Source: Erysipelotrichaceae bacterium
GTDB lineage: Bacteria > Bacillota_I > Bacilli_A > Erysipelotrichales > Erysipelotrichaceae
Direction of reading: 5' to 3'
Length of the DNA stretch: 64,000 nucleotides
Assembly: GCA_030694975.1 (NCBI GenBank)
Contig: JAUYTU010000035.1
Span: 62,001-126,000, forward strand
Shown here: one piece after another, positions 1 to 64,000 of the stretch
Layout: the number at the start of each line of letters is the position of its first letter
Numbering within the stretch: position 1 is the stretch's first letter
Translations under genes and position numbers: made by a program
Notes under the pieces: model-generated
Database searches by the model: none
The model's input: the letters and a program-made list of their open reading frames with translations, nothing else
Told to the model about the DNA's origin: nothing

Positions 1-1126
1 GCTGGGTGAAAAAGAGGCTGGTTTGAATCTTTCTCACAAACCGTCCTATATCATGATGGTGGGGTTGCAGGGTACCGGTAAAACGACATCAGCTGCTAAA
101 TTAGCTTTATGGCTGAGCAAAAAAGAGAATAAGAAAGTACTGTTGGTCGCTGCTGACTTGGCCCGTCCGGCCGCTATTGAGCAGTTGAAGATTCTTGGCA
201 CTTCGGTCGATGTGGAAGTGTTTTCACTGGGTATTGAAGCCGGAGTTGTCAATACGGTCAAAGAGTCGATGGCTTATGCCATCAATCAGAATTTTGATAC
301 GGTCATTGTTGATACCGCCGGTCGTTTGCATATCGATGACAGTTTAATGGATGAACTGAAACAGGCATATACTGTATTGCGTCCTCAGGAAGTTCTTTTA
401 ACCGTCGATGCGATGACCGGTCAGGACATCGTAACGGTTGCGGATTCTTTCAATAAAGCGCTGAAACTTTCGGGTTTGATCGTTACAAAATTTGATGGAG
501 ATGCCCGTGGGGGCGGTGTTTTATCGGTTCGTAAAGTAACATCGGTTCCAGTGAAGTTTGTGGGTACCGGGGAGAAAACGGATGAGTTTGAACTTTTCTA
601 TCCGGAACGGATGGCCTCACGCATTTTAGGTATGGGCGATGTTCTTTCGCTGGTTGAAAAAGCAGAAGAAAAAATGGATTTGGAAGCCAGTATGAAGGGT
701 GCCCAACGGTTGATGCAAGGCACGTTCACACTGGAAGATATGATGGATCAGTTGAATCAAGTCGCAAAACTTGGGTCGATTTCCGGTTTGCTGAAGATGA
801 TGCCGGGAGCCAGTCAGATGGCTGCGCAAATCAATGATGATGATGCCAGCCGGCAGATGAAGCGATCCAAAGCCATCATTCAGAGCATGACGGTTGAAGA
901 ACGTCAGCAGCCGGATTTAATGAGAGCATCTCGTAAGGTTCGGATTGCCAAGGGTTCGGGTACCAGTGTTGCGGAGGTTAATAAGCTGTTGACGCAGTTT
1001 GAGAAAACCAAAGAACAAATGAAGATGATGATGCGTATGGGTGCGAACAATCCGTTAAGCCAGTTAGCGGCGAAGCCGGGTTCTAACACACGCCCCAATC
1101 CCAATAAGAAAAAGAAGAAAAGATAG
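1..1126 (+). CDS. ffh: Signal recognition particle GTPase Ffh (5' partial)
   Basis: Protein component of the signal recognition particle, a GTPase that binds 4.5S/6S RNA and signal sequences and hands ribosomes to FtsY. The reading frame is open from base 2, so the N-domain lies outside the window and an apparent TTG start near base 23 is only an internal codon. Visible are the G1 motif GLQGTGKTT, G3 VDTAGRL, the TKFDGDARGGG closing-loop motif and a Met-rich M domain with the RNA-binding stretch RASRKVRIAKGSGTSVAEVN. The tail is a lysine-rich run (NPNKKKKKR). rpsP follows as in B. subtilis, but with its own promoter. The usual upstream partner ylxM is found 40 kb away beside ftsY. Confidence 0.97.
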   Translation, partial: LGEKEAGLNLSHKPSYIMMVGLQGTGKTTSAAKLALWLSKKENKKVLLVAADLARPAAIEQLKILGTSVDVEVFSLGIEAGVVNTVKESMAYAINQNFDTVIVDTAGRLHIDDSLMDELKQAYTVLRPQEVLLTVDAMTGQDIVTVADSFNKALKLSGLIVTKFDGDARGGGVLSVRKVTSVPVKFVGTGEKTDEFELFYPERMASRILGMGDVLSLVEKAEEKMDLEASMKGAQRLMQGTFTLEDMMDQLNQVAKLGSISGLLKMMPGASQMAAQINDDDASRQMKRSKAIIQSMTVEERQQPDLMRASRKVRIAKGSGTSVAEVNKLLTQFEKTKEQMKMMMRMGANNPLSQLAAKPGSNTRPNPNKKKKKR

Positions 1127-1157
1127 AAGCTTGTTTTTATCTGTTAAGTAAAATACC

Positions 1158-1185
1158 TTGACACACTAAGATTTTGTGTTATGAT
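1158..1185 (+). promoter_or_regulatory. Promoter of rpsP operon
   Basis: TTGACA (1158-1163), a 16-base spacer and TATGAT (1180-1185) form a near-consensus vegetative promoter. It sits in the ffh-rpsP gap, 28 bases before the rpsP start, so the leader is short. AAAGGAGG at 1198-1205 is the Shine-Dalgarno site. Confidence 0.85.
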
Positions 1186-1212
1186 AGTTAAGGAATTAAA
1201 GGAGGAACAAAT

Positions 1213-1485
1213 ATGGCTGTAAAATTACGTTTAAAGAGAATGGGTGCTAAAAAGAGTCCGTTTTACCGTATCGTTGCTGCGGATGCACGTTCGCCACGTG
1301 ATGGACGTTTTATCGAAGCAATCGGTTATTATAACCCGACAACCGTTCCGGCAGATGTTAAGATCGATGCCGAACTTGCTTTGAAATGGTTGAATAACGG
1401 TGCACAACCGTCGGATACTGTACGCGCGTTGTTGTCTGGTGTCGGCGTTATGAAGCGTTTCCACGAAGAAAAGAACGGTAAGTAA
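1213..1485 (+). CDS. rpsP: 30S ribosomal protein S16
   Basis: Small-subunit protein needed for 30S assembly. The 90 residues begin with the family signature ([30 protein letters not shown]), here [14 protein letters not shown] followed by the SPFYRIV core, and the length matches the family. The start is fixed by a strong AAAGGAGG eight bases upstream. It opens the rpsP-khpA-rimM-trmD run, with khpA starting two bases after its stop. Confidence 0.98.
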
Positions 1486-1487
1486 GC

Positions 1488-1736
1488 ATGAACTCATTGG
1501 AACAAGTCTTATATGATCTTGTCAGTCCGATGGTCGAAGATATCGCTAGTTTATCTGTTAAGACGCTGTCAAGTCTTGACGAGTCGGAAATCGTTTTGAT
1601 GGTGTATGCGAAGTCGGAAGATATTGCCCGTCTGATTGGACGGCAAGGTTCGATGGCTACTGCAATCCGTCATATGATGTCGATTCCTTCGCGTATCGAA
1701 GACAAGAAAATCGCGATCAAGTTTGAGTCGTATTAG
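1488..1736 (+). CDS. khpA: KhpA-type KH-domain RNA-binding protein
   Basis: Single-domain KH protein of 82 residues. In Firmicutes KhpA pairs with KhpB/EloR and binds many RNAs, with effects on cell elongation. The KH loop is visible as IGRQGSMATAIRHMM, the GxxG being GRQG. It starts two bases after rpsP, the position ylqC/khpA has in B. subtilis. A terminator-like hairpin overlaps its stop codon and separates it partly from rimM. Confidence 0.93.
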   Translation: MNSLEQVLYDLVSPMVEDIASLSVKTLSSLDESEIVLMVYAKSEDIARLIGRQGSMATAIRHMMSIPSRIEDKKIAIKFESY

Positions 1737-1757
1737 GATGCCTGGCATCCTTTTTTT
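1736..1757 (+). terminator. Hairpin terminator/attenuator between khpA and rimM
   Basis: GGATGCC and GGCATCC face each other around 1736-1750 (realistic stem GGATG/CATCC with a 5-base loop), followed by seven T. The SD of rimM (GGAGG) begins directly after the T-run, so this may be only a partial terminator that adjusts the rpsP/khpA to rimM/trmD ratio. Confidence 0.7.
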
Positions 1758-1766
1758 GGAGGTTAC

Positions 1767-2267
1767 ATGAAGAAAATCAAAGTCGGACAAATCGTTCGTC
1801 CCTTTGGCTTAAAGGGAGAAGTGAAAGTTAAACTGTTTACGGATTTTCCGGAGCAGCGCTTTTGTGTGGGAATGCCCTTGTTTTTGAGTAATGGAAAGAG
1901 TGATATCGACGTAATTGTTGCTTCGTTTCGGATGCACCAAGGCTTTGCTTTAATTACTTTTGAAGGCAAACCTTCCATTGATGATATTGAAATCTATCGC
2001 AACTTTGAACTTCTGATTGATGAAGAAAAGATTGAGCATGAAGAAGATGAGGTTTATTTCTACGATTTATTGGATTGCTCGGTCGTTGATGAAAACAACG
2101 TTTTGTTAGGAATGATCAGTGAAGTCATTGATTCACCGGCACATGCCATCATCCGTATAAAAAGAGAAGGTAAGGATTTGCTTATTCCTTATGTGGATGC
2201 TTTCATCGTTGATGAAAACATGGATGAAAAGAAAATTAAGGTTCGTCTGATTGAGGGAATGCTATGA
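1767..2267 (+). CDS. rimM: Ribosome maturation factor RimM
   Basis: Assists late 30S maturation by binding S19 near the 16S head. The 166-residue protein has the two expected parts: an N-terminal RimM barrel starting KVGQIVRPFGLKGEVKV, and a C-terminal PRC-barrel (EVYFYDLLDCSVVDENN through LIPYVDAFIVDENMDEKKIKV). The SD GGAGG lies close before ATG 1767. The last four bases overlap the trmD start, implying translational coupling. Confidence 0.97.
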   Translation: MKKIKVGQIVRPFGLKGEVKVKLFTDFPEQRFCVGMPLFLSNGKSDIDVIVASFRMHQGFALITFEGKPSIDDIEIYRNFELLIDEEKIEHEEDEVYFYDLLDCSVVDENNVLLGMISEVIDSPAHAIIRIKREGKDLLIPYVDAFIVDENMDEKKIKVRLIEGML

Positions 2268-2995
2268 GAATAACCATTGCTACGATCTTTCCGGAAATGT
2301 TTGAGGGATTTATTTCCACCTCGATCATAAAGAAAGCTGTGCTTAAGAAATTGGTGGAAATCGATACGATCGATATCCGCTCTTTTACCAATGACAAACA
2401 CCGACGTGTCGATGATTATCCGTTTGGCGGTGGACAAGGTTTGGTTATGATGGCGCAACCGGTGATCGATGCGATTAATTCGGTAAAAACACCGGGTTGT
2501 AAAGTCATTTACCTGACACCGGTTGCCGAAGTGTTTAATCAGAGTAAGGCGAAGGAGTTTGTGTTGTTTGAACACATTATTCTTTTGTGCGGTCATTATG
2601 AAGGCATCGATGAGCGCATCATGGACGTTGTGGATATTTGTCTGTCGATCGGTGATTACGTATTGACCGGTGGTGAGGTGGCGGCGATGGTCGTTACGGA
2701 TGCGATCGTCCGTTTGGTCGATGGGGTCATAACGGAAGCTTCACATCAGCAGGAGTCCTTTGAAGGGGATTTACTGGAGTATCCCCAGTACACGCGTCCG
2801 GCGGATTATATGGGTAAAACGGTACCGGAAGTCTTACTTTCGGGAAATCATGAAGTGATTCGTAAGTGGCGTTTGAAGGAGTCTATCCGAAAAACAAGGC
2901 AATATCGACCCGATCTTTTAAAGAAGCGGATTTTCAATAAAGAAGAGAAAAAACTGCTCTTGGAAATCGAATCAGAAATAGTTGAAAAAGATTGA
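2264..2995 (+). CDS. trmD: tRNA (guanine-N1)-methyltransferase TrmD
   Basis: SPOUT-class enzyme that makes m1G37 in tRNAs using S-adenosylmethionine, which prevents +1 frameshifting. The 243 residues include the trefoil-knot SAM site (CGHYEGIDERIMD, then SIGDYVLTGGE) and the N-terminal start MRITIATIFPEMFEGF typical of the family. The start overlaps rimM by four bases. It is the last gene before the rplS leader. Confidence 0.98.
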   Translation: MRITIATIFPEMFEGFISTSIIKKAVLKKLVEIDTIDIRSFTNDKHRRVDDYPFGGGQGLVMMAQPVIDAINSVKTPGCKVIYLTPVAEVFNQSKAKEFVLFEHIILLCGHYEGIDERIMDVVDICLSIGDYVLTGGEVAAMVVTDAIVRLVDGVITEASHQQESFEGDLLEYPQYTRPADYMGKTVPEVLLSGNHEVIRKWRLKESIRKTRQYRPDLLKKRIFNKEEKKLLLEIESEIVEKD

Positions 2996-2999
2996 TTTA

Positions 3000-3093
3000 T
3001 TGCTTCAATTGTGATAAATTATATAAGCCTATGGCACCCCGGTTCCGCTGATCCTTCGATGAATGAGCCGGTTAGGAACAAGGAGTGAGAAAT
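3000..3093 (+). promoter_or_regulatory. Candidate rplS (L19) mRNA leader with weak promoter
   Basis: A weak promoter (TTGCTT 3000-3005, 16 bases, TATAAG 3022-3027) precedes a leader able to form exclusive pairings. CCGGTTC 3039-3045 can pair with GAGCCGG 3065-3071. Alternatively GTTCC 3042-3046 pairs with GGAAC 3075-3079, or TCCTT 3052-3056 with the SD bases AAGGA 3080-3084. Firmicutes are known to carry an L19 autoregulatory leader at this place. Whether this one fits that consensus was not tested. Confidence 0.6.
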
Positions 3094-3441
3094 ATGAAAT
3101 TGAATTTAGTTAGCGAAGTGACCAAGTCACAAATTCGCAGCGATCTTCCAGATTTTCGCAGTGGTTGCACGGTTCGCGTTGATGTTATCATCAAAGAAGG
3201 CGAAAAAACCCGTGTCCAAGCCTTTGAAGGCGTTGTCATTGCCCGTAGTGGCAGCGGCATTGCGGAAACATTCACCGTACGTAAAGTGTCCAACTCGATC
3301 GGAGTTGAAAGAACCTTCCCGGTTAATTCACCGATCATCGCTGGAATCACCGTCGTTCGTCGCGGTAAGGTTAGAAGAAGCAAATTGTTCTACCTGCGCG
3401 GTCGTTCAGGTAAAGCTTCTCGTATCAAAGAGATTCGTTAA
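3094..3441 (+). CDS. rplS: 50S ribosomal protein L19
   Basis: Large-subunit protein at the 30S-50S interface. The 115 residues match the usual length and contain the family blocks [27 protein letters not shown] and the basic end [13 protein letters not shown] 3094 is preferred over a GTG nine bases upstream because AAGGAG at 3080-3085 is then eight bases from the start. The order trmD-rplS-lepB-rbgA agrees with other Firmicutes. Confidence 0.98.
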
Positions 3442-3446
3442 AAGAG

Positions 3447-3471
3447 CGCCGGGTGTACCCCGGCGTTTCTT
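3447..3471 (+). terminator. Terminator after rplS
   Basis: CGCCGGG 3447-3453 pairs with CCCGGCG 3459-3465 around a 5-base loop and is followed by TTTCTT. The T-run is short, so read-through into lepB is likely. Confidence 0.75.
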
Positions 3472-3486
3472 ATTAAGGAGAACAAC

Positions 3487-4110
3487 ATGTCTGAGGAAAA
3501 CAGAAAAGAAAACGAAATATTGGAAAGTTATCGGCTTCGAAACCAACATCGAAAAGATGAACCGTCTTTTTTAGCTGAAATCTGGGATTTCATTAAATCA
3601 ATTACCATCAGTATTATCATCGTTTTTCTTTTGACGACTTTTATCGTCAAACCGATCCGAGTTGATGGATCGAGTATGTATCCGACGTTAAAAGACAAAC
3701 AGATCGGTTTCTCAAACATCATATCACTAAAGGTTGGTGGGGCGAACCGATTTGACGTTGTCATCGTTTATGTTCCTCAGCAGGATGAATATTTGGTTAA
3801 GCGCGTCATCGGATTACCCGGTGAGACGGTGAGTTACCAAAAAGACCAATTGTATATCAATGGATTTCCGATGGAAGAAAGTTTCTTTGATCAAGATTAT
3901 ATTGCAGAGGTAAAATCAAAAATCAAAGGTAATTTCACAACGGATTTTACGGATTTCGTTTTAGCTGAAGATGAGTATTTTCTGATGGGTGACAATCGTC
4001 CGTTTTCATCCGATTCTCGCAGATTTGGTCCCTTTAAACTCAAACATCTGATTTCAAAAGATGCGTATATCATCTTTCCACTTGACCAGATTCATTTTAT
4101 TATTCAGTAA
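3487..4110 (+). CDS. lepB: Type I signal peptidase
   Basis: Membrane-anchored Ser/Lys protease that removes signal peptides from exported proteins. One transmembrane helix lies at about residues 36-56, after a hydrophilic cytoplasmic start. The catalytic serine is in DGSSMYPTL (about S63) and the general-base lysine in EYLVKRVIGLPGE (about K105). The box GDNRPFSSDSRRFGP closes the domain. At 207 residues it is the usual Gram-positive size. Likely clients in this window are the dockerin and cohesin proteins. Confidence 0.96.
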   Translation: MSEENRKENEILESYRLRNQHRKDEPSFLAEIWDFIKSITISIIIVFLLTTFIVKPIRVDGSSMYPTLKDKQIGFSNIISLKVGGANRFDVVIVYVPQQDEYLVKRVIGLPGETVSYQKDQLYINGFPMEESFFDQDYIAEVKSKIKGNFTTDFTDFVLAEDEYFLMGDNRPFSSDSRRFGPFKLKHLISKDAYIIFPLDQIHFIIQ

Positions 4111-4122
4111 GGAGGATCAGCT

Positions 4123-4977
4123 ATGACCATTCAATGGTTTCCAGGGCATATGACCAAAGCGAAGCGAACCATCACTGAACAGTTAAAACTGGTCGATATG
4201 GTCATTGAGCTTCGTGACGGACGCATTCCGATGTCATCCGCAAACCCTTTATTACAAGAACTTATTGCTAATAAACCGCGCTTGATCGTTTTTACTAAAC
4301 GTGATATGGCGGATGAAAGTGTCACAAAACAATGGATCAATTATTTTGAAAAGGACGGTCAAGCCGTCATTTTCATAGATTCACAAAAAGATAATGTGAA
4401 GAAAATCTTACTGGAAAACTGTCTGAAGGTCATGGATGCTAAAATTCAACGGGATTTACGGCGCGGTATTCATCCTCGGGCTATCCGGGCGATGATCGTT
4501 GGAATTCCCAATGTTGGCAAATCGACCTTGATCAACCGTTTGGCAAAGCGTAAGGTAGTCGATGTAGCCAATCGTCCGGGGGTAACCCAATCGATTAAGT
4601 GGCTGACTGTTGATCCGCGGTTGGATGTCATGGATACTCCGGGTATCCTGTGGCCAAGATTCGACGATCTTAAAATCGGAATGAAGCTCGCGTTGACATC
4701 CGCGATTAAAGAGCAGATTTTACCGATTGAACAGGTTGTGGCTTTTGGCTTAGCTTACATATTGCAACATTATCCCAGAATATTAATTGAACGTTATGGA
4801 ATCAGTCATATTGATTTTGACTTTGACACATTTATTGAGATGATTGGTCGAAAATTTGGATTTATCATGGCAGAAAACGAAGTTGATAAACGCCGTACGA
4901 TGGCGGCATTTATGGCGGATTTACGTCAAGACACCTTAAAATCTATCAGTTGGGAGCGACCCGATGAATACATTTGA
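4123..4977 (+). CDS. rbgA: Ribosome biogenesis GTPase RbgA (YlqF)
   Basis: Circularly permuted GTPase needed for a late step of 50S assembly (entry of L16 and others). The motif order is permuted as expected: the NKxD-type motif TKRD at 58-61 comes before G1 GIPNVGKST at 127-135 and G3 DTPG at 171-174. The start (TIQWFPGHMTKAKR) is the family hallmark. The SD AAGGAGG precedes ATG 4123. The 3' end overlaps rnhB by 14 bases. Confidence 0.97.
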   Translation: MTIQWFPGHMTKAKRTITEQLKLVDMVIELRDGRIPMSSANPLLQELIANKPRLIVFTKRDMADESVTKQWINYFEKDGQAVIFIDSQKDNVKKILLENCLKVMDAKIQRDLRRGIHPRAIRAMIVGIPNVGKSTLINRLAKRKVVDVANRPGVTQSIKWLTVDPRLDVMDTPGILWPRFDDLKIGMKLALTSAIKEQILPIEQVVAFGLAYILQHYPRILIERYGISHIDFDFDTFIEMIGRKFGFIMAENEVDKRRTMAAFMADLRQDTLKSISWERPDEYI

Positions 4978-5572
4978 AATGCCCTTTTGGAGAGATAACA
5001 AGGTTGTTTGTGGGATTGATGAAGCCGGGCGAGGTCCGTTGGCAGGTCCAATGGTTGTTGCCGGGGTCGTTTTTCCGATCGGATATCAACATTCTCTGAT
5101 CAATGATTCAAAGCAGTTAAGCGAGAAAAAACGAAATTTGCTCTTTTGTGAGATTATGCGGGATGCCGTTGAAGTCATCGTTGTGGTTGTCGATGAAGCA
5201 ACCATTGATAAGGTCAATATATATCAGTGTGCTAAATTGGCGATGGCGAACATTGCAAAGTGTAGTATTGCCAATGCCATACTGACAGATGCGATGCCAC
5301 TTGAAGTCAAAAAAGATGTGACTTCGATTATCAAAGGGGACACAAAGAGCATTAGTATCGCCGCAGCCAGCATCATTGCTAAAGTTATCAGAGATACGAA
5401 AATGAAACATTTGGATAAATTGTATCCTGAGTATGGATTTGCGAAGCACAAGGGATACTGTACAAAAGTTCACTTGGATGCGATTGGTACGTATGGAATC
5501 ACACCGATTCACCGCAGAACATTCGCTCCGGTGGCCTATCATCAACAATCGCTGTTTACAGACAAAGGGTAA
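4964..5572 (+). CDS. rnhB: Ribonuclease HII
   Basis: Endonuclease that nicks at ribonucleotides embedded in DNA and degrades RNA in RNA-DNA hybrids. The metal site is visible as CGIDEAGRGPLAGPMVVAGV (D19, E20), then DSKQLSEKKR and the later aspartate in ILTDAM. HKGYCTKVHLDAIGTYG is the C-terminal family block. At 202 residues it is short but complete. It is coupled to rbgA by overlap, and its stop lies in the loop of a terminator. Confidence 0.96.
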   Translation: MNTFEMPFWRDNKVVCGIDEAGRGPLAGPMVVAGVVFPIGYQHSLINDSKQLSEKKRNLLFCEIMRDAVEVIVVVVDEATIDKVNIYQCAKLAMANIAKCSIANAILTDAMPLEVKKDVTSIIKGDTKSISIAAASIIAKVIRDTKMKHLDKLYPEYGFAKHKGYCTKVHLDAIGTYGITPIHRRTFAPVAYHQQSLFTDKG

Positions 5573-5587
5573 CCTTTGTTTTTTTTA
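5562..5587 (+). terminator. Terminator overlapping the rnhB stop codon
   Basis: ACAAAGG 5562-5568 pairs with CCTTTGT 5573-5579 around GTAA, followed by eight or more T. The rnhB stop TAA forms part of the loop. Confidence 0.88.
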
Positions 5588-5629
5588 GGTAAATGGCTTT
5601 TTTATCCGTACTAATTAAGGAGGTGGATT

Positions 5630-6364
5630 ATGAGAAATAACATAATAAAGGCGGCTATCAAATATGAGGGTAATTACGAAAAAATTGCGCTTGCAATCAA
5701 AAATAATGAAAAATTTTCTACGGGTGGCAGTATCCATAAGGTCATAACGATTCTGGATAATGAATACCCTGCAACGTTTAAACAATTGCGTTATCCGCCG
5801 TTTGTGTTATTCTATAAAGGTAATCCGGAGTTATTGAATCAATCGGCTGTCAGTGTCATTGGTTCGCGCCTACCGGAAAGTTACGGCATCGAGATGACTC
5901 GAAAGATCGTTGGCAATTGCAATCGAAAGTATGTGATTGTCAGTGGTCTGGCTAAAGGTATTGATGCCATTGCACATCAAGAAGCACTGAATACTAAACG
6001 AAAAACAATCGGAATCATTGGTTGTGGCATTGATCGGATTTATCCCATGGAGAATGAACAGCTCTATCATCAGATGTCGAAATACGGATGCATAATAAGC
6101 GAATATCCGGGATGTACACCCCCACGCAGACACCATTTTCCGTTTCGAAACCGATTAATTGCAGCATTGAGTGAAAAGTGTATTGTTACTGCGGCTACAT
6201 TAAAAAGCGGCACGATGCTTACCGTCAATGAAGCGCTGACACTTGGCAAGGAAGTGATTTGCATACCGTATCCGATTGGTTCAACCAGTGGGGAAGGGTG
6301 TAACTTGCTGATCAGTCAAGGGGCTAGCATATTGACAAACGCGGCAGATTTCGCCATGATATAA
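5630..6364 (+). CDS. dprA: DNA-processing protein DprA (short form)
   Basis: Rossmann-fold protein that loads RecA on incoming single-stranded DNA during transformation. The family core is visible: VIGSRLPESYG, SGLAKGIDAIAHQEAL, GIIGCGIDRIYP, PRRHHFPFRNRLIAALS and LKSGTMLTVNEALTLGKEV. At 244 residues it lacks most of the N-terminal helical extension and the C-terminal winged helix of longer DprA proteins. The dprA-topA-trmFO order is conserved in Firmicutes. No other competence gene is visible here. Confidence 0.93.
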   Translation: MRNNIIKAAIKYEGNYEKIALAIKNNEKFSTGGSIHKVITILDNEYPATFKQLRYPPFVLFYKGNPELLNQSAVSVIGSRLPESYGIEMTRKIVGNCNRKYVIVSGLAKGIDAIAHQEALNTKRKTIGIIGCGIDRIYPMENEQLYHQMSKYGCIISEYPGCTPPRRHHFPFRNRLIAALSEKCIVTAATLKSGTMLTVNEALTLGKEVICIPYPIGSTSGEGCNLLISQGASILTNAADFAMI

Positions 6365-6383
6365 AAAGAATGAGGGGTTCATT

Positions 6384-8498
6384 ATGAAAAAACTAGTGAT
6401 TGTGGAGTCTCCTTCCAAATCTAAAACCATTGAAAAGTACTTGGGAAGTGAGTTTGAAGTCGTTTCATCCAAGGGACATATACGTGATTTGGCCATCAAA
6501 GGGAAGGACGGATTGGGTATCGATGTTAAAAACGGCTTCACTCCGACGTATGTCGTTGATAAAGATAAAGTTAAAACCGTCAAGGATTTGAAAGCAAAAG
6601 CCAAGAAATCCTCTGAAGTATTTCTGGCAACTGACCCTGACCGTGAGGGAGAAGCGATATCATGGCATTTAGCTATGGAGCTGGATTTAGATCCGCAAAC
6701 TGTGGGTCGGGTCGTATTTAATGAAATCACTAAAGATGCTGTAATTTCAGCCTTTGACCAGCCGCGTACCATTGATTTGAATCTTGTCAAATCACAGGAA
6801 ACTCGTCGTATTCTCGATCGTATCATTGGATTTAAGCTATCTAAGCTTTTACAGTCTAAAATTAAAAGTAAAAGTGCCGGTCGGGTTCAATCGGTTGCCT
6901 TAAAGCTGATTGTCGATCGGGAAAAAGAAATCGATGCCTTTGTGTCAACCAAATATTGGTCGATCACCGCGGCATTTAATGAGAAGAAAAAAGATTTTGA
7001 GGCATCACTTTCAAAAATCGATGGAGAAGCTGCGGACATTTTAGCTGTTGAAACCGCGGAAGACCTTCTAAAGAAGTGTGAGGGACCGTTTTATCTGGAT
7101 CAGCTCGATGAAAAGAAAACAAAGAAACAACCCCGATTTCCTTTCATTACTTCAACACTTCAACAGGAAATGTCGACAAAGTTTAATTTCCCATCAAAAA
7201 AGACGATGCGTATTGCCCAAAAACTATATGAAGGTGTTGAGGTCAACGGACAATTGGAAGGTTTAATTACGTACATGCGCACCGATTCAACCCGTTTGAG
7301 TCAACAGTTTGTTTTCAACGCTACGCAATTGATTGAAACGTCTTACGGAAAAGAATATGTAGGTTTTTATAAAGTGAAAAATAATGCGGATACCACTCAG
7401 GATGCTCATGAAGCCATCCGTCCGACCCATTGTGAGTATACTCCGGAGAAGATGAAGAAATTCCTGACGCCGGATGAGTGGAAGGTATATGCCTTCATTT
7501 ATGACCGCACACTTGCATCGTTGATGGCTCCGGCAAGAAATGATGTAGTAACAGCGATTTTTACCAAGGAGAATTTGCAATTTACTGCCAATGGTTCAGT
7601 CTTGGCTTTTGATGGATACTTGAAAGTGTATGGTGCGTATGAGCAGTCCAAAGACAAGGAGCTGCCGTCTTTGACTGTTGGTGATTGGTATACACCCGTT
7701 TCGGTTGAAAGTAAGGAACATCAGACACAAGGACCTTCCCGATATACGGAAGCATCGTTGATTAAGGAAATGGAGAGCAACGGTATTGGCCGACCTTCGA
7801 CGTATTCAGCGATTATTGAAACCATCCAAGCGCGTGGGTATGTTAATCTGGACAAAGGGTCGCAAACCGGTAAGACGAAATATTTCTTTCCCACCGATCA
7901 AGGCAAGTTGACCGATGAAAAACTGGCTGAACACTTTAATGACATTATTAATGTAAAATATACGGCTTTTATGGAAAAAGAACTTGATGAAATCGCTGAG
8001 GGCGAACTTGATAATATTGCGGCATTAACCGAATTCTACGAGCGTTTCAGTGTGGTGTATGAAAAAGCCCGGGATACGATGGAGAAGATTGCGCCGGTGT
8101 TGACCGGTGATGATTGTCCGAAATGCGGCAAGCCGCTGGTGATCCGAAAGAGTCGTCTGGGTGAGGAATTTGTGGGATGTATGGGATATCCGGAATGCGA
8201 TTATATCGTTCCGACGCAGCAGAAATTTACGGGAGAAGATTGTCCGGACTGTGGTAAACCGTTGGTTGAACGAAAGAATCGAATGGGAAAAATCTTTATC
8301 GGCTGCTCGGCTTATCCGGATTGTAAATACATCAAAAAGGATAAACCGGTACTGACAGGGGAAATGTGTCCGCTTTGTGAGTCACCGTTGGTTCAACGAA
8401 AAAGCCGTTATGGCAAGATGTTCACAGGTTGTTCGGCATTTCCTAAGTGTCGTTACATAAAGAATGATAAAAAGGCGAAAGAAGAAAATGAAGGATAG
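6384..8498 (+). CDS. topA: DNA topoisomerase I
   Basis: Type IA topoisomerase that relaxes negative supercoils through a 5'-phosphotyrosine. The Toprim part begins [17 protein letters not shown] with the acidic DPDREGE motif. The active tyrosine is about Y297 in [13 protein letters not shown]. Three C-terminal four-cysteine zinc ribbons follow (about 577-600, 618-642, 661-685), each CPxC...GC...PxC. At 704 residues it is full length. ATG 6384 is preceded by GAGGGG. The 3' end overlaps trmFO. Confidence 0.98.
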
Positions 8499-9789
8499 GT
8501 CTGTTACCATTATCGGAGCAGGTCTGGCCGGCAGTGAAGCCGCTTGGCAATTAGTCAAGCGGGGTTTTCAGGTTCGGTTAATTGAAATGCGTCCGAAAGT
8601 TTCAACCGAAGCCCATCAAAGTGATCGTTTTGCGGAGTTGGTCTGTTCAAACTCGCTGCGAAGCAACCAGTTGACCAATGCGGTAGGGTTACTTAAGGAA
8701 GAAATGCGAAAACTGGACAGTCTGATTATTCGTGTCGCCGATCAGACTTCGGTTCCGGCCGGAAGTGCTCTGGCTGTGGATCGTGTCGGTTTTTCTTCTA
8801 TAATTACGGAAACGTTAAGAAATCATCCGCTGGTAGAAGTTGTTTGCGAGGAAGTGACAGAAATTCCCGAAGGAAATGTTATCGTTGCGACCGGCCCGCT
8901 CACTTCAAAGGCCTTGTCATCGAAAATTTTAGAACTTACCGGAGAATCGTCCTTTTATTTTTATGATGCGGCTGCGCCGATTATTGAGAAGGACAGCATT
9001 GATTTTTCGATTGCCTATTACAAATCTCGTTATGATAAAGGGGACGCGGATTATATCAACTGTCCGATGGACAAACAACAATTCGAAGATTTTTATAATG
9101 AATTGATTCATGCGCAAGTGGTGCCTTTGAAGGAATTTGAAAAGGAAATATTTTTCGATGGCTGTATGCCATTTGAAGAAATGGCGAAACGAGGCGTTAA
9201 AACGCTTACTTTTGGACCGATGAAGCCGGTAGGTTTGTGGCAGGATGGCAAGCCACGGCCCTATGCAGTGGTGCAATTGCGTCGCGATGATGCGGCGGAT
9301 ACCCTGTATAATATCGTTGGCTTTCAAACGCATCTGACCTGGGGTGAACAGAAGCGTATCCTCCGGATGATTCCCGGATTACAGAATGCTGAAATCGTCC
9401 GCTATGGAGTGATGCATCGCAATTCGTATCTGAATTCTCCAATCGTGCTGAAAGCGACCTATCAGGCCAATGTTCGCGAAAATTTATTTTTTGCCGGACA
9501 GATGACCGGCGTTGAGGGTTATGTCGAATCCGCAGCCAGCGGTCTTTTGGCTGGGATCAATATGGCCAGACGTTTGTCGGACAAGCCTTGCATCGAATTT
9601 CCAGCGTATACGATGATTGGTGCAATGGCACAATACATCACTCACGCTTCACCGAAGAATTTTCAACCGATGAATGCAAATTTCGGTATCATTCATTCCG
9701 ATGTTTTACCGCGTGTCCCGGATCGGAAAGAGCAGATCGTTAAGCGATCCTTGGATTTTGTCGTTCAATGGAGTAAAGATTGTGAATGA
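8488..9789 (+). CDS. trmFO: Methylenetetrahydrofolate-tRNA-(uracil-5-)-methyltransferase TrmFO
   Basis: FAD- and folate-dependent enzyme making m5U54 in the T-loop of tRNAs in most Firmicutes. The dinucleotide-binding motif [11 protein letters not shown] sits at residues 10-20, and [21 protein letters not shown] and [18 protein letters not shown] are family blocks. ATG 8488 gives 433 residues, the family length. An upstream ATG at 8464 would add an unlikely lysine-rich leader. The gene starts inside topA and overlaps xerC at its end. Confidence 0.96.
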
Positions 9790-10690
9790 GTACTTGGATG
9801 ATTTTTTAAAGCATCTGTCGCTTTCGCGGAGTGGTTCAATTGCGACTCAACAGGCTTACCGTCACGATATAATCCAATTTATTAACTATTGCACCAAAGA
9901 AGGTGTGAACAGTTTACAGGATGTGGATACTTATGTCTTGCGCGGCTTTGTTGCATCGTTGCGAACCGGAAAGAAAGCCATATCTAATCGATCTTTGGCA
10001 AGAAAATTTGCTTCGTTGCGTTCGTTTTATAAATATTGTCTGTTGCAGGATCATGTGACAATCAATCCGTTCGCCTCGCTTAAAACACCGAAAAAAGCAA
10101 ATCATCTGCCAGCCTTTTTGATGATCAATGAGATTCGCGAACTATTAGATTCGATTGAGAAGAATTCGGTAGCTGGGGTTCGTGATCGGGTTTTGATTGA
10201 GTTAATGTATGCCTGTGGTTTGCGGGTCAGTGAGACGGCTCAGTTGACCATTCATCAAATCGATTTTGCCAATCGTCTGTTGCGAATCACGGGTAAAGGA
10301 CGTAAGGAGCGGTTGGTTCCGTTTTATCCTTCGATGGGTAAGCAGTTAAGGAATTATATTGATCTGTATCGTCCGATGCTGATGAAACAGAAAAAGCATG
10401 CGTATGTCTTTGTGAATGTGCGTGGGGATGCTATCACTGAGCGCGGTGTTCAGGACATTTTAAAGCGCAGAGCTTTGGCAGCCGGATTGAATCAAACCTT
10501 GCATCCACATATGCTTCGCCACTCATTTGCTACCCATTTATTGGACAATGGAGCGGATTTACGAACGGTTCAGGAACTTTTGGGCCATCAGAATTTATCA
10601 ACGACCCAGATTTATACACATATCAGTGTGGATCGATTGAAGGATGTCTATTTGAAAGCATTTGAAGAAGCGGGGGGAAATAATGATTAA
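9782..10690 (+). CDS. xerC: Tyrosine recombinase XerC-like
   Basis: Site-specific recombinase for resolving chromosome dimers at dif. The N-terminal SAM-like domain ([19 protein letters not shown]) is followed by the catalytic domain with ACGLRVSE (Arg), [12 protein letters not shown] (His-x-x-Arg) and [15 protein letters not shown] with the nucleophilic Tyr. The start is probably GTG 9782, since GGAG at 9770-9773 is well placed and the product is then 302 residues. The longer in-frame extension inside trmFO has no family match. XerC and XerD are hard to tell apart here; context favours XerC. Confidence 0.92.
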
Positions 10691-11345
10691 GAAATTGGGC
10701 AGTTTTGCAAAATTTGCTTTTTATGTGGGAATGAGTGGATTCATACTCATTTTTATTGTTAATTTTTGGGTCATCGCATCAACAAAAGATCAGATCATTT
10801 CACTCAATGATATAAATGATTCTGAATGTATTCTGGTATTAGGCGCCGGTGTATGGCAGAACAATCAACCATCGCCGATGCTTAAAGATCGCTTGGATCG
10901 TTCCGTCGATCTGTTTGAAAAGGGTGTGGCACCTTATCTGGTGATGAGTGGAGATCATGGTCAGAAAAACTATGATGAAGTCAATGTCATGAAGGATTAT
11001 GTTAAGGATGCCGGTATCGATTCTGATTTGGTTTATATGGATCATGCCGGATTCTCGACGTATGAAAGTTTATATCGATTGAAGTATATATTCAAAGCAG
11101 AAAGAGTCATTATTGTTACGCAGAAATACCACCTTTACAGAGCTCTGTACATTGCCAATGCGTTGGGGTTGGATGCTGTGGGTGTTTCTGCTCAAGAAAT
11201 TAATTACAGCGGTCAGAGTGTTCGTGATTTGCGAGAGGTTTTGGCGAGAAATAAGGACTTTTTCAGTGTTATCTTTTTTCCAAAGCCGTCAATTATGGGA
11301 GATCCGATTCCGTTGGGCAGTGGTGGGGATTTAACCAATGACTGA
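10683..11345 (+). CDS. DUF218/SanA-ElyC-like envelope protein
   Basis: One N-terminal membrane helix (about residues 9-32) is followed by a DUF218 domain with the core blocks CILVLGAGVWQNNQPSPMLKDRLDR, YLVMSGDH and IIVTQKYHLYRALYIANALGLD. This family (SanA, ElyC, YdcF) is linked to cell-envelope integrity, but its reaction is unknown. ATG 10683 follows a run of G (GGGGGGA) used as SD and overlaps xerC by eight bases. Its place at the end of the topA-trmFO-xerC run is probably incidental. Confidence 0.82.
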   Translation: MIKKLGSFAKFAFYVGMSGFILIFIVNFWVIASTKDQIISLNDINDSECILVLGAGVWQNNQPSPMLKDRLDRSVDLFEKGVAPYLVMSGDHGQKNYDEVNVMKDYVKDAGIDSDLVYMDHAGFSTYESLYRLKYIFKAERVIIVTQKYHLYRALYIANALGLDAVGVSAQEINYSGQSVRDLREVLARNKDFFSVIFFPKPSIMGDPIPLGSGGDLTND

Positions 11346-11359
11346 AGATGTTTTCGCTG

Positions 11360-11387
11360 TTGTCTTTATGGTCATTCATGATACAAT
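11360..11387 (+). promoter_or_regulatory. Possible distal promoter P1 of rpsB
   Basis: TTGTCT (11360-11365), a 16-base spacer and TACAAT (11382-11387) lie just after the DUF218 gene. It would give a leader of nearly 190 bases ahead of rpsB. It is weaker than the second promoter below. Confidence 0.5.
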
Positions 11388-11436
11388 GATTAAGGGTTAA
11401 TACGACTGTTCAGTCAGTATTTTGTGTTTTATCGGA

Positions 11437-11465
11437 TTGAAAGCGAAAGCAATTTGTGTTATACT
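11437..11465 (+). promoter_or_regulatory. Main promoter P2 of rpsB-tsf
   Basis: TTGAAA (11437-11442), a 17-base spacer and TATACT (11460-11465) make a good vegetative promoter. Transcription would start near 11472, leaving a structured leader of about 105 bases before rpsB. Confidence 0.8.
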
Positions 11466-11471
11466 AATCAA

Positions 11472-11577
11472 TGGCATCTACGGATGCACTACACACATCA
11501 TGGATTCACAGACCCGTGCTCAATTGAGTTGTCTGTGTCGGAAGTGATGGAGGAACAACGGAAAGTGAGGAAATGTT
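11472..11577 (+). promoter_or_regulatory. Structured 5' leader of rpsB
   Basis: The leader holds a tight hairpin GCATC/GATGC with a TACG loop (11474-11487). A second stem, CACAGAC 11507-11513 with GTCTGTG 11531-11537, encloses the self-complementary CTCAATTGAG. Ribosomal protein operons are often controlled by such leaders, where the protein binds its own mRNA. I cannot assign this one to a known leader family. A GAGG motif at 11566-11569 is the likely SD. Confidence 0.6.
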
Positions 11578-12561
11578 ATGTCGGTTGTTACTATGAGAAG
11601 ATTATTAGAGAGTGGGTCCCATTTCGGCCATCAAACGCGCCGCTGGAATCCAAAAATGAAACCGTATATTTATGCGGCTAAAAATGGAGTTTATATTATC
11701 GATTTAGCGAAGACGATTGATAAAATCGATGCGGCTTACGCTACTATGAAGGCTATTGGCGAAAAGGGCGGTAAAGTCCTGTTTGTCGGAACCAAAAAGC
11801 AAGCTCAGACCATTGTTTTGGATGAGGCATTGCGTTCGGGTTCGTTTTTTATCAACCAACGCTGGTTGGGAGGTACATTAACGAATTTCCGTACCATTCA
11901 AAAATCGATTCGTCGTTTGATTGAAATCGAAGAAATGGAAGCGAACGGTTCTATTAATGTTTATCCGAAAAAAGAAATCGCCGGATTGCGTAAGGAAGCT
12001 ACCCGTTTGGAAAACTTCTTGGGCGGAATCAAGGAAATGAAAAAATTACCGGATGCAGTATTTGTCGTTGATCCGACCGAAGAGCACAATGCCGTTGCGG
12101 AAGCACGTAAATTGGGTATTCCGGTGTTTGGATTTATTGATACCAATGCTGACCCGGACATGGTCGACTTCGGTATTCCTGCCAATGATGATGCTATCCG
12201 TTCGGTTAAGCTGATCGTTGGTCTGATGGCTGATGCTTTGATTGAAGCGAAGGGTGGCGTATTGTCCTTTGCATATCTTGGTCAAGATCAAGATGATATT
12301 ACGATGAGTGATGTTATCATCAATGTTGATCAACAAAATGAAGAAAACGAAAGACGTCGTCGTCAACGTATGGAAGAGCGTCGTCAACGCGATGATCGCC
12401 GCCGTACAACCGGTGGTGGCGGATACAACCGTGAACGCAGTGATCGTCCGTATCAACCGCGTGAAAACCGTCCATACCAACCACGTGAAGCAGTAAAGCC
12501 GACTGAAGTTAAAACGGAGGAAAAAGCTGCTACACCTGTCAAGGAGGTAAAAAATGATTAG
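11578..12561 (+). CDS. rpsB: 30S ribosomal protein S2 with long C-terminal tail
   Basis: Small-subunit protein that joins late and is needed for S1 and mRNA binding. The globular part (residues 1 to about 244) has the family blocks [42 protein letters not shown] and DTNADPD. Residues 245-327 form an extra tail rich in Arg/Gln/Glu, then Gly-Arg, then repeated PYQPRE units, then Lys/Glu/Thr. The usual bacterial length is about 240-260. ATG 11578 is set by the SD GAGG. It overlaps tsf by eight bases. Confidence 0.97.
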
Positions 12562-13441
12562 TGCATCATTAGTCAAGGAATTACGCGAAAAAACCGGAGC
12601 GGGCATGATGGATTGCAAAAAAGCGCTTGAAGCGACTGAAGGCGACATCGCTGCTGCTATCGATTGGTTGCGTGAAAAAGGCATTGCCAAGGCTGCTAAG
12701 AAATCTGACCGCATTGCGGCTGAAGGTCTTACCAGAGTTTTGGTCGAAGGCAATCGTGCTGTTGTTGTTGAAGTGAATTCTGAAACCGATTTTGTCGCAA
12801 AAAACGAACAGTTTCTGACATTGCTTGATACGGTTGCTCATACCATTTTGGCTGGAGCACCTTCATCATTGGATGAGGCTTTAGCATTACCGGTAGGTGC
12901 ACAGACGCTTAATGACTTAGTCGTTGAAGCAACTGCGACCATTGGCGAGAAAATCACATTAAGACGTTTTGAAGTTATCAACAAAAACGAAGATGAGACC
13001 TTTGGTGCTTATATGCACAATGGCGGGCGCATCAGTGCCGTATCCGTTGTTAAAGGCGATCATCCGGAAGTTGCTAAAGATGTTGCTATGCAAGTAGCTT
13101 CAATGTCACCGATATACATCTCGCGCAATCATATGCCTGCGGAAGTCGTTGAAAAAGAACGTAATTTCCAATGGGAAATCATTAAAAATGATGAAACGAT
13201 CAACTCGAAACCGGAAAAAGTGCTTGCCGGCATCTTGGAAGGGCGTTTAAGTAAATCCTTACAGGATATGTGTTTGGTTGATCAAATTTTCTTCAAAAAT
13301 CAAGACATTAAAGTCGGTCAATATCTTAAGGGTGCCGGTAGCGAAACTGTGACTTTTGTCCGTTACGCGGTTGGTGAGGGTATTGAGAAGAAGGTCGATA
13401 ACTTTGTTGAAGAGGTTATGAATCAGTCTTTTGGTAAATAA
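12554..13441 (+). CDS. tsf: Translation elongation factor Ts
   Basis: Guanine-nucleotide exchange factor for EF-Tu. The N-terminal UBA-like domain starts [24 protein letters not shown] and is followed by the conserved [15 protein letters not shown]. The 295 residues match the family. AAGGAGGT lies directly before ATG 12554, inside the 3' end of rpsB, so the two genes are probably translated together. A strong terminator follows. Confidence 0.98.
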
Positions 13442-13465
13442 AAGGGCACATTTGTGCCTTTTTTT
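13441..13465 (+). terminator. Terminator after tsf
   Basis: The AAAGGGCAC / GTGCCTTTT stem with an ATTT loop (13441-13462) is followed by more T. It ends the rpsB-tsf unit, though pyrH starts only about 20 bases later. Confidence 0.88.
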
Positions 13466-13480
13466 GAAAGAGGGGTTAAC

Positions 13481-14197
13481 ATGTACAAACGAATTTTGTT
13501 AAAATTAAGCGGGGAAGCTCTTTCCACCAAGCAAAACCAACTGGATCCAGGTATTTTAGCCTCTTTAGCACGTGAAATCAAAGAAGTTCATGCTATGGGT
13601 GTTGAGGTTGCGATCGTTGTTGGCGGTGGTAATTTCATTCGCGGAAAAGTTGCGGAGAAGATGGGAATTGACCGCGTACAAGCGGATTACATGGGGATGT
13701 TGGCAACTGTCATCAATGCGATGGCTATTCAAGGAGCTTTGGAGAAGGTCGATGTACCGACCCGGGTTCAGACAGCGATCGAGATGAGTAAAATTGCTGA
13801 ACCGCTGATCGTCCGTCGGGCCATCCGCCATTTGGAAAAAGGTCGGGTCGTCATCTTTGGTGCCGGTACCGGCAGTCCCTATTTTTCAACGGACACTACC
13901 GCGGCTCTGCGGGCTTCGGAAATCAAAGCCGATGTCATCCTGATGGCAAAAAACGGGGTTGACGGTGTGTATACGGCAGATCCGAAATTGTTCCCTGATG
14001 CAGAAAAGTATGATTTACTGACGTACATGGAAATGATCCAACAAGGTCTGGGTGTCATGGACACCACAGCGACGTCGATGTGTATGGATAATGACATCGA
14101 TTTGATCGTATTCAATATGAATGAATGCGGAAACATTAAAAAAGCGGTTGCCGGCGATATCATCGGTACGCGGATAACAAAGGAGAGTAAAAAATGA
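13481..14197 (+). CDS. pyrH: Uridylate kinase
   Basis: Amino-acid-kinase-fold enzyme phosphorylating UMP to UDP, hexameric and GTP-activated in bacteria. The blocks [44 protein letters not shown] and [15 protein letters not shown] are all present. ATG 13481 (AGAGGGG upstream) gives 238 residues, the family size. An in-frame ATG at 13454 lies in the terminator and is not credible. It overlaps frr by four bases. Confidence 0.97.
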
Positions 14198-14739
14198 AAG
14201 AACATTTAGACACAACAAAAAATAAAATGGATGGAGCTATCGCAGCTTTTGAACAACATTTGACTACTGTTCGTTCCGGACGTGCCAATCCGACCATGCT
14301 TAACAACGTGGAAATCGAGTATTATGGCGTGCCGACACCATTGAATCAGGTCGGTCAGATTTCGGTGGTTGAAGGGAAGCAACTGGTTGTAAAACCTTTT
14401 GATCCCACAACCTTAAAATTAATCGAAAAAGCTATTTATGTAGCAAATTTGGGTTTGACACCGCAAAATGATGGTGTCGTCATCCGTTGTAATGTTCCGT
14501 CTTTGACGCAGGACACGCGTAAAGAGTTAACAAAAGTTGTCAGTAAATTTTCTGAGGAAGCGAAAGTAGCCATTCGCAATGTCCGTCGGGATGTTAATGA
14601 ACATATTAAAAAAGATGAAGCGCTGACTGAAGATTTGGAAAAGAGTGCTTTGGAAAAAGTTCAGAAAATGACGGATGAGTATATCAAAAAAGTAGATGGC
14701 ATCGCTGAAGCGAAAACAAAGGAAATCATGACTGTTTAA
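14194..14739 (+). CDS. frr: Ribosome recycling factor
   Basis: Splits post-termination ribosomes together with EF-G. The 181 residues carry the family blocks [31 protein letters not shown] and [19 protein letters not shown]. It starts on the ATGA overlap with pyrH, the common arrangement in Firmicutes. A perfect 7-bp hairpin terminator follows. Confidence 0.98.
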
Positions 14740-14740
14740 T

Positions 14741-14764
14741 GGCTCACTTCGGTGAGCCTCTTTT
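14741..14764 (+). terminator. Terminator after frr
   Basis: GGCTCAC 14741-14747 and GTGAGCC 14752-14758 enclose a TTCG tetraloop, followed by TCTTTT. Because uppS starts 13 bases after the T-run, some read-through is probably needed. Confidence 0.85.
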
Positions 14765-14776
14765 GAAGGGAAAACT

Positions 14777-15472
14777 ATGCAAACAACTTGCAAACACGTT
14801 GCTATTATCATGGATGGTAATGGCCGTTGGGCGAAAAACCAGAACAAACTTCGTACATTTGGACATTTGTCGGGAAGTGAGAATGTACGAAATATCGCTT
14901 TAGCCGCAAACAAACTCAAAATTCAAGTTTTGACGTTGTATGCTTTTTCTACGGAAAACTGGAAACGTCCGATGGAAGAAGTAGAATACCTAATGATACT
15001 TCCGGAAGTATTCTTTAATCGCTTTATCGATGAACTCATGCGTGAAGGTATTAAAATCATGGCTATTGGCGATTTAACGCGCTTTCCGCCAAACACGCAA
15101 CGAGTATTACTGAGTGCAATTGAAAAAACGAAAAATAATCAAGGTCTGATTTTGAATTTTGCGATGAACTATGGCGGACGCGATGAGATCATTCGAGCGG
15201 TGAACAAGATTGCGGATGATGTTCGGTTGGGGAAAGTAGATTCGATCGATGAATCCGGTTTTGAAAGTTATCTGATGACGGCCGGGTTGCCTGCGGTTGA
15301 TTTAATGATTCGTACCAGCGGTGAGCAGCGGATTTCAAATTTCCTGTTATGGCAGTTGGCTTATGCGGAGTTGGTGTTTACCGATGTTTCTTGGCCGGAT
15401 TTTAAAGAGGCTGATTTGATAGAAGCTATGCAAGTGTTTGAAAACCGCAATCGCCGGTTTGGAGGACTTTAA
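14777..15472 (+). CDS. uppS: Undecaprenyl diphosphate synthase
   Basis: cis-Prenyltransferase that builds the C55 lipid carrier for peptidoglycan and wall polymers. The catalytic block is HVAIIMDGNGRWAKNQ near the N-terminus. FSTENWKRP, MNYGGRDEI and the C-terminal DLMIRTSGEQRISNFLLWQ with ELVFTDVSWPDF follow. It has 231 residues. It heads the uppS-cdsA-dxr-rseP-DUF368 run, in which most junctions are very short or overlapping. Confidence 0.97.
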   Translation: MQTTCKHVAIIMDGNGRWAKNQNKLRTFGHLSGSENVRNIALAANKLKIQVLTLYAFSTENWKRPMEEVEYLMILPEVFFNRFIDELMREGIKIMAIGDLTRFPPNTQRVLLSAIEKTKNNQGLILNFAMNYGGRDEIIRAVNKIADDVRLGKVDSIDESGFESYLMTAGLPAVDLMIRTSGEQRISNFLLWQLAYAELVFTDVSWPDFKEADLIEAMQVFENRNRRFGGL

Positions 15473-15473
15473 T

Positions 15474-16241
15474 ATGAAACAGAAAATCATAACGGGAGCA
15501 ATTTTAGCCGCAACCTTATTTCCGGCTTTATACTTTGGCGGCTGGTTATTTGAAATTGTTATTTTCGTTTTTCTGTTTATCGGAGCCCTTGAATTTGCTC
15601 AGGTAAAAGGGAAACGTTGGCCAAATTGGATGAAAGGACTGATGGTCGCTTTTGTTTATGCGTTGGCTTATATACCGAAAGACTATTTTATGGCCAGTGT
15701 CATCCTTCTGTTACTGATTGTGTTTTTCTTAGCGATTCAGTTTGAGTGGTTTGATATTTTTGACTTGACCTATGTATTTACCATGGTATTAATGGTCGGC
15801 ATCGCTATTCAAGGGGTTCGCGCGATTCAGATGTATGGCTCTTCAGTTATTGTTTATATTGCGGTAGCAACGTATGCGACGGATACAGGGGCTTATTTTA
15901 TTGGTGTTTTGTTTGGTAAGCACAAACTTAATCCGCGAATATCTCCCAAAAAGACCATTGAAGGTTCAATTGCCGGGTGGCTATTTGGTACTTTTTTATC
16001 ACTGATTTTTGCGTATTTCTACTTGACCAACAAGTTTGACTGGTCACTGATCATTGCTGCTTCGATTCTTTTACCACCCATCGGACAAATCGGTGATCTG
16101 GCGTTCAGTGCGATTAAGCGTTATTTCGACGTCAAAGATTTCGGTACGATTTTTCCGTCTCACGGCGGTGTCCTCGATCGCATTGACAGTCTGCTGTTTA
16201 ACTTTATGGCTTTTTATGCCTTATTGATATTGTTTGTATGA
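15474..16241 (+). CDS. cdsA: Phosphatidate cytidylyltransferase
   Basis: Integral membrane enzyme making CDP-diacylglycerol from phosphatidate and CTP. Several hydrophobic helices fill the protein, and the C-terminal signature SAIKRYFDVKDFGTIFPSHGG then VLDRIDS is intact. ATG 15474 with GGAGG at 15461-15465 gives 255 residues. An upstream ATG inside uppS is not supported. Its last codons overlap dxr. Confidence 0.96.
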   Translation: MKQKIITGAILAATLFPALYFGGWLFEIVIFVFLFIGALEFAQVKGKRWPNWMKGLMVAFVYALAYIPKDYFMASVILLLLIVFFLAIQFEWFDIFDLTYVFTMVLMVGIAIQGVRAIQMYGSSVIVYIAVATYATDTGAYFIGVLFGKHKLNPRISPKKTIEGSIAGWLFGTFLSLIFAYFYLTNKFDWSLIIAASILLPPIGQIGDLAFSAIKRYFDVKDFGTIFPSHGGVLDRIDSLLFNFMAFYALLILFV

Positions 16242-17389
16242 AGAATATTGTAATTTTAGGAGCTTCCGGTTCGATTGGTCTTCAGACGTTGGATGTTATC
16301 ACTCGACATCCCGATAAGTTTCGTTGTGTCGGTCTTTCAGTGAAATCCAGAGTCGATGCGATTTCAGATTTCTTGAACTCGAATTCAGGATTGGTTGTTT
16401 GTGTAGAAAAATCCAGTGATGCAAAGAATTATTCGATAGCGTTTACTCAACACCGATTTGTCTGGGGAGAGGATGGCTTAATTGAAGTAGCTACTTTAAA
16501 AGAAGCGGATACCGTTGTCAATGCTTTGGTCGGATTTGTCGGATGTAAACCGACACTCGCGGCTATCGAAGCGAAAAAAGATATAGCACTGGCTAATAAG
16601 GAAACGTTGGTTGCTGCCGGTAAAATCGTGATGGCTGCGGTTAAGCGTAATGGCGTATCCTTGATGCCTATTGACAGTGAACACTCTGCGATTGTTCAAT
16701 GTCTGTCAACGCACAATAAAAGTATCAAACGTTTGATACTAACGGCTTCTGGGGGAAGTTTTCGTGACAAAAAAAGATCAGAACTTAATGGTGTTACTTT
16801 GTCGGATGCATTAAATCATCCCAATTGGTCGATGGGTGCTAAAATAACCATTGACAGCGCTACGATGATGAATAAAGGATTGGAAGTCATTGAGGCTCGC
16901 TGGTTGTTTGATATGCCCTTTGATCAGATAGATGTCATTATGCATCGTCAGAGCATCGTTCATTCGATGGTAGAATTTGAAGATCGGGCTGTGATTGCTC
17001 AGTTGGGTACACCGGACATGCGAATTCCGATTCAGTATGCGCTAAGTCATCCCAACCGCTTAGCACTTGATCTGCCATCTTTAGATTTAGTTAAGGCTCA
17101 GTCACTGACTTTTGAACCCGTTGATTTCGAGCGATTCCCACTTCTGAAGTGTGCATATCTGGCAGGTAAAAGAGAAGATAACCGTGCGGCTGCGCTCAAT
17201 GGAGCGAACGAAGAAGCTGTTAGCGCATTTCTGAGGGGTAAGATCGCGTTTGTCGATATTGATACTTTTGTCGCAGAAGCTTTTGAATCAATGAGTTATA
17301 GTGAGTTGAATACGTTGGAAGATGCCATCGCTGCCGATCAGATGGGTCGGGCGTGGATTAAAAAGAAAATTTTGGGAGGTAATGTATGA
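16238..17389 (+). CDS. dxr: 1-Deoxy-D-xylulose 5-phosphate reductoisomerase
   Basis: NADPH- and metal-dependent step of the MEP isoprenoid pathway, feeding UppS. The NADPH motif GASGSIGLQTLDV is at the N-terminus. The metal and substrate blocks PIDSEHSAIVQCL, LTASGGSFRD, HPNWSMGAKITIDSATMMNKGLE and RQSIVHSMVEF are present. The 383 residues match the family. The start overlaps the cdsA stop by four bases, and its own end overlaps rseP by four. Confidence 0.97.
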   Translation: MKNIVILGASGSIGLQTLDVITRHPDKFRCVGLSVKSRVDAISDFLNSNSGLVVCVEKSSDAKNYSIAFTQHRFVWGEDGLIEVATLKEADTVVNALVGFVGCKPTLAAIEAKKDIALANKETLVAAGKIVMAAVKRNGVSLMPIDSEHSAIVQCLSTHNKSIKRLILTASGGSFRDKKRSELNGVTLSDALNHPNWSMGAKITIDSATMMNKGLEVIEARWLFDMPFDQIDVIMHRQSIVHSMVEFEDRAVIAQLGTPDMRIPIQYALSHPNRLALDLPSLDLVKAQSLTFEPVDFERFPLLKCAYLAGKREDNRAAALNGANEEAVSAFLRGKIAFVDIDTFVAEAFESMSYSELNTLEDAIAADQMGRAWIKKKILGGNV

Positions 17390-18432
17390 CATTGCTCTAT
17401 TTTGTAATTATACTGGGAATCATCGTTTTTGTTCATGAATTGGGACATTTAATTACCGCAAAAATGTTTGGTGTTTATTGTCGGGAGTTTGCGATTGGTA
17501 TGGGTCCGAAAGTGAAAAGCTGGCAAAAAGGGGAGACATTATATTCGTTACGTGCTTTGCCGGTTGGTGGCTTTGTGGCCATGGCCGGAGAAGAAGGCGT
17601 TGATTTGGAGGGAATTCCCGCAGAAAGAACCATCAAAGGGATTGCTCCGTTAAAGCGCATTGTCATCATGCTTGCCGGAATCTTTATGAACATCGTATTG
17701 GCTTGGGTCATTTTTGTGGGTGTGTTTATTTATCAAGGTGCTCGCAGTTTACCACCTTTGCCCGTTGTTGCCGGTGTGGTCAGTGGATCCGTTGCTGAAA
17801 CAGCCGGTTTTTTGGCCAATGATGAAATCGTTAAGGTATCTTTTTCGGATGGATCTTCCATCGTTCCGAAAGATTTCTATGAAGTCATTACATTTACACA
17901 GCTTTACACCGATGAGATGACTTTTACGGTCGATCGTGACGGTACCAATCTGACCATTAAGGTCACGCCGTTATTCAATGAAGAAACCGGTCGCTATATG
18001 ATTGGTCTGATGTTGCCGCAACCCGTGATCGAAGAGCTTAGTTTCTTTGGTTCAGTATGGGCTGGAACCGAGTATGTCGGCACGACCATTGGTGAAATTG
18101 TTAATACGTTGTCCCGTTTGGTTCGTGGCATTGGTTTAAATTCGCTGAGTGGTCCGATTGGTATTTATGATGTGACCGATCAGCAGGCTCAACAAGGTTT
18201 ACTGTCGTTGATCGTATTGACCGCAATCCTTTCGGTGAATGTGGGTATTTTCAATTTATTACCGATTCCGTTGATGGACGGTGGTCGAGTTGTCATTACC
18301 GTGGCTGAGATGATTATAGGAAAACCAATCAATCAAAAGTTGGAGCAAGCTTTGATGACCGCAAGTGTCATCTTGGTCATGGGTCTGGTATTGTTTGTGA
18401 CTTGGCAAGATATCTTGCGATTGTTTGGTTAA
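17386..18432 (+). CDS. rseP: Site-2 metalloprotease RseP/RasP
   Basis: Intramembrane zinc protease that cleaves anti-sigma factors and leftover signal peptides. The HExxH motif is in the first helix (FVHELGHLITAK) and the second metal ligand in NLLPIPLMDGGR near the C-terminus. One PDZ-like region lies between. It has 348 residues, usual for Firmicutes. In B. subtilis proS and polC follow; here a DUF368 gene takes that place. Confidence 0.95.
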   Translation: MTLLYFVIILGIIVFVHELGHLITAKMFGVYCREFAIGMGPKVKSWQKGETLYSLRALPVGGFVAMAGEEGVDLEGIPAERTIKGIAPLKRIVIMLAGIFMNIVLAWVIFVGVFIYQGARSLPPLPVVAGVVSGSVAETAGFLANDEIVKVSFSDGSSIVPKDFYEVITFTQLYTDEMTFTVDRDGTNLTIKVTPLFNEETGRYMIGLMLPQPVIEELSFFGSVWAGTEYVGTTIGEIVNTLSRLVRGIGLNSLSGPIGIYDVTDQQAQQGLLSLIVLTAILSVNVGIFNLLPIPLMDGGRVVITVAEMIIGKPINQKLEQALMTASVILVMGLVLFVTWQDILRLFG

Positions 18433-18433
18433 C

Positions 18434-19243
18434 ATGGATCAACTTAAAATTATTTTTTATGGTCTGATCATTGGGATCAGCAATGTCATTCCTGGTGTAT
18501 CCGGAGGTACGATGGCTGTAGTTTTTGGGATATATGAAAAACTGATTGCGGTGGTTTCGTTGGATATTAAAGCCATCAAGGAGAATTTTGGATTTATCAT
18601 TCTGCTTAGTATTGGCATTGTCGGTGGAATCCTCGGGTTCAGTAATCTCATGAACTTTCTGTTGCTCGAATATTCAACACTGACATTTTACAGCTTTCTG
18701 GGGATTATTTTAGGGAGCTTTCCGTTGATCATTAAAAAGGCGGGAATTAAAAAAGTAAGAATCAATGAGCTGATTGCGTTTATATTAACCTTTTCTTTAA
18801 TGATGTTGCTGACCTTTGTCCAACCGGAAGGAGCGGGTCAGATGGATATTAGTAATCTCAGTATCCCGTTGGCGATCGGCTTGTTTGTTGCTTCAGCAAT
18901 CGCAACGTTTACCATGATTTTGCCAGGTATCAGCGGTTCGATGGTATTGTTGGCGATTGGAATGTATCAAGGAGTCTTTGGCTATGCGATTGGTCAGTTT
19001 GTATTTCCACACTTGTTAATCGTTGTGTCAGGGATGTTAACCGGCTTGATTCTTGGCGCAAAAGCCGTGAAAATTCTGATGGAAAAGTACTATACACAAA
19101 CCTATGCGGCGATCATTGGTTTGTTGGTTGGATCTTTGATTCCGTTATTTCCGGGTTTTGTTTCGGATGTTCGGGCTTGGATGCTGTTGGTCGGATTTGC
19201 TTTGTTTATCCTTTGGTTTAATCAACTGAACGGAGATAAATAG
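18434..19243 (+). CDS. DUF368 polyprenyl-phosphate transporter (PopT-like)
   Basis: Polytopic membrane protein of 269 residues with two related halves, each with a re-entrant signature: SNVIPGVSGGTMAVVFGIYEKL near the start and MILPGISGSMVLLAIGMYQ in the middle. DUF368 proteins such as PopT are reported to return undecaprenyl phosphate across the membrane. Its place directly after the uppS-cdsA-dxr-rseP run fits a lipid-carrier role. ATG 18434 is chosen although its SD is poor; translation may depend on rseP, whose stop is one base upstream. Confidence 0.85.
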   Translation: MDQLKIIFYGLIIGISNVIPGVSGGTMAVVFGIYEKLIAVVSLDIKAIKENFGFIILLSIGIVGGILGFSNLMNFLLLEYSTLTFYSFLGIILGSFPLIIKKAGIKKVRINELIAFILTFSLMMLLTFVQPEGAGQMDISNLSIPLAIGLFVASAIATFTMILPGISGSMVLLAIGMYQGVFGYAIGQFVFPHLLIVVSGMLTGLILGAKAVKILMEKYYTQTYAAIIGLLVGSLIPLFPGFVSDVRAWMLLVGFALFILWFNQLNGDK

Positions 19244-19807
19244 GTGCCTACTTATATCTCGATGTTAAGGGGTATTAATGTCGGCGGGCAGAAACTGATT
19301 AAGATGGATGTCTTGAAGAATCTTTATGAGTCCTTAGGGTTTGAAGAAGTAATTACTTATGTTCAAAGTGGTAATGTTATTTTCCGAGCTGAGGCGTGCA
19401 ATACAAAATTACTTGCGGAAAAATTGTCTGTTAAGATCAAAGAAGTTTTTGATTTCGATGTCGAAGTTATCGTAAAAACTGTCGATGATTTTCAATTGAT
19501 CGTGGATCGTTTCCCTTTCAAAAGCGATTTTGATAAAGAAACGTCCGGTATTTATATTACTTTTCTGTCATCAGTACCGGATAAGATTGATAGAACAGCT
19601 CTTGAAATTAAAAGATCTGAGGATGAGGAAGTTGTAATTTTTAATGATGTTGTTTATCTTAATTGTCCCGGTGGTTACAGCAAAACGAAGTTAACGAATA
19701 ATTTTTTTGAAAATAAGCTTAAGGTCGTGGCGACTACCAGAAATTGGAAAACTGTGAATGCTTTGTTGGGAATTTCATTGCGAAAATATCAACAGAATGG
19801 AGAATGA
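19244..19807 (+). CDS. DUF1697 family protein
   Basis: A 187-residue soluble protein with the family start PTYISMLRGINVGGQKLIKM and YVQSGNVIF. The function of DUF1697 proteins is unknown. The start is GTG 19244 directly after the DUF368 stop, with GGAGAT as SD. It forms a unit with galE, which begins just after its end. Confidence 0.85.
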   Translation: MPTYISMLRGINVGGQKLIKMDVLKNLYESLGFEEVITYVQSGNVIFRAEACNTKLLAEKLSVKIKEVFDFDVEVIVKTVDDFQLIVDRFPFKSDFDKETSGIYITFLSSVPDKIDRTALEIKRSEDEEVVIFNDVVYLNCPGGYSKTKLTNNFFENKLKVVATTRNWKTVNALLGISLRKYQQNGE

Positions 19808-19808
19808 A

Positions 19809-20792
19809 ATGAAGGTTTGTGTAATTGGGGGAGCCGGGTATATCGGTTCACATGCGGTGTTAGAATTGGTCAAAGACGGTCATGAAGTTGTGGTTATTGA
19901 TAATCTTTCGACGGGAACTAAAGATGCTGTCGATGAAAATGCGCGTTTTTACTTTGGTGATATCACAGATGAAGAAAAGCTTCAGGAAATCTTTACGGTT
20001 GAAACCCATCGCGGACCTTTTGATGCGGTCATGCATTTTGCCGCGAAGATTGTTGTTCCAGAAAGTGTGAGCCATCCGTTGGCGTATTATCATAACAATG
20101 TCGAGGGCGTTCGGATCATGTTGAAGACTATGGTCGATCATGAGATTAAAAATGTAATTTTCTCATCAACGGCAGCTGTTTATGGAGATGTAAAGAAGGA
20201 CATATGCACGGAAGATGATGAGTTAAAGCCGATCAATCCGTATGGTGAGTCGAAGTTGGCTTCTGAGCGGATGATTCACTGGGTAGCTCAGGCGTATGAT
20301 ATGAATTACTGTATTTTCAGGTATTTTAATGTTGCCGGAGCGCACGAATCGTTGAAAATCGGTTTAAAAAGAGATAACCTGACGCATATCATTCCGATTA
20401 CGGTTCAAACAGCGTTGAAGATTCGGGATTCTATGACGGTTTTTGGGGATGATTATCCAACGCCGGATGGCACATGTATACGTGATTATATTCATGTTGC
20501 TGATTTGGCGTTTGCCCATGTGTTGGGTATGAAATACATTGTCAACCATCAGAAGTCAGCAACCATTAATTTGGGTTCTTCGACCGGTTATTCGGTCAAG
20601 CAGGTCATCGATGAAGTATCCAAACATTTGCCAGTTAACTTTACAATGGGTCCGCGTCGTCCGGGAGATCCCGCAAAGCTGATTGCTTCGAGCGAACGTG
20701 CGAAGGATTTGTTGGGTTGGACGCCAAAGCGTTCGCTCAAAGATATTATATTGACGGATTTGAATTTTCGCAGAAAACACGAAACCAAATAA
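19809..20792 (+). CDS. galE: UDP-glucose 4-epimerase
   Basis: Short-chain dehydrogenase that interconverts UDP-glucose and UDP-galactose with bound NAD. The Rossmann motif GGAGYIGSH is at the N-terminus, the catalytic NPYGESKLASE (Tyr-x-x-x-Lys) in the middle, and RYFNVAGAHESLKIG and GDDYPTPDGTCIRDYIHVADLA follow. ATG 19809 with GGAG at 19799 gives 327 residues. A bidirectional terminator separates it from the convergent gene. Confidence 0.96.
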   Translation: MKVCVIGGAGYIGSHAVLELVKDGHEVVVIDNLSTGTKDAVDENARFYFGDITDEEKLQEIFTVETHRGPFDAVMHFAAKIVVPESVSHPLAYYHNNVEGVRIMLKTMVDHEIKNVIFSSTAAVYGDVKKDICTEDDELKPINPYGESKLASERMIHWVAQAYDMNYCIFRYFNVAGAHESLKIGLKRDNLTHIIPITVQTALKIRDSMTVFGDDYPTPDGTCIRDYIHVADLAFAHVLGMKYIVNHQKSATINLGSSTGYSVKQVIDEVSKHLPVNFTMGPRRPGDPAKLIASSERAKDLLGWTPKRSLKDIILTDLNFRRKHETK

Positions 20793-20798
20793 AAAGAA

Positions 20799-20820
20799 GA
20801 AACGTGATCACTCACGTTTC
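20799..20820. terminator. Bidirectional terminator between galE and hlyIII-like gene
   Basis: GAAACGTGA 20799-20807 and TCACGTTTC 20812-20820 form a 9-bp stem with a TCAC loop. The T-run is better on the minus strand (TTCTTTTT) than on the plus strand. Confidence 0.85.
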
Positions 20821-20823
20821 TGT

Positions 20824-21480
20824 TTATATGAAGAAGATGATGGCTATGAAATGGCTGATGGCTGCGAAGTTGATGAACAGATGCCAGATAAAGTGAAAGT
20901 AGGGTCGTTCTTTCTTGGTGTAAAACCATGCGCCTATACTGTAGAGGATGCCTCCTAGTACAATAAACACTAGAAATATTGGATCGGAGTTCTGTATGAT
21001 GACGGGGATAAACAGGACAGCGACCCATCCCATAATCAAGTAAATAGTTACGGTTAGTTTCGGAATAGATTTTTGTGACAGTGATTTGTAGAGTATGCCA
21101 ATCAGCACCATGCTCCATTGAATAACCAATATCAGTGTGCCTTGCCAGCCGCGGATGATATAAAGTGCAATTGGTGTATAACTGCCCGCGATTGCGAAAT
21201 AGATGAATATATGGTCCAAGATGCGCAGGACGTATTTGTGTTTAGTTTCGTAGGCCATGGCGTGATATAGAGCTGATGTCAGAAACATCAGAAACAAACA
21301 GATGATGAATATGGATGTCCCGATGGAGAGCACCCATCCACCGCGAATATAGGTATCTACGGCTGTCCAAGGCAGAAAGCATAAGAGCAGAAGTGACATG
21401 ATGCCGTGAGTGAGTGAATTACCGATTTCTTCACCTTTGGATAGATGAATAATGTTCTTAATGGAGTTTTTATCTGTCAT
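20824..21480 (-). CDS. Hemolysin III / PAQR family membrane protein
   Basis: Seven-helix membrane protein of the PAQR/HlyIII family. The start holds the family block LSKGEEIGNSLTHGIMS, then ALYHAM and, near the end, HFIWHLFINFAAISHF, which supply the histidines of the predicted metal site. It has 218 residues. It is transcribed convergently with galE and divergently from the MATE gene. The physiological role in bacteria is unclear, and haemolysis should not be assumed. Confidence 0.9.
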   Translation of the reverse strand: MTDKNSIKNIIHLSKGEEIGNSLTHGIMSLLLLCFLPWTAVDTYIRGGWVLSIGTSIFIICLFLMFLTSALYHAMAYETKHKYVLRILDHIFIYFAIAGSYTPIALYIIRGWQGTLILVIQWSMVLIGILYKSLSQKSIPKLTVTIYLIMGWVAVLFIPVIIQNSDPIFLVFIVLGGILYSIGAWFYTKKERPYFHFIWHLFINFAAISHFIAIIFFI

Positions 21481-21527
21481 AATTTTCCTCTTTCATTCCA
21501 TTAGTTTATCATAAATTGTCCAACGTG

Positions 21528-21556
21528 TTGACAAATATTCTTCTTCTTTTTATGAT
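21528..21556 (+). promoter_or_regulatory. Promoter of the MATE transporter gene
   Basis: TTGACA (21528-21533), 17 bases, TATGAT (21551-21556) is close to consensus. The transporter SD (GGAG) follows before ATG 21577. Confidence 0.85.
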
Positions 21557-21576
21557 TGTACAATGGAGTGATCGAT

Positions 21577-22926
21577 ATGGAAATTAACAGTCGCCGGAAA
21601 TTCCTTTTGTCTGAGGAAAAAGTCAGTAAAGCTTTGGTTCTTTTAGCTGTACCATCGATTATCGCAATGTTAACGACCGCACTGTATAATTTTGTGGATA
21701 CGTTGTTTGTCAGTATGTTAAAGAGTACAGCGATGATCGCGGCTGTAACGGTGTCTTTTCCATTGGTGATGATTATGAGTGCCATCGGGCAGGGGATTGG
21801 AATTGGGGCCGGATCGTTGATTTCGCGTCAATTAGGTAAGAAGGATTATGGCAGTGTTGAACGTTCTGTTTTTACGGGGATGCTGATGGCAATCGTCTTT
21901 TCGGCGTTGGGAATGGCCTTGTTAATCGGTAATCTGCCTACGATTTTGCCTTGGTTTGGGGCAACACCGGATGCATTGGATTATTCGGTTCGTTATGCAA
22001 TGTGGATGATTGTCGGTATGAGTGGAATTGTTCTCAATATGACGATGAATAATATTTTGCGTGCAGAGGGAGATGTCAAATTTCCGATGTTTGCCATTAT
22101 GTTAGGCGCTGTGCTGAACATTATCCTTGATCCGATATTTATGTTTGATTGGGGTCTTAATTTAGGGTTGGAAGGTGCCGCTATTGCGACGATTGTTTCG
22201 CAGTATATATCTACGGTTGTTCTGGCTGTGCGTCTTACCGGTAAAGATACGGTTATCCGCTGGAAAATTACGCGTTGGCTGTTTGATATGAAAATTGCCT
22301 TTGAAATCTTGGCTTTGGGTGTTGCTTTGTTCTTTCGTCAAGCGCTTGTCAGTTTTTCAATGATGTTTATTAACAGTGCTGCCGCAAATTATGGTACAAA
22401 TCTGGTTGCGGCGATTGGCTTGGCGATGCGGACGATGATGATTATTAACTATGTACTAATTGGCTATGCCCAAGGCTTTCAGCCGTTTGCCGGGTTTAAT
22501 TATGGGGCTAAGAATTTTACTCGTTTAAAGGAATCGCTTAATTTATCGATTCGGTGGAGCACTATGTTTTTAACTTTTATGACGGTTGTTCTGGTATTGT
22601 TTGCCCGTCCGATCATTGGGATCTTTACTGAGAGTGAAGAGGTAATCTTTTATGGTTCCCGAATGTTTTATGCCATTTGTCTGGCGTTACCGTTTATGGG
22701 ATTCTATCAGATTCATATGGTACTGTTTCAGTCGTTGGGTAAAGCAAAGGAAGCATTTATCTTATCGGTAGCGAGACAGGGGATATTCTTTGTGCCGATG
22801 ATTTTTATATTACCAAGATTCTTCGCTTATAACGGTATTTTAGCAGCTCAGCCCGTCGCCGATTTACTGACAGTATTGCTGACTGCTTGGTTTTCGATAC
22901 GGTTGAAAAAAGAGTTTGAATTTTAG
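21577..22926 (+). CDS. MATE family efflux transporter
   Basis: Twelve-helix multidrug and toxin extrusion transporter, exporting cationic compounds with Na+ or H+ coupling. The two homologous halves are visible, the first beginning LLAVPSIIAMLTTALYNFVDTLFVS. GYAQGFQPFAGFNYGAKNFTR is the typical second-half motif. ATG 21577 gives 449 residues. It stands alone between its own promoter and terminator. The substrate cannot be read from sequence. Confidence 0.92.
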   Translation: MEINSRRKFLLSEEKVSKALVLLAVPSIIAMLTTALYNFVDTLFVSMLKSTAMIAAVTVSFPLVMIMSAIGQGIGIGAGSLISRQLGKKDYGSVERSVFTGMLMAIVFSALGMALLIGNLPTILPWFGATPDALDYSVRYAMWMIVGMSGIVLNMTMNNILRAEGDVKFPMFAIMLGAVLNIILDPIFMFDWGLNLGLEGAAIATIVSQYISTVVLAVRLTGKDTVIRWKITRWLFDMKIAFEILALGVALFFRQALVSFSMMFINSAAANYGTNLVAAIGLAMRTMMIINYVLIGYAQGFQPFAGFNYGAKNFTRLKESLNLSIRWSTMFLTFMTVVLVLFARPIIGIFTESEEVIFYGSRMFYAICLALPFMGFYQIHMVLFQSLGKAKEAFILSVARQGIFFVPMIFILPRFFAYNGILAAQPVADLLTVLLTAWFSIRLKKEFEF

Positions 22927-22950
22927 TACTGCGTTAGCGCCGTATTTTTT
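22927..22950 (+). terminator. Terminator after the MATE gene
   Basis: TAC-T-GCG pairs with CGC-C-GTA around a TTAG loop (22927-22944), with one T/C mismatch, followed by six T. Confidence 0.75.
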
Positions 22951-22959
22951 TAATTTACT

Positions 22960-22991
22960 ATATTGCAATGCTATATACATTGTGATATATT
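22960..22991 (+). promoter_or_regulatory. padR promoter with embedded inverted repeat (candidate PadR operator)
   Basis: TTGCAA (22963-22968), 17 bases, TATATT (22986-22991) form the promoter. The 11-base arms at 22960-22970 and 22978-22988 match at nine positions around a 7-base centre. The perfect core is CAATG-N7-CATTG. PadR proteins usually bind palindromes over their own promoter, so autorepression is likely. Confidence 0.65.
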
Positions 22992-23013
22992 ATATCTAGT
23001 AAGGAGGAACTTA

Positions 23014-23334
23014 ATGAACGCACAATTTAAAAAAGGCGTTTTGGAATTATGTGTGCTCTCTCAATTGTCGCAAGGGGATAAGTATGGTTATCAGCTGACG
23101 GAGGCGATTTCAAAGCAAATGTCGGTTGCTGCCGGTACGTTGTATCTGTTGTTGCGCAGGCTTAATGAGGAGAACTATTTTGAAACGTATTTGGTGGAAT
23201 CACCGGAAGGTCCGGCGCGTAAGTATTACAAACTTACACCGATCGGACATCAACATTATAAGAAGCTTAAAACAGGGTGGATCGAATTTGTGGAGCAGGT
23301 CAATCAACTGATGAAGGAGGATCATGATGAGTAA
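23014..23334 (+). CDS. PadR family transcriptional regulator
   Basis: Winged-helix repressor of 106 residues (short subfamily). The fold is seen in LELCVLSQLSQGDKYGYQLTEAI, AAGTLYLLLRRLNEENYFE and GPARKYYKLTPIGHQHY. AAGGAGG seven bases before ATG 23014 sets the start. It overlaps the next gene, a DUF1700/DUF4097 protein. This regulator plus envelope-protein pair is common in Firmicutes and often responds to membrane or wall stress, which is an inference here. Confidence 0.92.
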   Translation: MNAQFKKGVLELCVLSQLSQGDKYGYQLTEAISKQMSVAAGTLYLLLRRLNEENYFETYLVESPEGPARKYYKLTPIGHQHYKKLKTGWIEFVEQVNQLMKEDHDE

Positions 23335-24355
23335 GGTTCAATATTTGGATTTATTAAAGAAGAAGTTAGCGTTTGCGGATGGTGATTTTGTGGAGTCGCT
23401 GATCGCAGATTTTGAAGCTCATTTTGAATCGGGGTTCGCCGATGGGCTGAGCGAAGAAGAAATCATTTCACATTTGGGCGATATCGACGAAATTGTGGAG
23501 TCATTGGATGTAAAAGATGTTTATATTAATAAAGGTGAATCCGTCGAAAAGTTGATGAGTGGGAAAGTGAATCACATGGTTGTTGATGGTAAGTTTGCGG
23601 ATGTAACGTTCACACCCTCTTTAAATGATAAAATCGAAGTGAATATGCTTAATAAAGGCGGTTTGCTTTCTAAGTTCTCTCATACGATGATCGGCGAGCA
23701 AAAAGGTGATGTTTTTGAAGTAAGAGTGTTGCCTCTATTCAATGTTAAATCCAACGTTGACATGAAAATTTCTGTAACACTTCCATCCCATCTGCTCTCA
23801 TGTAGAGTAATGACATCCAGTGGTGATGTTGTGTATTCCGGTATATCGTTTGATGGGGATTGTTCGATAACTACGGCCAGCGGTGATGTTTCGGTTACGG
23901 ATTGTACTAATAAAAATTATGAGTTTAAAATAGCAAGCGGCGATTTGAAATTCAGTCGAAATGTTGGTGATATTCGCATAAAATCGGCGAGTGGTGATGT
24001 AGTGATTAAAGAGGGTAGGGGAGCAGATTTTGAATGTTCACTGGCCAGCGGTGATCTGTCAGTTCAAGGATTTTATCAGAAGGTCAATGTTAAAGCGGTC
24101 AGTGGTGATGTAAACTTGGAGATGAGCGATGGAAAAGAATTTTCAATCTCAACGGTCAGCGGTGACGGTCGGGTTCATTTGAAAAACATGGGTTCCATCC
24201 GGTTTGATTTCTCATCGGTTTCTGGTTTTTGTACAATCAAGGAGTCAGTTGAAGAGCACAAACTTAAGAACCAGCAACATCTAGTACTAAAAGATGGGGA
24301 CATTCCCTGTAAAATCAGTACTGTTAATGGAAAATTTGAAGTAAACATGGGTTAA
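23327..24355 (+). CDS. DUF1700/DUF4097 family protein (PadR partner)
   Basis: The first 65 residues are a DUF1700-type helical region (YLDLLKKKLAF, LSEEEIISHLGDIDEIVESL). The rest is a DUF4097-type beta-helix with repeated SGD turns (SSGDVVYSG, ASGDVSVTD, ASGDLKFSR, ASGDVVIKE, ASGDLSVQG, VSGDVNLEM, VSGDGRVHL). There is no clear membrane helix. ATG 23327 is favoured over the ATG three bases earlier by its spacing to GGAGG. It is translationally coupled to padR. The exact role is unknown. Confidence 0.82.
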   Translation: MSKVQYLDLLKKKLAFADGDFVESLIADFEAHFESGFADGLSEEEIISHLGDIDEIVESLDVKDVYINKGESVEKLMSGKVNHMVVDGKFADVTFTPSLNDKIEVNMLNKGGLLSKFSHTMIGEQKGDVFEVRVLPLFNVKSNVDMKISVTLPSHLLSCRVMTSSGDVVYSGISFDGDCSITTASGDVSVTDCTNKNYEFKIASGDLKFSRNVGDIRIKSASGDVVIKEGRGADFECSLASGDLSVQGFYQKVNVKAVSGDVNLEMSDGKEFSISTVSGDGRVHLKNMGSIRFDFSSVSGFCTIKESVEEHKLKNQQHLVLKDGDIPCKISTVNGKFEVNMG

Positions 24356-24368
24356 TCCCATGTTTTTT
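24343..24368 (+). terminator. Terminator overlapping the DUF4097 gene stop
   Basis: AAACATGGG 24343-24351 and CCCATGTTT 24357-24365 form a 9-bp stem. The stop TAA lies in the loop, and T follows. Confidence 0.87.
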
Positions 24369-24369
24369 A

Positions 24370-24398
24370 TTGCAATCCGCTTTTTTTTGTCTTAAAAT
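24370..24398 (+). promoter_or_regulatory. Promoter of the AbiEi/cohesin-dockerin operon
   Basis: TTGCAA (24370-24375), 17 bases, TAAAAT (24393-24398). It follows directly after the previous terminator and precedes the four-gene operon ending at the hairpin at 30573. Confidence 0.72.
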
Positions 24399-24441
24399 AT
24401 AATTAATTAAACACAAAAATGAAAGATTGTGGGTACTAAAT

Positions 24442-25095
24442 ATGAGCCAACGACTATTTTATCATCCGTTGTATACGACTCAGCGCTTATTGGATGCCGG
24501 CTTTACGTTTCGCACGATTCAGGATTTGATTGATCAACAGAAAATTGTACGTATAAAACGGGGTTTGTACGTTCCGGCTGATCGCATTCATCATCAGCAT
24601 GAATGTGCTTTTTCACTTTTTTCGGATGCTTTGTTTTGTCTGATGAGTGCGGCTTTTGTTTATGGTTATGTGTATCAGCAACCTTCTCAAATTTATATTG
24701 CTGCTAATAAAAATGAGAGTCGAATCAAGTATCGTAGCGATTTTTTAGACATTAAAACGATGTACCGTGATAATAAGTATTTTTCGTTGGGATATGATGA
24801 AACAGTGTATAACGGTCATCATATTCACATAACCGATCGGGAGCGTACAGTGTTGGATTGTATCCGTCATCGCAACATGATTGGCTCAGCTGCATATCAT
24901 AAAGTGATTGAAGGATATATTGAGGATCCGAAGAAAGATGTGATTGCACTTATTTGTTATGCCAAAAAAATGCGTATTTTTAAGAAGGTTCGGTTGATTT
25001 TCGAGCCTTGGATTGAAGATTTCACCTTATTAACAGAGAAAGCGGAGCCGATGTGTGTTAAGATAAACGCGGTGGTGATGGATCATGAGGCGTAA
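24442..25095 (+). CDS. AbiEi-like transcriptional regulator (orphan antitoxin type)
   Basis: A 217-residue protein with an N-terminal winged-helix region (TTQRLLDAGFTFRTIQDLIDQQKIVRIKRGLYVP). It is followed by an AbiEi-like domain with FSDALFCLMSAAFVYGYV and the block ITDRERTVLDCIRHR. AbiEi proteins act as antitoxin and autorepressor of AbiEii nucleotidyltransferase toxins. No AbiEii gene is present; three surface-protein genes follow instead. The SD before ATG 24442 is weak. It overlaps the next gene by 11 bases, so a regulatory role in that operon is plausible but inferred. Confidence 0.78.
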   Translation: MSQRLFYHPLYTTQRLLDAGFTFRTIQDLIDQQKIVRIKRGLYVPADRIHHQHECAFSLFSDALFCLMSAAFVYGYVYQQPSQIYIAANKNESRIKYRSDFLDIKTMYRDNKYFSLGYDETVYNGHHIHITDRERTVLDCIRHRNMIGSAAYHKVIEGYIEDPKKDVIALICYAKKMRIFKKVRLIFEPWIEDFTLLTEKAEPMCVKINAVVMDHEA

Positions 25096-26038
25096 TGGGT
25101 TTATAAATGTTCTGATTTGGACGTTGGTCATCTTACTTATCGTCGGTTTGACGTATGGGGTGTTCACACTTTTTAACGGTGTAAAATACCCGGATGAGGA
25201 TGATCCGATCGTTATCCCGAAGGATCCTGTGATAACGGCAACGATGGAAGGGTACACGGTTTATAAGTTAAGTGAGATCAGTTTTCCTTTTGTCATCGCT
25301 CGTGTCACTTTTGAAAGTGAAGAGGCTATGTTTTTCGATATCAGTGATCTTATCACTTCAGAACAGTTATCATTGGCTCAAACACAAGTTTATCAAGATG
25401 ATCTATTGTCCAATGGTCTGTTTTTGAGTTATCAGATGGTAGAATTTGAATTACCGCGCAATAAGAAGTCGTTTTCAATCAATCTCTTTATTCCTGTTAA
25501 AAATCCGGATGCACAGAAGATTACGGTTACTACCCGTTTTAAGTCGGATATTAAATTGGAGTTTGATTTGTCGTTTGTTCAGGGTGTTAAGGAAATGTTG
25601 GGATACGTTGAGGATGATCCTACAGTAATTACAGACAATGACAAATATAAATTGAAGATTCTAGGTTTAGAGGATTTAACAAATACTACAATAATGCAAA
25701 GGTTAAGTGATGGTGAAAGTGAACAAGCAGAATTTTCCTCGCAAGCACGAGTAATTGGAGTAAAGCTTCTAATAGAACCATTAGGTGGCAAGATTGTTAC
25801 CTTAAAAGATTCAAGACTTAAGTTAAAGGACGGAACTGTTATTGCACTTGCTCTTGATAGTAGTTATTTCATCGAAGGATATGTAAGCACTTTGGATCAC
25901 CAGTTTCAAAGCATCGAGGAAAGTTACCTTATATTTGATATTTACTCAGATACACAAGAATTACTTAATATGGCTTTAATATTAGAAATAAAATTTGAAG
26001 GGGAAGATGATTGGATTACAATACTAATTAACGAGTAG
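25085..26038 (+). CDS. Membrane-anchored extracytoplasmic protein, unknown function
   Basis: I do not recognise this 317-residue protein. One N-terminal helix (about 7-30) is followed by a domain of alternating strands, rich in acidic residues and without cysteines, so it is likely outside the cell. The C-terminal half (about residue 180 on: YKLKILGLEDLTN to ALILEIKFEG) looks like an immunoglobulin-like or DUF4352/DUF5067-like fold, a weak guess. The DNA becomes clearly more AT-rich from about 25620 on. It is placed between the AbiEi-like regulator and the dockerin protein, seven bases before the latter. Confidence 0.7.
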   Translation: MRRNGFINVLIWTLVILLIVGLTYGVFTLFNGVKYPDEDDPIVIPKDPVITATMEGYTVYKLSEISFPFVIARVTFESEEAMFFDISDLITSEQLSLAQTQVYQDDLLSNGLFLSYQMVEFELPRNKKSFSINLFIPVKNPDAQKITVTTRFKSDIKLEFDLSFVQGVKEMLGYVEDDPTVITDNDKYKLKILGLEDLTNTTIMQRLSDGESEQAEFSSQARVIGVKLLIEPLGGKIVTLKDSRLKLKDGTVIALALDSSYFIEGYVSTLDHQFQSIEESYLIFDIYSDTQELLNMALILEIKFEGEDDWITILINE

Positions 26039-26045
26039 AGGTACA

Positions 26046-28622
26046 ATGAAAAATACGATAAATTACATTATTTCAATATTTATTATTGTATATAGTCTTA
26101 ATTTCACTAATGTCCTTGCAAGTGAAGATTTATTATGCACAATTACTCAATTTGAGATCAAATCAATTAATGATAATCAAACTAGTACGGTTTTAGCTTG
26201 CGCAAATAGTTTTGAGGAAGCTAATGTTTTTATGAACCAAAGTAAAAGCATTTATCCAGATTTGATTATCCAATACAAAGGTGCGACCAACCCGAATAAA
26301 ATAATTGCTGCTACACGAGGTGTTGCTGGATCATCCTTGACTACTACATCCACTTTAAACATTTATGAAACAAGTAGTTTTTCTGGAGAAGTAACATACG
26401 TTCCAAATAATGTTGATATGGCATACTATGAAACAATCAGCTACAACATTGGTTCGGGAGTTGGCAAGGCCAAAGTAAAAATATCAGGTTTTTTAGGATT
26501 CGCAGAGTTACAAAACATAAAAATTGTTCCACTAAAATATATTGAAAAAGGTTGGAGTTTCGAAGGGTTTGTATACAAAATGAATGAGTATAGGGTAAGC
26601 TCCAGTGCTTCAGAAGTTAATAGAGAGATTTTCCATCAGACTTTCCCGTTTCCTGGATCCTCTAATTTGCAAGGGACTTATTTGTATGGTCCAGCCCCAT
26701 CTTGGTTACTAAATGGAACTTATTACAGTTGGGATGGTGTTAGCTTCTACACAGATAGAGAAATGAAAAATCCAGTACTAGATGGCACAAGTATAGGGAA
26801 ATACTATCAATACTATCAATATTTGCCATTGAGGTCGACATCAAATATCTCATCACTACAGTTGAATGATTTTCTGAAGGATGAAGGATTCATAAAAAAA
26901 GCAATTACTTATACTAATCCAAAAGAACCTGGGGCAAGTGTAATGTTTAATGAAGGAGATGCTTTCACAAAAAACCAGCTTCTATATGGTGTTAATTCTC
27001 TTCTTATTTATGCTATGGCGCTGCACGAAAGTAGTAGAGGTACAAGTAAGATAGCAGTTCAAAACAATAATCTATTTGGTTGGGGTGCTGTTGATTCTAG
27101 CCCATCAAGTGCAAAAGTCTACACTAGCATATCTGCAGGTATTGCAGAACATATGGGAAGACAAATTAGGGGATACTTAAGTACTGATAATTGGCGTTAT
27201 TTCGGTTCGATTTTGGGGAATAAACGAAATGGTATTAATACTAAGTACGCATCGGATCCGTACTGGGGTCAGAAAATTGCAAGTTGGGCTTATAGAATTG
27301 ACAAATCTGCTAATCTAGTTGATTACCAGTATTTTAAGATAGCCATAATCGAAAATGAAAATGGTAGGAATTTTAGACCTGAACAAAGTACAATCAGTAA
27401 TATTTTATATACTATCCCAAAAAGATCAATTGAACACTCTATAATTGTGAATGGGATGACTCTTATTGACGGTAAGAATTGGTTTTCTACAACTGGAACG
27501 AACCCAATATTATACAAGTCAACCATGATTGCTCCTGTATTCAGTAAAACACTTGAAGCTATAAATGTTAACATAATTAATGATCAACTTATAATCCCTA
27601 ATCATGGTTTCGGTCCAGCTGGATCATATATTAATCTAAAATATACTGGTAAAACAGGAGATCCAATTAAGTATTTGCTGACTAGTACATCCAGAGATCT
27701 TTCAATAGGTGACATTTCACAACTCATTGTTGTTGATGAAAATACATTACAATTCCGTTTCGAAGGATGTGGTAGAGATTTGACTTCTGCAGGAACAGGT
27801 AATCATACTTTTGAGCTTTATAAAGAATATGTAGTGACGTACGAAAAGTCATCATGTCAAATGATTCCTTATTATTGGACAGAATCTACTGGTTATATTC
27901 AATCTGATAACTTTTATATTTCATCTCCGGGAAGGCAATTTGAGTTAACACCTGGTGTTTACGATGAAAGTCTAAAGGATGAAGATCCGATTTCATCTTT
28001 GAAAATTCATTCGTTCTCAGATGGAAAACTAATAGTTCAAGGAATTGGATTAAAAAAAGGCATCTCAGCACCCATCTCAAATTATGTAAAATTTGAGATA
28101 GTACTAGAATCTGAGAGTAATCTATATAGATTTGCAGATGTTTCACAGATTGAAGACAAGACATTGACAGATTTATATGGAATTAACCGGTTTAATTATG
28201 ATTTTACAAAATTTCTTGGAGTAATTGAACTGTCAGAACTAAATGTGGGTACTTACAAACTTTTACTCGATGCAAAATTTATGCCTCCACATTATGAGAC
28301 AGGTTTTAAAAAAGAGATTTCGACATTGGTTGAATTCACATCTATCCATTCGTTTCAAGGAAAGAGTTATCAACTAACTAAAAACATTCATAATGAAGTC
28401 CAGCTCGTTGTTACTTTAGGGGATTTTGTTCGGCTTGCTGGCGATGTAAATGGTGATGGTAAAATCTCTATAACTGACTTGGTTATGTTACATTTAACGA
28501 TTTCCGGAATAGATACTTTTAATGAATTTGTAAATAGTAATGCTGATATGAACAGTGATGGAAAAATATCGATTACTGACTTAGTTATGTTGCATTTACT
28601 CATCTCTGGTATTGAGTACTAG
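26046..28622 (+). CDS. Secreted N-acetylglucosaminidase with C-terminal dockerin
   Basis: 858 residues. A signal peptide at about 1-25 is followed by a region of mixed strands (SH3-like pieces around 100-120). A glucosaminidase-type peptidoglycan hydrolase domain lies at about 300-425: LLIYAMALHESSRGTSKIAVQNNN, with E328 the probable acid, then the NLFGWGAVDSS core and WGQKIASWAYRID. A beta-rich middle region follows. Residues 797-858 are a type I dockerin with two Ca-binding loops, DVNGDGKISITD and DMNSDGKISITD, each followed by LVMLHL. The next gene encodes a cohesin, the dockerin's natural partner. AGAGGT precedes ATG 26046. The whole gene is AT-rich compared with its surroundings. Confidence 0.85.
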   Translation: MKNTINYIISIFIIVYSLNFTNVLASEDLLCTITQFEIKSINDNQTSTVLACANSFEEANVFMNQSKSIYPDLIIQYKGATNPNKIIAATRGVAGSSLTTTSTLNIYETSSFSGEVTYVPNNVDMAYYETISYNIGSGVGKAKVKISGFLGFAELQNIKIVPLKYIEKGWSFEGFVYKMNEYRVSSSASEVNREIFHQTFPFPGSSNLQGTYLYGPAPSWLLNGTYYSWDGVSFYTDREMKNPVLDGTSIGKYYQYYQYLPLRSTSNISSLQLNDFLKDEGFIKKAITYTNPKEPGASVMFNEGDAFTKNQLLYGVNSLLIYAMALHESSRGTSKIAVQNNNLFGWGAVDSSPSSAKVYTSISAGIAEHMGRQIRGYLSTDNWRYFGSILGNKRNGINTKYASDPYWGQKIASWAYRIDKSANLVDYQYFKIAIIENENGRNFRPEQSTISNILYTIPKRSIEHSIIVNGMTLIDGKNWFSTTGTNPILYKSTMIAPVFSKTLEAINVNIINDQLIIPNHGFGPAGSYINLKYTGKTGDPIKYLLTSTSRDLSIGDISQLIVVDENTLQFRFEGCGRDLTSAGTGNHTFELYKEYVVTYEKSSCQMIPYYWTESTGYIQSDNFYISSPGRQFELTPGVYDESLKDEDPISSLKIHSFSDGKLIVQGIGLKKGISAPISNYVKFEIVLESESNLYRFADVSQIEDKTLTDLYGINRFNYDFTKFLGVIELSELNVGTYKLLLDAKFMPPHYETGFKKEISTLVEFTSIHSFQGKSYQLTKNIHNEVQLVVTLGDFVRLAGDVNGDGKISITDLVMLHLTISGIDTFNEFVNSNADMNSDGKISITDLVMLHLLISGIEY

Positions 28623-28635
28623 ATAAGGAGAAGTT

Positions 28636-30582
28636 ATGAAAAAAATATTGATGAAATTTCTGATATTGTCTGTATTGTTATCGTTTGTATCCGTGAATAT
28701 TGAGACGGTAAAGGCGGCAAGTTACCAGACAAGAATCAATGGTTCGACCAATGGTTCGTTAAATATATACGCAGGAAACACATTCACTGTAACGTTTAGT
28801 ATGACCGACGCTTCCAACGTTTATGGAGTTGAAGCTAATCTCAATTATAGTTCAACCTATTTTGAGTTAGTAAAAGCAACTAATGAGTTTTCAGGCGGAG
28901 ATCCATTATCTGTTGGCTCAAAAGTAGTTGTATCAACCACATCACCAAAGAGCGGTACGTTTAATTTCGCTAAATTAACGTTTAAGGCGAAGCCTGCATT
29001 TTTAGCAACTACATCACCGCAAGCAATATCGCTTTCAAATGTATTTGCGACGTATGATAAGACCAAAGAGGCAGCTGGAGTCGGAAGTCGCATAACCGTA
29101 GATGTTGTTGTACCAAAATCCTCCAACAACAACCTGGCATCCCTGAGTGTCAACGGCACATCCGTCACCGGATTCTCAGCCACTGACACCTCCTACACGT
29201 TAGCAAACACCGATGCAACCTCGATCACGATCGCAGCTTCAGCATCGGATAGTAAAGCATCTGTATCGGGTACAGGAACGAAGTCTCTCGCTTATGGTGT
29301 AAATAAGTTTAACATCGTTGTTACAGCTGAGAGCGGAGCAAAGAAGACTTATACGGTGACCATTACTCGCAATGACTTTCGAAGTACCAACAATGATTTA
29401 AAATCTCTGACCGTCGAAGGGTACACAGTTGTTTTCGATAAGGATAAACTGACGTATACGGTGATTGTTGATAATGCGGTAACCACGGTCAATGTAGGTG
29501 CACAGGCCGCTGATGATAAAGCGAGTGTCACTGGAACCGGTGCAAAAACTCTTAAAATCTACAGTAATTTGATTAATATAGTCGTTACTGCTGAGAATAC
29601 CTCAAAGAAAACCTATGTAATTAATGTCGTTCGTCGGGATGCGGCCGGTATTGCCGGTGATTTGTCGCGTGACAATAAGTTAAAATCGTTAGTTATCGCA
29701 GATTATCCGTTTGAATTTAATCCGGATACCCTGGAATATACCATTGATGTTGAGAATTGGATTGAAACCGTAAATGTAACGGTTGAATTAAGTGATTCAA
29801 AGGCATCTTATTTGATTGCCAATGCGGAAGAACTCATTGTCGGTCCCAATGAAATACTTGTCAAAGTGTACAGCGAAAGTGCGGAAGAGCGAATTTATAA
29901 AGTTACGGTCAACCGCATGGGTGATAATCCGGTGGTCGCTATTGAGCGAATTATCGCTTTACTGCCACGAATCGTGGCTGAAAATATCGAAATTACGACC
30001 AAGGATCCCACAAGCATGACCACAGAGATTTGGAATCAGTTGGTGGGTACCGATAAGAACTATATGTTCAGTGTTCGTAATGAATTTAATGAAACATTAT
30101 ATATGTGGAAATTTGAAGGTTTGATGATAAGTCAAAATGAAGTCATGAACTTTGATGTTCAGTTTGATTCGCTTGAGCGTGATGAGATTCGCCGACTGCT
30201 CGATTATCGTGAATCCATTTTACTAAATTTGGCACATTCCGGTGAGATTCCTGAAGGCTTGACCTTGAGTGTGAATGTTTCGAAAATGTATAAAGATGAC
30301 AGTATACTGTATTTATATTATTACGATAGTGAAAGTGGCAAACTTGTGGATGAAGCTGTGGAGTTTGTGGTTAAGGAAGGTTACGTTGAAGTTGATTTGG
30401 ATCATGCTTCACAATATGTTCTGACACCGGTCAAACTATCGATGTTTGACAATCTCGGATTGATTCTTGCCGGAGTCGTTGCTTTACTCGTACTTTTGTT
30501 ACTGATCGTATTAGTATCTTCGTCTTTGAAAGTTAAGACCTTAAAACGTCGGTTGGCTCGAAAAACTGAAAGTGCCGCTTAG
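28636..30582 (+). CDS. Membrane-anchored cohesin protein with cadherin-like domains
   Basis: 648 residues. Signal peptide at 1-27 (cleavage near VKA-A). Residues 29-156 resemble a cohesin: NIYAGNTFTVTFSMTD, VYGVEANLNYSSTYFELV, FNFAKLTFKAKP. Three cadherin-like beta-sandwich repeats (PF12733 type) follow at about 160-245, 248-332 and 345-425, each with SLxV, DxxxYTxxV and NxxxIxVTAE...KTYxxxxxR patterns. A further extracellular region and a C-terminal helix (about 608-632) with a basic tail (LKRRLARK) anchor it. It follows the dockerin gene by 13 bases with AAGGAG as SD. It likely holds the dockerin enzyme at the surface. Confidence 0.84.
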   Translation: MKKILMKFLILSVLLSFVSVNIETVKAASYQTRINGSTNGSLNIYAGNTFTVTFSMTDASNVYGVEANLNYSSTYFELVKATNEFSGGDPLSVGSKVVVSTTSPKSGTFNFAKLTFKAKPAFLATTSPQAISLSNVFATYDKTKEAAGVGSRITVDVVVPKSSNNNLASLSVNGTSVTGFSATDTSYTLANTDATSITIAASASDSKASVSGTGTKSLAYGVNKFNIVVTAESGAKKTYTVTITRNDFRSTNNDLKSLTVEGYTVVFDKDKLTYTVIVDNAVTTVNVGAQAADDKASVTGTGAKTLKIYSNLINIVVTAENTSKKTYVINVVRRDAAGIAGDLSRDNKLKSLVIADYPFEFNPDTLEYTIDVENWIETVNVTVELSDSKASYLIANAEELIVGPNEILVKVYSESAEERIYKVTVNRMGDNPVVAIERIIALLPRIVAENIEITTKDPTSMTTEIWNQLVGTDKNYMFSVRNEFNETLYMWKFEGLMISQNEVMNFDVQFDSLERDEIRRLLDYRESILLNLAHSGEIPEGLTLSVNVSKMYKDDSILYLYYYDSESGKLVDEAVEFVVKEGYVEVDLDHASQYVLTPVKLSMFDNLGLILAGVVALLVLLLLIVLVSSSLKVKTLKRRLARKTESAA

Positions 30583-30593
30583 CGGCATTTTTC
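30573..30593 (+). terminator. Terminator of the cohesin/dockerin operon
   Basis: TGCCGC 30573-30578 and GCGGCA 30582-30587 enclose TTA, followed by TTTTTC. The stop codon TAG lies within the hairpin. Confidence 0.86.
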
Positions 30594-30594
30594 T

Positions 30595-30623
30595 TTGACG
30601 AATGACGGATTATTGATTATGAT
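30595..30623 (+). promoter_or_regulatory. Promoter of tex
   Basis: TTGACG (30595-30600), 17 bases, TATGAT (30618-30623), placed right after the preceding terminator. The tex SD AAAGGTGG and ATG 30648 follow. Confidence 0.8.
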
Positions 30624-30647
30624 AATAGAGCTGAAAGGTGGATTCTT

Positions 30648-32786
30648 ATGGAACAGCACTATCAATGGATTGCGAGTCAGTTAAATGTTGGCGTTATACA
30701 AGTCAAAAGTACACTGGACTTACTTGAGGAAGGAAATACAGTTCCTTTTATTGCGCGCTATCGTAAAGAGGCGACTAAAGGTTTGGATGAGGAGCAGATT
30801 CGTGCTATATCCGAGCATTACCAATATCAGAAAAATTTGGCTAAACGCAAGGAAGACGTTTTGCGTTTAATTGCTCAACAAGGAAAAATGACCGCGGAAA
30901 TTGAAAAATCTGTAAATGTTTGTACTCAGTTATCCGAAGTCGAAGATATTTACCGTCCGTATCAACAGAAACGTAAAACCCGGGCTTCCGAAGCCATTGC
31001 CAATGGCTTGCAGGGATTTGCGGATTGGATGATGAGCTTTCCGGTGGAAGGTGATGTCAAAGAAAAGTCGAAGGAATTTTTAAATGAGAAAGTTGAAACG
31101 GTCATCGATGCGATTGCCGGGGCTCAACATATAATTGCGGAAATCGTGGCTGATGATCCGGAACATCGCAAACTAATCCGATACACCATGTTAAGACAGG
31201 GAATGATTGTCAGTAAGTTTAAAAAGGGGGGTGTTGATGAACAACAGACCTACCGTATGTACTATGACTTTAGTGAACGTGTATCTACGATCGCTCCTCA
31301 CAGAATCATGGCAATCAATCGCGGTGAGGAAGAAAAAGTTCTAAATGTAACGTTGCTATTTGAGCAGGATATCGTGCTGGAGAAGATTATTTCGAAAGTC
31401 GTTACCAATTTAAAAAGCGCAACTTCAGCTTACGTTATGGATGCCATTAAAGACGGATGTAAACGTTTGGCGTTTTCGCAGTTAGAAAGAGAAATCCGAA
31501 ACTTATTAAGCGAAAAAGCCCATGAACAGTCCATTGATGTATTTTCAAAAAATCTGGAGCGACTGCTTGTCGTACCGCCGTTGAAAGATAAAATGATCTT
31601 AGGTGTCGACCCAGCCTATCGTACGGGTTGTAAGCTGGTCGTTATCGATCAAACCGGCAAAGTATTAGACATTAGAGCCATCTATCCTCATCAGCCTGTA
31701 AATAAGCGCACTGAAGCGATGGAAGAGCTTGCGATGCTCTGTGATAAGTATCCTGTGGATATCATCGCTATTGGCAACGGCACGGCCTCTCGTGAGACCG
31801 AAACATTAATTGCTGAATTTATTGCTCAATATAAACTGAACGTAAGTTATACCATTGTCTCGGAGGCCGGAGCCTCCGTATACTCAGCATCGCCCTTGGC
31901 TCGTGCAGAGTTTCCGGATTTACAGGTCGAACAGCGCTCCGCGATATCCATCGCCCGACGCATTCTCGATCCGTTGGCAGAACTGATCAAAATCGATCCA
32001 CAGTCAATTGGTGTCGGCCAATATCAACATGATCTTCCGGTCAGTCGGTTAAAAGAGCGCTTGGATTTCACGGTTTCAAAAACGGTCAACCGCGTGGGCG
32101 TCGATTTAAATACCGCATCGCAAGAACTGTTGACTCATATTTCCGGACTCAATAAGACCATGGCAAAGAACATCGTTGAGTATCGCGATAAAAACGGTCG
32201 CTTTAAAGAACGCGGACAATTACTGAAAGTGAAGGCGATTGGCGATAAAGCCTATGAACAGGCTGCCGGTTTCTTGCGTATCAAAGAAGGGAAGAACTGG
32301 TTGGACGAAACGGCCATTCACCCGGAAAGTTATCCGATTGTTGAAAAGTTAATGAAACAGCTTGAATTAGAGCATGCATTGGAAGATCAGCGAACGATGA
32401 AACTCAAAAGTGTAAACATTACTCAAACTGCCAAAGCGTTGAACAGTGATGAGTATACGATCTCAGATATCATCTCGACGCTGCTATCGCCAAAACGCGA
32501 TTATCGCGATCAATATGACGGACCGCTACTAAGAAAAGATATTTTAACTCTTAATGATTTAAAAGAAGGCATGAAGTTGGAAGGGGTTGTTCGCAACATT
32601 GTCGACTTCGGCGTGTTTGTTGATATCGGCCTTAAAAACGACGGTCTAGTACATATTTCCAAACTAAGCAAAAATCGTGTACGTCATCCGATGGATATCG
32701 CTTCAATCGGTGATATCGTAACTGTAACGGTTATCGGCATCGATTTTCTGCGGAATAAAGTCCAATTATCATTGATAGGAGATTAA
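30648..32786 (+). CDS. tex: Tex-family RNA-binding transcription accessory protein
   Basis: Conserved nucleic-acid-binding protein linked to transcription and to stress and toxin expression in some bacteria. Domains in order: Tex N-terminal helices (VGVIQVKSTLDLLEEGNTVPFIARYRKEATKGLDE), a YqgF-like RNase H fold (ILGVDPAYRTGCKLVVID), a helix-hairpin-helix pair (GVDLNTASQELLTHISGL, GRFKERGQLLKV) and a C-terminal S1 domain (GMKLEGVVRNIVDFGVFVDIGL). The 712 residues are full length. The GNAT gene begins five bases after its stop. Confidence 0.95.
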   Translation: MEQHYQWIASQLNVGVIQVKSTLDLLEEGNTVPFIARYRKEATKGLDEEQIRAISEHYQYQKNLAKRKEDVLRLIAQQGKMTAEIEKSVNVCTQLSEVEDIYRPYQQKRKTRASEAIANGLQGFADWMMSFPVEGDVKEKSKEFLNEKVETVIDAIAGAQHIIAEIVADDPEHRKLIRYTMLRQGMIVSKFKKGGVDEQQTYRMYYDFSERVSTIAPHRIMAINRGEEEKVLNVTLLFEQDIVLEKIISKVVTNLKSATSAYVMDAIKDGCKRLAFSQLEREIRNLLSEKAHEQSIDVFSKNLERLLVVPPLKDKMILGVDPAYRTGCKLVVIDQTGKVLDIRAIYPHQPVNKRTEAMEELAMLCDKYPVDIIAIGNGTASRETETLIAEFIAQYKLNVSYTIVSEAGASVYSASPLARAEFPDLQVEQRSAISIARRILDPLAELIKIDPQSIGVGQYQHDLPVSRLKERLDFTVSKTVNRVGVDLNTASQELLTHISGLNKTMAKNIVEYRDKNGRFKERGQLLKVKAIGDKAYEQAAGFLRIKEGKNWLDETAIHPESYPIVEKLMKQLELEHALEDQRTMKLKSVNITQTAKALNSDEYTISDIISTLLSPKRDYRDQYDGPLLRKDILTLNDLKEGMKLEGVVRNIVDFGVFVDIGLKNDGLVHISKLSKNRVRHPMDIASIGDIVTVTVIGIDFLRNKVQLSLIGD

Positions 32787-32791
32787 TAAAC

Positions 32792-33325
32792 ATGCGTTTA
32801 TCAATGTTGTTCACTAATCCTAGTGAAGAAAAACTTACCATTCGCCGTGCAAAGGTGGCGGATAGGGTGGAGTTGCAGATTATATGTGATGCTTGGATTG
32901 AAAAAGGATTTTTTGATGGGGAAACATTGCCTTCGGATTACATCGAACAATGTTTGACAAAAGGGGATCTTCCACCTGTTTCAAATGCTGCGCAAGAAAA
33001 CTATGGACTCTATGTCGTTGAATTCGAACTCAAAGTCATGGGCTTGTTTGATCTCTACGATGGATATCCTCAAGACGGTATTGCTTGGATCAGTCTATTC
33101 TTATTGGACATCGAATCAAGAGGAATGGGTTTTGGAAAGAGCATTATAAATAAAATTACAGATGAATGTCTTCAGCACGGATTTGAATCCTTGGCTTTAG
33201 CTGTATCGATGAATAACCGGGTTGCACTGAAATTTTGGATTCAAAACGGATTTAAAGAGATTCTAGGAATTTACGGAGACCTGAAATATCCAAACTTGGG
33301 ACTGAAAAAAACACTTTCACATTAA
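32792..33325 (+). CDS. GNAT family acetyltransferase
   Basis: 177 residues with a GNAT fold: TIRRAKVADRVELQIICDAW at the start, and the acetyl-CoA loop LLDIESRGMGFGKSIINKITDE (Q/R-x-x-G-x-G/A type), then ALAVSMNNRVALKFWIQNGFKE. The substrate is not predictable. It shares the tex transcript and ends in a terminator. Confidence 0.85.
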   Translation: MRLSMLFTNPSEEKLTIRRAKVADRVELQIICDAWIEKGFFDGETLPSDYIEQCLTKGDLPPVSNAAQENYGLYVVEFELKVMGLFDLYDGYPQDGIAWISLFLLDIESRGMGFGKSIINKITDECLQHGFESLALAVSMNNRVALKFWIQNGFKEILGIYGDLKYPNLGLKKTLSH

Positions 33326-33346
33326 GGACGCAATGCGTCCTTTTTC
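33324..33346 (+). terminator. Terminator after the tex-GNAT unit
   Basis: AAGGACGC 33324-33331 pairs with GCGTCCTT 33335-33342 around AAT, followed by TTTTC. It overlaps the GNAT stop codon. Confidence 0.86.
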
Positions 33347-33405
33347 TATGTGTACTAATAACCGTAACACTACTTTTCAAAGACTTTTCCAATGTTTTAC
33401 AACCT

Positions 33406-33499
33406 TTGTTATAAACCATCCATGATGTTGTATAATGATGATGTAGTGAAACAACATGACACACAATCATGAAACAAAAACCGATTCAACAATGAATCG
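33406..33499 (+). promoter_or_regulatory. Promoter and leader hairpin of the small membrane protein gene
   Basis: A perfect TATAAT (33431-33436) with a distant TTGTTA (33406-33411, 19-base spacing) precedes a hairpin CGATTCA 33482-33488 / TGAATCG 33493-33499 with an ACAA loop, followed by ATTTTGATTCT. The hairpin could attenuate transcription or stabilise the 5' end. Nothing else is visible in the roughly 200-base gap. Confidence 0.5.
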
Positions 33500-33528
33500 A
33501 TTTTGATTCTCTAAAAGGAGGAATCAAC

Positions 33529-33684
33529 ATGAAATTTAAAGGAAATCTTGGAATGCTTTTATTAGCTATTTGGCTGATAATTACTGGCGTCAGTGCATTG
33601 ATCTCTCTGTCGATTCCGTCATTTGACGTTATCATGGGAGCATTAGCCATCGCTGCCGGTGTCCTATTGATTATGCGTAAATAA
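33529..33684 (+). CDS. Small membrane protein (51 residues), unknown function
   Basis: The reading frame MKFKGNLGMLLLAIWLIITG... encodes 51 residues with two hydrophobic stretches (about 8-27 and 33-48) and a basic end (IMRK). It is well supported as a gene: AAAAGGAGG at 33514-33522 before ATG 33529, an upstream TATAAT and a perfect terminator overlapping its stop. It resembles small two-helix proteins of Firmicutes envelopes, but no function can be named. Confidence 0.75.
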   Translation: MKFKGNLGMLLLAIWLIITGVSALISLSIPSFDVIMGALAIAAGVLLIMRK

Positions 33685-33708
33685 AGTCGGGAAATTCCCG
33701 ACTTTTTT
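33683..33708. terminator. Bidirectional terminator after the small membrane protein gene
   Basis: AAAGTCGGG and CCCGACTTT (33683-33705) enclose AAATT, followed by TTTTTT. It also serves the convergent SRAP gene ending at 33710. Confidence 0.87.
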
Positions 33709-33709
33709 A

Positions 33710-34282
33710 TTAGAACAAACTTTGCTGTATCCGCATGGATGTAATGTCAAAATTCCATTTCCGCGGTGTCAATATCGCATTCTCATGGATATCGAAACTT
33801 AAATAAGGCTCGATATCTTTTTTATTCAGAAAAACCGGTTGTCGGTTATGGATGACTTCAAAATCCGGCTGCGCAGCTTGTGTTAAAATCGCAAACATCC
33901 GCTGACCGTCCTTGATCTGATAGACGCCGGCCATGTACTGGACGGACTGATCTTTCAAGCGAATCAGATAACGGTCCTTGTGCTGATCCCACTCATAAAA
34001 TCCCGAAGCCAAGATGATACAGCGATTGTGCTCAAAGGATGTTTTAAAGAAAGGACTGCTCGCCACCGTTTCCTGACGGGCATTGATGATCCGTCCCTTA
34101 TCATCCCATTTGACAAACCCCCATTGCATGCCCGTGGTCATCAGCGATTCATTTTTAACAATAACCAACGACGATTGAGTAGGGTAGACTTCATGGGTCG
34201 AAAATTTCGTGCCTGGCTCTGCCATAGCAACCCATTCTTGCATCTCTTCATCCTTCTCAACAAATAAATAGCGACCGCACAT
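33710..34282 (-). CDS. SRAP-domain protein (YedK/HMCES-like abasic-site sensor)
   Basis: The SRAP fold crosslinks to abasic sites in single-stranded DNA through Cys2 once the initiator Met is removed. With start ATG 34282 the protein begins MCGRYLFVE, placing Cys2 correctly; an upstream start would destroy this and is rejected. Other catalytic residues are visible in INARQETV (Asn), SGFYEWD (Glu) and VIHNRQPV (His). It has 190 residues. It is the last gene of the dinB operon, fitting a DNA-damage response. Confidence 0.92.
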   Translation of the reverse strand: MCGRYLFVEKDEEMQEWVAMAEPGTKFSTHEVYPTQSSLVIVKNESLMTTGMQWGFVKWDDKGRIINARQETVASSPFFKTSFEHNRCIILASGFYEWDQHKDRYLIRLKDQSVQYMAGVYQIKDGQRMFAILTQAAQPDFEVIHNRQPVFLNKKDIEPYLSFDIHENAILTPRKWNFDITSMRIQQSLF

Positions 34283-34284
34283 CG

Positions 34285-34524
34285 TCAGTCTCCCTTCTCG
34301 ATAAACCAACGATCCTCTTCCAGAAACAAATAACGACTTGCTCCCTGAATGATGCAGGTATATCGGACACCGGCTCCACCAGCCTTTAGTGAAGCGGCCA
34401 AAGCCACATGCGTAACCTTATCTATAGCATATTTTACACCATTTTTCCAAATGATGACCAACGGTTTGATTTTTCCATCCGCCTGATGATGCACAATCAC
34501 ATCCACATACATTTTACTTGTCAT
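34285..34524 (-). CDS. Hypothetical 79-residue protein of the dinB operon
   Basis: Soluble, no cysteine in its N-terminal half, with the pattern MYVDVIVHHQADGKIKPLVIIWKNGVKY near the start and YTCIIQGASRYLFLEEDRWF at the end, suggesting a small beta-barrel. It lies between dinB and the SRAP gene: three bases after the dinB stop and two bases before the SRAP start. I recall small proteins of this type beside Y-family polymerases in Firmicutes, but cannot assign a family. Possibly a polymerase accessory factor (inference). Confidence 0.75.
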   Translation of the reverse strand: MTSKMYVDVIVHHQADGKIKPLVIIWKNGVKYAIDKVTHVALAASLKAGGAGVRYTCIIQGASRYLFLEEDRWFIEKGD

Positions 34525-34527
34525 TTT

Positions 34528-35781
34528 TTATTCACCCGCCTTAAAATAACCCTCCGGAAAGATGACATGCTCACCCTTGGGATTAAACCCGCTCAACAAC
34601 GTATCTGACTTCATACAACCCCGCTGAATCCGATAAAAACCAAATCGCTGCCGCACCTGATCGAACGCCTTATCAATCGCCGACTCTCGCTCTCGCAACG
34701 CCTGATCGGTAAAAAAAGACAACTGAACAGCACTGTTTCCGACACTCAGATCACTGGCCTTGACCCCGATGCTGCGCAATGGCTTCGAAAAATCGATATT
34801 CTCACGAAACAAACGCATCGCACTTTGAGCAATCTCACGGCTGATATCCGTCGGATACTCCAATTTGCACTGACGGGTAAAATGCTCGAGCTCATTGTCA
34901 CGGACATACACCGTTAACGTTGAACATTTGAACTGATGATCCCGCAGACGCGCCGCCACACTCTCCGCCAATACATGAGTAATGATACTGATATCCTGCC
35001 AACAAGTTAAATCACGCGGAGCCGTCGTGCTGTTACCGATGGATTTGACATACGGCTCATACAACTGAGGAAGTACCGGACTGTGCTCCTCACCGTTGGC
35101 AAACACCCAGATATATTCACCCCACTTACCCAAACGCCGCTTTAAAAAAGCCGGATCGGCATTCGCCAAATCACCAATGGTATAGATTCCGTAACGATTG
35201 AGCTTCTTGGTGGTTGCATAACCGACATATAACAAATCACTGACCGGCAAAGGAAAAACGATATCCTTCATATTTTGGCGGGTGATGACCGTCGTTGCAT
35301 TCGGCTTTTTATAATCCGAACCCAACTTCGCAAAAACCTTATTGAAACTGACCCCGACCGACGCCGTGATTCCCAATTCCTGATGGATCGTCTGACGAAT
35401 CTCATCCGCAATTTTCTTGCCATCCCCAAACAATTGTACGCTGCCCGTGACATCCAACCAGGCCTCATCGATCCCAAAAGATTCGATGCGATCGGTGTAA
35501 CGCGCAAAAATATCCCGCACTTTCTGTGAAAAACGCATATACAGACTGAAACGGGGAGGGACAACGACCAACCCCGGACATTTCGCCATGGCCTGCCAAA
35601 TCGCCTCACCGGTTTTAATTTCATACTTCTTTGCCGGCTGATTTTTTGCTAAAATAATACCGTGGCGCTTTTCGATGTCACCACCCACCGCCATCGGCAC
35701 ATTGCGAAGCGAAGGATTGTAAAGACACTCCACCGAGGCATAAAAACTGTTCAAGTCACAATGCAGAATGACTCGTTCCAT
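34528..35781 (-). CDS. dinB: Y-family DNA polymerase (DinB/UmuC-like)
   Basis: Error-prone polymerase that copies past lesions. The N-terminal catalytic aspartate is in ILHCDLNSFYASVE, the SxDE motif is IESFGIDEAWLDVTG, and TASVGVSFNKVFAKLGSDYKKP follows, then a helix-hairpin-helix and little-finger region. Start ATG 35781 (protein MERVILHCD) is set by GGAG with good spacing, giving 417 residues. It is the first gene of an operon controlled by the operator at 35806-35826. Confidence 0.94.
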   Translation of the reverse strand: MERVILHCDLNSFYASVECLYNPSLRNVPMAVGGDIEKRHGIILAKNQPAKKYEIKTGEAIWQAMAKCPGLVVVPPRFSLYMRFSQKVRDIFARYTDRIESFGIDEAWLDVTGSVQLFGDGKKIADEIRQTIHQELGITASVGVSFNKVFAKLGSDYKKPNATTVITRQNMKDIVFPLPVSDLLYVGYATTKKLNRYGIYTIGDLANADPAFLKRRLGKWGEYIWVFANGEEHSPVLPQLYEPYVKSIGNSTTAPRDLTCWQDISIITHVLAESVAARLRDHQFKCSTLTVYVRDNELEHFTRQCKLEYPTDISREIAQSAMRLFRENIDFSKPLRSIGVKASDLSVGNSAVQLSFFTDQALRERESAIDKAFDQVRQRFGFYRIQRGCMKSDTLLSGFNPKGEHVIFPEGYFKAGE

Positions 35782-35801
35782 ACACATCACTCCTTACCCA
35801 T

Positions 35802-35830
35802 ATTTTACTTGAAAATAATTCAAGTAGCAA
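35802..35830 (-). promoter_or_regulatory. dinB promoter
   Basis: On the minus strand TTGCTA (35830-35825), 17 bases, TAAAAT (35807-35802). The spacer is almost entirely the palindromic operator 1. Confidence 0.75.
35806..35826. promoter_or_regulatory. SOS-type operator 1 (dinB side)
   Basis: TACTTGAA-N5-TTCAAGTA, 8-base perfect arms. It fills the spacer of the dinB promoter, so a bound repressor would block polymerase. The sequence is identical in both arms to operator 2. Confidence 0.85.
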
Positions 35831-35834
35831 TAAA

Positions 35835-35855
35835 TACTTGAAAAATATTCAAGTA
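35835..35855. promoter_or_regulatory. SOS-type operator 2 (repressor side)
   Basis: Second copy of TACTTGAA-N5-TTCAAGTA, 29 bases from operator 1 centre to centre. It overlaps the -35 of the repressor promoter, TTGAAA (35838-35843), 17 bases, TATGAT (35861-35866), giving autorepression. Confidence 0.85.
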
Positions 35856-35882
35856 CTTGCTATGATAAAGTCGGGTGATACT

Positions 35883-36479
35883 ATGACGCTAAAAGATCGC
35901 TTGCGACAATTGCGCAAGCAAGCAGGTTATTCTCAGGAGGAACTGGCCAAACGCTTTGGCTACAAATCATTTACTACGATTCAAAAGTGGGAGGACGGAA
36001 CTTCGACGCCGCCCATGTCCGTTTTGCAGCAACTGGCCACCCTTTATCACGTTTCATTTCAACAGCTGTTGGGTGAAAATGGTACACTGGTATCCATTCC
36101 GGTACTGGGCGTGGTGCGGGGCGGATTGCCGATTGATGCCTATGAACAGGAAATTGACAGTTATCCGACCGCTGTTGACGAGCCGGGCGAATACTTCTAT
36201 TTACGAGTTGTGGGCGACTCGATGATCAATGCCCGCATCTATGAAGGCGATGATGTTTTCGTCCGCCGTCAGTCATCGGTTGCACAAGGGGATATTGCGG
36301 TCATCATGATTGAAGATGAAGCAACCCTTAAACGAGTGTACTTTAAGGAAGATCTGTTAATATTACAACCGGAAAACGACAAGTACGAACCGATGACCTT
36401 TACACCGGAACAGATTGAACAAAACCGGATAATGATCATCGGCAAAGTCCTTCATAATCGCATATCATTTACAAAATAG
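35883..36479 (+). CDS. HdiR/LexA-like self-cleaving repressor (HTH-XRE + S24 peptidase)
   Basis: 198 residues. An N-terminal XRE helix-turn-helix (LRQLRKQAGYSQEELAKRFGYKSFTTIQKWEDG) is joined to an S24 LexA-type latent protease: catalytic serine S113 in VGDSMINA and lysine K150 in TLKRVYF, with the 37-residue spacing known for LexA (S119/K156). A cleavage loop probably lies around GVVRGGLPIDA. HdiR of Lactococcus has this layout and responds to DNA damage. ATG 35883 is closer to the GGGTGAT SD than in-frame starts upstream, which would also lie in the promoter. It probably controls itself and the dinB operon. Confidence 0.9.
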   Translation: MTLKDRLRQLRKQAGYSQEELAKRFGYKSFTTIQKWEDGTSTPPMSVLQQLATLYHVSFQQLLGENGTLVSIPVLGVVRGGLPIDAYEQEIDSYPTAVDEPGEYFYLRVVGDSMINARIYEGDDVFVRRQSSVAQGDIAVIMIEDEATLKRVYFKEDLLILQPENDKYEPMTFTPEQIEQNRIMIIGKVLHNRISFTK

Positions 36480-36490
36480 GGAGAGAAAAC

Positions 36491-37354
36491 ATGACACTAG
36501 ACCAATTTCAGGAAATTTCCAAAGAAATCTTCGAGCAGGGGATCGTCGGATTTGCCATCACGTTGCTGTCGATTTCAATTTTGACGTTTATTGCTATCAA
36601 AGCAAGCAAACGCTTTTTTGCTTCACTGCAAAAGCGCAATCGGATTGACGAAATGACACGCCGCTTTTCATTTCGGTTGGTTTCAGTATTTATCTATACA
36701 TTCGCCATATTTGGCGTCGTAACTCAGATCGTTCCCTTAAAAAGTACGGCCTTATCACTGTTGGCCGGGTCCGGTATTGCGGTAATATTCATCGGATTCG
36801 CAGCCCAGGAAGCATTCTCGAATATTATTGCCGGATTCTTCATTTCCTTTTACCGGCCATTTTCAGTGGGGGACTTGGTGAACCTGCCGGGTCAAAACAT
36901 CACAGGGCGGGTAGAAGATATCAATTTAAGACATACCGTACTGCGTACTTTTGAGAATAATCGAATCATTATCCCCAACTCGACCATGAATAAATCGGTT
37001 TTAGAGAACAGGGATGCCATTGAAAGGAAAGTTTGCAACTTCCTGATATTTTCAATAAGTTATGATTCGGATGTTGATAAAGCGAAAGCGATTATCATTG
37101 AAGAAGCGCTTGCGCATCCCAAACTGATTGATGTGCGCACAGATGAGGAAATTGAAAATCAGGTGCCACAGGTGAATCCGATCTTGTATTCGCTGAATAA
37201 TTCCAGTGTAGATCTGCGGGTCGGTTTATGGACAAGAGAGGCTGCGGATGGTTATAATATGTTGGGTGATTTGCGTGATTCCATCAAGAAGCGCTTCGAT
37301 AAAGAAGGCATCGAGATTCCGTATCCGTATCAAAATGTTATTATAAAGAAATAA
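36491..37354 (+). CDS. mscS: Small-conductance mechanosensitive channel (MscS family)
   Basis: Heptameric channel released by membrane tension on osmotic downshock. Three hydrophobic segments (about 18-38, 62-85, 93-115) with the pore-helix block LLAGSGIAVIFIGFAAQEAFSNIIAGFF are followed by the beta domain FSVGDLVNLPGQNITGRVEDINLRHTVLRT and IPNSTMNKSVLEN. The 287 residues match the MscS size. It follows the repressor gene closely, with GGGAGAG as SD. Co-transcription with the repressor is possible. Confidence 0.92.
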   Translation: MTLDQFQEISKEIFEQGIVGFAITLLSISILTFIAIKASKRFFASLQKRNRIDEMTRRFSFRLVSVFIYTFAIFGVVTQIVPLKSTALSLLAGSGIAVIFIGFAAQEAFSNIIAGFFISFYRPFSVGDLVNLPGQNITGRVEDINLRHTVLRTFENNRIIIPNSTMNKSVLENRDAIERKVCNFLIFSISYDSDVDKAKAIIIEEALAHPKLIDVRTDEEIENQVPQVNPILYSLNNSSVDLRVGLWTREAADGYNMLGDLRDSIKKRFDKEGIEIPYPYQNVIIKK

Positions 37355-37362
37355 ACTCATTG

Positions 37363-37402
37363 TGACCGATACTGTCAAATTCGTGTATCGGTCATTTTCT
37401 TT
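37363..37402 (+). terminator. Terminator after mscS
   Basis: TGACCGATAC 37363-37372 pairs with GTATCGGTCA 37385-37394 across a 12-base loop, followed by TTTTCTTT. Confidence 0.8.
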
Positions 37403-37447
37403 ATGTCGGGTGTTTCCGTATAGGTTTATTTTTACGTAATGATAAGG

Positions 37448-37453
37448 TATAAT
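37448..37453 (+). promoter_or_regulatory. smc promoter -10 element
   Basis: A perfect TATAAT lies 28 bases before the smc start. The matching -35 position reads TTTATT and is poor, so only the -10 is clear. Confidence 0.5.
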
Positions 37454-37480
37454 ATCATATTGTAGAACGGAGGAATCTCC

Positions 37481-40420
37481 ATGTTTTTGAAGAGAATCGA
37501 AATGCACGGATTTAAATCGTTCGCTGACAAAGTCACGATCAATTTTGATCACCCCGTTACCGGCGTCGTCGGACCCAACGGCTGCGGCAAAAGCAATATA
37601 ACCGATGCGATCCGCTGGGTTTTAGGGGAACAATCCGTAAAGTCGATGCGCAGTTCCACGATGACCGATGTCATTTTTACCGGAAGTGCACAACGCAGAA
37701 TGGTCAATATGGCAGAAGTAACACTGGTATTTGATAACAGTGAACGCTCCTTAGCCAGTGATTATCATGAAGTTGAAATTACCCGACGGATTCACCGAAG
37801 CAATCATGAGGGTGAATACTATATCAACAAAGTTCCCTGCCGATTAAAGGACATTTTAGACTTGGTTACCGACAGCGGATTGGGACGTGACTCACTGAGC
37901 ATGATCTCTCAAGGCAGCATCAGTCAGTTCGCCGAAGCCAAACCGGCGGATCGTCGCCTGATTTTTGAAGAAGCGGCCGGTGTAGCCAAGTACAAAAAAC
38001 GCAAAATTGAATCCTTAAACAAACTTGAACGTACCCAGGAAAACATGGACCGGGTCTTGGATATTCTCAATGAACTCGAACGCCAAGTGCTGCCATTAAA
38101 AAAAGCAGCGAAAAAAGCGGAGATTTATGCCGAAAAGAAAAACGAACTTCAACAAATCGAAACAGCGGTTCTAATCAATGATATAGACCGACTGGATAAA
38201 GAAATCGAAACAGCCAACACGACCTTGTTTGATTTACAGTCACGCAGCGTCATGGCAGAAACCACCATCCAAGTTCATGAGACGGCCAATCAGGAAAACC
38301 GGCAACTCACACATGATCTGGATCGCCAGATCAATTCGCTTCAGGATGAAATGTTGAAAACCGTGTCCGAAATTCAGACATTGGAAACCCGTAAAATCGA
38401 GTTGGATGAAAAACGTAAATATACCTTGGAAGTCGCAAATGCCGAAGAAAAGGCAATTGAACTGAAAGCATTGCTGGATGAAGCCAATGCGGAATTTAAA
38501 GACCGAGCCAGTCGCTTACGCCAATATCAGGCGGATATTGAATTATTCACGCAAAAAAGCATTGAAATCAATCGCCATTTGGTTGATTTGCAATTTGATG
38601 TTGACGAAACACAAAGTCGTTTGCGTCGCATGAGTTCACGTAAAGACGTATTGCAAAATATGCTTCAACGACCTTTTATGTTACAAGCCGGCGTTTCCGC
38701 CGTATTGGACGCAAAGAATTCCTTACCCGGAATCGAAGATGTCGTTGCGAAAATCATTAAGCCTAAGCATGGATATCAAGAGGCTGTTTCCGTAGCCTTG
38801 GGCGGTGCACAATTTGACATCGTCTGTTTTGATGAAGTATCTGCTCGAAGAGCGATCAGTTTTTTAAAAAAGAACCAAAGCGGACGCGCGACCTTTATTC
38901 CTTTAAGCGTGCTTCAGCCACGTTCGTTAAATCGTGATATACGCATCATTTGTGAAAACACATCTGGATTTTTAGGTGTTGCCAGCGAGTTTGTGACCTG
39001 TGAAGAAAAATTCAGGTTAGTAAGTGAAGGATTTTTAGGAAATGTCATCATTGCTGATACTTTAGAAAATGGCAACCAGATTGCATCACTGATCCGCTAT
39101 CAAACCAAAATCGTAACGCTTGAAGGAGATGTTATCCATCGCGGCGGAACGATGACCGGCGGTCGGGGGAAAGATCATGTTTCCTTACTGACCGTATCAA
39201 AAGAGATGGATGAGCTACAAGTCAATATGGATAATACATTGGCACAGCTCAATCAAAAAGAAGGACTGTTACAAAAATCGCGGAACAATAAAAACGAAAT
39301 TGACCAGCAACTGATGGAAAGTCGCCTTTCGGCAGCTCAGATAGAGCCGGTACTTGAGGCGAAACGGGCTAAATTTGAACGTCTGAAAAACGATTTGGAA
39401 ACCCTGACCCCCTACATGGAAAGTGGAGAAATCAGTTTTGCCGATAATCTGATCGACATGCTGAATAATGCTTATTCACGCAGAGATGAAACAACGACTT
39501 CGATTCGCCTTAAACGCGATCAACGCTTAAAACTGGGCTCTGAGATCGAACGCAAAGAACAGCAGATTCGTCAAATGCGCAGAGACTTAAATGCCATTCA
39601 GATACGCGAGCGTGAAATTCAAATCGATCGTGCTAAAATGGAAACGAAAGTTGAATCCTATTTACAGCGCTTGGCATCTGAATATCAAATGACGTATGAC
39701 TATGCCAAAAGCATTCGCGCGGATATCGTCGTTGAGAATGCGATTGAGAAAGTTAAAGAGCTTCGCAGTCAGATTGAAGCACTAGGCAATATCAATATGA
39801 ATGCTCCTGAGGAGTTTGCTCAAGTAAATGAGCGATATGAGTTTTTAAATGAACAGTTAAATCAGCTGAAAGTCAGCCGTGATCAGTTGTTAAAAATCAT
39901 TGAAGATATGGATAAAGTGATGATTGATCAGTTTTCCGCAATGTTTGTGCGCATCAATCATGAATTGACCGAAGTATTTCATGCATTGTTTGGCGGTGGT
40001 AAATGCCGATTGGTATTGGAAGACCCCAATGATATGCTGAATACCGGCGTAGACATCGATGTGCAGCCACCGGGAAAAAACATTCAGAATATCCGGCTGT
40101 TTTCAGGGGGAGAAAAGGCATTGATTGCCATTTCGGTTCTATTTGCGATCCTTAAAGCCCGTCACGTCCCGCTTTGTATTTTTGATGAAATCGAAGCGGC
40201 TCTAGACCCGGGCAATGTCGAGCGCTTTGCCCGATATTTAAAGAAGTTCAGCCAGAACACCCAATTTATCGTTGTGACACACCGTCCGGGAACCATGGCA
40301 CAATGCGATATCTTATATGGAGTTACCATGCCACATCACGGTGTATCGCAAATGCTGAAAGTTCGCTTAGCCGACGCTGTCGAACTTGCGGAAAGTGAGG
40401 AAGAACATGGGATTTCTTGA
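37481..40420 (+). CDS. smc: Chromosome segregation ATPase SMC
   Basis: Condensin core protein. The Walker A motif (VVGPNGCGKSNITDAIRWVLGEQ) is N-terminal. A first coiled coil (about 170-380) is followed by the hinge (ILMLQAGVS... IEDVVAKIIKPKHGYQEAVSVALGG), a second coiled coil, and the C-terminal signature LFSGGEKALIAISVLFAIL with Walker B CIFDEIEAALD. With 979 residues it is about 200 shorter than B. subtilis SMC, mainly in the coiled coils. ATG 37481, SD GGAGG. It overlaps ftsY by 14 bases. No rnc gene is upstream. Confidence 0.97.
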   Translation: MFLKRIEMHGFKSFADKVTINFDHPVTGVVGPNGCGKSNITDAIRWVLGEQSVKSMRSSTMTDVIFTGSAQRRMVNMAEVTLVFDNSERSLASDYHEVEITRRIHRSNHEGEYYINKVPCRLKDILDLVTDSGLGRDSLSMISQGSISQFAEAKPADRRLIFEEAAGVAKYKKRKIESLNKLERTQENMDRVLDILNELERQVLPLKKAAKKAEIYAEKKNELQQIETAVLINDIDRLDKEIETANTTLFDLQSRSVMAETTIQVHETANQENRQLTHDLDRQINSLQDEMLKTVSEIQTLETRKIELDEKRKYTLEVANAEEKAIELKALLDEANAEFKDRASRLRQYQADIELFTQKSIEINRHLVDLQFDVDETQSRLRRMSSRKDVLQNMLQRPFMLQAGVSAVLDAKNSLPGIEDVVAKIIKPKHGYQEAVSVALGGAQFDIVCFDEVSARRAISFLKKNQSGRATFIPLSVLQPRSLNRDIRIICENTSGFLGVASEFVTCEEKFRLVSEGFLGNVIIADTLENGNQIASLIRYQTKIVTLEGDVIHRGGTMTGGRGKDHVSLLTVSKEMDELQVNMDNTLAQLNQKEGLLQKSRNNKNEIDQQLMESRLSAAQIEPVLEAKRAKFERLKNDLETLTPYMESGEISFADNLIDMLNNAYSRRDETTTSIRLKRDQRLKLGSEIERKEQQIRQMRRDLNAIQIREREIQIDRAKMETKVESYLQRLASEYQMTYDYAKSIRADIVVENAIEKVKELRSQIEALGNINMNAPEEFAQVNERYEFLNEQLNQLKVSRDQLLKIIEDMDKVMIDQFSAMFVRINHELTEVFHALFGGGKCRLVLEDPNDMLNTGVDIDVQPPGKNIQNIRLFSGGEKALIAISVLFAILKARHVPLCIFDEIEAALDPGNVERFARYLKKFSQNTQFIVVTHRPGTMAQCDILYGVTMPHHGVSQMLKVRLADAVELAESEEEHGIS

Positions 40421-41372
40421 TCAACTTAAAGAAAAATTTACTAAGAAAGCCGATAAAGATATCTATCTTTCCGGATTTGAACGCTCCAACCGACTGCTAC
40501 GCACGCAGATGAACAATCTGTTTGATCCGCTGCGGCAGCGAGATGAAGATTGGTTTGAAGAACTGATGATGATTTTGGTTGAAAGTGACATCAGTGTCAA
40601 CACCGCAAACAACATCATTGAAAAATTCAAAAAAGAGCTTAGAGTGTCGGATATATCCATGAGCGAATCCAAACAGCTGTTAATTTCGATCATGTCCGAA
40701 CTGTACGGAGATTTTCCCTTGGATTTAATGCTGGCATTGGAAGGACCGACTGTCGTATTGATCGTTGGAGTCAATGGCAGCGGAAAAACCACAACGATCG
40801 CAAAACTTGCACAAAAATATAAAAACGAGGGATTGAGTGTAGCTGTAGCAGCCGGAGATACCTTTCGGGCAGCCGCCATCGAACAGTTAAGTACCTGGGC
40901 ATTGCGAATCGGCGTGCCTTGCATCGCGGGTAAACCGCAACAGGATCCGGCATCCGTCATGGTTGATGCCTGTCGTTATGCCAAAGAAAACAATATTGAT
41001 GTATTGCTTTGCGATACCGCCGGCCGACTTCAAAACAAAACCAACCTGATGAACGAACTTGCCAAGATGTTTCGAGTCATCGGTCGTGAGATTGAAGGGG
41101 GCCCCCATGCCATATGGCTGGTACTGGATGCAACCACCGGGCAAAACGGTTTGTCTCAGGCCAAAGTCTTTATGGAAGCGACGGAAGTCGGTGGAATCAT
41201 CTTAACTAAAATGGATGGAACAGCCCGTGGCGGAATCGTCTTGACCATCAAAGAAGAAACCGGCATCGGCGTAATATTTTTAGGACTTGGTGAAAAACCG
41301 GATGATTTACGTCCCTTTGATAAGGACAGTTATCTGTACAGTCTGTTTGAAGGCAAAGAACATGTTCGATAA
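40407..41372 (+). CDS. ftsY: Signal recognition particle receptor FtsY
   Basis: Membrane-associated GTPase that docks SRP-ribosome complexes at the translocon. The 321-residue protein has almost no acidic A-domain, then the NG domain: G1 GVNGSGKTTTIAKLA, AAGDTFRAAAIEQL, G3 CDTAGRL, G4-type ILTKMDGTARGGIV and GLGEKPDDLRPFD. ATG 40407 fits the family start MGFLDQLKEKF. It is coupled to smc before it and ylxM after it. Confidence 0.97.
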   Translation: MGFLDQLKEKFTKKADKDIYLSGFERSNRLLRTQMNNLFDPLRQRDEDWFEELMMILVESDISVNTANNIIEKFKKELRVSDISMSESKQLLISIMSELYGDFPLDLMLALEGPTVVLIVGVNGSGKTTTIAKLAQKYKNEGLSVAVAAGDTFRAAAIEQLSTWALRIGVPCIAGKPQQDPASVMVDACRYAKENNIDVLLCDTAGRLQNKTNLMNELAKMFRVIGREIEGGPHAIWLVLDATTGQNGLSQAKVFMEATEVGGIILTKMDGTARGGIVLTIKEETGIGVIFLGLGEKPDDLRPFDKDSYLYSLFEGKEHVR

Positions 41373-41694
41373 AACACGTCGGATGAATGACTTGCTGGAC
41401 TGGTATGAAGAACTATTAACCCAACACCAGCGCGAAGTCATGCACATGTACTATCACGACGATTACTCACTGCGGGAAATCGCTGAGATTTTAAACATCA
41501 GTCACAATGCCGTCTTCGATATCATAAAAAGAGTTGAGAAAATGTTGGTGGCATTCGAAGAAAAAGTCGGTGCTCTGGATTTTTATCAGAAAAATCAACA
41601 GATGATTCTGGACTTAAAAGCTTTGAATGACGACTCCGTCCATGCTATAATTACCACGTTTGAAAAAAATACTAAAGGAGATAAAAATGAGTAA
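41362..41694 (+). CDS. ylxM: YlxM-type SRP-associated HTH protein
   Basis: 110-residue helical protein of the UPF0122/YlxM family, which stimulates SRP function in streptococci. The sigma-70-region-4-like helix-turn-helix is seen in YYHDDYSLREIAEILNISHNAVFDIIKRVEKML. ATG 41362 lies inside the ftsY end, with GAAGG as SD. In most Firmicutes ylxM precedes ffh; here it is with ftsY and is followed by ackA. Confidence 0.93.
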   Translation: MFDKTRRMNDLLDWYEELLTQHQREVMHMYYHDDYSLREIAEILNISHNAVFDIIKRVEKMLVAFEEKVGALDFYQKNQQMILDLKALNDDSVHAIITTFEKNTKGDKNE

Positions 41695-42883
41695 AGTAAT
41701 ATCTGTTAATGCAGGGAGTTCATCCCTGAAATTCCAACTGTTTACCATGCCGGATGAGACGGTATTGACCAGCGGTATCGTTGAGCGCATCGGCTTTGAA
41801 GATGCCATTTTCACAATAAAATTTGACGGTCAGAAAGTAACCGTCACTCAGCCCATCGCTGATCACAAAGTCGCTGTATCGCTGTTGCTCGAAGCTCTGG
41901 TTAAACACGGCATCGTTGCATCCCTTGATGAAATCGTCGGTGTCGGACACCGGGTCGTTCATGGTGGAGAATTATATTCTACGTCCGTTGAGTTTGATGA
42001 AAAAGTTGAAGCCGATGTAGAAAGTCTGTCCGATCTGGCACCGTTGCACAATCCGGCTAATCTAATCGGATACCGTGCGTTTAAAAAAGAGCTTCCCTTG
42101 GCTCGCCACGTAGCCGTTTTTGATACAGCTTTCCACCAAACCATGCCTAAAGATATTTACATGTATCCGCTGCCAATGGAATTTTATAAGCAATATAAAA
42201 TCCGTCGTTACGGCTTCCATGGTACATCCCATTTCTACGTATCCCAACGCGTAGCAGAACTGATGGGCAAAGCCGTTGAAACATTAAACATCATTACCTG
42301 TCATTTGGGCAACGGAGCTTCGATCTGTGCCATTCAAAATGGAAAATCCGTCAATACGTCCATGGGCTTTACACCGTTGGCCGGTATTATGATGGGCACT
42401 CGCAGCGGCGATGTCGATCCGGCTATTTTGACTTTCGTTATGGACAAAACCGGTAAAAGCGCGAAAGAAGTCATTGAAATTTTTAACAAAAAGTCAGGAA
42501 TGCTCGGAGTCAGCGAAATGTCGTCCGATGCCCGTGAAATTGAACGTGCATTTGAAGAGGGTGATCCAAGTGCGATTTTAACGCGCAATCTGTATGCCAA
42601 CCGCATTGCTCAAACCATCGGCAGTTACTTTGTTCAAATGGGTGGGGTGGATGCAATCGTCTTTACCGGCGGTGTCGGAGAAAATGACTATGGTGTCCGT
42701 TACGATGTTACCAGCCGGATTGCCAAAGCCTTGCATATTGAATTTGACATCGACCTCAATCGCAAAGTGCGCGGTAAGGAAGTTTTGCTTTCAAAAGAAA
42801 ACTCCAAAGTACAAGTGTGGCTGGTTCCGACCAATGAAGAATTGGTCATTGCCCGTGACACCTTTGTTTGTCTGGGACTATAA
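41687..42883 (+). CDS. ackA: Acetate kinase
   Basis: Makes ATP and acetate from acetyl phosphate in fermentation. The 398 residues begin VISVNAGSSSLKFQL, with the ASKHA-fold blocks HRVVHGGELY, NIITCHLGNGASICAI, GFTPLAGIMMGTRSGDVDP and VFTGGVGEND. ATG 41687 with AAAGGAG overlaps ylxM by eight bases. No pta gene is seen beside it. It would use acetyl-CoA-derived acetyl phosphate in the fermentative metabolism that the hydrogenase also suggests. Confidence 0.97.
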   Translation: MSKVISVNAGSSSLKFQLFTMPDETVLTSGIVERIGFEDAIFTIKFDGQKVTVTQPIADHKVAVSLLLEALVKHGIVASLDEIVGVGHRVVHGGELYSTSVEFDEKVEADVESLSDLAPLHNPANLIGYRAFKKELPLARHVAVFDTAFHQTMPKDIYMYPLPMEFYKQYKIRRYGFHGTSHFYVSQRVAELMGKAVETLNIITCHLGNGASICAIQNGKSVNTSMGFTPLAGIMMGTRSGDVDPAILTFVMDKTGKSAKEVIEIFNKKSGMLGVSEMSSDAREIERAFEEGDPSAILTRNLYANRIAQTIGSYFVQMGGVDAIVFTGGVGENDYGVRYDVTSRIAKALHIEFDIDLNRKVRGKEVLLSKENSKVQVWLVPTNEELVIARDTFVCLGL

Positions 42884-42885
42884 TC

Positions 42886-43851
42886 ATGTTTGACGGATTA
42901 CTGCACGAAATCGAAAAAGCACCAATCATCTGTGTGTTTCGACACCTGATTCCGGATGCTGACGCTTTGGGCAGTCAGTGGGGGTTGGTCAGTTGGTTAA
43001 AGCTGACGTATCCTCACAAAAAAGTGTTTGCATTGGGTAAGCATGTGGGTGTAAAACCGGAAATATTTCCCAATCCGGACAGTGTCGATGATGAAACGAT
43101 TCGCGAATCTTTGGCCATTATTTTAGATACGGCCAATGCCAAACGAATTGATGATCAACGTTACAGCCTTGCAAAAATGATCATTCAGATCGATCATCAT
43201 CCGCTGCATGAAACCTTTGGTCAAAAGAAGTACATCTATGATCATCGGGCAGCAACCTGTGAGATCATCGCTGAATTTCTTGAAGAAATCGTTGTAAAAC
43301 CGCTTCCCAAGAAGATTGCCGAATTTCTCTACATGGGATTATTAACGGATACCTTAAAATTTTCAACCAACAATACTTCGGCGCATACTTTGAAAATTGC
43401 GTCCTACTTAGCGCAAAGCGATTTGAATTTTTCTAAGTTGAATGAGGAAATGTTTTCAGTTTCATCGAAAGAATACCGTTTCTCCAACTATCTGCGAACC
43501 AATGCCGTGATTGAACCTTGCGGGATGGCTTATAGTTTTGTAACCTTGGAAATGATGGAAGAATACGGTGTCAGTGCCAACGACGCAAAAGAGCGCATAA
43601 CGGATTTTGGCGGTGTACGCGATTTCGAGGCGTGGGCATTGTTTATTGAACATCATGACAGTGAAAGACGTTTCTATAATGGTTCTCTCCGTTCGAAGAA
43701 AATCACAGTTAATGACATTGCACAGCAGTATCGCGGTGGCGGACATCGCAATGCGGCAGCCGTTAAGGAATGTTCGAAAGAAGAAGCTTTGGAAATTATA
43801 CAGAAGTGCTGCTTACGAATAAAGGAGGCAAAGCACAATGACACAGTTTAA
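42886..43851 (+). CDS. nrnA: DHH/DHHA1 phosphoesterase, NrnA-like oligoribonuclease
   Basis: Degrades short RNA oligonucleotides and may dephosphorylate pAp in bacteria without Orn. The DHH metal motifs are visible: FRHLIPDADALGSQ, IILDTANAKRID, IQIDHHPLHE and LLTDTLKFS. The DHHA1 nucleic-acid motif is RGGGHRNAAAVKE. ATG 42886 is two bases after the ackA stop; its SD is weak, so coupling to ackA is likely. It has 321 residues. It overlaps the following gene by 14 bases. Confidence 0.92.
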   Translation: MFDGLLHEIEKAPIICVFRHLIPDADALGSQWGLVSWLKLTYPHKKVFALGKHVGVKPEIFPNPDSVDDETIRESLAIILDTANAKRIDDQRYSLAKMIIQIDHHPLHETFGQKKYIYDHRAATCEIIAEFLEEIVVKPLPKKIAEFLYMGLLTDTLKFSTNNTSAHTLKIASYLAQSDLNFSKLNEEMFSVSSKEYRFSNYLRTNAVIEPCGMAYSFVTLEMMEEYGVSANDAKERITDFGGVRDFEAWALFIEHHDSERRFYNGSLRSKKITVNDIAQQYRGGGHRNAAAVKECSKEEALEIIQKCCLRIKEAKHNDTV

Positions 43852-45487
43852 ATTCGAATTTGGCCGAAGCATCCGAGTCAAGAGTACCAAACCCAAAAAG
43901 TATGGTCATCTTTTGGCTGGGGTTTTGACTTTAGCCGGACTATTTGTCTATGATTACATCAACTTACCCGCATGGAATTTACGAAGTCCTTCGTTTATCT
44001 TTATGCTGGCTTTTGCTTTTTTTGCCTTTGCGACCATCGATCAGATTTTCACACTGAGCATCAACCGCATTTCCAAAACCGCGTATCTGTTGGGAACACT
44101 GATGATTGCCTATGTCTTGGTTTTCGGTTTCTTAAGTTCGGAAATGCTCAATGCCAGTAAGTTCCGTGAACAAATTGACATTGAAGAAGTAGAATTTTCC
44201 AAAGACTTCACCTCGGTTGGTCTCAATCGAATCCCAGTGGTTGATAAGGAGACGGCTCAACAATTGGGTGACAAACAAATAGGAACCATCCAAGGACTGG
44301 GTTCACAATATTACGTTGATCCAGAGTACACACTGGTCAGTGCAAATGAGCAGATCTTTCGAGTATCACCGCTTCAATACCGTGAGTTTTTCAAATGGCT
44401 TCAAAATCGTAACAATGGCATTCCGGGATTTGTTAAGGTCAACGTTACCAATCCGACCGATGTTAAACTCATAACTTTAAATGAAGGAATGATTTATTCA
44501 CCAAGCGCTTATTTCTCCCAAGATTTAAAACGACATGTGCGGTTTAAGTATCGTACAAAAATTCTCAGTGATTACTCCTTTGAAATCGACGACGCCGGTA
44601 AACCATTTTGGGTAATTTCAGTCATTGAACCTGAAATCAGTGTTTTCGGTGGATTAAATGCTAAGGGAGCGGTCATTGTCGATCCAATCAGCGGCGACAC
44701 TCAATACTACGACATCGCCGAAGTACCGGCCTGGGTGGATCGTGTACAACCAACCGAAATTGCATGGGCACAAGTTGACAACTGGGGATACTATATCAAC
44801 GGTTTTTTCAATACGCTGTTTAATCAAAAAGATATGTTACAAACCACGGAAGGATATAATTATGTTTCAATCGATGGTCAGACCCACGTTTTCAGCGGCC
44901 TTACATCGGTTGGATCGGATCGCTCCATCGTCGGTTTTGCACTGATTAATTTACGCAACCGCGAAGCTACTTTCTATCGCATCGGTGGTGCGGATGAATA
45001 TTCAGCCATGAGTTCAGCCGAAGGTCAAGTCCAGGATTTGGGGTATCGCTCAACATTCCCGGTTTTACTTAACATTTCCTCTGTACCTACTTATTTTGTT
45101 TCATTGAAAGACCAGGAAGGACTGGTCAAAATGTATTCGTTTGTCGCTGTAAGCAATTATGCGGCGGTTGGCGTCGGTGTATCGGTTGCGGATGCCCAAC
45201 GCGAATATATGGCCAAACTTAAAGAAGTCGGTATGATTGTCGATGATCAGCAAACCTACAAAACACTGAATCTGACAGTAGCCTCGGTTCATACCGCCAT
45301 CGTCAATGGCAGTACCACGTACTATCTGACCTTTGATGAAGATCTGCGATTGTTTGTAATACCGCTATCCGTATCATTGGAAATTGTCTTTGCATCTGAA
45401 GGCGATCAGGTGCAGCTGAGTTTCTTTGAAACCGAGGGGAATATAATTATCGTTGATGAATTTAATCATCTGTCTATCGATTATTGA
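43838..45487 (+). CDS. Large membrane protein of unknown function (CvpA-free, three-helix N-terminus)
   Basis: I do not recognise this 549-residue protein. A basic cytoplasmic start is followed by three hydrophobic segments (about 25-42, 50-71, 82-103). An extracytoplasmic domain of about 440 residues follows, rich in beta strand, aromatic and polar residues, with no cysteine, catalytic motif or repeat that I can see. One repeated feature is a run of YxxS/DxxG-type strands around 300-390. It starts inside nrnA with GGAGG as SD and ends in a terminator. Its position suggests envelope work, but that is inference. Confidence 0.75.
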   Translation: MTQFKFEFGRSIRVKSTKPKKYGHLLAGVLTLAGLFVYDYINLPAWNLRSPSFIFMLAFAFFAFATIDQIFTLSINRISKTAYLLGTLMIAYVLVFGFLSSEMLNASKFREQIDIEEVEFSKDFTSVGLNRIPVVDKETAQQLGDKQIGTIQGLGSQYYVDPEYTLVSANEQIFRVSPLQYREFFKWLQNRNNGIPGFVKVNVTNPTDVKLITLNEGMIYSPSAYFSQDLKRHVRFKYRTKILSDYSFEIDDAGKPFWVISVIEPEISVFGGLNAKGAVIVDPISGDTQYYDIAEVPAWVDRVQPTEIAWAQVDNWGYYINGFFNTLFNQKDMLQTTEGYNYVSIDGQTHVFSGLTSVGSDRSIVGFALINLRNREATFYRIGGADEYSAMSSAEGQVQDLGYRSTFPVLLNISSVPTYFVSLKDQEGLVKMYSFVAVSNYAAVGVGVSVADAQREYMAKLKEVGMIVDDQQTYKTLNLTVASVHTAIVNGSTTYYLTFDEDLRLFVIPLSVSLEIVFASEGDQVQLSFFETEGNIIIVDEFNHLSIDY

Positions 45488-45511
45488 GCGCTTAGGCGCT
45501 CTTCTTTTTTC
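45486..45511 (+). terminator. Terminator after the 549-residue membrane protein gene
   Basis: GAGCGC 45486-45491 and GCGCTC 45496-45501 enclose TTAG, followed by TTCTTTTTT. It overlaps the stop codon. Confidence 0.86.
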
Positions 45512-45513
45512 TG

Positions 45514-45522
45514 TGATATAAT
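45514..45522 (+). promoter_or_regulatory. Extended -10 promoter of dnaE
   Basis: TGATATAAT is an extended -10 (TG-N-TATAAT), 29 bases before the dnaE GTG start. The -35 region lies in the terminator stem and is not recognisable. Confidence 0.6.
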
Positions 45523-45550
45523 ATGAAATATAGTGGAAAGAGTTGATATT

Positions 45551-48500
45551 GTGAGCGTTCATCTGTATACCCTCAGTCATTTTTCGCTTTTACAAGGCAT
45601 GATGTCCATTGAACAAATAGTCACAACCGCGAAGAAACGCGGCTTTTTAGCGATTGCTTTAACCGATCTAAATACGTTGTACGGCATCCCGGAATTTATC
45701 AAACAATGCAAAAAACATGACATAAAGCCTCTGATTGGCTGCGTGATCGACTTTGAATATCAGCAACAAGTCATGCCGGTCATTTTGATCGCAAAAAATC
45801 AAACCGGTTATCGACAGCTGATTCTTCAATCGACATTAGCGAATCAATCAAAAAAGCCAGTTGAACTTTCTATGGTCAGCGATTATGAACATTTAGTCGC
45901 CATCGTACTTTCCGAAGGCGGATGGCTGGAAGGCGAACTGATACAAAACAATCAATCAGCACTTTTAGAAAAACTCGATGTAATCAAGGGAGTGTTTGAC
46001 GATGTATATATCGGAATATCCACCAATGAATCACCGTTTTGGAAACAGTTAAATCAATGGGCTAAAAGTCTGATTACCCAAAAGGGAATGAGAACCGTAG
46101 CCATACCGAAAGTTTACTATGCGGATGAAACCGATCATGAAGCGTATCGGATCGTACGGGGAATTCGATTGGGACAGACCATCAAAGATAAATCACTGAT
46201 CAACCAACCCAATCGTCATTTACTGGATACCAATGAAATGGTTGAACTGTATGATATTGAAGACCTGATTGCCAGTGATGAAATCGCGCAGAAATGTGAA
46301 AGTATCGACATTAACAACTTGACCTCACTACCTCAGTTTCCGTTGGGGCAAAATGTTAACAGTAAGCAATACCTGACGCAGTTATGTTTGCTGGGTTTAA
46401 AGAAACGATTTAACGGCGAGATACCGGAGGGTTATCACAATCGCTTAAAATATGAACTCGATGTGATCACATCGATGAACTATGAAGATTACTTTTTAAT
46501 CGTTTGGGACTTGATCCGCTATGCCAAAACCCAGGGGATATATGTCGGACCAGGAAGGGGTTCTTCCGCCGGATCGTTGGTCGCCTTTGTTTTAGGCATC
46601 ACTCATGTCGATCCAATTGTCTATGATTTGCTATTTGAACGCTTTTTAAATCCGCAACGCATCTCGATGCCGGATATCGACATCGATTTTCCGGATAACC
46701 GCAGAGACGAAGTAATTCAATATGTTAGGGAGAAATATGGGGAAGATCACATTGCACATATCGTGACCTTTGGTACTCTGGCCGCAAAGCAGTGCTTGCG
46801 TGATGTCAGCCGTGTGTATGAAATCCCTTTAAGAGATGTCGATATGCTTAGTAAAGCCGTGCCCAATGCCATCAAAATCTCCTTACAAGATGCGTACGAA
46901 CAGTCGGAGCGATTTCGGTTAGCCCTTTCATCAGACATAGCTTTACAAAGGGTTTATGATATGGCCAAACAGCTTGAAGGTTTGCCAAGACATGTATCGA
47001 CCCATGCTGCCGGAATCGTTATGTCAAAACGTCCGTTACAACAGGTCGTTCCGTTGATTTCTGTGGAAGAAGACTTGTATTCAACGCAGTACTCGATGGA
47101 GTACCTTGAAGATATCGGTTTGATTAAAATGGATTTTTTAGGTTTGCGAAACTTAACGATTATTGATGAAATTGTCAATCGCATGGATGTAACAATCGAT
47201 ATTTTAAAAATTCCGTTGAACGATGAAAAAACCTATCAACTCATCAGCCATGGGGATACCGTCGGTGTGTTTCAGCTGGAATCTGAAGGGATGAAGGCGT
47301 TGATCCGAAAAATGAAACCGGATTGCTTTGATGATATCGTAGCTACCATCGCTTTGTTCCGACCGGGTCCGATGGAGAACATTCCGCTGTATCTGAAAAT
47401 GAAAGCTGATCCTTCCAACATAAAGTACTTACTGCCACAATTGGAACCCATTTTAAAATCTACTTATGGTATCATGATTTATCAAGAACAGATTATGTTG
47501 GTTACCCAAAAAATCGCCGGATTCAGCTTGGCAAAAGCCGATATTCTTCGTAAAGCGGTCAGTAAGAAGAAAGAAGATGAAATCCTTGCGCTCAAATCTG
47601 ATTTTGTTTCCGGTTGCGTAAACAATGATGTCAATGAAAACGTCGCAATCACACTCTTTGATTTAATCATGAAATTTGCCAATTACGGCTTCAATAAGTC
47701 CCACTCCGTAGCGTATGCGCTTATATCGTATCAGATGGCTTATTTGAAAACGAACTATCCGCTGTTGTTTTATACCAGTCTTTTAACCAGTGTCATCGGC
47801 GGTGAAGCTAAAACGTCGGAGTATTTGGATGAATGTCGTCAGCGCGGTATTAAGGTGCTACCGCCATCGGTCAATTTTAGTAAAGATAAATATGTGATCG
47901 AAGGCAAAAGTATCCGTTTTCCGATTATTGGTATCAAAGGTATCGGGCAGGCTGCCTACACATTGCTTCAAAACGAGCGCAATGAACGGGGCATGTTTAT
48001 CGATTTTTATGATTTCGTTGCGCGCATGCTTGTCTTTAAGTTTCAAAGCAAATGGATTGAGACGCTTATTCATGCAGGCGCACTGGATGAGTTCAATTTC
48101 AGTAGAGCGACCATGATTGCATCCCTGGACGATGCCATCAGTTATGCAGATTTAGTCCGGATTGAAATCAGCGGTCAAAGCCGCATCGACTTACAGTTGG
48201 TCAGCCGGCCGATTCCGATCGTCGTAAAAGATCAGCCGTTGTTGCGAAGTGAGAAGGAAAAAGATGCTCTGGGATTTTACCTTGGAGAACATCCCTTGCT
48301 TTCTGTACGTGCAAACAGTAAAATTAGGTATCAACACATAAGCCATCTGACGGGAAAAGTCGGAGAAGTTACCTTTATTGCCATGATACAACGCGTAAAG
48401 ACCCATCGAACCAAAAAAGGGGATATGATGGCATTTATCAGTGTCAGTGACGAGAGCAGCTTTATGGATTGTGTGTGCCTGCCCAACGTCTATCAGAAGA

Positions 48501-48607
48501 TTTGGGAGTTGTTACAAAAGGGAGCAATTGTTGAAATCAGTGGCAAAATGGAGGAAAATGGCAGTTGTCTTGTAAGAAATATTCTGCCAAAGACTCAAGT
48601 AAACTGA
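45551..48607 (+). CDS. dnaE: DNA polymerase III alpha subunit DnaE
   Basis: C-family replicative polymerase. The N-terminal PHP domain begins VSVHLYTLSHFSLLQGMMS with ALTDLNTLYG; the metal-binding His/Asp set is mostly lost, as in B. subtilis DnaE. The polymerase active site is in GPGRGSSAGSLVAF and MPDIDIDFPDNRRDEV, with GIMIYQEQIM and an OB-fold at the C-terminus. The start is likely GTG 45551 (GTGGAAAG upstream), giving 1018 residues; no ATG is better. PolC, usual for this group, is not in the window. Confidence 0.96.
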   Translation: MSVHLYTLSHFSLLQGMMSIEQIVTTAKKRGFLAIALTDLNTLYGIPEFIKQCKKHDIKPLIGCVIDFEYQQQVMPVILIAKNQTGYRQLILQSTLANQSKKPVELSMVSDYEHLVAIVLSEGGWLEGELIQNNQSALLEKLDVIKGVFDDVYIGISTNESPFWKQLNQWAKSLITQKGMRTVAIPKVYYADETDHEAYRIVRGIRLGQTIKDKSLINQPNRHLLDTNEMVELYDIEDLIASDEIAQKCESIDINNLTSLPQFPLGQNVNSKQYLTQLCLLGLKKRFNGEIPEGYHNRLKYELDVITSMNYEDYFLIVWDLIRYAKTQGIYVGPGRGSSAGSLVAFVLGITHVDPIVYDLLFERFLNPQRISMPDIDIDFPDNRRDEVIQYVREKYGEDHIAHIVTFGTLAAKQCLRDVSRVYEIPLRDVDMLSKAVPNAIKISLQDAYEQSERFRLALSSDIALQRVYDMAKQLEGLPRHVSTHAAGIVMSKRPLQQVVPLISVEEDLYSTQYSMEYLEDIGLIKMDFLGLRNLTIIDEIVNRMDVTIDILKIPLNDEKTYQLISHGDTVGVFQLESEGMKALIRKMKPDCFDDIVATIALFRPGPMENIPLYLKMKADPSNIKYLLPQLEPILKSTYGIMIYQEQIMLVTQKIAGFSLAKADILRKAVSKKKEDEILALKSDFVSGCVNNDVNENVAITLFDLIMKFANYGFNKSHSVAYALISYQMAYLKTNYPLLFYTSLLTSVIGGEAKTSEYLDECRQRGIKVLPPSVNFSKDKYVIEGKSIRFPIIGIKGIGQAAYTLLQNERNERGMFIDFYDFVARMLVFKFQSKWIETLIHAGALDEFNFSRATMIASLDDAISYADLVRIEISGQSRIDLQLVSRPIPIVVKDQPLLRSEKEKDALGFYLGEHPLLSVRANSKIRYQHISHLTGKVGEVTFIAMIQRVKTHRTKKGDMMAFISVSDESSFMDCVCLPNVYQKIWELLQKGAIVEISGKMEENGSCLVRNILPKTQVN

Positions 48608-48656
48608 TTGCACATTGATTTCACACCTAGATTTATACACATACGGAGGTGAAAAC

Positions 48657-49325
48657 ATGGCCAAGATTCTAGTTGTGGATGATGAAATACGCATCCGCGA
48701 TGTAGTCAGCGAATATGCTACAGCGTATGGCTATCACGTTGTTTCGGCGAAAGATGGCTTAGAAGCACTGCAAAAATTAGACAAAGAAAAGTTTGACATT
48801 GTCATTTTAGATATAATGATGCCCAACCTGGATGGATTTTCAGCTTGCAAGCAAATCAAAGAAAAACAGAATGTACCGATAATCATGCTTAGTGCACGTC
48901 AGGAAGAGTACGATAAACTGCTTGGGTTTGAACTAGGTATTGATGATTACGTTGTTAAACCGTTTTCATTGAAAGAACTGATGGCTCGGATCAAGTTGGT
49001 TATCGAGCGATATAACGGTAAAGAAAGCAAGACGATGTCCTTTGAGGGGCTGACGATTGATTTTGACGGTCGAAATGTCTTCATTGATAATCAGAAAATC
49101 AATATGACCCCCAAAGAATTTGAACTGCTGATGTTTTTAGTTAAGCATAAAAATCAAGCTCTCTCACGGGATGTTTTATTGGATAAAGTATGGAACTACA
49201 ATTATTTCGGCGATGATCGCACCGTGGATACGCACATAAAGATGTTAAGACACAGTTTGAAACATTACCGCCATATGATTGTTACCGTGCGCGGTACGGG
49301 GTACAAGTTTGAGACCGAACACTAG
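48657..49325 (+). CDS. OmpR/PhoB-family response regulator
   Basis: 222 residues: an N-terminal receiver domain (DD at 8-9, phosphorylated D52 in VILDIMMPNLDG, then LSARQ and YVVKPFSLKELMARIK), followed by a winged-helix effector domain (NMTPKEFELLMFLVKHKNQALSRDVLLDKVWNY and DDRTVDTHIKMLRHSL). ATG 48657 follows CGGAGGTG. It is coupled by overlap to a histidine kinase. The genes controlled and the signal cannot be named from sequence. Confidence 0.94.
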   Translation: MAKILVVDDEIRIRDVVSEYATAYGYHVVSAKDGLEALQKLDKEKFDIVILDIMMPNLDGFSACKQIKEKQNVPIIMLSARQEEYDKLLGFELGIDDYVVKPFSLKELMARIKLVIERYNGKESKTMSFEGLTIDFDGRNVFIDNQKINMTPKEFELLMFLVKHKNQALSRDVLLDKVWNYNYFGDDRTVDTHIKMLRHSLKHYRHMIVTVRGTGYKFETEH

Positions 49326-50730
49326 GGGTATCCGCTTTAAAACATGGTTATATTTATTCTATCTGACGATCAGCATTCTGGCTTTGCTTTGGGCGCTGCA
49401 GATCGTCTTTTTAAAGCCGTATTACCGAAACATGAAGATTACCGACATTCGAAATGTCGCCGGTGCGATCGAAGCAAGTTTGGTTGCGGATAAATTAAGT
49501 GAGAATATTGTACAGATCGCTGTTGAAAACAACGTGTGTGCGGTTATATACAATAAGAATTATCAAATGGTTTATTCCGTGGACTCTTTAGGGGTTAACT
49601 GTTTTTTGACACGTTCACCGATTTCTGATCAAAAAGCGTTCATCGAAGAATATGTACTTGAAGCACAGGCTGTAACCGGTTCGGATTATTACTTTACCAT
49701 GCAAAATACCAATTTCCGTCAGGAAATGATATTTTACGGAAAAGAGGTCAAAGTTAATCTGACCGAATTTTACATCTTTATTAATGCACCGATCGAACCG
49801 CTTGATTCAACGATATCCATCCTTCAAGATCAGTTCGTTTACGTAACCGTAGCTGTGCTTTTCTTATCAACCGTGATATCCGGAATCATTTCGTTTCAGA
49901 TTGCCAAACCGCTTGCCGATATGACTGAAAGTGCGCGGAAACTGGCTCATGGTGATGTCAATGTGAGATTTGAATATGGTGGTTACAGTGAAATTGATGA
50001 TTTGGCAGATACACTCAACTTTGCGACCGGTGAACTTTCAAAAATGGATGAGTTACGCAGAGATCTGATTGCCAATGTATCACATGATATTAAAACACCG
50101 CTGACCATGATTAAGGCGTATGCTGAAATGATCAAAGAGCTATCCGGAGAAAACCCCGTGAAGCGAAATGAGCATTTAGATATTATTCTAAGTGAAGCAA
50201 ACCACTTGAACCGACTCGTCAATGACATGCTTCAATTATCTCAAAATCAGGCAAACATTCTGGCGATCGAACCAACCGCGTTTAACTTGCGAAAGAAAAT
50301 GTCTGAAATCGTCGGACTTTTTGCCGGATTTACAGACTCAGGCGAAGTGGAGATCGAATTGCAAATCGACCGTAAATACAAAGTGGAGGCCGATGAAGTA
50401 AAAATCGGACAAGTTGTGTTCAACTTTATCAACAATGCCATTCGCCATATCGGAGAAGATCAAAAAATCATTATCAAAGCCGATCCTTTGGAAAAAGTGA
50501 TTCGCGTGAGTGTCATTGATCATGGACCTGGGATTGAAACCGCCCATTTACCCTATATTTGGGATAGGTATTATAAGATCGATAAAAACTACACCCGTGA
50601 ATCCGATGGCGGTACCGGACTCGGTCTTGCTATAGCAAAATCAATCTGCGTTGCTCACAAACTGAACTTTGGTGTCATATCCTTTGAAGGGGAAGGTGCT
50701 ATCTTCTACGTAGACTTGCCTATTGCATAA
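49309..50730 (+). CDS. Membrane sensor histidine kinase
   Basis: Helix 1 at about 11-33, an extracytoplasmic sensor of about 140 residues, helix 2, then a HAMP domain (IAKPLADMTESARKLAHGD), HisKA (LIANVSHDIKTPLTMIKAYAEMI, His in SHD) and HATPase motifs NFINNAIRH, DHGPGIE, GGTGLGLAIAKS. The start is probably TTG 49309 with GGGG upstream (473 residues), within the end of the regulator gene; this is uncertain because no ATG fits. It pairs with the response regulator before it. Confidence 0.9.
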   Translation: MRPNTRGIRFKTWLYLFYLTISILALLWALQIVFLKPYYRNMKITDIRNVAGAIEASLVADKLSENIVQIAVENNVCAVIYNKNYQMVYSVDSLGVNCFLTRSPISDQKAFIEEYVLEAQAVTGSDYYFTMQNTNFRQEMIFYGKEVKVNLTEFYIFINAPIEPLDSTISILQDQFVYVTVAVLFLSTVISGIISFQIAKPLADMTESARKLAHGDVNVRFEYGGYSEIDDLADTLNFATGELSKMDELRRDLIANVSHDIKTPLTMIKAYAEMIKELSGENPVKRNEHLDIILSEANHLNRLVNDMLQLSQNQANILAIEPTAFNLRKKMSEIVGLFAGFTDSGEVEIELQIDRKYKVEADEVKIGQVVFNFINNAIRHIGEDQKIIIKADPLEKVIRVSVIDHGPGIETAHLPYIWDRYYKIDKNYTRESDGGTGLGLAIAKSICVAHKLNFGVISFEGEGAIFYVDLPIA

Positions 50731-50785
50731 AATATGTTATTAATCTCCGTCGGTTTGTTGTATACTATTTGCTAAGGTGGATGGT

Positions 50786-51472
50786 ATGGACAAAACGACG
50801 GATTTTTTACCGGGCAGTCAACAGATGATTCAACAGCGCAAGGACATGTTTCGCATAAATACCGATACATATGCCTTAGCTTCTTTTATGATGATCAAAA
50901 AAGGGGATACGGTAGTTGATATCGGCACAAATAACGGTGCTCTGTTAGTTGAAGCAACTCGTTTTCAACCCAAAAAACTTATTGGTGTTGATATATTCTC
51001 TGAGGCTGTCGATATAGCTAGGGAGAACATGGAATTTCACAAGATTGAAAATGTATTCTTTTTTGTGAGCAGAATACAGGATCTGAAAATTGAACCGGTG
51101 GATGTTATCGTGTGCAATCCGCCGTATTTCAATCAAACGATAAAGAAAAACCGCAATCCGAATCCATTTCTGGAAGCAGCCCGTCATGAAGTCTATTTGC
51201 CGCTGCGCGAACTTCTCGATTGTGTCAAACGGGATTTAAAAGATCATGGACGATTTTATTTGGTACATCGCAGTGATCGTTTGGCAGAAATTATCATTGA
51301 AGCAGACAAAAGGGGATTAACGCTGAAAAAATGCATGCCTATTCTCGATCATCGTAAAAAAAGCAGTCACGCCATTTGTCTTGAGTTTGTCAAAGGGGGC
51401 AAATCCGGGATGATACTAATGAATCCGATGGAAATCGGTAAGGAGGCCAACCATGACGGGTACGTGGATTAA
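50786..51472 (+). CDS. tRNA1(Val) (adenine-N6)-methyltransferase-like (TrmN6/YfiC family)
   Basis: Class I SAM-dependent methyltransferase of 228 residues. The SAM motif is VVDIGTNNGALLVEA, and the N6-adenine type catalytic motif is NPPYF in DVIVCNPPYFN. The start FRINTDTYALASFM fits the TrmN6 family. ATG 50786 is favoured over a GTG nine bases earlier by its spacing to AAGGTGG. It overlaps the DUF554 gene by 20 bases. A weak TATACT lies at 50761-50766. Confidence 0.85.
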   Translation: MDKTTDFLPGSQQMIQQRKDMFRINTDTYALASFMMIKKGDTVVDIGTNNGALLVEATRFQPKKLIGVDIFSEAVDIARENMEFHKIENVFFFVSRIQDLKIEPVDVIVCNPPYFNQTIKKNRNPNPFLEAARHEVYLPLRELLDCVKRDLKDHGRFYLVHRSDRLAEIIIEADKRGLTLKKCMPILDHRKKSSHAICLEFVKGGKSGMILMNPMEIGKEANHDGYVD

Positions 51473-52175
51473 TGTTGCTGCTATTATGGTCGGCAGCTTG
51501 ATTGGTTTATTTTTGAAAAAAGGGATATCTGAAAAATTGGGCAACAGTCTGATGCAGGCGGTCGCTCTTTGCGTCGTGATTATCGGTATTTCAGGATCCT
51601 TGAAAAGTGAAGATATGATCATAACGATTATTTCATTAGCACTGGGAGCTCTGGTAGGTGAGTCAATCGATATTGAAAAGAAAATGGATAACTTTGCTCA
51701 GAAAGTCGAAAACCGTTTTAACAATGGCAAAGAATCCGGCTGGTTTGTTCGCGGATTTGTAACAGCCTCCCTGTTGTTTGCGGTAGGAGCAATGGCAATC
51801 GTGGGGTCAATCGAAAGCGGATTAAATGCCAATCACGAAATCCTCATCACGAAATCGCTTTTGGACTTTATTGCCTCGATCGTTTTAACCGCATCTTTAG
51901 GCGTTGGCGTCTTTTTCTCAGCGTTTGTCATCTTGATATATCAGGGATCCATCACGTTGGCATCCACATTGATGACATCAATGTTTTCAACAAATCTGAC
52001 CATGGTCATCACTGCAATGTCTGCCGCAGGATACATCCTTATCTTCGGATTGGGACTCAATATGTTAAAAGTTACAAAACTTAAAATCGGTAACTTCGTT
52101 CCGGCAATTTTCTTTCCGGTTGTGTATTATGGCCTGCTATTACCGCTGTTTGAAATGCTTGTCAGTTTATTCTAG
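51453..52175 (+). CDS. DUF554 family membrane protein
   Basis: 240-residue polytopic membrane protein with the family start WINVAAIMVGSLIGLFLKKGI, the block LGALVGESIDIEKKMDNF and a glycine-rich C-terminal half. DUF554 proteins (YdfK, YqgA) may be transporters, but no reaction is established. The gene begins inside its upstream neighbour. No gene lies between it and the hydrogenase leader. Confidence 0.85.
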   Translation: MTGTWINVAAIMVGSLIGLFLKKGISEKLGNSLMQAVALCVVIIGISGSLKSEDMIITIISLALGALVGESIDIEKKMDNFAQKVENRFNNGKESGWFVRGFVTASLLFAVGAMAIVGSIESGLNANHEILITKSLLDFIASIVLTASLGVGVFFSAFVILIYQGSITLASTLMTSMFSTNLTMVITAMSAAGYILIFGLGLNMLKVTKLKIGNFVPAIFFPVVYYGLLLPLFEMLVSLF

Positions 52176-52191
52176 CCGAGTGGGAGCACGT

Positions 52192-52211
52192 ATTGTTAAT
52201 TCGCTAACAAT
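52192..52211. promoter_or_regulatory. Candidate Rex operator upstream of the hydrogenase operon
   Basis: ATTGTTAATTCGCTAACAAT is a near-perfect palindrome with a 4-base centre and one mismatched pair. It differs in one base from the Rex consensus of clostridia (TTGTTAA-N4-TTAACAA). Rex is an NADH-sensing repressor of fermentative and hydrogenase genes. It lies five bases upstream of the predicted -35. Confidence 0.68.
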
Positions 52212-52215
52212 GTTA

Positions 52216-52243
52216 TTGAATAATTTATTGCATGTGATAAAAT
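52216..52243 (+). promoter_or_regulatory. Promoter of the hydrogenase operon
   Basis: TTGAAT (52216-52221), 16 bases, TAAAAT (52238-52243), the -10 being extended by TGA before it. Transcription would begin near 52250, before the hairpin. Confidence 0.65.
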
Positions 52244-52263
52244 AAAATCATAGAAAATGATTA

Positions 52264-52314
52264 CCTCAATGATAATACCAGCGGATGATGCGTCCGCTGT
52301 TGAGGCTATTTTTT
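52264..52314 (+). promoter_or_regulatory. Leader hairpin with terminator features (candidate attenuator)
   Basis: Outer stem CCTCAA 52264-52269 / TTGAGG 52300-52305, inner stem AGCGGA 52280-52285 / TCCGCT 52293-52298, then CTA and eight T. It looks like an intrinsic terminator placed between the predicted promoter and the first hydrogenase gene. Regulated read-through is thus possible. It does not match any riboswitch class that I know. Confidence 0.6.
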
Positions 52315-52336
52315 TTGTTCATCCAAGTGAAATAAA

Positions 52337-52359
52337 TAACAAACCATAATTGTTTGTTA
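52337..52359 (+). repeat. Inverted repeat next to the hydrogenase SD
   Basis: TAACAAAC 52337-52344 and GTTTGTTA 52352-52359 are perfect inverted arms around 7 bases, ending directly before the GGGAGG SD at 52360-52365. It could be a protein site (it contains the TTGTTA/TAACAA words of Rex sites) or an mRNA hairpin affecting translation. Confidence 0.6.
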
Positions 52360-52372
52360 GGGAGGTAAAATG

Positions 52373-52867
52373 ATGCTTGCAGAAAGACAACAGCCTTGTA
52401 GCGAGAAAACTCAAATTAATCAACAGGAAGTTTCCAAAATCATCGATTTGTTTGACAGTAAAAGAAGCAATCTGATCCAGGTACTGCATCAGTTGCAAAA
52501 TGTTTATGGTTTTTTACCCATCGAAGTCTTAATGCAAGTCGCAAAGAAGATGAGTGTACCGCTTTCGGAAGTCACAGGCGTGGTTTCATTTTATTCGTTT
52601 TTTTCTACTCAGCCTCAAGGGCGACACACGATTCGTGTCTGTTTGGGAACCGCTTGCTATGTCCGTGGGGGTAAAAAAATTATTGAAAAAGTACAAGAAC
52701 TTTTACAGGTTCAATTGGGAGAGACCACCGAGGATCAGCGCTTTACCTTTGAAATTGCCCGATGCATCGGTGCTTGCGGATTGGCTCCGGCCGTTATGAT
52801 TGATAACGAAGTCTATCGTCAAGTCAACAGCAACAAACTTAAATCTATTTTGGCGAAGTATGAGTAG
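52373..52867 (+). CDS. NuoE-like [2Fe-2S] subunit of NADH-linked hydrogenase (HydC)
   Basis: 164 residues of the NuoE/HydC thioredoxin-like family, carrying a [2Fe-2S] cluster: cysteines in CLGTACYVRGG and CIGACGLAP. The start region LFDSKRSNLIQVLHQLQNVYGFLP and SEVTGVVSFYSFF are typical. ATG 52373 is favoured over the neighbouring ATG 52370 by spacing from GGGAGG. It is the first gene of the hydrogenase operon; the NuoF-like gene starts nine bases after its stop. Confidence 0.94.
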   Translation: MLAERQQPCSEKTQINQQEVSKIIDLFDSKRSNLIQVLHQLQNVYGFLPIEVLMQVAKKMSVPLSEVTGVVSFYSFFSTQPQGRHTIRVCLGTACYVRGGKKIIEKVQELLQVQLGETTEDQRFTFEIARCIGACGLAPAVMIDNEVYRQVNSNKLKSILAKYE

Positions 52868-52876
52868 GGGGGCACT

Positions 52877-55800
52877 ATGAAACAAACCGTTAACACAATT
52901 CATCAGTTGAATCAGTTAAAAACACAGTACCTTTTTGATATGTCATTTTACACGCATCAGATTCTGATTTGTGGAGGTGCCGGTTGTGTATCTTCCAATT
53001 GTGACAGTGTCAATCATGCTGTCAATCAACAGCTTAATGAATTGCATCTTTCTGAAAAAGTCAACGTATATCAAGTGGGCTGTATGGGAATGTGCGCGGT
53101 CGGTCCTGTCATGCTGATTCTGCCAGAAAAAACATTTTATACCAATTGCACACCGGAAAGTGCAAAGCGTATCGTCGTCAGTCACATCGTAAATAAAAAG
53201 ATCCTGCTGGAACATACCTTCTTTGATCAATCTTTAAAAAAGCATGTACCTTGCATTGATGACATTGATTTCTTTAAGGCACAAATTAAAATAGCCCTGC
53301 GCAATTGTGGTTCCATCGAAAATGACTCGATCCAAGCTTATATTGCCAAGGATGGTTATTATGCCATCGCTAAGATACTTAAAGTTTTCAGCCCAGAAAA
53401 AGTCATTGAAGAAATCACCAATTCCGGACTAAGAGGCAGAGGCGGTGCCGGCTTTTTAACCGGAGTTAAGTGGAAAGCCGGTCATATGGCAAAAAGTGAT
53501 CAAAAGTATATGATATGCAACGCAGATGAAGGGGATCCCGGAGCTTTTATGGACCGATCGATCATTGAAGGTGATCCGCATTCTGTCATCGAAGGGATGA
53601 TGATTGCCGGCTATGCCATCGGAGCTGATAAAGGTTATATTTACATTCGTGCTGAGTATCCTCTGGCCATCAAACGATTAAGTTATGCTTTGGATGAAGC
53701 CAGGGAATTTGGTTTATTAAATCGTAAGATTTTTGAAAGCAACTTTAGTTTTGACATTGAAATCCGTATCGGTGCCGGAGCTTTTGTATGCGGAGAAGAA
53801 ACTGCATTGATTGCATCCATTGAAGGCAAGCGCGGAGAACCGAGTCAGAAACCGCCCTATCCGTTTCAAAAAGGAGTCTTTGGTAAACCGACAATTATCA
53901 ATAATGTCGAAACACTGGCCAGTGTCCCGGCAATCATGTTAAAAGGTGCCCATTGGTACAGCCAGTATGGAACAGAAACCAGCAAAGGAACAAAGGTCTT
54001 TGCTCTGGCAGGGGACATTGTGAATACCGGCATCGTTGAGGTACCGATTGGTACCCCAATCGGCGATATATTATTTAATATCGGCGGAGGTATCAGCGGT
54101 AAGAAAAAATTCAAAGCGGCTCAAATCGGCGGTCCTTCGGGTGGATGCATTACTCTTGAAAATCTGAACACACCTACCGACTATGATCAACTGGCCAAAC
54201 TAGGGGCAATTATGGGCTCTGGCGGGCTGATTGCCATGGATGAAGATACATGTATGGTTGACACCGCGCGGTTCTTTATGGATTTTATCCAAGATGAATC
54301 TTGCGGTAAGTGTCTGCCTTGTCGGTTGGGAACCAAGCAGATGCTGGAAATCCTCGAACGGATTACCCAAGGAAAAGGTGTTGAAGGCGATATCGAACTT
54401 TTGGTTGAATTAGGCGAAACGATCCAACAAACCGCTATTTGCGGACTGGGTCAGTCAGCTCCCAATCCGGTACTAAGTACGATTCGCTATTTCAAAGAAG
54501 AATATCAACAACATATCAAAGACAAGTATTGCAAAGCAGGGGTATGTTCGGACTTGTTTATTTCACCTTGCGAGAATACTTGTCCTGCCAATATAAATGT
54601 CCCGGGATACATTCGATTGATAGCTTCCGGCAGATTTTTAGATGCCTACCAGCTCATCCGCCAGGAGAACCCGTTTCCAGCTATATGCGGACGCATTTGT
54701 ACACGTCCTTGTGAATCAAAATGCCGACGCTCAATGACCGATGAAGCAGTGGCCATCTGTGATTTAAAGCGATTTGCTGCAGATTATGCATATCGAAATG
54801 AGAAGGAAATTCTGTTGGACGCGGTGATGGCTAAAAACGGTAAAAAGGTCGCAATTGTCGGTGCCGGAGCTTCCGGGTTGACGTGCGGTTATTATCTTGT
54901 AAGAAACGGCTATGAAGTGGATGTTTTTGAACAAGAGAGTATTGCCGGCGGTGTTTTGGCTTTCGGCATACCGGAATACCGTTTACCGAAAGAGGTTTTG
55001 GCTCATGAAGTATCGCTTATCGAGAAAACCGGCGTACGTATCCATTTAAATACACAAATCGGCAAAGATCTGCCTTTTAATCAACTGAAAAACAACTATG
55101 ATTCTGTTTATCTTGCGACCGGTACCCAGTTTCCCGAAAAAATTCGCGTTGAAGGTGAAGATTTGCCAGGTGTTGTTCATGGCATTCATTTCCTTAAGGA
55201 TGTTAACACGAATCTGAAATATCGCATCGATGGTAAAGTCGTAGTTATCGGCGGTGGCAATACGGCCATAGACTCCGCTCGAACGGCCCTTCGCTGTGGG
55301 GCAAGTGAAGTCGTGGTTTTGTATCGAAGAACCATTGACGCCATGCCCGCATATGAAGCAGAAATACATGAAGCAATTCTTGAAGGCGTTAAAATTATTG
55401 AGTTAGCATCCCCCAAACGTTTTGTCGCGGGAAGTGATGGAACTGTTAAAAAAATTGAATGTGTAAAAATGCAATTAGCTGAGTTTGACAGCTCCGGACG
55501 ACGTAAATCCAAACCAATCGAAAAATCAAATTTCATGGTGGATACGGATATGGTCATTGTGGCTGTAAGTCAGTATTCTGACCTGCCTTTTATCAAAAAA
55601 GAGGAAATCGGCGTTACTAAATGGGGAACTTTCGTTGTCCATGATGATACCTTAATGACGACCATGAAAGGTGTATTTGCCGGGGGTGATGTCGCCCGCG
55701 GACCGGATACAGTTATTCAGGCGATTGCGGATGGCAAAAGAGCCGCAGAATCCATTGATAAATATTTGGGCGGCAAAGGTTTGTTGAACAAAGGAATGAA

Positions 55801-55975
55801 CATTGATATTCCAACAGTTGCCGATGAAGATGAAATTGTTGCCCTTCACCGTTTTCCATTGGATACTTTGAAGCTTGAAGACCGCAAAAATAGTTTTGAT
55901 GAAGTCATTTTAGGTTATCACAAGCTCAATGCCATGGCAGAAGCCATGCGTTGTCTGCATTGTGATCGGAGGTAA
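52877..55975 (+). CDS. HydB/NuoF-like NADH-binding subunit fused to GltD-like flavoprotein
   Basis: 1032 residues. Part 1 (to about 545): an N-terminal thioredoxin-like [2Fe-2S] region (CGGAGCVSSNC), the FMN and NADH domain (LRGRGGAGFLTGVKW near 188), NADEGDPGAFMDRSI, SLBB, and the [4Fe-4S] site ESCGKCLPCRLGT/AICGLGQ. Part 2 (about 555-1032): a GltD/NfnB-like module with CENTCPANINVPGYIRLI and ICGRICTRPCESKCRR cluster motifs, FAD motif VGAGASGLTCGYYL (about 660) and a second nucleotide motif IGGGNTAIDSARTAL (about 790). In HydB a plain ferredoxin domain is usual at this end. It passes electrons between NAD(P)H and HydA, with ferredoxin possible. It starts after GGGGGG, ATG 52877. Confidence 0.92.
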   Translation: MKQTVNTIHQLNQLKTQYLFDMSFYTHQILICGGAGCVSSNCDSVNHAVNQQLNELHLSEKVNVYQVGCMGMCAVGPVMLILPEKTFYTNCTPESAKRIVVSHIVNKKILLEHTFFDQSLKKHVPCIDDIDFFKAQIKIALRNCGSIENDSIQAYIAKDGYYAIAKILKVFSPEKVIEEITNSGLRGRGGAGFLTGVKWKAGHMAKSDQKYMICNADEGDPGAFMDRSIIEGDPHSVIEGMMIAGYAIGADKGYIYIRAEYPLAIKRLSYALDEAREFGLLNRKIFESNFSFDIEIRIGAGAFVCGEETALIASIEGKRGEPSQKPPYPFQKGVFGKPTIINNVETLASVPAIMLKGAHWYSQYGTETSKGTKVFALAGDIVNTGIVEVPIGTPIGDILFNIGGGISGKKKFKAAQIGGPSGGCITLENLNTPTDYDQLAKLGAIMGSGGLIAMDEDTCMVDTARFFMDFIQDESCGKCLPCRLGTKQMLEILERITQGKGVEGDIELLVELGETIQQTAICGLGQSAPNPVLSTIRYFKEEYQQHIKDKYCKAGVCSDLFISPCENTCPANINVPGYIRLIASGRFLDAYQLIRQENPFPAICGRICTRPCESKCRRSMTDEAVAICDLKRFAADYAYRNEKEILLDAVMAKNGKKVAIVGAGASGLTCGYYLVRNGYEVDVFEQESIAGGVLAFGIPEYRLPKEVLAHEVSLIEKTGVRIHLNTQIGKDLPFNQLKNNYDSVYLATGTQFPEKIRVEGEDLPGVVHGIHFLKDVNTNLKYRIDGKVVVIGGGNTAIDSARTALRCGASEVVVLYRRTIDAMPAYEAEIHEAILEGVKIIELASPKRFVAGSDGTVKKIECVKMQLAEFDSSGRRKSKPIEKSNFMVDTDMVIVAVSQYSDLPFIKKEEIGVTKWGTFVVHDDTLMTTMKGVFAGGDVARGPDTVIQAIADGKRAAESIDKYLGGKGLLNKGMNIDIPTVADEDEIVALHRFPLDTLKLEDRKNSFDEVILGYHKLNAMAEAMRCLHCDRR

Positions 55976-55978
55976 CCG

Positions 55979-57763
55979 ATGATCAACTGTACAGTAAACA
56001 ATAAACCGATTCTTGTAGAAAACGATACAACCATTCTTGAGGCATGCAGAAAAAATGGGATTTACATTCCCAGTTTGTGCAATCTTGATAAAGTCTGTAA
56101 TTTCGGTACTTGCCGAATGTGTGTTGTTGAGGTAGAAAAAGCAAAAACGTTGCAGGCAGCCTGCGTCACTGCGGTGCAAGAAGGTATGATTATAAAGACC
56201 AATACCATGAAAGTTCAGCAAATGCGTAAGGTTCTCTACGAATTACTGTTATCCGATCACAAACAGCAATGTTTGAGCTGTTCTAGAAATCTGACATGCG
56301 AGCTTCAGGCCCTTGGAAAAACGTTAGGCATCAAAGAGAGCCGTTTCAATAATCATGAATCCCATCGTAAAAGTGAAGTATCTGTATCGATTACGCGCGA
56401 CATGGATAAATGCATCCTATGTCGCAGATGCATCAGTGTATGTAATGAGATTCAAGGCGTCGGAATACTGCATGCTCAAAACCGAGGCTATGACACCGTT
56501 ATTTCAGCCGCCAATGCGTTTGACCTTGCGCAGACCGATTGTATTTACTGTGGTCAGTGCACGATCGTTTGTCCGGTGGGAGCTTTAATGGAAACCGATG
56601 CCACAGAGATTGTCAAACAGGCTTTAAACAATCCAGACATCCACACCATCGTACAAGTTGCTCCTGCCATTCGGGTTGCCATTGGAGAAGAGTTCGGTTA
56701 TCCACCCGGCACTCCGGTCACCGGAAAATTATTCTCAGCACTGCGCGATTTAGGTTTTGATGATATTTTTGACACAAATTTCGCAGCTGATCTGACGATA
56801 ATCGAAGAAGGGACTGAGTTTTTAAGTCGTATCAAAAATGTTCTGACAAAGGGTCAGGGTCAACTTCCGATGATCACATCCTGTTCACCGGGATGGATTA
56901 AGTATTGTGAACACAATTTTCCAGATCACTTAGAACATTTGTCGACGTGCAGATCTCCGCATATGATGCTGGGTTCGTTGGTGAAATCTTACTATGCTAA
57001 GAAAATTGATGTAGATCCAAAGAAGATGTTTGTGGTTTCGGTCATGCCATGTACCGCCAAGAAATTTGAGATTACCCGCCCGGAAATGGCGATTGATCAA
57101 CATCAAAGTGTTGACGCCGTATTAACTACGCGTGAACTGGCGTCACTGATAAAGTCAGCAGGGATTGATTTTACAATGTTGGCTGAAAGTCATCCTGATA
57201 ATCCATTGGGCTTCAGCAGTGGCGCAGCCGATATATTTGGTGTCACCGGTGGGGTTATGGAAGCGGCTTTACGAACAGCATATGAACTGATTACCGGAAG
57301 AGAGTTACCTTTCGAGCATTTGCGCTTAGAGCAAATCGAAGGGTTTGATCCGATCAAAGAAGCAATGATTACGATTACCGATCCGTTGCCGGCATTTAGT
57401 TATCTTGATCATCAGACACTGAAAATTGCGGTTGCCAGTGGCGCAAAGAACGCTGAAATACTAATGAGACAAGTTGCGGAAGGGACATCACCGTATCACT
57501 TTATCGAAATCATGGGATGTCCGGGAGGATGTATCAATGGCGGTGGGCAGCCTCGCTCCAAAGATCCGCTGACAGCTCAGAAACGACTGGAAGGGTTATT
57601 TGCTGAGGACCGAGAGAAGGGCATTCGTAAATCACATGAAAATGCGTTTGTAAATGAACTATATGAGGCATTTTTAAACCATCCCAACAGTCATATTGCT
57701 CATGAATATTTACATACACACTATATCGGTCGCGGTAAATACAACGAACTTTTGGATGATTGA
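55979..57763 (+). CDS. hydA: [FeFe]-hydrogenase catalytic subunit HydA
   Basis: 594 residues. N-terminal [2Fe-2S] domain (CNLDKVCNFGTCRMCVVE), a His/Cys-ligated cluster (SDHKQQCLSCSRNLTC), two [4Fe-4S] clusters (CILCRRCISVCNE; CIYCGQCTIVCPVG). The H-cluster motifs are L1 TSCSPGWIKYCE (about 301), L2 MPCTAKKFE (about 357) and L3 MGCPGGCINGGGQP (about 511). All key cysteines are present. GGAGGT precedes ATG 55979 by five bases. With NuoE- and NuoF-like partners it forms a NADH-linked (group A3-like) hydrogenase. The HydEFG maturases are not in the window. Confidence 0.97.
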   Translation: MINCTVNNKPILVENDTTILEACRKNGIYIPSLCNLDKVCNFGTCRMCVVEVEKAKTLQAACVTAVQEGMIIKTNTMKVQQMRKVLYELLLSDHKQQCLSCSRNLTCELQALGKTLGIKESRFNNHESHRKSEVSVSITRDMDKCILCRRCISVCNEIQGVGILHAQNRGYDTVISAANAFDLAQTDCIYCGQCTIVCPVGALMETDATEIVKQALNNPDIHTIVQVAPAIRVAIGEEFGYPPGTPVTGKLFSALRDLGFDDIFDTNFAADLTIIEEGTEFLSRIKNVLTKGQGQLPMITSCSPGWIKYCEHNFPDHLEHLSTCRSPHMMLGSLVKSYYAKKIDVDPKKMFVVSVMPCTAKKFEITRPEMAIDQHQSVDAVLTTRELASLIKSAGIDFTMLAESHPDNPLGFSSGAADIFGVTGGVMEAALRTAYELITGRELPFEHLRLEQIEGFDPIKEAMITITDPLPAFSYLDHQTLKIAVASGAKNAEILMRQVAEGTSPYHFIEIMGCPGGCINGGGQPRSKDPLTAQKRLEGLFAEDREKGIRKSHENAFVNELYEAFLNHPNSHIAHEYLHTHYIGRGKYNELLDD

Positions 57764-57814
57764 AAACATTTGACTGTGCAAGTAATTTCTTGTGAAAATC
57801 GTTGATTTTAATTC

Positions 57815-57843
57815 TATACAAATTTATAGCTATCGAGTATAAT
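57815..57843 (+). promoter_or_regulatory. Promoter of rplU-prp-rpmA
   Basis: TATACA (57815-57820, weak -35), 17 bases, TATAAT (57838-57843, perfect -10). A leader of about 150 bases follows. Confidence 0.65.
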
Positions 57844-57849
57844 ATATAA

Positions 57850-57996
57850 GCGAAACGTTTGTTCGATTTGACGAACGCTTTTGCTTGTGTTAAACTGACG
57901 AAGTTGTACGTCCAAAGTGACTGCAACCGCACTTGTTTGGGTCTAAGTGAGAAATCCACCTGAAGAGGCGAGTCTGAGAGAAAAATGAAGGAGGTG
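57850..57996 (+). promoter_or_regulatory. Candidate L21-type ribosomal leader before rplU
   Basis: The leader contains local stems: GTTCG/CGAAC around 57858-57876, GACG/CGTC around 57897-57912 and CACTT/AAGTG around 57932-57951. Firmicutes are known to have an L21 leader RNA upstream of rplU. Position, length and the rplU-prp-rpmA order fit, but the consensus was not tested. SD AAGGAGGT lies at the end. Confidence 0.65.
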
Positions 57997-58002
57997 CACG
58001 TA

Positions 58003-58314
58003 ATGTACGCAGTAATCGAAACCGGTGGAAAGCAATTAAAAGTTGAAGTCGGCCAAGCCATTTTCGTTGAGAAATTGGATGTTGCCGAGGGAGATGTCGT
58101 AACATTCGACAACGTATTGGTTTATTCCAACCGCACGACCAAAGTAGGAACTCCCTATGTCAAGGGAGCCAAGGTAACCGCTAAAGTTGAAAAACAAGGC
58201 AAGGCTAAAAAGATCATCATTGTGAAATACAAGCCGAAAAAAGGTTCTACCCGCCGAAAACAAGGTCATCGTCAACCGTATACGAAATTAATCGTCGAAA
58301 CTATCGAGGCTTAA
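58003..58314 (+). CDS. rplU: 50S ribosomal protein L21
   Basis: 103-residue large-subunit protein: [67 protein letters not shown] 58003, with AAGGAGG upstream, gives the family length; the in-frame extension to 57985 is not supported. First gene of rplU-prp-rpmA. The order is the standard one. Confidence 0.98.
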
Positions 58315-58318
58315 TCGT

Positions 58319-58636
58319 ATGATCCAGGTGCACATCAAAATAACCAAAGATGATCACATTACCTTCATGAGTATCAGCGGACATGCAAAGTACGATGTCA
58401 AGGGTAAAGATTTGGTTTGTGCAGCAGTCAGCGCTATCAGCGTTGGCGGTCTTAATTCTCTAGTGAGAATGGCTAAGGATACGGTCCATGACCAACTGAG
58501 TGAAAATAAAATAGAGATCCAAGTGATCAAACTTCATGAAACTCAGCAAAACATTCTAAAAACAATGCTTTACCAGTTGGAAACGGTAGAGTACTCATAT
58601 TCCAAATACATTCAAATAACGAAACAGGAGGTGTAA
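58319..58636 (+). CDS. prp: Ribosomal-processing cysteine protease Prp
   Basis: 105-residue protease that removes the N-terminal extension of L27 in Firmicutes. The catalytic dyad is visible: H22 in SISGHAKYD and C34 in [12 protein letters not shown]. It lies between rplU and rpmA, whose product carries the matching cleavage site. The SD is weak; a GAGG at 58307 is the best guess. It ends four bases before rpmA. Confidence 0.93.
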
Positions 58637-58640
58637 GACC

Positions 58641-58925
58641 ATGAAATATGTATTAGACATTCAGTTGTTTGCTTCTAAAAAGGGTGTCGGTTCAACTCGT
58701 AACGGACGTGATTCGCAGTCGAAACGTTTAGGCGCTAAGAAGTCAGACGGGCAATTTACGTTTGCCGGATCGATTTTGTATCGCCAACGTGGTACCAAAA
58801 TCCACCCTGGAACAAATGTGGGCAGAGGCGGGGACGATACGCTGTTCGCTTTGACGGACGGAATCGTGAAATTCGAACGCTTGGGTCGCAACAAGACAAA
58901 AGTTTCAGTATATCCAAACGCATAA
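58641..58925 (+). CDS. rpmA: 50S ribosomal protein L27 with cleavable N-terminus
   Basis: 94 residues near the peptidyl-transferase centre. The start [22 protein letters not shown] contains the Firmicutes extension with the Prp site (LxLQxF/A type, here IQLF then ASKKG); cleavage after F10 would expose A11. The [10 protein letters not shown] and [20 protein letters not shown] blocks follow. CAGGAGGT precedes the ATG. Confidence 0.98.
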
Positions 58926-58948
58926 AAATCCCCGTCGGGGATTTTTTT
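58924..58948 (+). terminator. Terminator after rpmA
   Basis: AAATCCCC pairs with GGGGATTT around GTC (about 58926-58944), followed by more T. It starts over the rpmA stop codon. obgE begins 17 bases later. Confidence 0.86.
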
Positions 58949-58965
58949 AAAGGAGTTTAAATCAA

Positions 58966-60240
58966 ATGTTTATTGATCGCGTAAAACTAAAAATAAAAGC
59001 AGGAACCGGCGGTAATGGAATCGTCTCTTTCCGCAGAGAAAAATATCAGCCTTTGGGAGGACCTTATGGCGGAGATGGCGGTAATGGCGGAAATATCGTC
59101 TTTATTGTAGATACCAATAAGTCCACACTTTTGGACTTGCATTATAAAAAGCATCTTAAAGCAGATGACGGAGTAAATGGCAGAACCAAAAAAATGACCG
59201 GTGCCCGTGGAGATGACAATATATTGGCAGTCCCTCAAGGGACCATCGTTAAAGACTTGAAGTCCGATACGGTCATTGCTGATTTGGTTCATCCGGGTCA
59301 AAGTGCAATCATTGCCCGTGGCGGACGCGGCGGACGCGGGAACTGGCATTTTGCGACCAGCCGTAATCCGGCTCCGGACTTTTGCGAAAAAGGCGAACCG
59401 GGTGAAGAAAAAGAAATCCAAGTTGAACTGAAACTGTTGGCAGATGCCGGTCTTGTCGGATTTCCTTCCGTAGGTAAATCTACATTTTTATCCGTTGTCA
59501 CAGCTGCCCGTCCGGAAATTGCGGATTACCACTTTACCACGATCGTGCCTAATTTAGGTGTGGTAGGAATTAATGACGGCCGTTCTTTCGTCTTGGCTGA
59601 TTTGCCTGGACTGATTGAAGGCGCTCACCAAGGTAAAGGTTTGGGACATCAGTTTTTACGTCACATCGAGCGTTGCCGTGTCATTATCCATGTCGTTGAT
59701 ATGGGTTCTCAGGATGGTCGTGATCCGGTGGAGGATTATCGAATTATTAATGACGAACTGGGACAGTACCAGTATCGGTTGCTGGAAAGACCTCAAGTGG
59801 TCGTAGCCAATAAAATGGATCTCGAAAATTCCAAAGACAATCTCGAACGTTTTAAAGCAACCTATCCTGATCTGCAGGTTTTTGAAGCCATCACGTTGAT
59901 ACGTGAAGGATTGGACGCAGTTTTATATAAAGTCGCTGACCTTCTCCAAGTTACACCGATATTTTCACTTTCAGAACCGGATGTCGATCGGGTCATGTAT
60001 AAATTTGAAGCCGAACGACCAGCCTTTGAAATCGAACGTGTGGGTGACCACCAATGGCGACTCTATGGTGAAGCGATTGAAAAACGTTATCTTCAAACCA
60101 ATCTCAATACCGAGGAAGAGCTTATCCGTTTTTCTAAAGTGTTGCGTATGTGGGGTGTGGATGATGCTTTACGCAAAGCCGGAGCCAAAGATGGCGATGT
60201 CATCGCACTGATGGAGATTACCTTTATATATGTCGACTAG
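58966..60240 (+). CDS. obgE: Obg GTPase (ObgE/CgtA)
   Basis: Essential GTPase for 50S assembly and stress control. Domain order: the glycine-rich Obg fold (KAGTGGNGIVSFRREKY, GGDGGNGG), the GTPase domain (G1 GFPSVGKSTF, G3 DLPGLIEGAHQGKGLGHQFLRHIER, G4 NKMD) and a C-terminal OCT domain ending LMEITFIYVD. The 424 residues match Firmicutes. AAAGGAG precedes ATG 58966. It has its own terminator. Confidence 0.98.
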   Translation: MFIDRVKLKIKAGTGGNGIVSFRREKYQPLGGPYGGDGGNGGNIVFIVDTNKSTLLDLHYKKHLKADDGVNGRTKKMTGARGDDNILAVPQGTIVKDLKSDTVIADLVHPGQSAIIARGGRGGRGNWHFATSRNPAPDFCEKGEPGEEKEIQVELKLLADAGLVGFPSVGKSTFLSVVTAARPEIADYHFTTIVPNLGVVGINDGRSFVLADLPGLIEGAHQGKGLGHQFLRHIERCRVIIHVVDMGSQDGRDPVEDYRIINDELGQYQYRLLERPQVVVANKMDLENSKDNLERFKATYPDLQVFEAITLIREGLDAVLYKVADLLQVTPIFSLSEPDVDRVMYKFEAERPAFEIERVGDHQWRLYGEAIEKRYLQTNLNTEEELIRFSKVLRMWGVDDALRKAGAKDGDVIALMEITFIYVD

Positions 60241-60264
60241 ATATCCTTGTGGATATCTTTTTTT
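60239..60264 (+). terminator. Terminator after obgE
   Basis: AGATATCC 60239-60246 and GGATATCT 60251-60258 enclose TTGT, followed by six or more T. The first bases are the end of the obgE stop codon. Confidence 0.87.
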
Positions 60265-60275
60265 CTGATTGAGTA

Positions 60276-60284
60276 TGCTATAAT
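60276..60284 (+). promoter_or_regulatory. Extended -10 promoter of ruvAB
   Basis: TGCTATAAT is an extended -10 (TG-N-TATAAT) directly after the obgE terminator, 16 bases before ruvA. A -35 is not recognisable. No SOS-type palindrome like those at 35806 and 35835 is visible here. Confidence 0.65.
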
Positions 60285-60299
60285 GAAAGCGGTGATAAA

Positions 60300-60881
60300 A
60301 TGATTGCGTTTATAAGAGGTAAAGTCCATGCCTTCGGGTTGGATTGGGTTATTCTTGATACGCAGGGAGTGGGATATCGCATCGGTTTTCCCAGACCTGA
60401 AGTACTGAGTTTAAACACAGAAGTCTTACTTTATACCTACCAGCACATCCGCGAAGACGAAGTCAGTCTTTACGGCTTTTTAACGATGGATGAATTGCGG
60501 CTGTTTGAACAATTGCTTTCTGTTAAAGGACTGGGACCGAAAACGGCTCTTAACATGATGAGTGCTTCGGCGTTTGGCAAAATTATTTCAGCCATTGAAT
60601 CCGGTGATGTGACGTTTTTACGTACCATGCCAGGAATCGGCGCGAAGACGGCTTCACAAATCGTCCTTGATTTGAAGGGAAAACTTGTGGAGAGTGAGAA
60701 GAAAGATAGTAAAGCTTCGGTTGAAATTCAAGATACGGTGGCGGCGTTACGCTCATTGGGCTATAAAGCCTCGGAATTAGCCGGGATCGAAAAATATTTA
60801 ATAACCTTGAATCTGACGAGTGTTGATGAGCTCATCAAGGCCGGACTTCAATTTCTGCTCAAACGCAAGGGGGGCATCTGA
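60300..60881 (+). CDS. ruvA: Holliday junction DNA helicase RuvA
   Basis: Tetrameric protein that binds four-way junctions and loads RuvB. The start is [14 protein letters not shown], with tandem helix-hairpin-helix motifs ([37 protein letters not shown]) and the C-terminal RuvB-binding part ([18 protein letters not shown]). 193 residues. GCGGTGAT is the SD. Its stop overlaps the ruvB start by one base. Confidence 0.97.
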
Positions 60882-61885
60882 TGGAACGGATTTTAAGCAG
60901 TGATGTCAATATCACGGATGAGGAAGCAACCCTTCGTCCGTTTAGTTTAAATGAATATGTCGGACAGACTTCGTTAAAAGATAATTTAAGAGTATTTATC
61001 CATGCAGCCAAAGGTCGCAACGAAGCGCTTGATCATGTATTGCTCTATGGTCCGCCAGGTCTAGGCAAAACTACTTTAGCGCATATACTTTCTCATGAGA
61101 TGAATACCAACATTCGCATAACCAGCGGTCCTAGCATCGAGCGGGGTGGCGACTTAGCTGCTATCCTAAGCGGACTTGAGGCCGGTGATGTCTTGTTTAT
61201 TGATGAAATTCATCGTTTGCCCAAAGCCGTGGAAGAAGTTCTTTATCCCGCGATGGAAGATTATTGCATCGATATCGTGGTTGGCAAAGATGCTTCAACC
61301 CGTTCCATACGCTTGGAACTTCCGCCATTTACTTTGGTAGGAGCGACCACTCGCGCCGGCGATTTAACAGCACCTTTGCGCGATCGTTTCGGAATCGTTT
61401 CGAAACTGGAATATTATTCAAAAGAAGAACTTGCCTTAATCGTTACACGCACGTCACGAGTTTTGGATACTGCCATCACTGAAGATGCCATCGTTGAGAT
61501 TGCGAAACGATCGCGGGGAACACCGCGGATTGCCAATCGTCTGTTTCGGCGGATTCGTGACTTTGCGCAAGTATTCAATGAAAATCAGATCAATCTTGAA
61601 GTAACTCAAATGGCGTTGGAACGTTTAAAAGTTGATGCACTAGGACTTGATGAAGTCGATATCCGATATCTTCGCGGGATTATTGAACGCTTTCGCGGCG
61701 GTCCGGTGGGCTTGGATGCTTTGGCCAGCAGTATTTCGGAAGAACCGATGACTTTGGAAGATGTATATGAACCGTATCTTATTCAAATCGGCTTTATCAA
61801 CCGAACAGCTCGCGGCAGAGTAGCGACCTCAAAGGCTTATGAGCACTTGAAACTCGCCTACAACCAACCTTTATTTGAAATGTAA
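60881..61885 (+). CDS. ruvB: Holliday junction DNA helicase RuvB
   Basis: AAA+ motor that drives branch migration. Walker [13 protein letters not shown], Walker B FIDEIHRL, sensor 1 [18 protein letters not shown] and the arginine finger region, then a winged helix ([21 protein letters not shown]). 334 residues. The start ATG 60881 uses the TGATG junction with ruvA. Confidence 0.98.
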
Positions 61886-61929
61886 AAAAGCAGGTGGTAC
61901 AGTGACTATGTCACAGACGCCTGCTTTTT
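61885..61929. terminator. Bidirectional terminator after ruvB
   Basis: AAAAAGCAGG 61885-61894 and CCTGCTTTTT 61920-61929 form the outer stem; an inner GTGAC/GTCAC pairs within. It serves ruvB and the convergent Crp/Fnr-type gene. Confidence 0.84.
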
Positions 61930-61966
61930 GTTTGTGTAGACTTAGGAAGGCAGAGTAATTTGGTTT

Positions 61967-62650
61967 CTACTCTGACAACTGCTTGGTCAGTTCATCAAGT
62001 TTTGTGTAATCAGTTATCAAAATTTTCCCCCGGCTTAAATGAATCATATCTTCGGATTGAAGATACTTCAGAATGCGAGTGATGACTTCCCGGGCACTGC
62101 CCAATTCCTTAGCGATGGTATCATGAGTCAATAGAGCAGCGGTCCCATCATTTTGGTTAGCACTGTCAATAATAAACCGTGCGATACGAGCCGGCATCGG
62201 TGAAAAGGCAATTTGCTCCATCGTCCACATTACATCCGAAAAGCGCTGTGCCAAAAGATCGAGGGAGTATTGGCGAAAGATCGGATTGACCGGATTGATT
62301 AATTCAATGGTTGCCGTGGGGATAATTAATACGGTCGTATCCATTTGAGCGGTCAGATGAATGTCAAATTGCATGTTTTTAAGAAGACATGAAGCACTCA
62401 TCACGCATACATCATAATCATACAAGCGATATAACGTGACTTGCTTTCCGGTAGAAGACTGTATAAATGCTCGTAACTGACCGCTGATAACAGCGACCAA
62501 GCCTGAACAGGCTTTACCACCGCGTAAAATCGTCTCATCCTTACGAAACCGCTTGATCAGCGCTGTATTATTGATCAATTGAATATGCTCGCCGATGCAG
62601 TTAGCGGTCATTGGAAAATACGCAGAAACCAGGTTTTCTTGAGTTTTCAT
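61967..62650 (-). CDS. Crp/Fnr-family transcriptional regulator
   Basis: 227 residues: a cyclic-nucleotide-type beta-roll (IKRFRKDETILRGGKACSGLVAVISGQLRAF) followed by a C-terminal winged helix with LLTHDTIAKELGSAREVITRILKYLQ. The N-terminal cysteines do not form the spaced Cys set of FNR iron-sulfur proteins, so a different effector is likely. It is divergent from the rhodanese/CoA-disulfide-reductase cluster, with only 32 bases between starts. It plausibly controls that cluster (inference). Confidence 0.9.
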   Translation of the reverse strand: MKTQENLVSAYFPMTANCIGEHIQLINNTALIKRFRKDETILRGGKACSGLVAVISGQLRAFIQSSTGKQVTLYRLYDYDVCVMSASCLLKNMQFDIHLTAQMDTTVLIIPTATIELINPVNPIFRQYSLDLLAQRFSDVMWTMEQIAFSPMPARIARFIIDSANQNDGTAALLTHDTIAKELGSAREVITRILKYLQSEDMIHLSRGKILITDYTKLDELTKQLSE

Positions 62651-62682
62651 GCCATAAAACTCCTTTCAGAAAGAGGTCAATC

Positions 62683-63006
62683 ATGTTTAATTTTTTAAAG
62701 AGTAATCGTTTAAATCAGGCTGAAGCCTATCAGATGTTAAAGGACGATTCGTCAATCGTCGTCATTGATGTACGTACACCTTCAGAATTTAGAGATGGAA
62801 AAATCGCTAAGAGCATCAATGTGCCACTGGATCAGTTGGAAGCACTGATTGTAAAGAAAGTTCCGGATAAAAGTAAAAAAATGTTTGTTATTTGCTACAG
62901 CGGTTCTCGAAGTGCCGCAGCGATGCGAATTCTAAAGCAAATGGGATATACCGATATTCACGATATCGGCGGCATTGCTTCTTGGTCATATGGTATCACA
63001 AGATGA
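62683..63006 (+). CDS. Rhodanese-domain protein
   Basis: 107 residues, one rhodanese domain: VVIDVRTPSEFRDGKIAKSINVPL and the active loop FVICYSGSRSAAAMRI, with a persulfide-forming Cys. ATG 62683 is set by AGAGG at 62673-62677; the earlier frame would run into the divergent gene. It overlaps the next gene by four bases and probably handles sulfane sulfur with it. Confidence 0.9.
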   Translation: MFNFLKSNRLNQAEAYQMLKDDSSIVVIDVRTPSEFRDGKIAKSINVPLDQLEALIVKKVPDKSKKMFVICYSGSRSAAAMRILKQMGYTDIHDIGGIASWSYGITR

Positions 63007-63383
63007 CGATGAAAAAAAGTTTGATTCTGACAATGATGCTGTTTTTACTGTTGGCAGGCTGTACATCATCATCTTATAAGAAAATTACAGCGCAACAAGG
63101 CCAAGAACTGCTTCAAAGTGACTTATCCGTGATCTTAGTCGATGTAAGAACGATTGAGGAAAATAAAGATCTTCGCATACCCAATTCCTTGCTTATACCT
63201 TTAGACACACTGAAAGCCAAGGCAGGGGATTTACTATTGGATAAAAATGCGACGATCATCGTATATTGCCACAGTGGCAATCGCAGTAAAGAAGCATCTG
63301 ATCTTTTGATTGATTTAGGATATACCGATGTTTTGGATATGGGCGGGATCATTGATTGGCCTTATGAAACGGAGAGCGAGTAA
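63003..63383 (+). CDS. Rhodanese-domain lipoprotein
   Basis: 126 residues with a lipoprotein signal peptide (lipobox LLLAGC, then TSSS) and one rhodanese domain: VILVDVRTIEENKDLRIPNSLLIPLD and the active loop IVYCHSGNRSKEASDLL. It would sit outside the membrane, while the preceding rhodanese is cytoplasmic. ATG 63003 overlaps the preceding stop. CoA-disulfide reductase starts on the next base after its stop. Confidence 0.9.
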   Translation: MTMKKSLILTMMLFLLLAGCTSSSYKKITAQQGQELLQSDLSVILVDVRTIEENKDLRIPNSLLIPLDTLKAKAGDLLLDKNATIIVYCHSGNRSKEASDLLIDLGYTDVLDMGGIIDWPYETESE

Positions 63384-64000
63384 ATGAAAGTCTGTATCGT
63401 TGGCGGAGTGGCCGGTGGAGCCGGTGTAGCTGCGCGTTTACGCCGACACGATGAAAATTATTCAATCATCATGTTTGAAAAAGGCGAACACATATCCTAT
63501 GCCAATTGCGGATTACCGTATTATATCGGAGATGTCATTACGGATGAAGAGGAACTTTATCTACAGACACCTACCGGCTTTTATGAGCGTTTTAACGTCG
63601 ATGTACGCGTTTTAAACGAGATTGTGAGTGTTGATCCTCAAAACAAACAATTGCTCGTCAGAAACGTTGTGAATGGCCAACAGTACCATGAATCGTACGA
63701 CGTACTGGTTCTGTCTCCAGGTGCTAAACCGATGATATTTCCTTTGCCGGGCATTGATCTGCCACACATATTTACCCTAAGAAACGTTCGCGATACACTG
63801 ACGATCAAGAAATTTATAAAAAACAATCGTGTTAAAAAGGCAGTCGTTATCGGGGGTGGTTACATTGGTTTAGAAATGGCTGAAAATCTTCATAAACTGA
63901 ATATTCAAACAACCATCGTTGAAGCAGCGTCTCATGTCGTTAATACGCTTGATGAGGATATGGCCGCGATATTACACAATCAGATTCGCGAGCAAGGTGT
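63384..64000 (+). CDS. cdr: CoA-disulfide reductase / NADH-dependent flavoprotein (3' partial)
   Basis: The visible 205 residues start MKVCIVGGVAGGAGVAARLRR (FAD motif), with the redox Cys in ISYANCGLPYYIGD (about C43) and the second nucleotide motif KAVVIGGGYIGLEMAENL. This fits the CoA-disulfide reductase group of the pyridine-nucleotide disulfide family, with one Cys in the active site. Larger members carry a C-terminal rhodanese, which cannot be seen because the window ends. It starts on the base after the lipoprotein stop. Confidence 0.9.
   Translation, partial: MKVCIVGGVAGGAGVAARLRRHDENYSIIMFEKGEHISYANCGLPYYIGDVITDEEELYLQTPTGFYERFNVDVRVLNEIVSVDPQNKQLLVRNVVNGQQYHESYDVLVLSPGAKPMIFPLPGIDLPHIFTLRNVRDTLTIKKFIKNNRVKKAVVIGGGYIGLEMAENLHKLNIQTTIVEAASHVVNTLDEDMAAILHNQIREQG

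Follow-up and report, generated by a model that had tools for sequence, protein, structure and literature searches.

What does a dockerin do at the end of a peptidoglycan hydrolase, next to a gene for a cohesin-bearing membrane protein, in an Erysipelotrichaceae genome where nothing points to a cellulosome? The question is raised by a four-gene unit in the 64,000-nucleotide stretch of DNA analysed here (the window). Our reading, to which we assign a probability of roughly 0.75, is that the two proteins form a monovalent, membrane-tethered, non-cellulosomal cohesin-dockerin dyad that displays a GH73 enzyme, presumably by direct binding. A connector of multi-enzyme polysaccharide machines would here have moved to a single wall hydrolase.

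All four genes of the unit (ORF calls, 24427-30582) lie on the + strand with intergenic gaps of -11, +7 and +13 nt, and a hairpin search found a terminator-like hairpin on each side. The upstream limit is set by that of the preceding gene (24343..24365, +; a 9-pair stem, then TTTATT) and the downstream limit by TGCCGCTTAGCGGCA, followed by TTTTTC (30573..30587, +, the palindrome being listed on the - strand). The source genome measures 2.19 Mb with an estimated completeness of 99.6%. An earlier note on this DNA had described a four-gene operon including a regulator and a second anchored protein, and the genes are where it placed them. Its "regulator" is the first gene: the 222-aa cytoplasmic product (24427..25095, +) is wHTH-like, but its resemblance to AbiEi antitoxins is weak (PF13338, E 0.045, 14.3 bits, below the 25-bit cut-off). 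One orthologue (L117) also falls short, with 24.8 bits against the same cut-off; further orthologues occur at loci L037, L038, L039 and L101. The second gene (25085..26038, +) encodes a 317-aa protein of unknown family, with zero matches in curated Pfam or NCBIfam and an N-terminal membrane helix whose hydrophobic segment starts around residue 9 in the hydropathy scan. Its orthologues adjoin a cohesin-dockerin pair in L037-L040, L101-L103 and L117. Regulator and N-anchored membrane protein are kept beside the pair within this genus, and certain other genera show the same. Immediately 5' of the unit (22963-24355) lie a PadR regulator and then a HAAS and DUF4097 "toastrack" protein.

The third gene (26046..28622, +) encodes an 858-aa protein matching PF01832 at residues 305-418 (8.2e-14). 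Its nearest solved structures are the endo-beta-N-acetylglucosaminidases 7pj3 and 4q2w (5e-17), and the alignment to 7pj3 runs through the GH73 active-site region at ALHESSRGTSKIA. On these matches the protein is a secreted GH73 glucosaminidase of predicted catalytic activity. It ends in a type I dockerin (28434..28619, +) that matches PF00404 at residues 798-850 (4.5e-11, 43.2 bits against a cut-off of 22.9) and consists of two near-identical calcium-loop repeats, GDVNGDGKISITDLVMLH and ADMNSDGKISITDLVMLH, each with D-x-N-x-D-G and the loop-end D (GDVNGDGKISITD and ADMNSDGKISITD). Since the repeats are nearly identical, binding in either orientation is suggested. A genome profile search returned this dockerin as the sole PF00404 match in its genome.

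The partner is a 648-aa surface protein (28636..30582, +; hereafter the anchor), whose N-terminal domain (28705..29109, +, including the last few signal-peptide residues) is confirmed as a cohesin by profile, beta-sandwich fold and relatives. PF00963 reported no match in the whole protein and none in a scan of the whole genome, but the isolated domain scored 3.1e-6 and 27.9 bits (cut-off 24.1), so that the comparison of residues 29-156 with this profile, proposed in the earlier note, fails on the full chain and succeeds on the excised domain. The lack of other PF00963 matches in the genome therefore carries little weight: that scan had overlooked a true cohesin. Several same-genus orthologues of the anchor exceed the cut-off in the genome scan, and 20 of the 25 members of a cohesin domain alignment give PF00963 matches with E of 1 or below. 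A search of the PDB with phmmer and the whole anchor gave zero matches; the profile of the aligned set retrieved cellulosomal cohesins at 6e-6. An AlphaFold2 model of the domain (pLDDT 79.7, pTM 0.75) had cohesin entries as its best 41 fold matches in the PDB (TM up to 0.77), led by the Clostridium perfringens modules 2jh2 and 2vo8 (TM 0.71-0.77).

Behind its signal peptide and cohesin, the anchor continues with three cadherin-like domains (three PF12733 stretches, 7.6e-22), a C-terminal ectodomain region, a TM anchor and a basic tail. A simple hydropathy scan, on which the membrane topology rests, places the helix at about residues 609-627, with a mean hydropathy of 3.5, and the N-terminus is signal-peptide-like. 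The earlier note read the architecture of both proteins correctly: a signal-peptide glucosaminidase (PF01832) with a C-terminal two-repeat type I dockerin (PF00404 above cut-off), and a cohesin-like, cadherin-like protein with its own membrane helix. A homologous anchor of 876 aa (L103, 7698-10328, +) has an enlarged cadherin-like stalk, which suggests that stalk length differs among homologues.

In the proposed mechanism, the anchor would be exported, its C-terminal helix would keep it in the membrane, and the cadherin-like stalk would carry the cohesin at its outer tip. The glucosaminidase would be secreted separately, its calcium-dependent dockerin would plug into the neighbour-encoded cohesin, and the peptidoglycan hydrolase would thereby be held a fixed distance above the membrane. 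That the two proteins physically bind, that calcium is needed, that the enzyme acts on the wall of its own cell and that the stalk is a spacer are inferences. The earlier note would have given up the pairing had dockerin partners been found only elsewhere in the genome; this is not the case, because the one detectable dockerin adjoins the gene that carries the cohesin.

Similar arrangements recur among relatives. Dockerins were found in 94 of 196 family genomes and PF00963 matches in 53 of 196. The neighbours of 78 dockerin ORFs were sorted in fetched loci that had been picked from search hits, so that the tallies hold for this sample only. A recognisable cohesin gene lies next to 30 of them; 29 others precede the gene for a partner of 400-700 aa with a signal peptide and a TM anchor, in which the N-terminal domain was not recognised as a cohesin; the remainder have a cadherin-like neighbour only (5), lie at contig ends (3) or show neither (11). 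In distant genera, the N-terminal domains of the partners are not clearly cohesins, which counts against the proposed reading; we do not call them so, because profile-profile alignments with cohesins spanned only 33-48 columns. An iterated profile search did reach some of them, with drift possible. Locus L105 (2811-4484, +) has a GH73-dockerin gene followed by an in-frame anchor with an N-terminal domain that is not cohesin-like. Two huge ORFs of 2006 and 2482 aa (L139, 3927-9947, -; L246, 61-7508, +) contain both dockerin and cohesin matches.

The identity of the displayed proteins bears on the most serious alternative, in which the pair does bind and the anchor is a general display socket, the substrate being something other than the wall of the same cell, such as nearby bacteria, peptidoglycan that has been shed, or glycans of a host. 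The same anchor type serves subtilisin-family proteases (L036, L107, L115, L116), an RCC1-repeat propeller protein (L108) and unknown proteins such as one in L034 that has no clear catalytic domain. Display is therefore not specific to wall hydrolases. On the other hand, GH73 is by far the commonest dockerin partner (48 of the 78 ORFs, 14 of these 48 beside a recognisable cohesin and a further 27 beside an anchored or cadherin-like partner), and an enzyme held by a membrane anchor sits in or close to the wall of the cell that makes it. We regard an external substrate as rather unlikely.

Evidence for binding comes from joint variation of the two domains. Orthologous units of the same genus fall into two types. 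Compared with L039, the catalytic domain encoded in the window is 62% identical, the dockerin 34%, the cohesin 23% and the cadherin domains that follow 83-92%; compared with L037, the dockerin stands at 84%, the cohesin at 81% and the cadherin domains at about 70%. In sliding windows, identity shifts near enzyme residue 796, where the dockerin starts, and near anchor residue 155, where the cohesin ends. Judged from these alignments, same-genus orthologues have swapped dockerin and cohesin together. In a set of 22 pairs, distances among the dockerins correlate with those among the cohesins at r 0.86; once the adjoining cadherin and the remainder of the enzyme gene are controlled for, the partial r is 0.81 (p 2e-4), and the remaining correlation of the cohesin with the cadherin of its own polypeptide is -0.10. 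With a single representative kept for each type (11), the dockerin-cohesin partial r was 0.61 (p 4e-4) and the cohesin-cadherin r was -0.03, all p-values being approximate permutation values that assume exchangeable taxa.

Could the two domains be co-inherited through DNA adjacency alone, without binding each other? They are separated by about 100 bp and the exchange edges lie near the two outer domain borders, so that a single recombination tract can move both. However, the cadherin directly after the cohesin was not carried along, and in the divergent pairs L115, L116, L118 and L119 the genes have stayed neighbours with dockerin and cohesin about 2 kb apart. A third argument comes from a paralogous anchor elsewhere in the same genome (L032, 5655-7235), which shares 76-78% identity with its counterparts in L034 and L035. 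Here about 100 aa of the cohesin are gone, in frame, and the dockerin gene is gone as well, a probable remnant being its first 35 codons (37% identity, a modest E of 6e-4). The signal peptide between both losses is retained, for which two separate deletions are the simplest account; in this single case, cohesin and dockerin gene appear to have been lost in that way, which speaks against adjacency alone. Covariation, cassette exchange and paired loss together support dockerin-cohesin binding, and mere co-inheritance seems improbable.

That the dockerin instead pairs with a different cohesin of this cell, with the neighbour serving otherwise, is very improbable: the genome does encode a paralogue of the anchor in which the cohesin-like domain is divergent (L033 on contig C27, 6643-8283, +), located next to a VanY-like gene, lacking an adjacent dockerin gene and having orthologues in genus relatives, but this domain falls below recognition by the Pfam cohesin profile and the covariation runs between adjacent partners.

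If the dyad is as proposed, its exchange within the genus might reflect a broader, more tentative scheme, in which sockets across the family are one-to-one and orthogonal, their private codes being swapped as boundary-spanning cassettes while enzyme and stalk stay, and different kinds of enzyme (wall hydrolase, protease, propeller) go to different anchors within one cell. Structural modelling took advantage of L111-L114, where dockerin and cohesin genes share a frame with a single stop between them, so that a read-through fusion could be folded. The AlphaFold model of the L112 dockerin-signal peptide-cohesin fusion had both domains well modelled, but its pTM was 0.59 and it gave no interface readout; Foldseek with this model found the cohesin half alone.

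GH73 autolysins are retained through wall-binding repeats. The window enzyme has its catalytic domain in common with them (the endo-beta-N-acetylglucosaminidases named above; Autolysin E) and, unlike them, would be retained via its dockerin, so that, if confirmed, a wall-cutting enzyme could be held without wall-binding repeats. The claim that neither scaffold repeat nor cellulase is present is true of the operon, and genome-wide it was checked via the dockerin and cohesin profiles only. A single cohesin in the protein and one dockerin in the genome do not make a cellulosome, and since non-cellulosomal cohesins and dockerins are already known, we assign the pair to the cohesin and dockerin families and not to cellulosomes.

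Among characterised systems, the cohesin (X82)-dockerin proteins of C. perfringens, as far as they are treated in PMC12997984 (which cites Adams et al. 2008), are likewise non-cellulosomal with a single cohesin per protein, and their cohesins have the nearest solved fold to that of the window (2jh2, 2vo8, 2w1n). All five C. perfringens cohesin proteins also carry a GH domain (PMC12997984). Unlike these secreted glycoside hydrolases, in the account given there, the cohesin in the window belongs to a membrane anchor that is no enzyme, and the partner genes are adjacent. Anchoring scaffoldins of cellulosomes (for example SdbA; PMC5817068) are similar in that the cohesin of a surface protein receives a dockerin; the window system differs in having no multi-cohesin scaffoldin, a TM helix rather than SLH or sortase anchoring, and one enzyme per anchor, GH73 rather than cellulases. 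The Limousia mucinolysome also uses cohesin and dockerin outside cellulose degradation, but with many dockerin enzymes, active on mucin glycans, on scaffoldins (PMC12997984). Further non-cellulosomal cohesins and dockerins, archaeal ones among them (Peer et al. 2009), in the part covered by PMC9012536, likewise come without cellulases or large scaffoldins; their functions are undefined there, whereas the window holds a conserved gene pair whose enzyme can be named. A keyword search for such an arrangement in Erysipelotrichaceae returned no paper on it, as judged by title, and no account of a membrane-anchored monovalent pair for a wall hydrolase was found in the literature covered, key subscription papers lying outside it. 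The naturally exchanged pairs within one genus offer ready cognate and mismatched partners for measuring specificity and, if confirmed, would add new, apparently orthogonal cohesin-dockerin pairs.

A complete dockerin was also seen in a different setting in genus relative G007 (L252, 5099-5389, -), on a small protein with an N-terminal membrane segment. Its gene has a phage tail-like gene on one side and holin-like and endolysin-like genes on the other, apparently a prophage lysis cassette; no relative was found in viral contigs or phage records. The first repeat of this dockerin (SITDLVQLH) resembles the host's dockerin.

Follow-up and report, generated by a model that had tools for sequence, protein, structure and literature searches.

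How do the Erysipelotrichaceae, which belong to a common gut group (the Erysipelotrichia, including Holdemania and Erysipelothrix), control translesion synthesis if LexA is missing? We approached this question through a locus in which dinB, the gene for Y-family DNA polymerase IV, and the gene for an HdiR/LexA-like repressor face away from each other across a short intergenic region, within a window of 64,000 nucleotides from an Erysipelotrichaceae bacterium (GCA_030694975.1, contig JAUYTU010000035.1).

Two operators between dinB and a repressor gene

An earlier note on this DNA had described two palindromic operators with the same arms between dinB and the repressor gene, and both are present exactly at the coordinates in Table 1. 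They are perfect palindromes with identical 8-bp arms, TACTTGAA-N5-TTCAAGTA, and lie 29 bp apart. When the whole window was scanned for the operator word with up to three mismatches, only one other place was found, and it was unrelated. An independent consensus scan returned the same two promoters that had been proposed before, with operator 1 occupying the spacer of the predicted dinB promoter and the -35 of the predicted repressor promoter lying within operator 2. An SOS regulon has operators at the gene of a translesion polymerase and at that of its own regulator, and both were found here.

Table 1. Genes, operators and predicted promoters of the dinB/repressor locus, in window coordinates
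Feature	Coordinates	Strand	Basis
SRAP domain protein (HMCES/YedK-type abasic-site protein)	33710..34309	-	SRAP 4.9e-40
79-aa conserved protein, dinB operon	34285..34524	-	Conserved adjoining dinB
dinB, Y-family DNA polymerase IV	34528..35790	-	IMS 2.9e-45; NCBIfam PRK03103 above cut-off
Predicted dinB promoter	35802..35830	-	-35 TTGCTA, 17-bp spacer, -10 TAAAAT; consensus scan
Operator 1	35806..35826	.	TACTTGAA-AATAA-TTCAAGTA; exact match; conserved in genus and family
Operator 2	35835..35855	.	TACTTGAA-AAATA-TTCAAGTA; exact match; conserved
Predicted repressor promoter	35838..35866	+	-35 TTGAAA, 17-bp spacer, -10 TATGAT; consensus scan
HdiR/LexA-like repressor, 198 aa	35883..36479	+	HTH_3 and S24; Pfam, alignments, structure model
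MscS-type mechanosensitive channel	36491..37354	+	MS_channel_2nd 2.2e-19

The genes on either side were characterized in the same way. For dinB, the ATG at 35781 is the more likely start. The 79-aa protein is kept next to dinB across the Erysipelotrichaceae (37-92% identity); at E 0.001 neither Pfam nor NCBIfam assigned it to a family, and a fold search with its model, which is all-beta and confident (pLDDT 88), returned no PDB match at the same threshold. It is a candidate translesion accessory protein. The abasic-site protein that had been placed in the dinB operon from sequence alone was borne out by a Pfam SRAP match, and would be expected to begin with Met-Cys-Gly-Arg at 34282. On the other strand, mscS starts 11 bp behind the repressor gene and is probably co-transcribed with it. 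Since this gene order is conserved across the window genus and one further genome group (L055/L056), the MscS channel may be damage-controlled.

A phage-type repressor with a Gly-Gly scissile site

In Pfam, the repressor matches HTH_3 (6.6e-14), which contains the recognition-helix segment KSFTTIQKWEDG, and Peptidase_S24 (1.5e-25). Its Ser113 and Lys150, which had been read earlier as a catalytic dyad with LexA spacing, do lie 37 residues apart as in the Ser/Lys dyad of canonical LexA, and an alignment of 25 homologues shows no change at either residue or at the P1' glycine. At the scissile position the protein has Gly80-Gly81 rather than Ala-Gly. P1 is Gly in the window genus; the other homologues have Gly, Thr or Ala there, with Thr-Gly in Anaerorhabdus furcosa. 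In S24 SOS repressors the scissile determinant is Ala-Gly or Cys-Gly (PMC8565304), neither of which the window repressor has, and in the LexA of Synechocystis Gly-Gly occurs together with a change of Ser to Asp and cleavage is thought to be lost (PMC3091678). Because the scissile site is Gly-Gly, we regard RecA-triggered self-cleavage of this repressor as less certain than the first reading of the locus implied.

The AlphaFold2 model of the repressor (mean pLDDT 85.7) joins two domains with different structural relatives in the PDB: the C-terminal domain matches LexA C-terminal domains at 1.9-2.3 Å, LexA on RecA filaments included, and the N-terminal domain matches the HTH of ImmR and DdrO, not the LexA winged helix. 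Relatives of the repressor occur in 231 phage records, the best of them 38% identical, which is consistent with a phage origin.

Searching the relatives with the canonical LexA profile TIGR00498, which detects LexA in the E. coli and B. subtilis controls, we found that none of 60 scored above the cut-off (110.95 bits). The window repressor itself reaches 88 bits, below that cut-off and over residues 71-189 only, and its N-terminus is HTH_3, with no match to the winged helix (PF01726) of canonical LexA. One PF01726 match in the same genome (C27:1360) was rejected as LexA; it is a GntR-like regulator of 125 aa whose gene adjoins one for an ABC transporter. The genome encodes two S24 proteins, namely the window repressor and a second repressor (L017, G000:C38:125149) that adjoins a phage-type integrase, as part of a mobile element that might respond to the same damage signal.

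Pairing of the operator word with the repressor across the family

With up to one mismatch, the operator word was found upstream of 21 of the 25 family repressor genes. Among the 420 words compared, the next best of the 419 shuffled palindromic words of equal composition occurred in 1 of the 25 upstream regions. The 5-bp spacer alone gives this signal, as other spacers yielded at most 3 upstream regions each; from genus to genus both arms and their distance of 5 bp are kept and the spacer bases vary. The pairing also follows the recognition helix: an operator (≤2 mismatches) lies no more than 150 bp from 30 of the 33 repressors with a KSFTT helix and from none of the 8 S24 repressors with other helices (Fisher p 1.7e-6). 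It holds, too, at five loci where dinB is not a neighbour (L054, L059, L061, L064 and L066). Where sites occur in duplicate, the distance between them is usually 28 to 31 bp, or about three helical turns, and cooperative binding at paired operators is possible.

At another locus of the family (L040 in G012, upstream of 1501), a dinB-adjacent S24 repressor has a different HTH and is without the ACTTGAA operator, in place of which the region carries GTTCC/GGAAC repeats. This suggests that HTH and operator were exchanged together.

Reach of the operator in the window genome and in relatives

In the window genome (2.19 Mb, 99.6% complete), the only operator sites with up to one mismatch genome-wide are the two at dinB and the repressor. 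The further operators near recA, uvrA and lexA-like genes, for which the earlier note had proposed a genome search at this stringency, were not found, and no operator lies in the promoters of recA, uvrA and uvrB in the window genome or its genus. Two matches with two mismatches were rejected, both being inside genes, as were the matches with three mismatches, none of those inspected being at a known repair gene. Given that no further operators lie near repair genes in this genome, the sequence points to a local two-promoter dinB/repressor cassette, not a global SOS network, in the window organism; with no operator at its own recA, uvrA or uvrB, the case for a damage role comes from the dinB cassette and from analogy within the family. 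The compact SOS-like switch proposed earlier, made up of dinB, the repressor and a non-LexA operator, is well supported by comparison, and has no wider network in its own genome.

Operators at recA and excision-repair genes, a further feature of SOS regulons, were found in relatives. For the regulon claim we used a scan of 272 family genomes that were not chosen for any gene, in which 42 genomes contained a total of 71 exact operator sites; the reversed control word gave 7. Among the 30 site loci listed, 17 are at dinB and/or the repressor, and the other 13 include three before uvrA, two before pgsA, the first gene of the recA operon, and one before a second Y-family polymerase. By a rough estimate, a site placed at random would fall into a 300-bp promoter of this kind well under once in a thousand times.

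We also performed a promoter test in 28 genomes, which were partly chosen for operator sites, so that its numbers are inflated and partly circular: in this set the operator is present at uvrA in five genomes (G073, G245, G063, G105 and G035), at uvrB in one (G073) and, with up to one mismatch, at pgsA-recA in G008, G120, G245 and G125. G286 has a pgsA-recA operator as well and G073 has one with two mismatches, giving six genomes with pgsA-(cinA)-recA sites. G073 is A. furcosa ATCC 25662 (locus on C10, as in NZ_FUWY01000008.1), which in addition carries an operator before alkA-ogt. Every genome with a repair-gene site that was checked has a KSFTT-type repressor. In the repressor tree, the recA-operon and uvrA sites fall in several separate clades, which implies repeated gains or losses. 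The presence of the operator at uvrA, uvrB and the recA operon in several relatives supports the SOS reading for the family.

Some sites were set aside. Lone exact sites in G060 (at an ssb-like gene) and G278, two genomes with no KSFTT repressor, are probably due to chance, and the site in G107, upstream of recA, lies within a gene, cinA. In A. furcosa, an operator with one mismatch lies 116 bp upstream of mraZ (L106, 2450), which heads the division gene cluster; as a site in a single genome it was not counted, and it possibly reflects either a link to division arrest or chance.

A proposed damage switch and its rivals

Taking these results together, we consider it probable that the locus is a self-contained damage switch, in which a co-opted repressor of phage type takes the place of LexA in the Erysipelotrichaceae. 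A chromosomal repressor with a cI-like HTH and a LexA-type S24 domain would bind ACTTGAA-N5-TTCAAGT as a dimer at two sites. On operator 1 it would block the dinB promoter through its spacer and keep dinB-79aa-SRAP off, and on operator 2 it would block its own promoter through the -35 and keep the repressor-mscS operon off. Upon damage, RecA on single-stranded DNA would lead the repressor to inactivate itself, and both promoters would open. The dinB-79aa-SRAP operon would then provide translesion synthesis and abasic-site protection; polymerase, SRAP protein and new repressor would be made until the damage clears, and autoregulation would reset the switch. In the window genus the cassette alone would be controlled, and in other genera the operator would have been placed or kept before uvrA, uvrB and the recA operon. 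We infer binding, repression, RecA-triggered cleavage at Gly80-Gly81 and induction by damage: the repressor and operator half of this mechanism draws on sequence and conservation, and the half concerned with RecA cleavage and induction draws on what is known of the protein family.

This mechanism is weakest at the Gly-Gly scissile bond, from which its main rival arises. In that rival the repressor binds the operators and is either inactivated by a signal other than RecA and DNA damage or not cleavable at all, so that mutagenesis would be under stress control or constitutive. The scissile Gly-Gly of the window genus and Thr-Gly of A. furcosa, compared with Ala-Gly, favor this explanation, and a RecA-independent LexA-like protein, IrvR, is reported in Streptococcus mutans (PMC7101444). 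Against it, the dyad and the P1' glycine are invariant in all 25 homologues, and homologues with Ala-Gly, Thr-Gly and Gly-Gly have the operator and gene partners in common. The operators at uvrA, uvrB and recA operons in relatives also speak against it, as does the predicted C-terminal domain in its likeness to RecA-bound LexA. We consider a signal other than RecA and DNA damage, or an uncleavable repressor, unlikely.

The damage role itself could be doubted if this were an autoregulated repressor of a phage or other element that merely adjoins dinB, with the palindromes as its own operators. Its HTH_3 and S24 architecture is that of phage repressors and it has the many phage relatives described above, but no integrase or phage genes lie beside it, the dinB-79aa(-SRAP) partnership is retained in many genera, one operator sits within the dinB promoter itself, and in relatives the operator is found at the unlinked uvrA, uvrB and pgsA-recA; we judge such a chance neighbour to be very improbable. 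It is scarcely credible that the palindromes are two overlapping -35-like TTGAA elements and no protein-binding sites. TTGAAA within the operator word does form the -35 of the predicted repressor promoter, yet both arms and their spacing are kept across genera as the spacer bases change, and at dinB the site is the promoter spacer, not the -35.

Implications for SOS regulation in the family

A broader reading, which we favor with modest confidence, is that the Erysipelotrichaceae run an SOS response without LexA by means of a captured phage-type repressor that reads ACTTGAA-N5-TTCAAGT. The regulon would then be seen at different stages within one family, from a two-promoter dinB cassette in the window genus to a set including uvrA, uvrB, the recA operon and alkA-ogt in A. 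furcosa, with the cleavage site relaxed to Gly-Gly or Thr-Gly. If this is true, the genera of the family form a living series in which the proposed growth of SOS networks out of self-contained divergent units could be followed. As some genera have the operator at two promoters and others at many, the model of rebuilding by captured phage repressors and their divergent partners (PMC13148647) becomes directly testable. A defined operator and repressor would also make the damage response of the Erysipelotrichia predictable and testable, and scissile bonds of the Gly-Gly or Thr-Gly type alongside an intact dyad would provide a test of how strict the S24 cleavage site is.

Comparison with known systems

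Canonical LexA of E. coli and B. subtilis shares with the window repressor the S24 domain and a Ser/Lys dyad 37 residues apart, but differs in its winged HTH (PF01726), in its profile, for which the window repressor scores below the cut-off, and in its box. UmuDAb of Acinetobacter, a genus that lacks LexA, is an S24 repressor as well and controls error-prone polymerases. The arms of its operator, ACTTGAA and TTCAAGT, are the same as those here, although they are 11 bp apart compared with 5 bp; UmuDAb is also derived from UmuD, needs DdrR and depends on an essential GTnAC core (PMC11332147). The identity of the arms is probably a coincidence, since both operators embed a TTGA-type -35.

The locus works like systems in which a phage repressor was co-opted. 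FddR of Francisella is such a repressor; it belongs to a divergent unit that is complete in itself, and in some species dinB is the gene on the opposite side. Its operator is GTG-N11-CAC and no extension to recA or uvrA genes is reported there (PMC13148647). The non-canonical LexA of Bacteroidetes is likewise a phage-like S24 repressor that runs an SOS regulon without LexA, and its palindromes, CTAA-N5-TTAG and GGA-N5-TCC, also have a 5-bp spacer; the word and the lineage differ, and that system was shown experimentally and has an Ala-Gly scissile bond, whereas the present one is read from sequence and has Gly-Gly (PMC8565304).

A further counterpart is HdiR of Lactococcus lactis and Streptococcus, likewise an HTH and S24 repressor in bacteria without LexA that controls itself and an error-prone polymerase. 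Its reach extends to the recA operon in some species, and the L. lactis protein groups with phage repressors of Streptococcus (PMC8565304). Processing of the cleaved product by ClpP is a further mark of HdiR. The window repressor, with HTH_3 and S24 domains and a gene divergent from that of a Y-family polymerase in a genome without LexA, fits this description. It differs in its scissile Gly-Gly and in its operator, which is ACTTGAA-N5-TTCAAGT here compared with tttATCAGtTtttCTGATaaa in L. lactis (PMC1592510) and is not of the HdiR form ATCAG...CTGAT. Given this difference in operator, we do not file the window repressor as HdiR.

Our searches of the open-licence literature, which give weak evidence, found no description of SOS or LexA in Erysipelotrichia and none of an ACTTGAA-N5-TTCAAGT operator for any such repressor. 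That a phage-type S24 repressor can take over damage control where LexA is missing is already known from HdiR, FddR and the Bacteroidetes LexA; the operator described here appears to be new.
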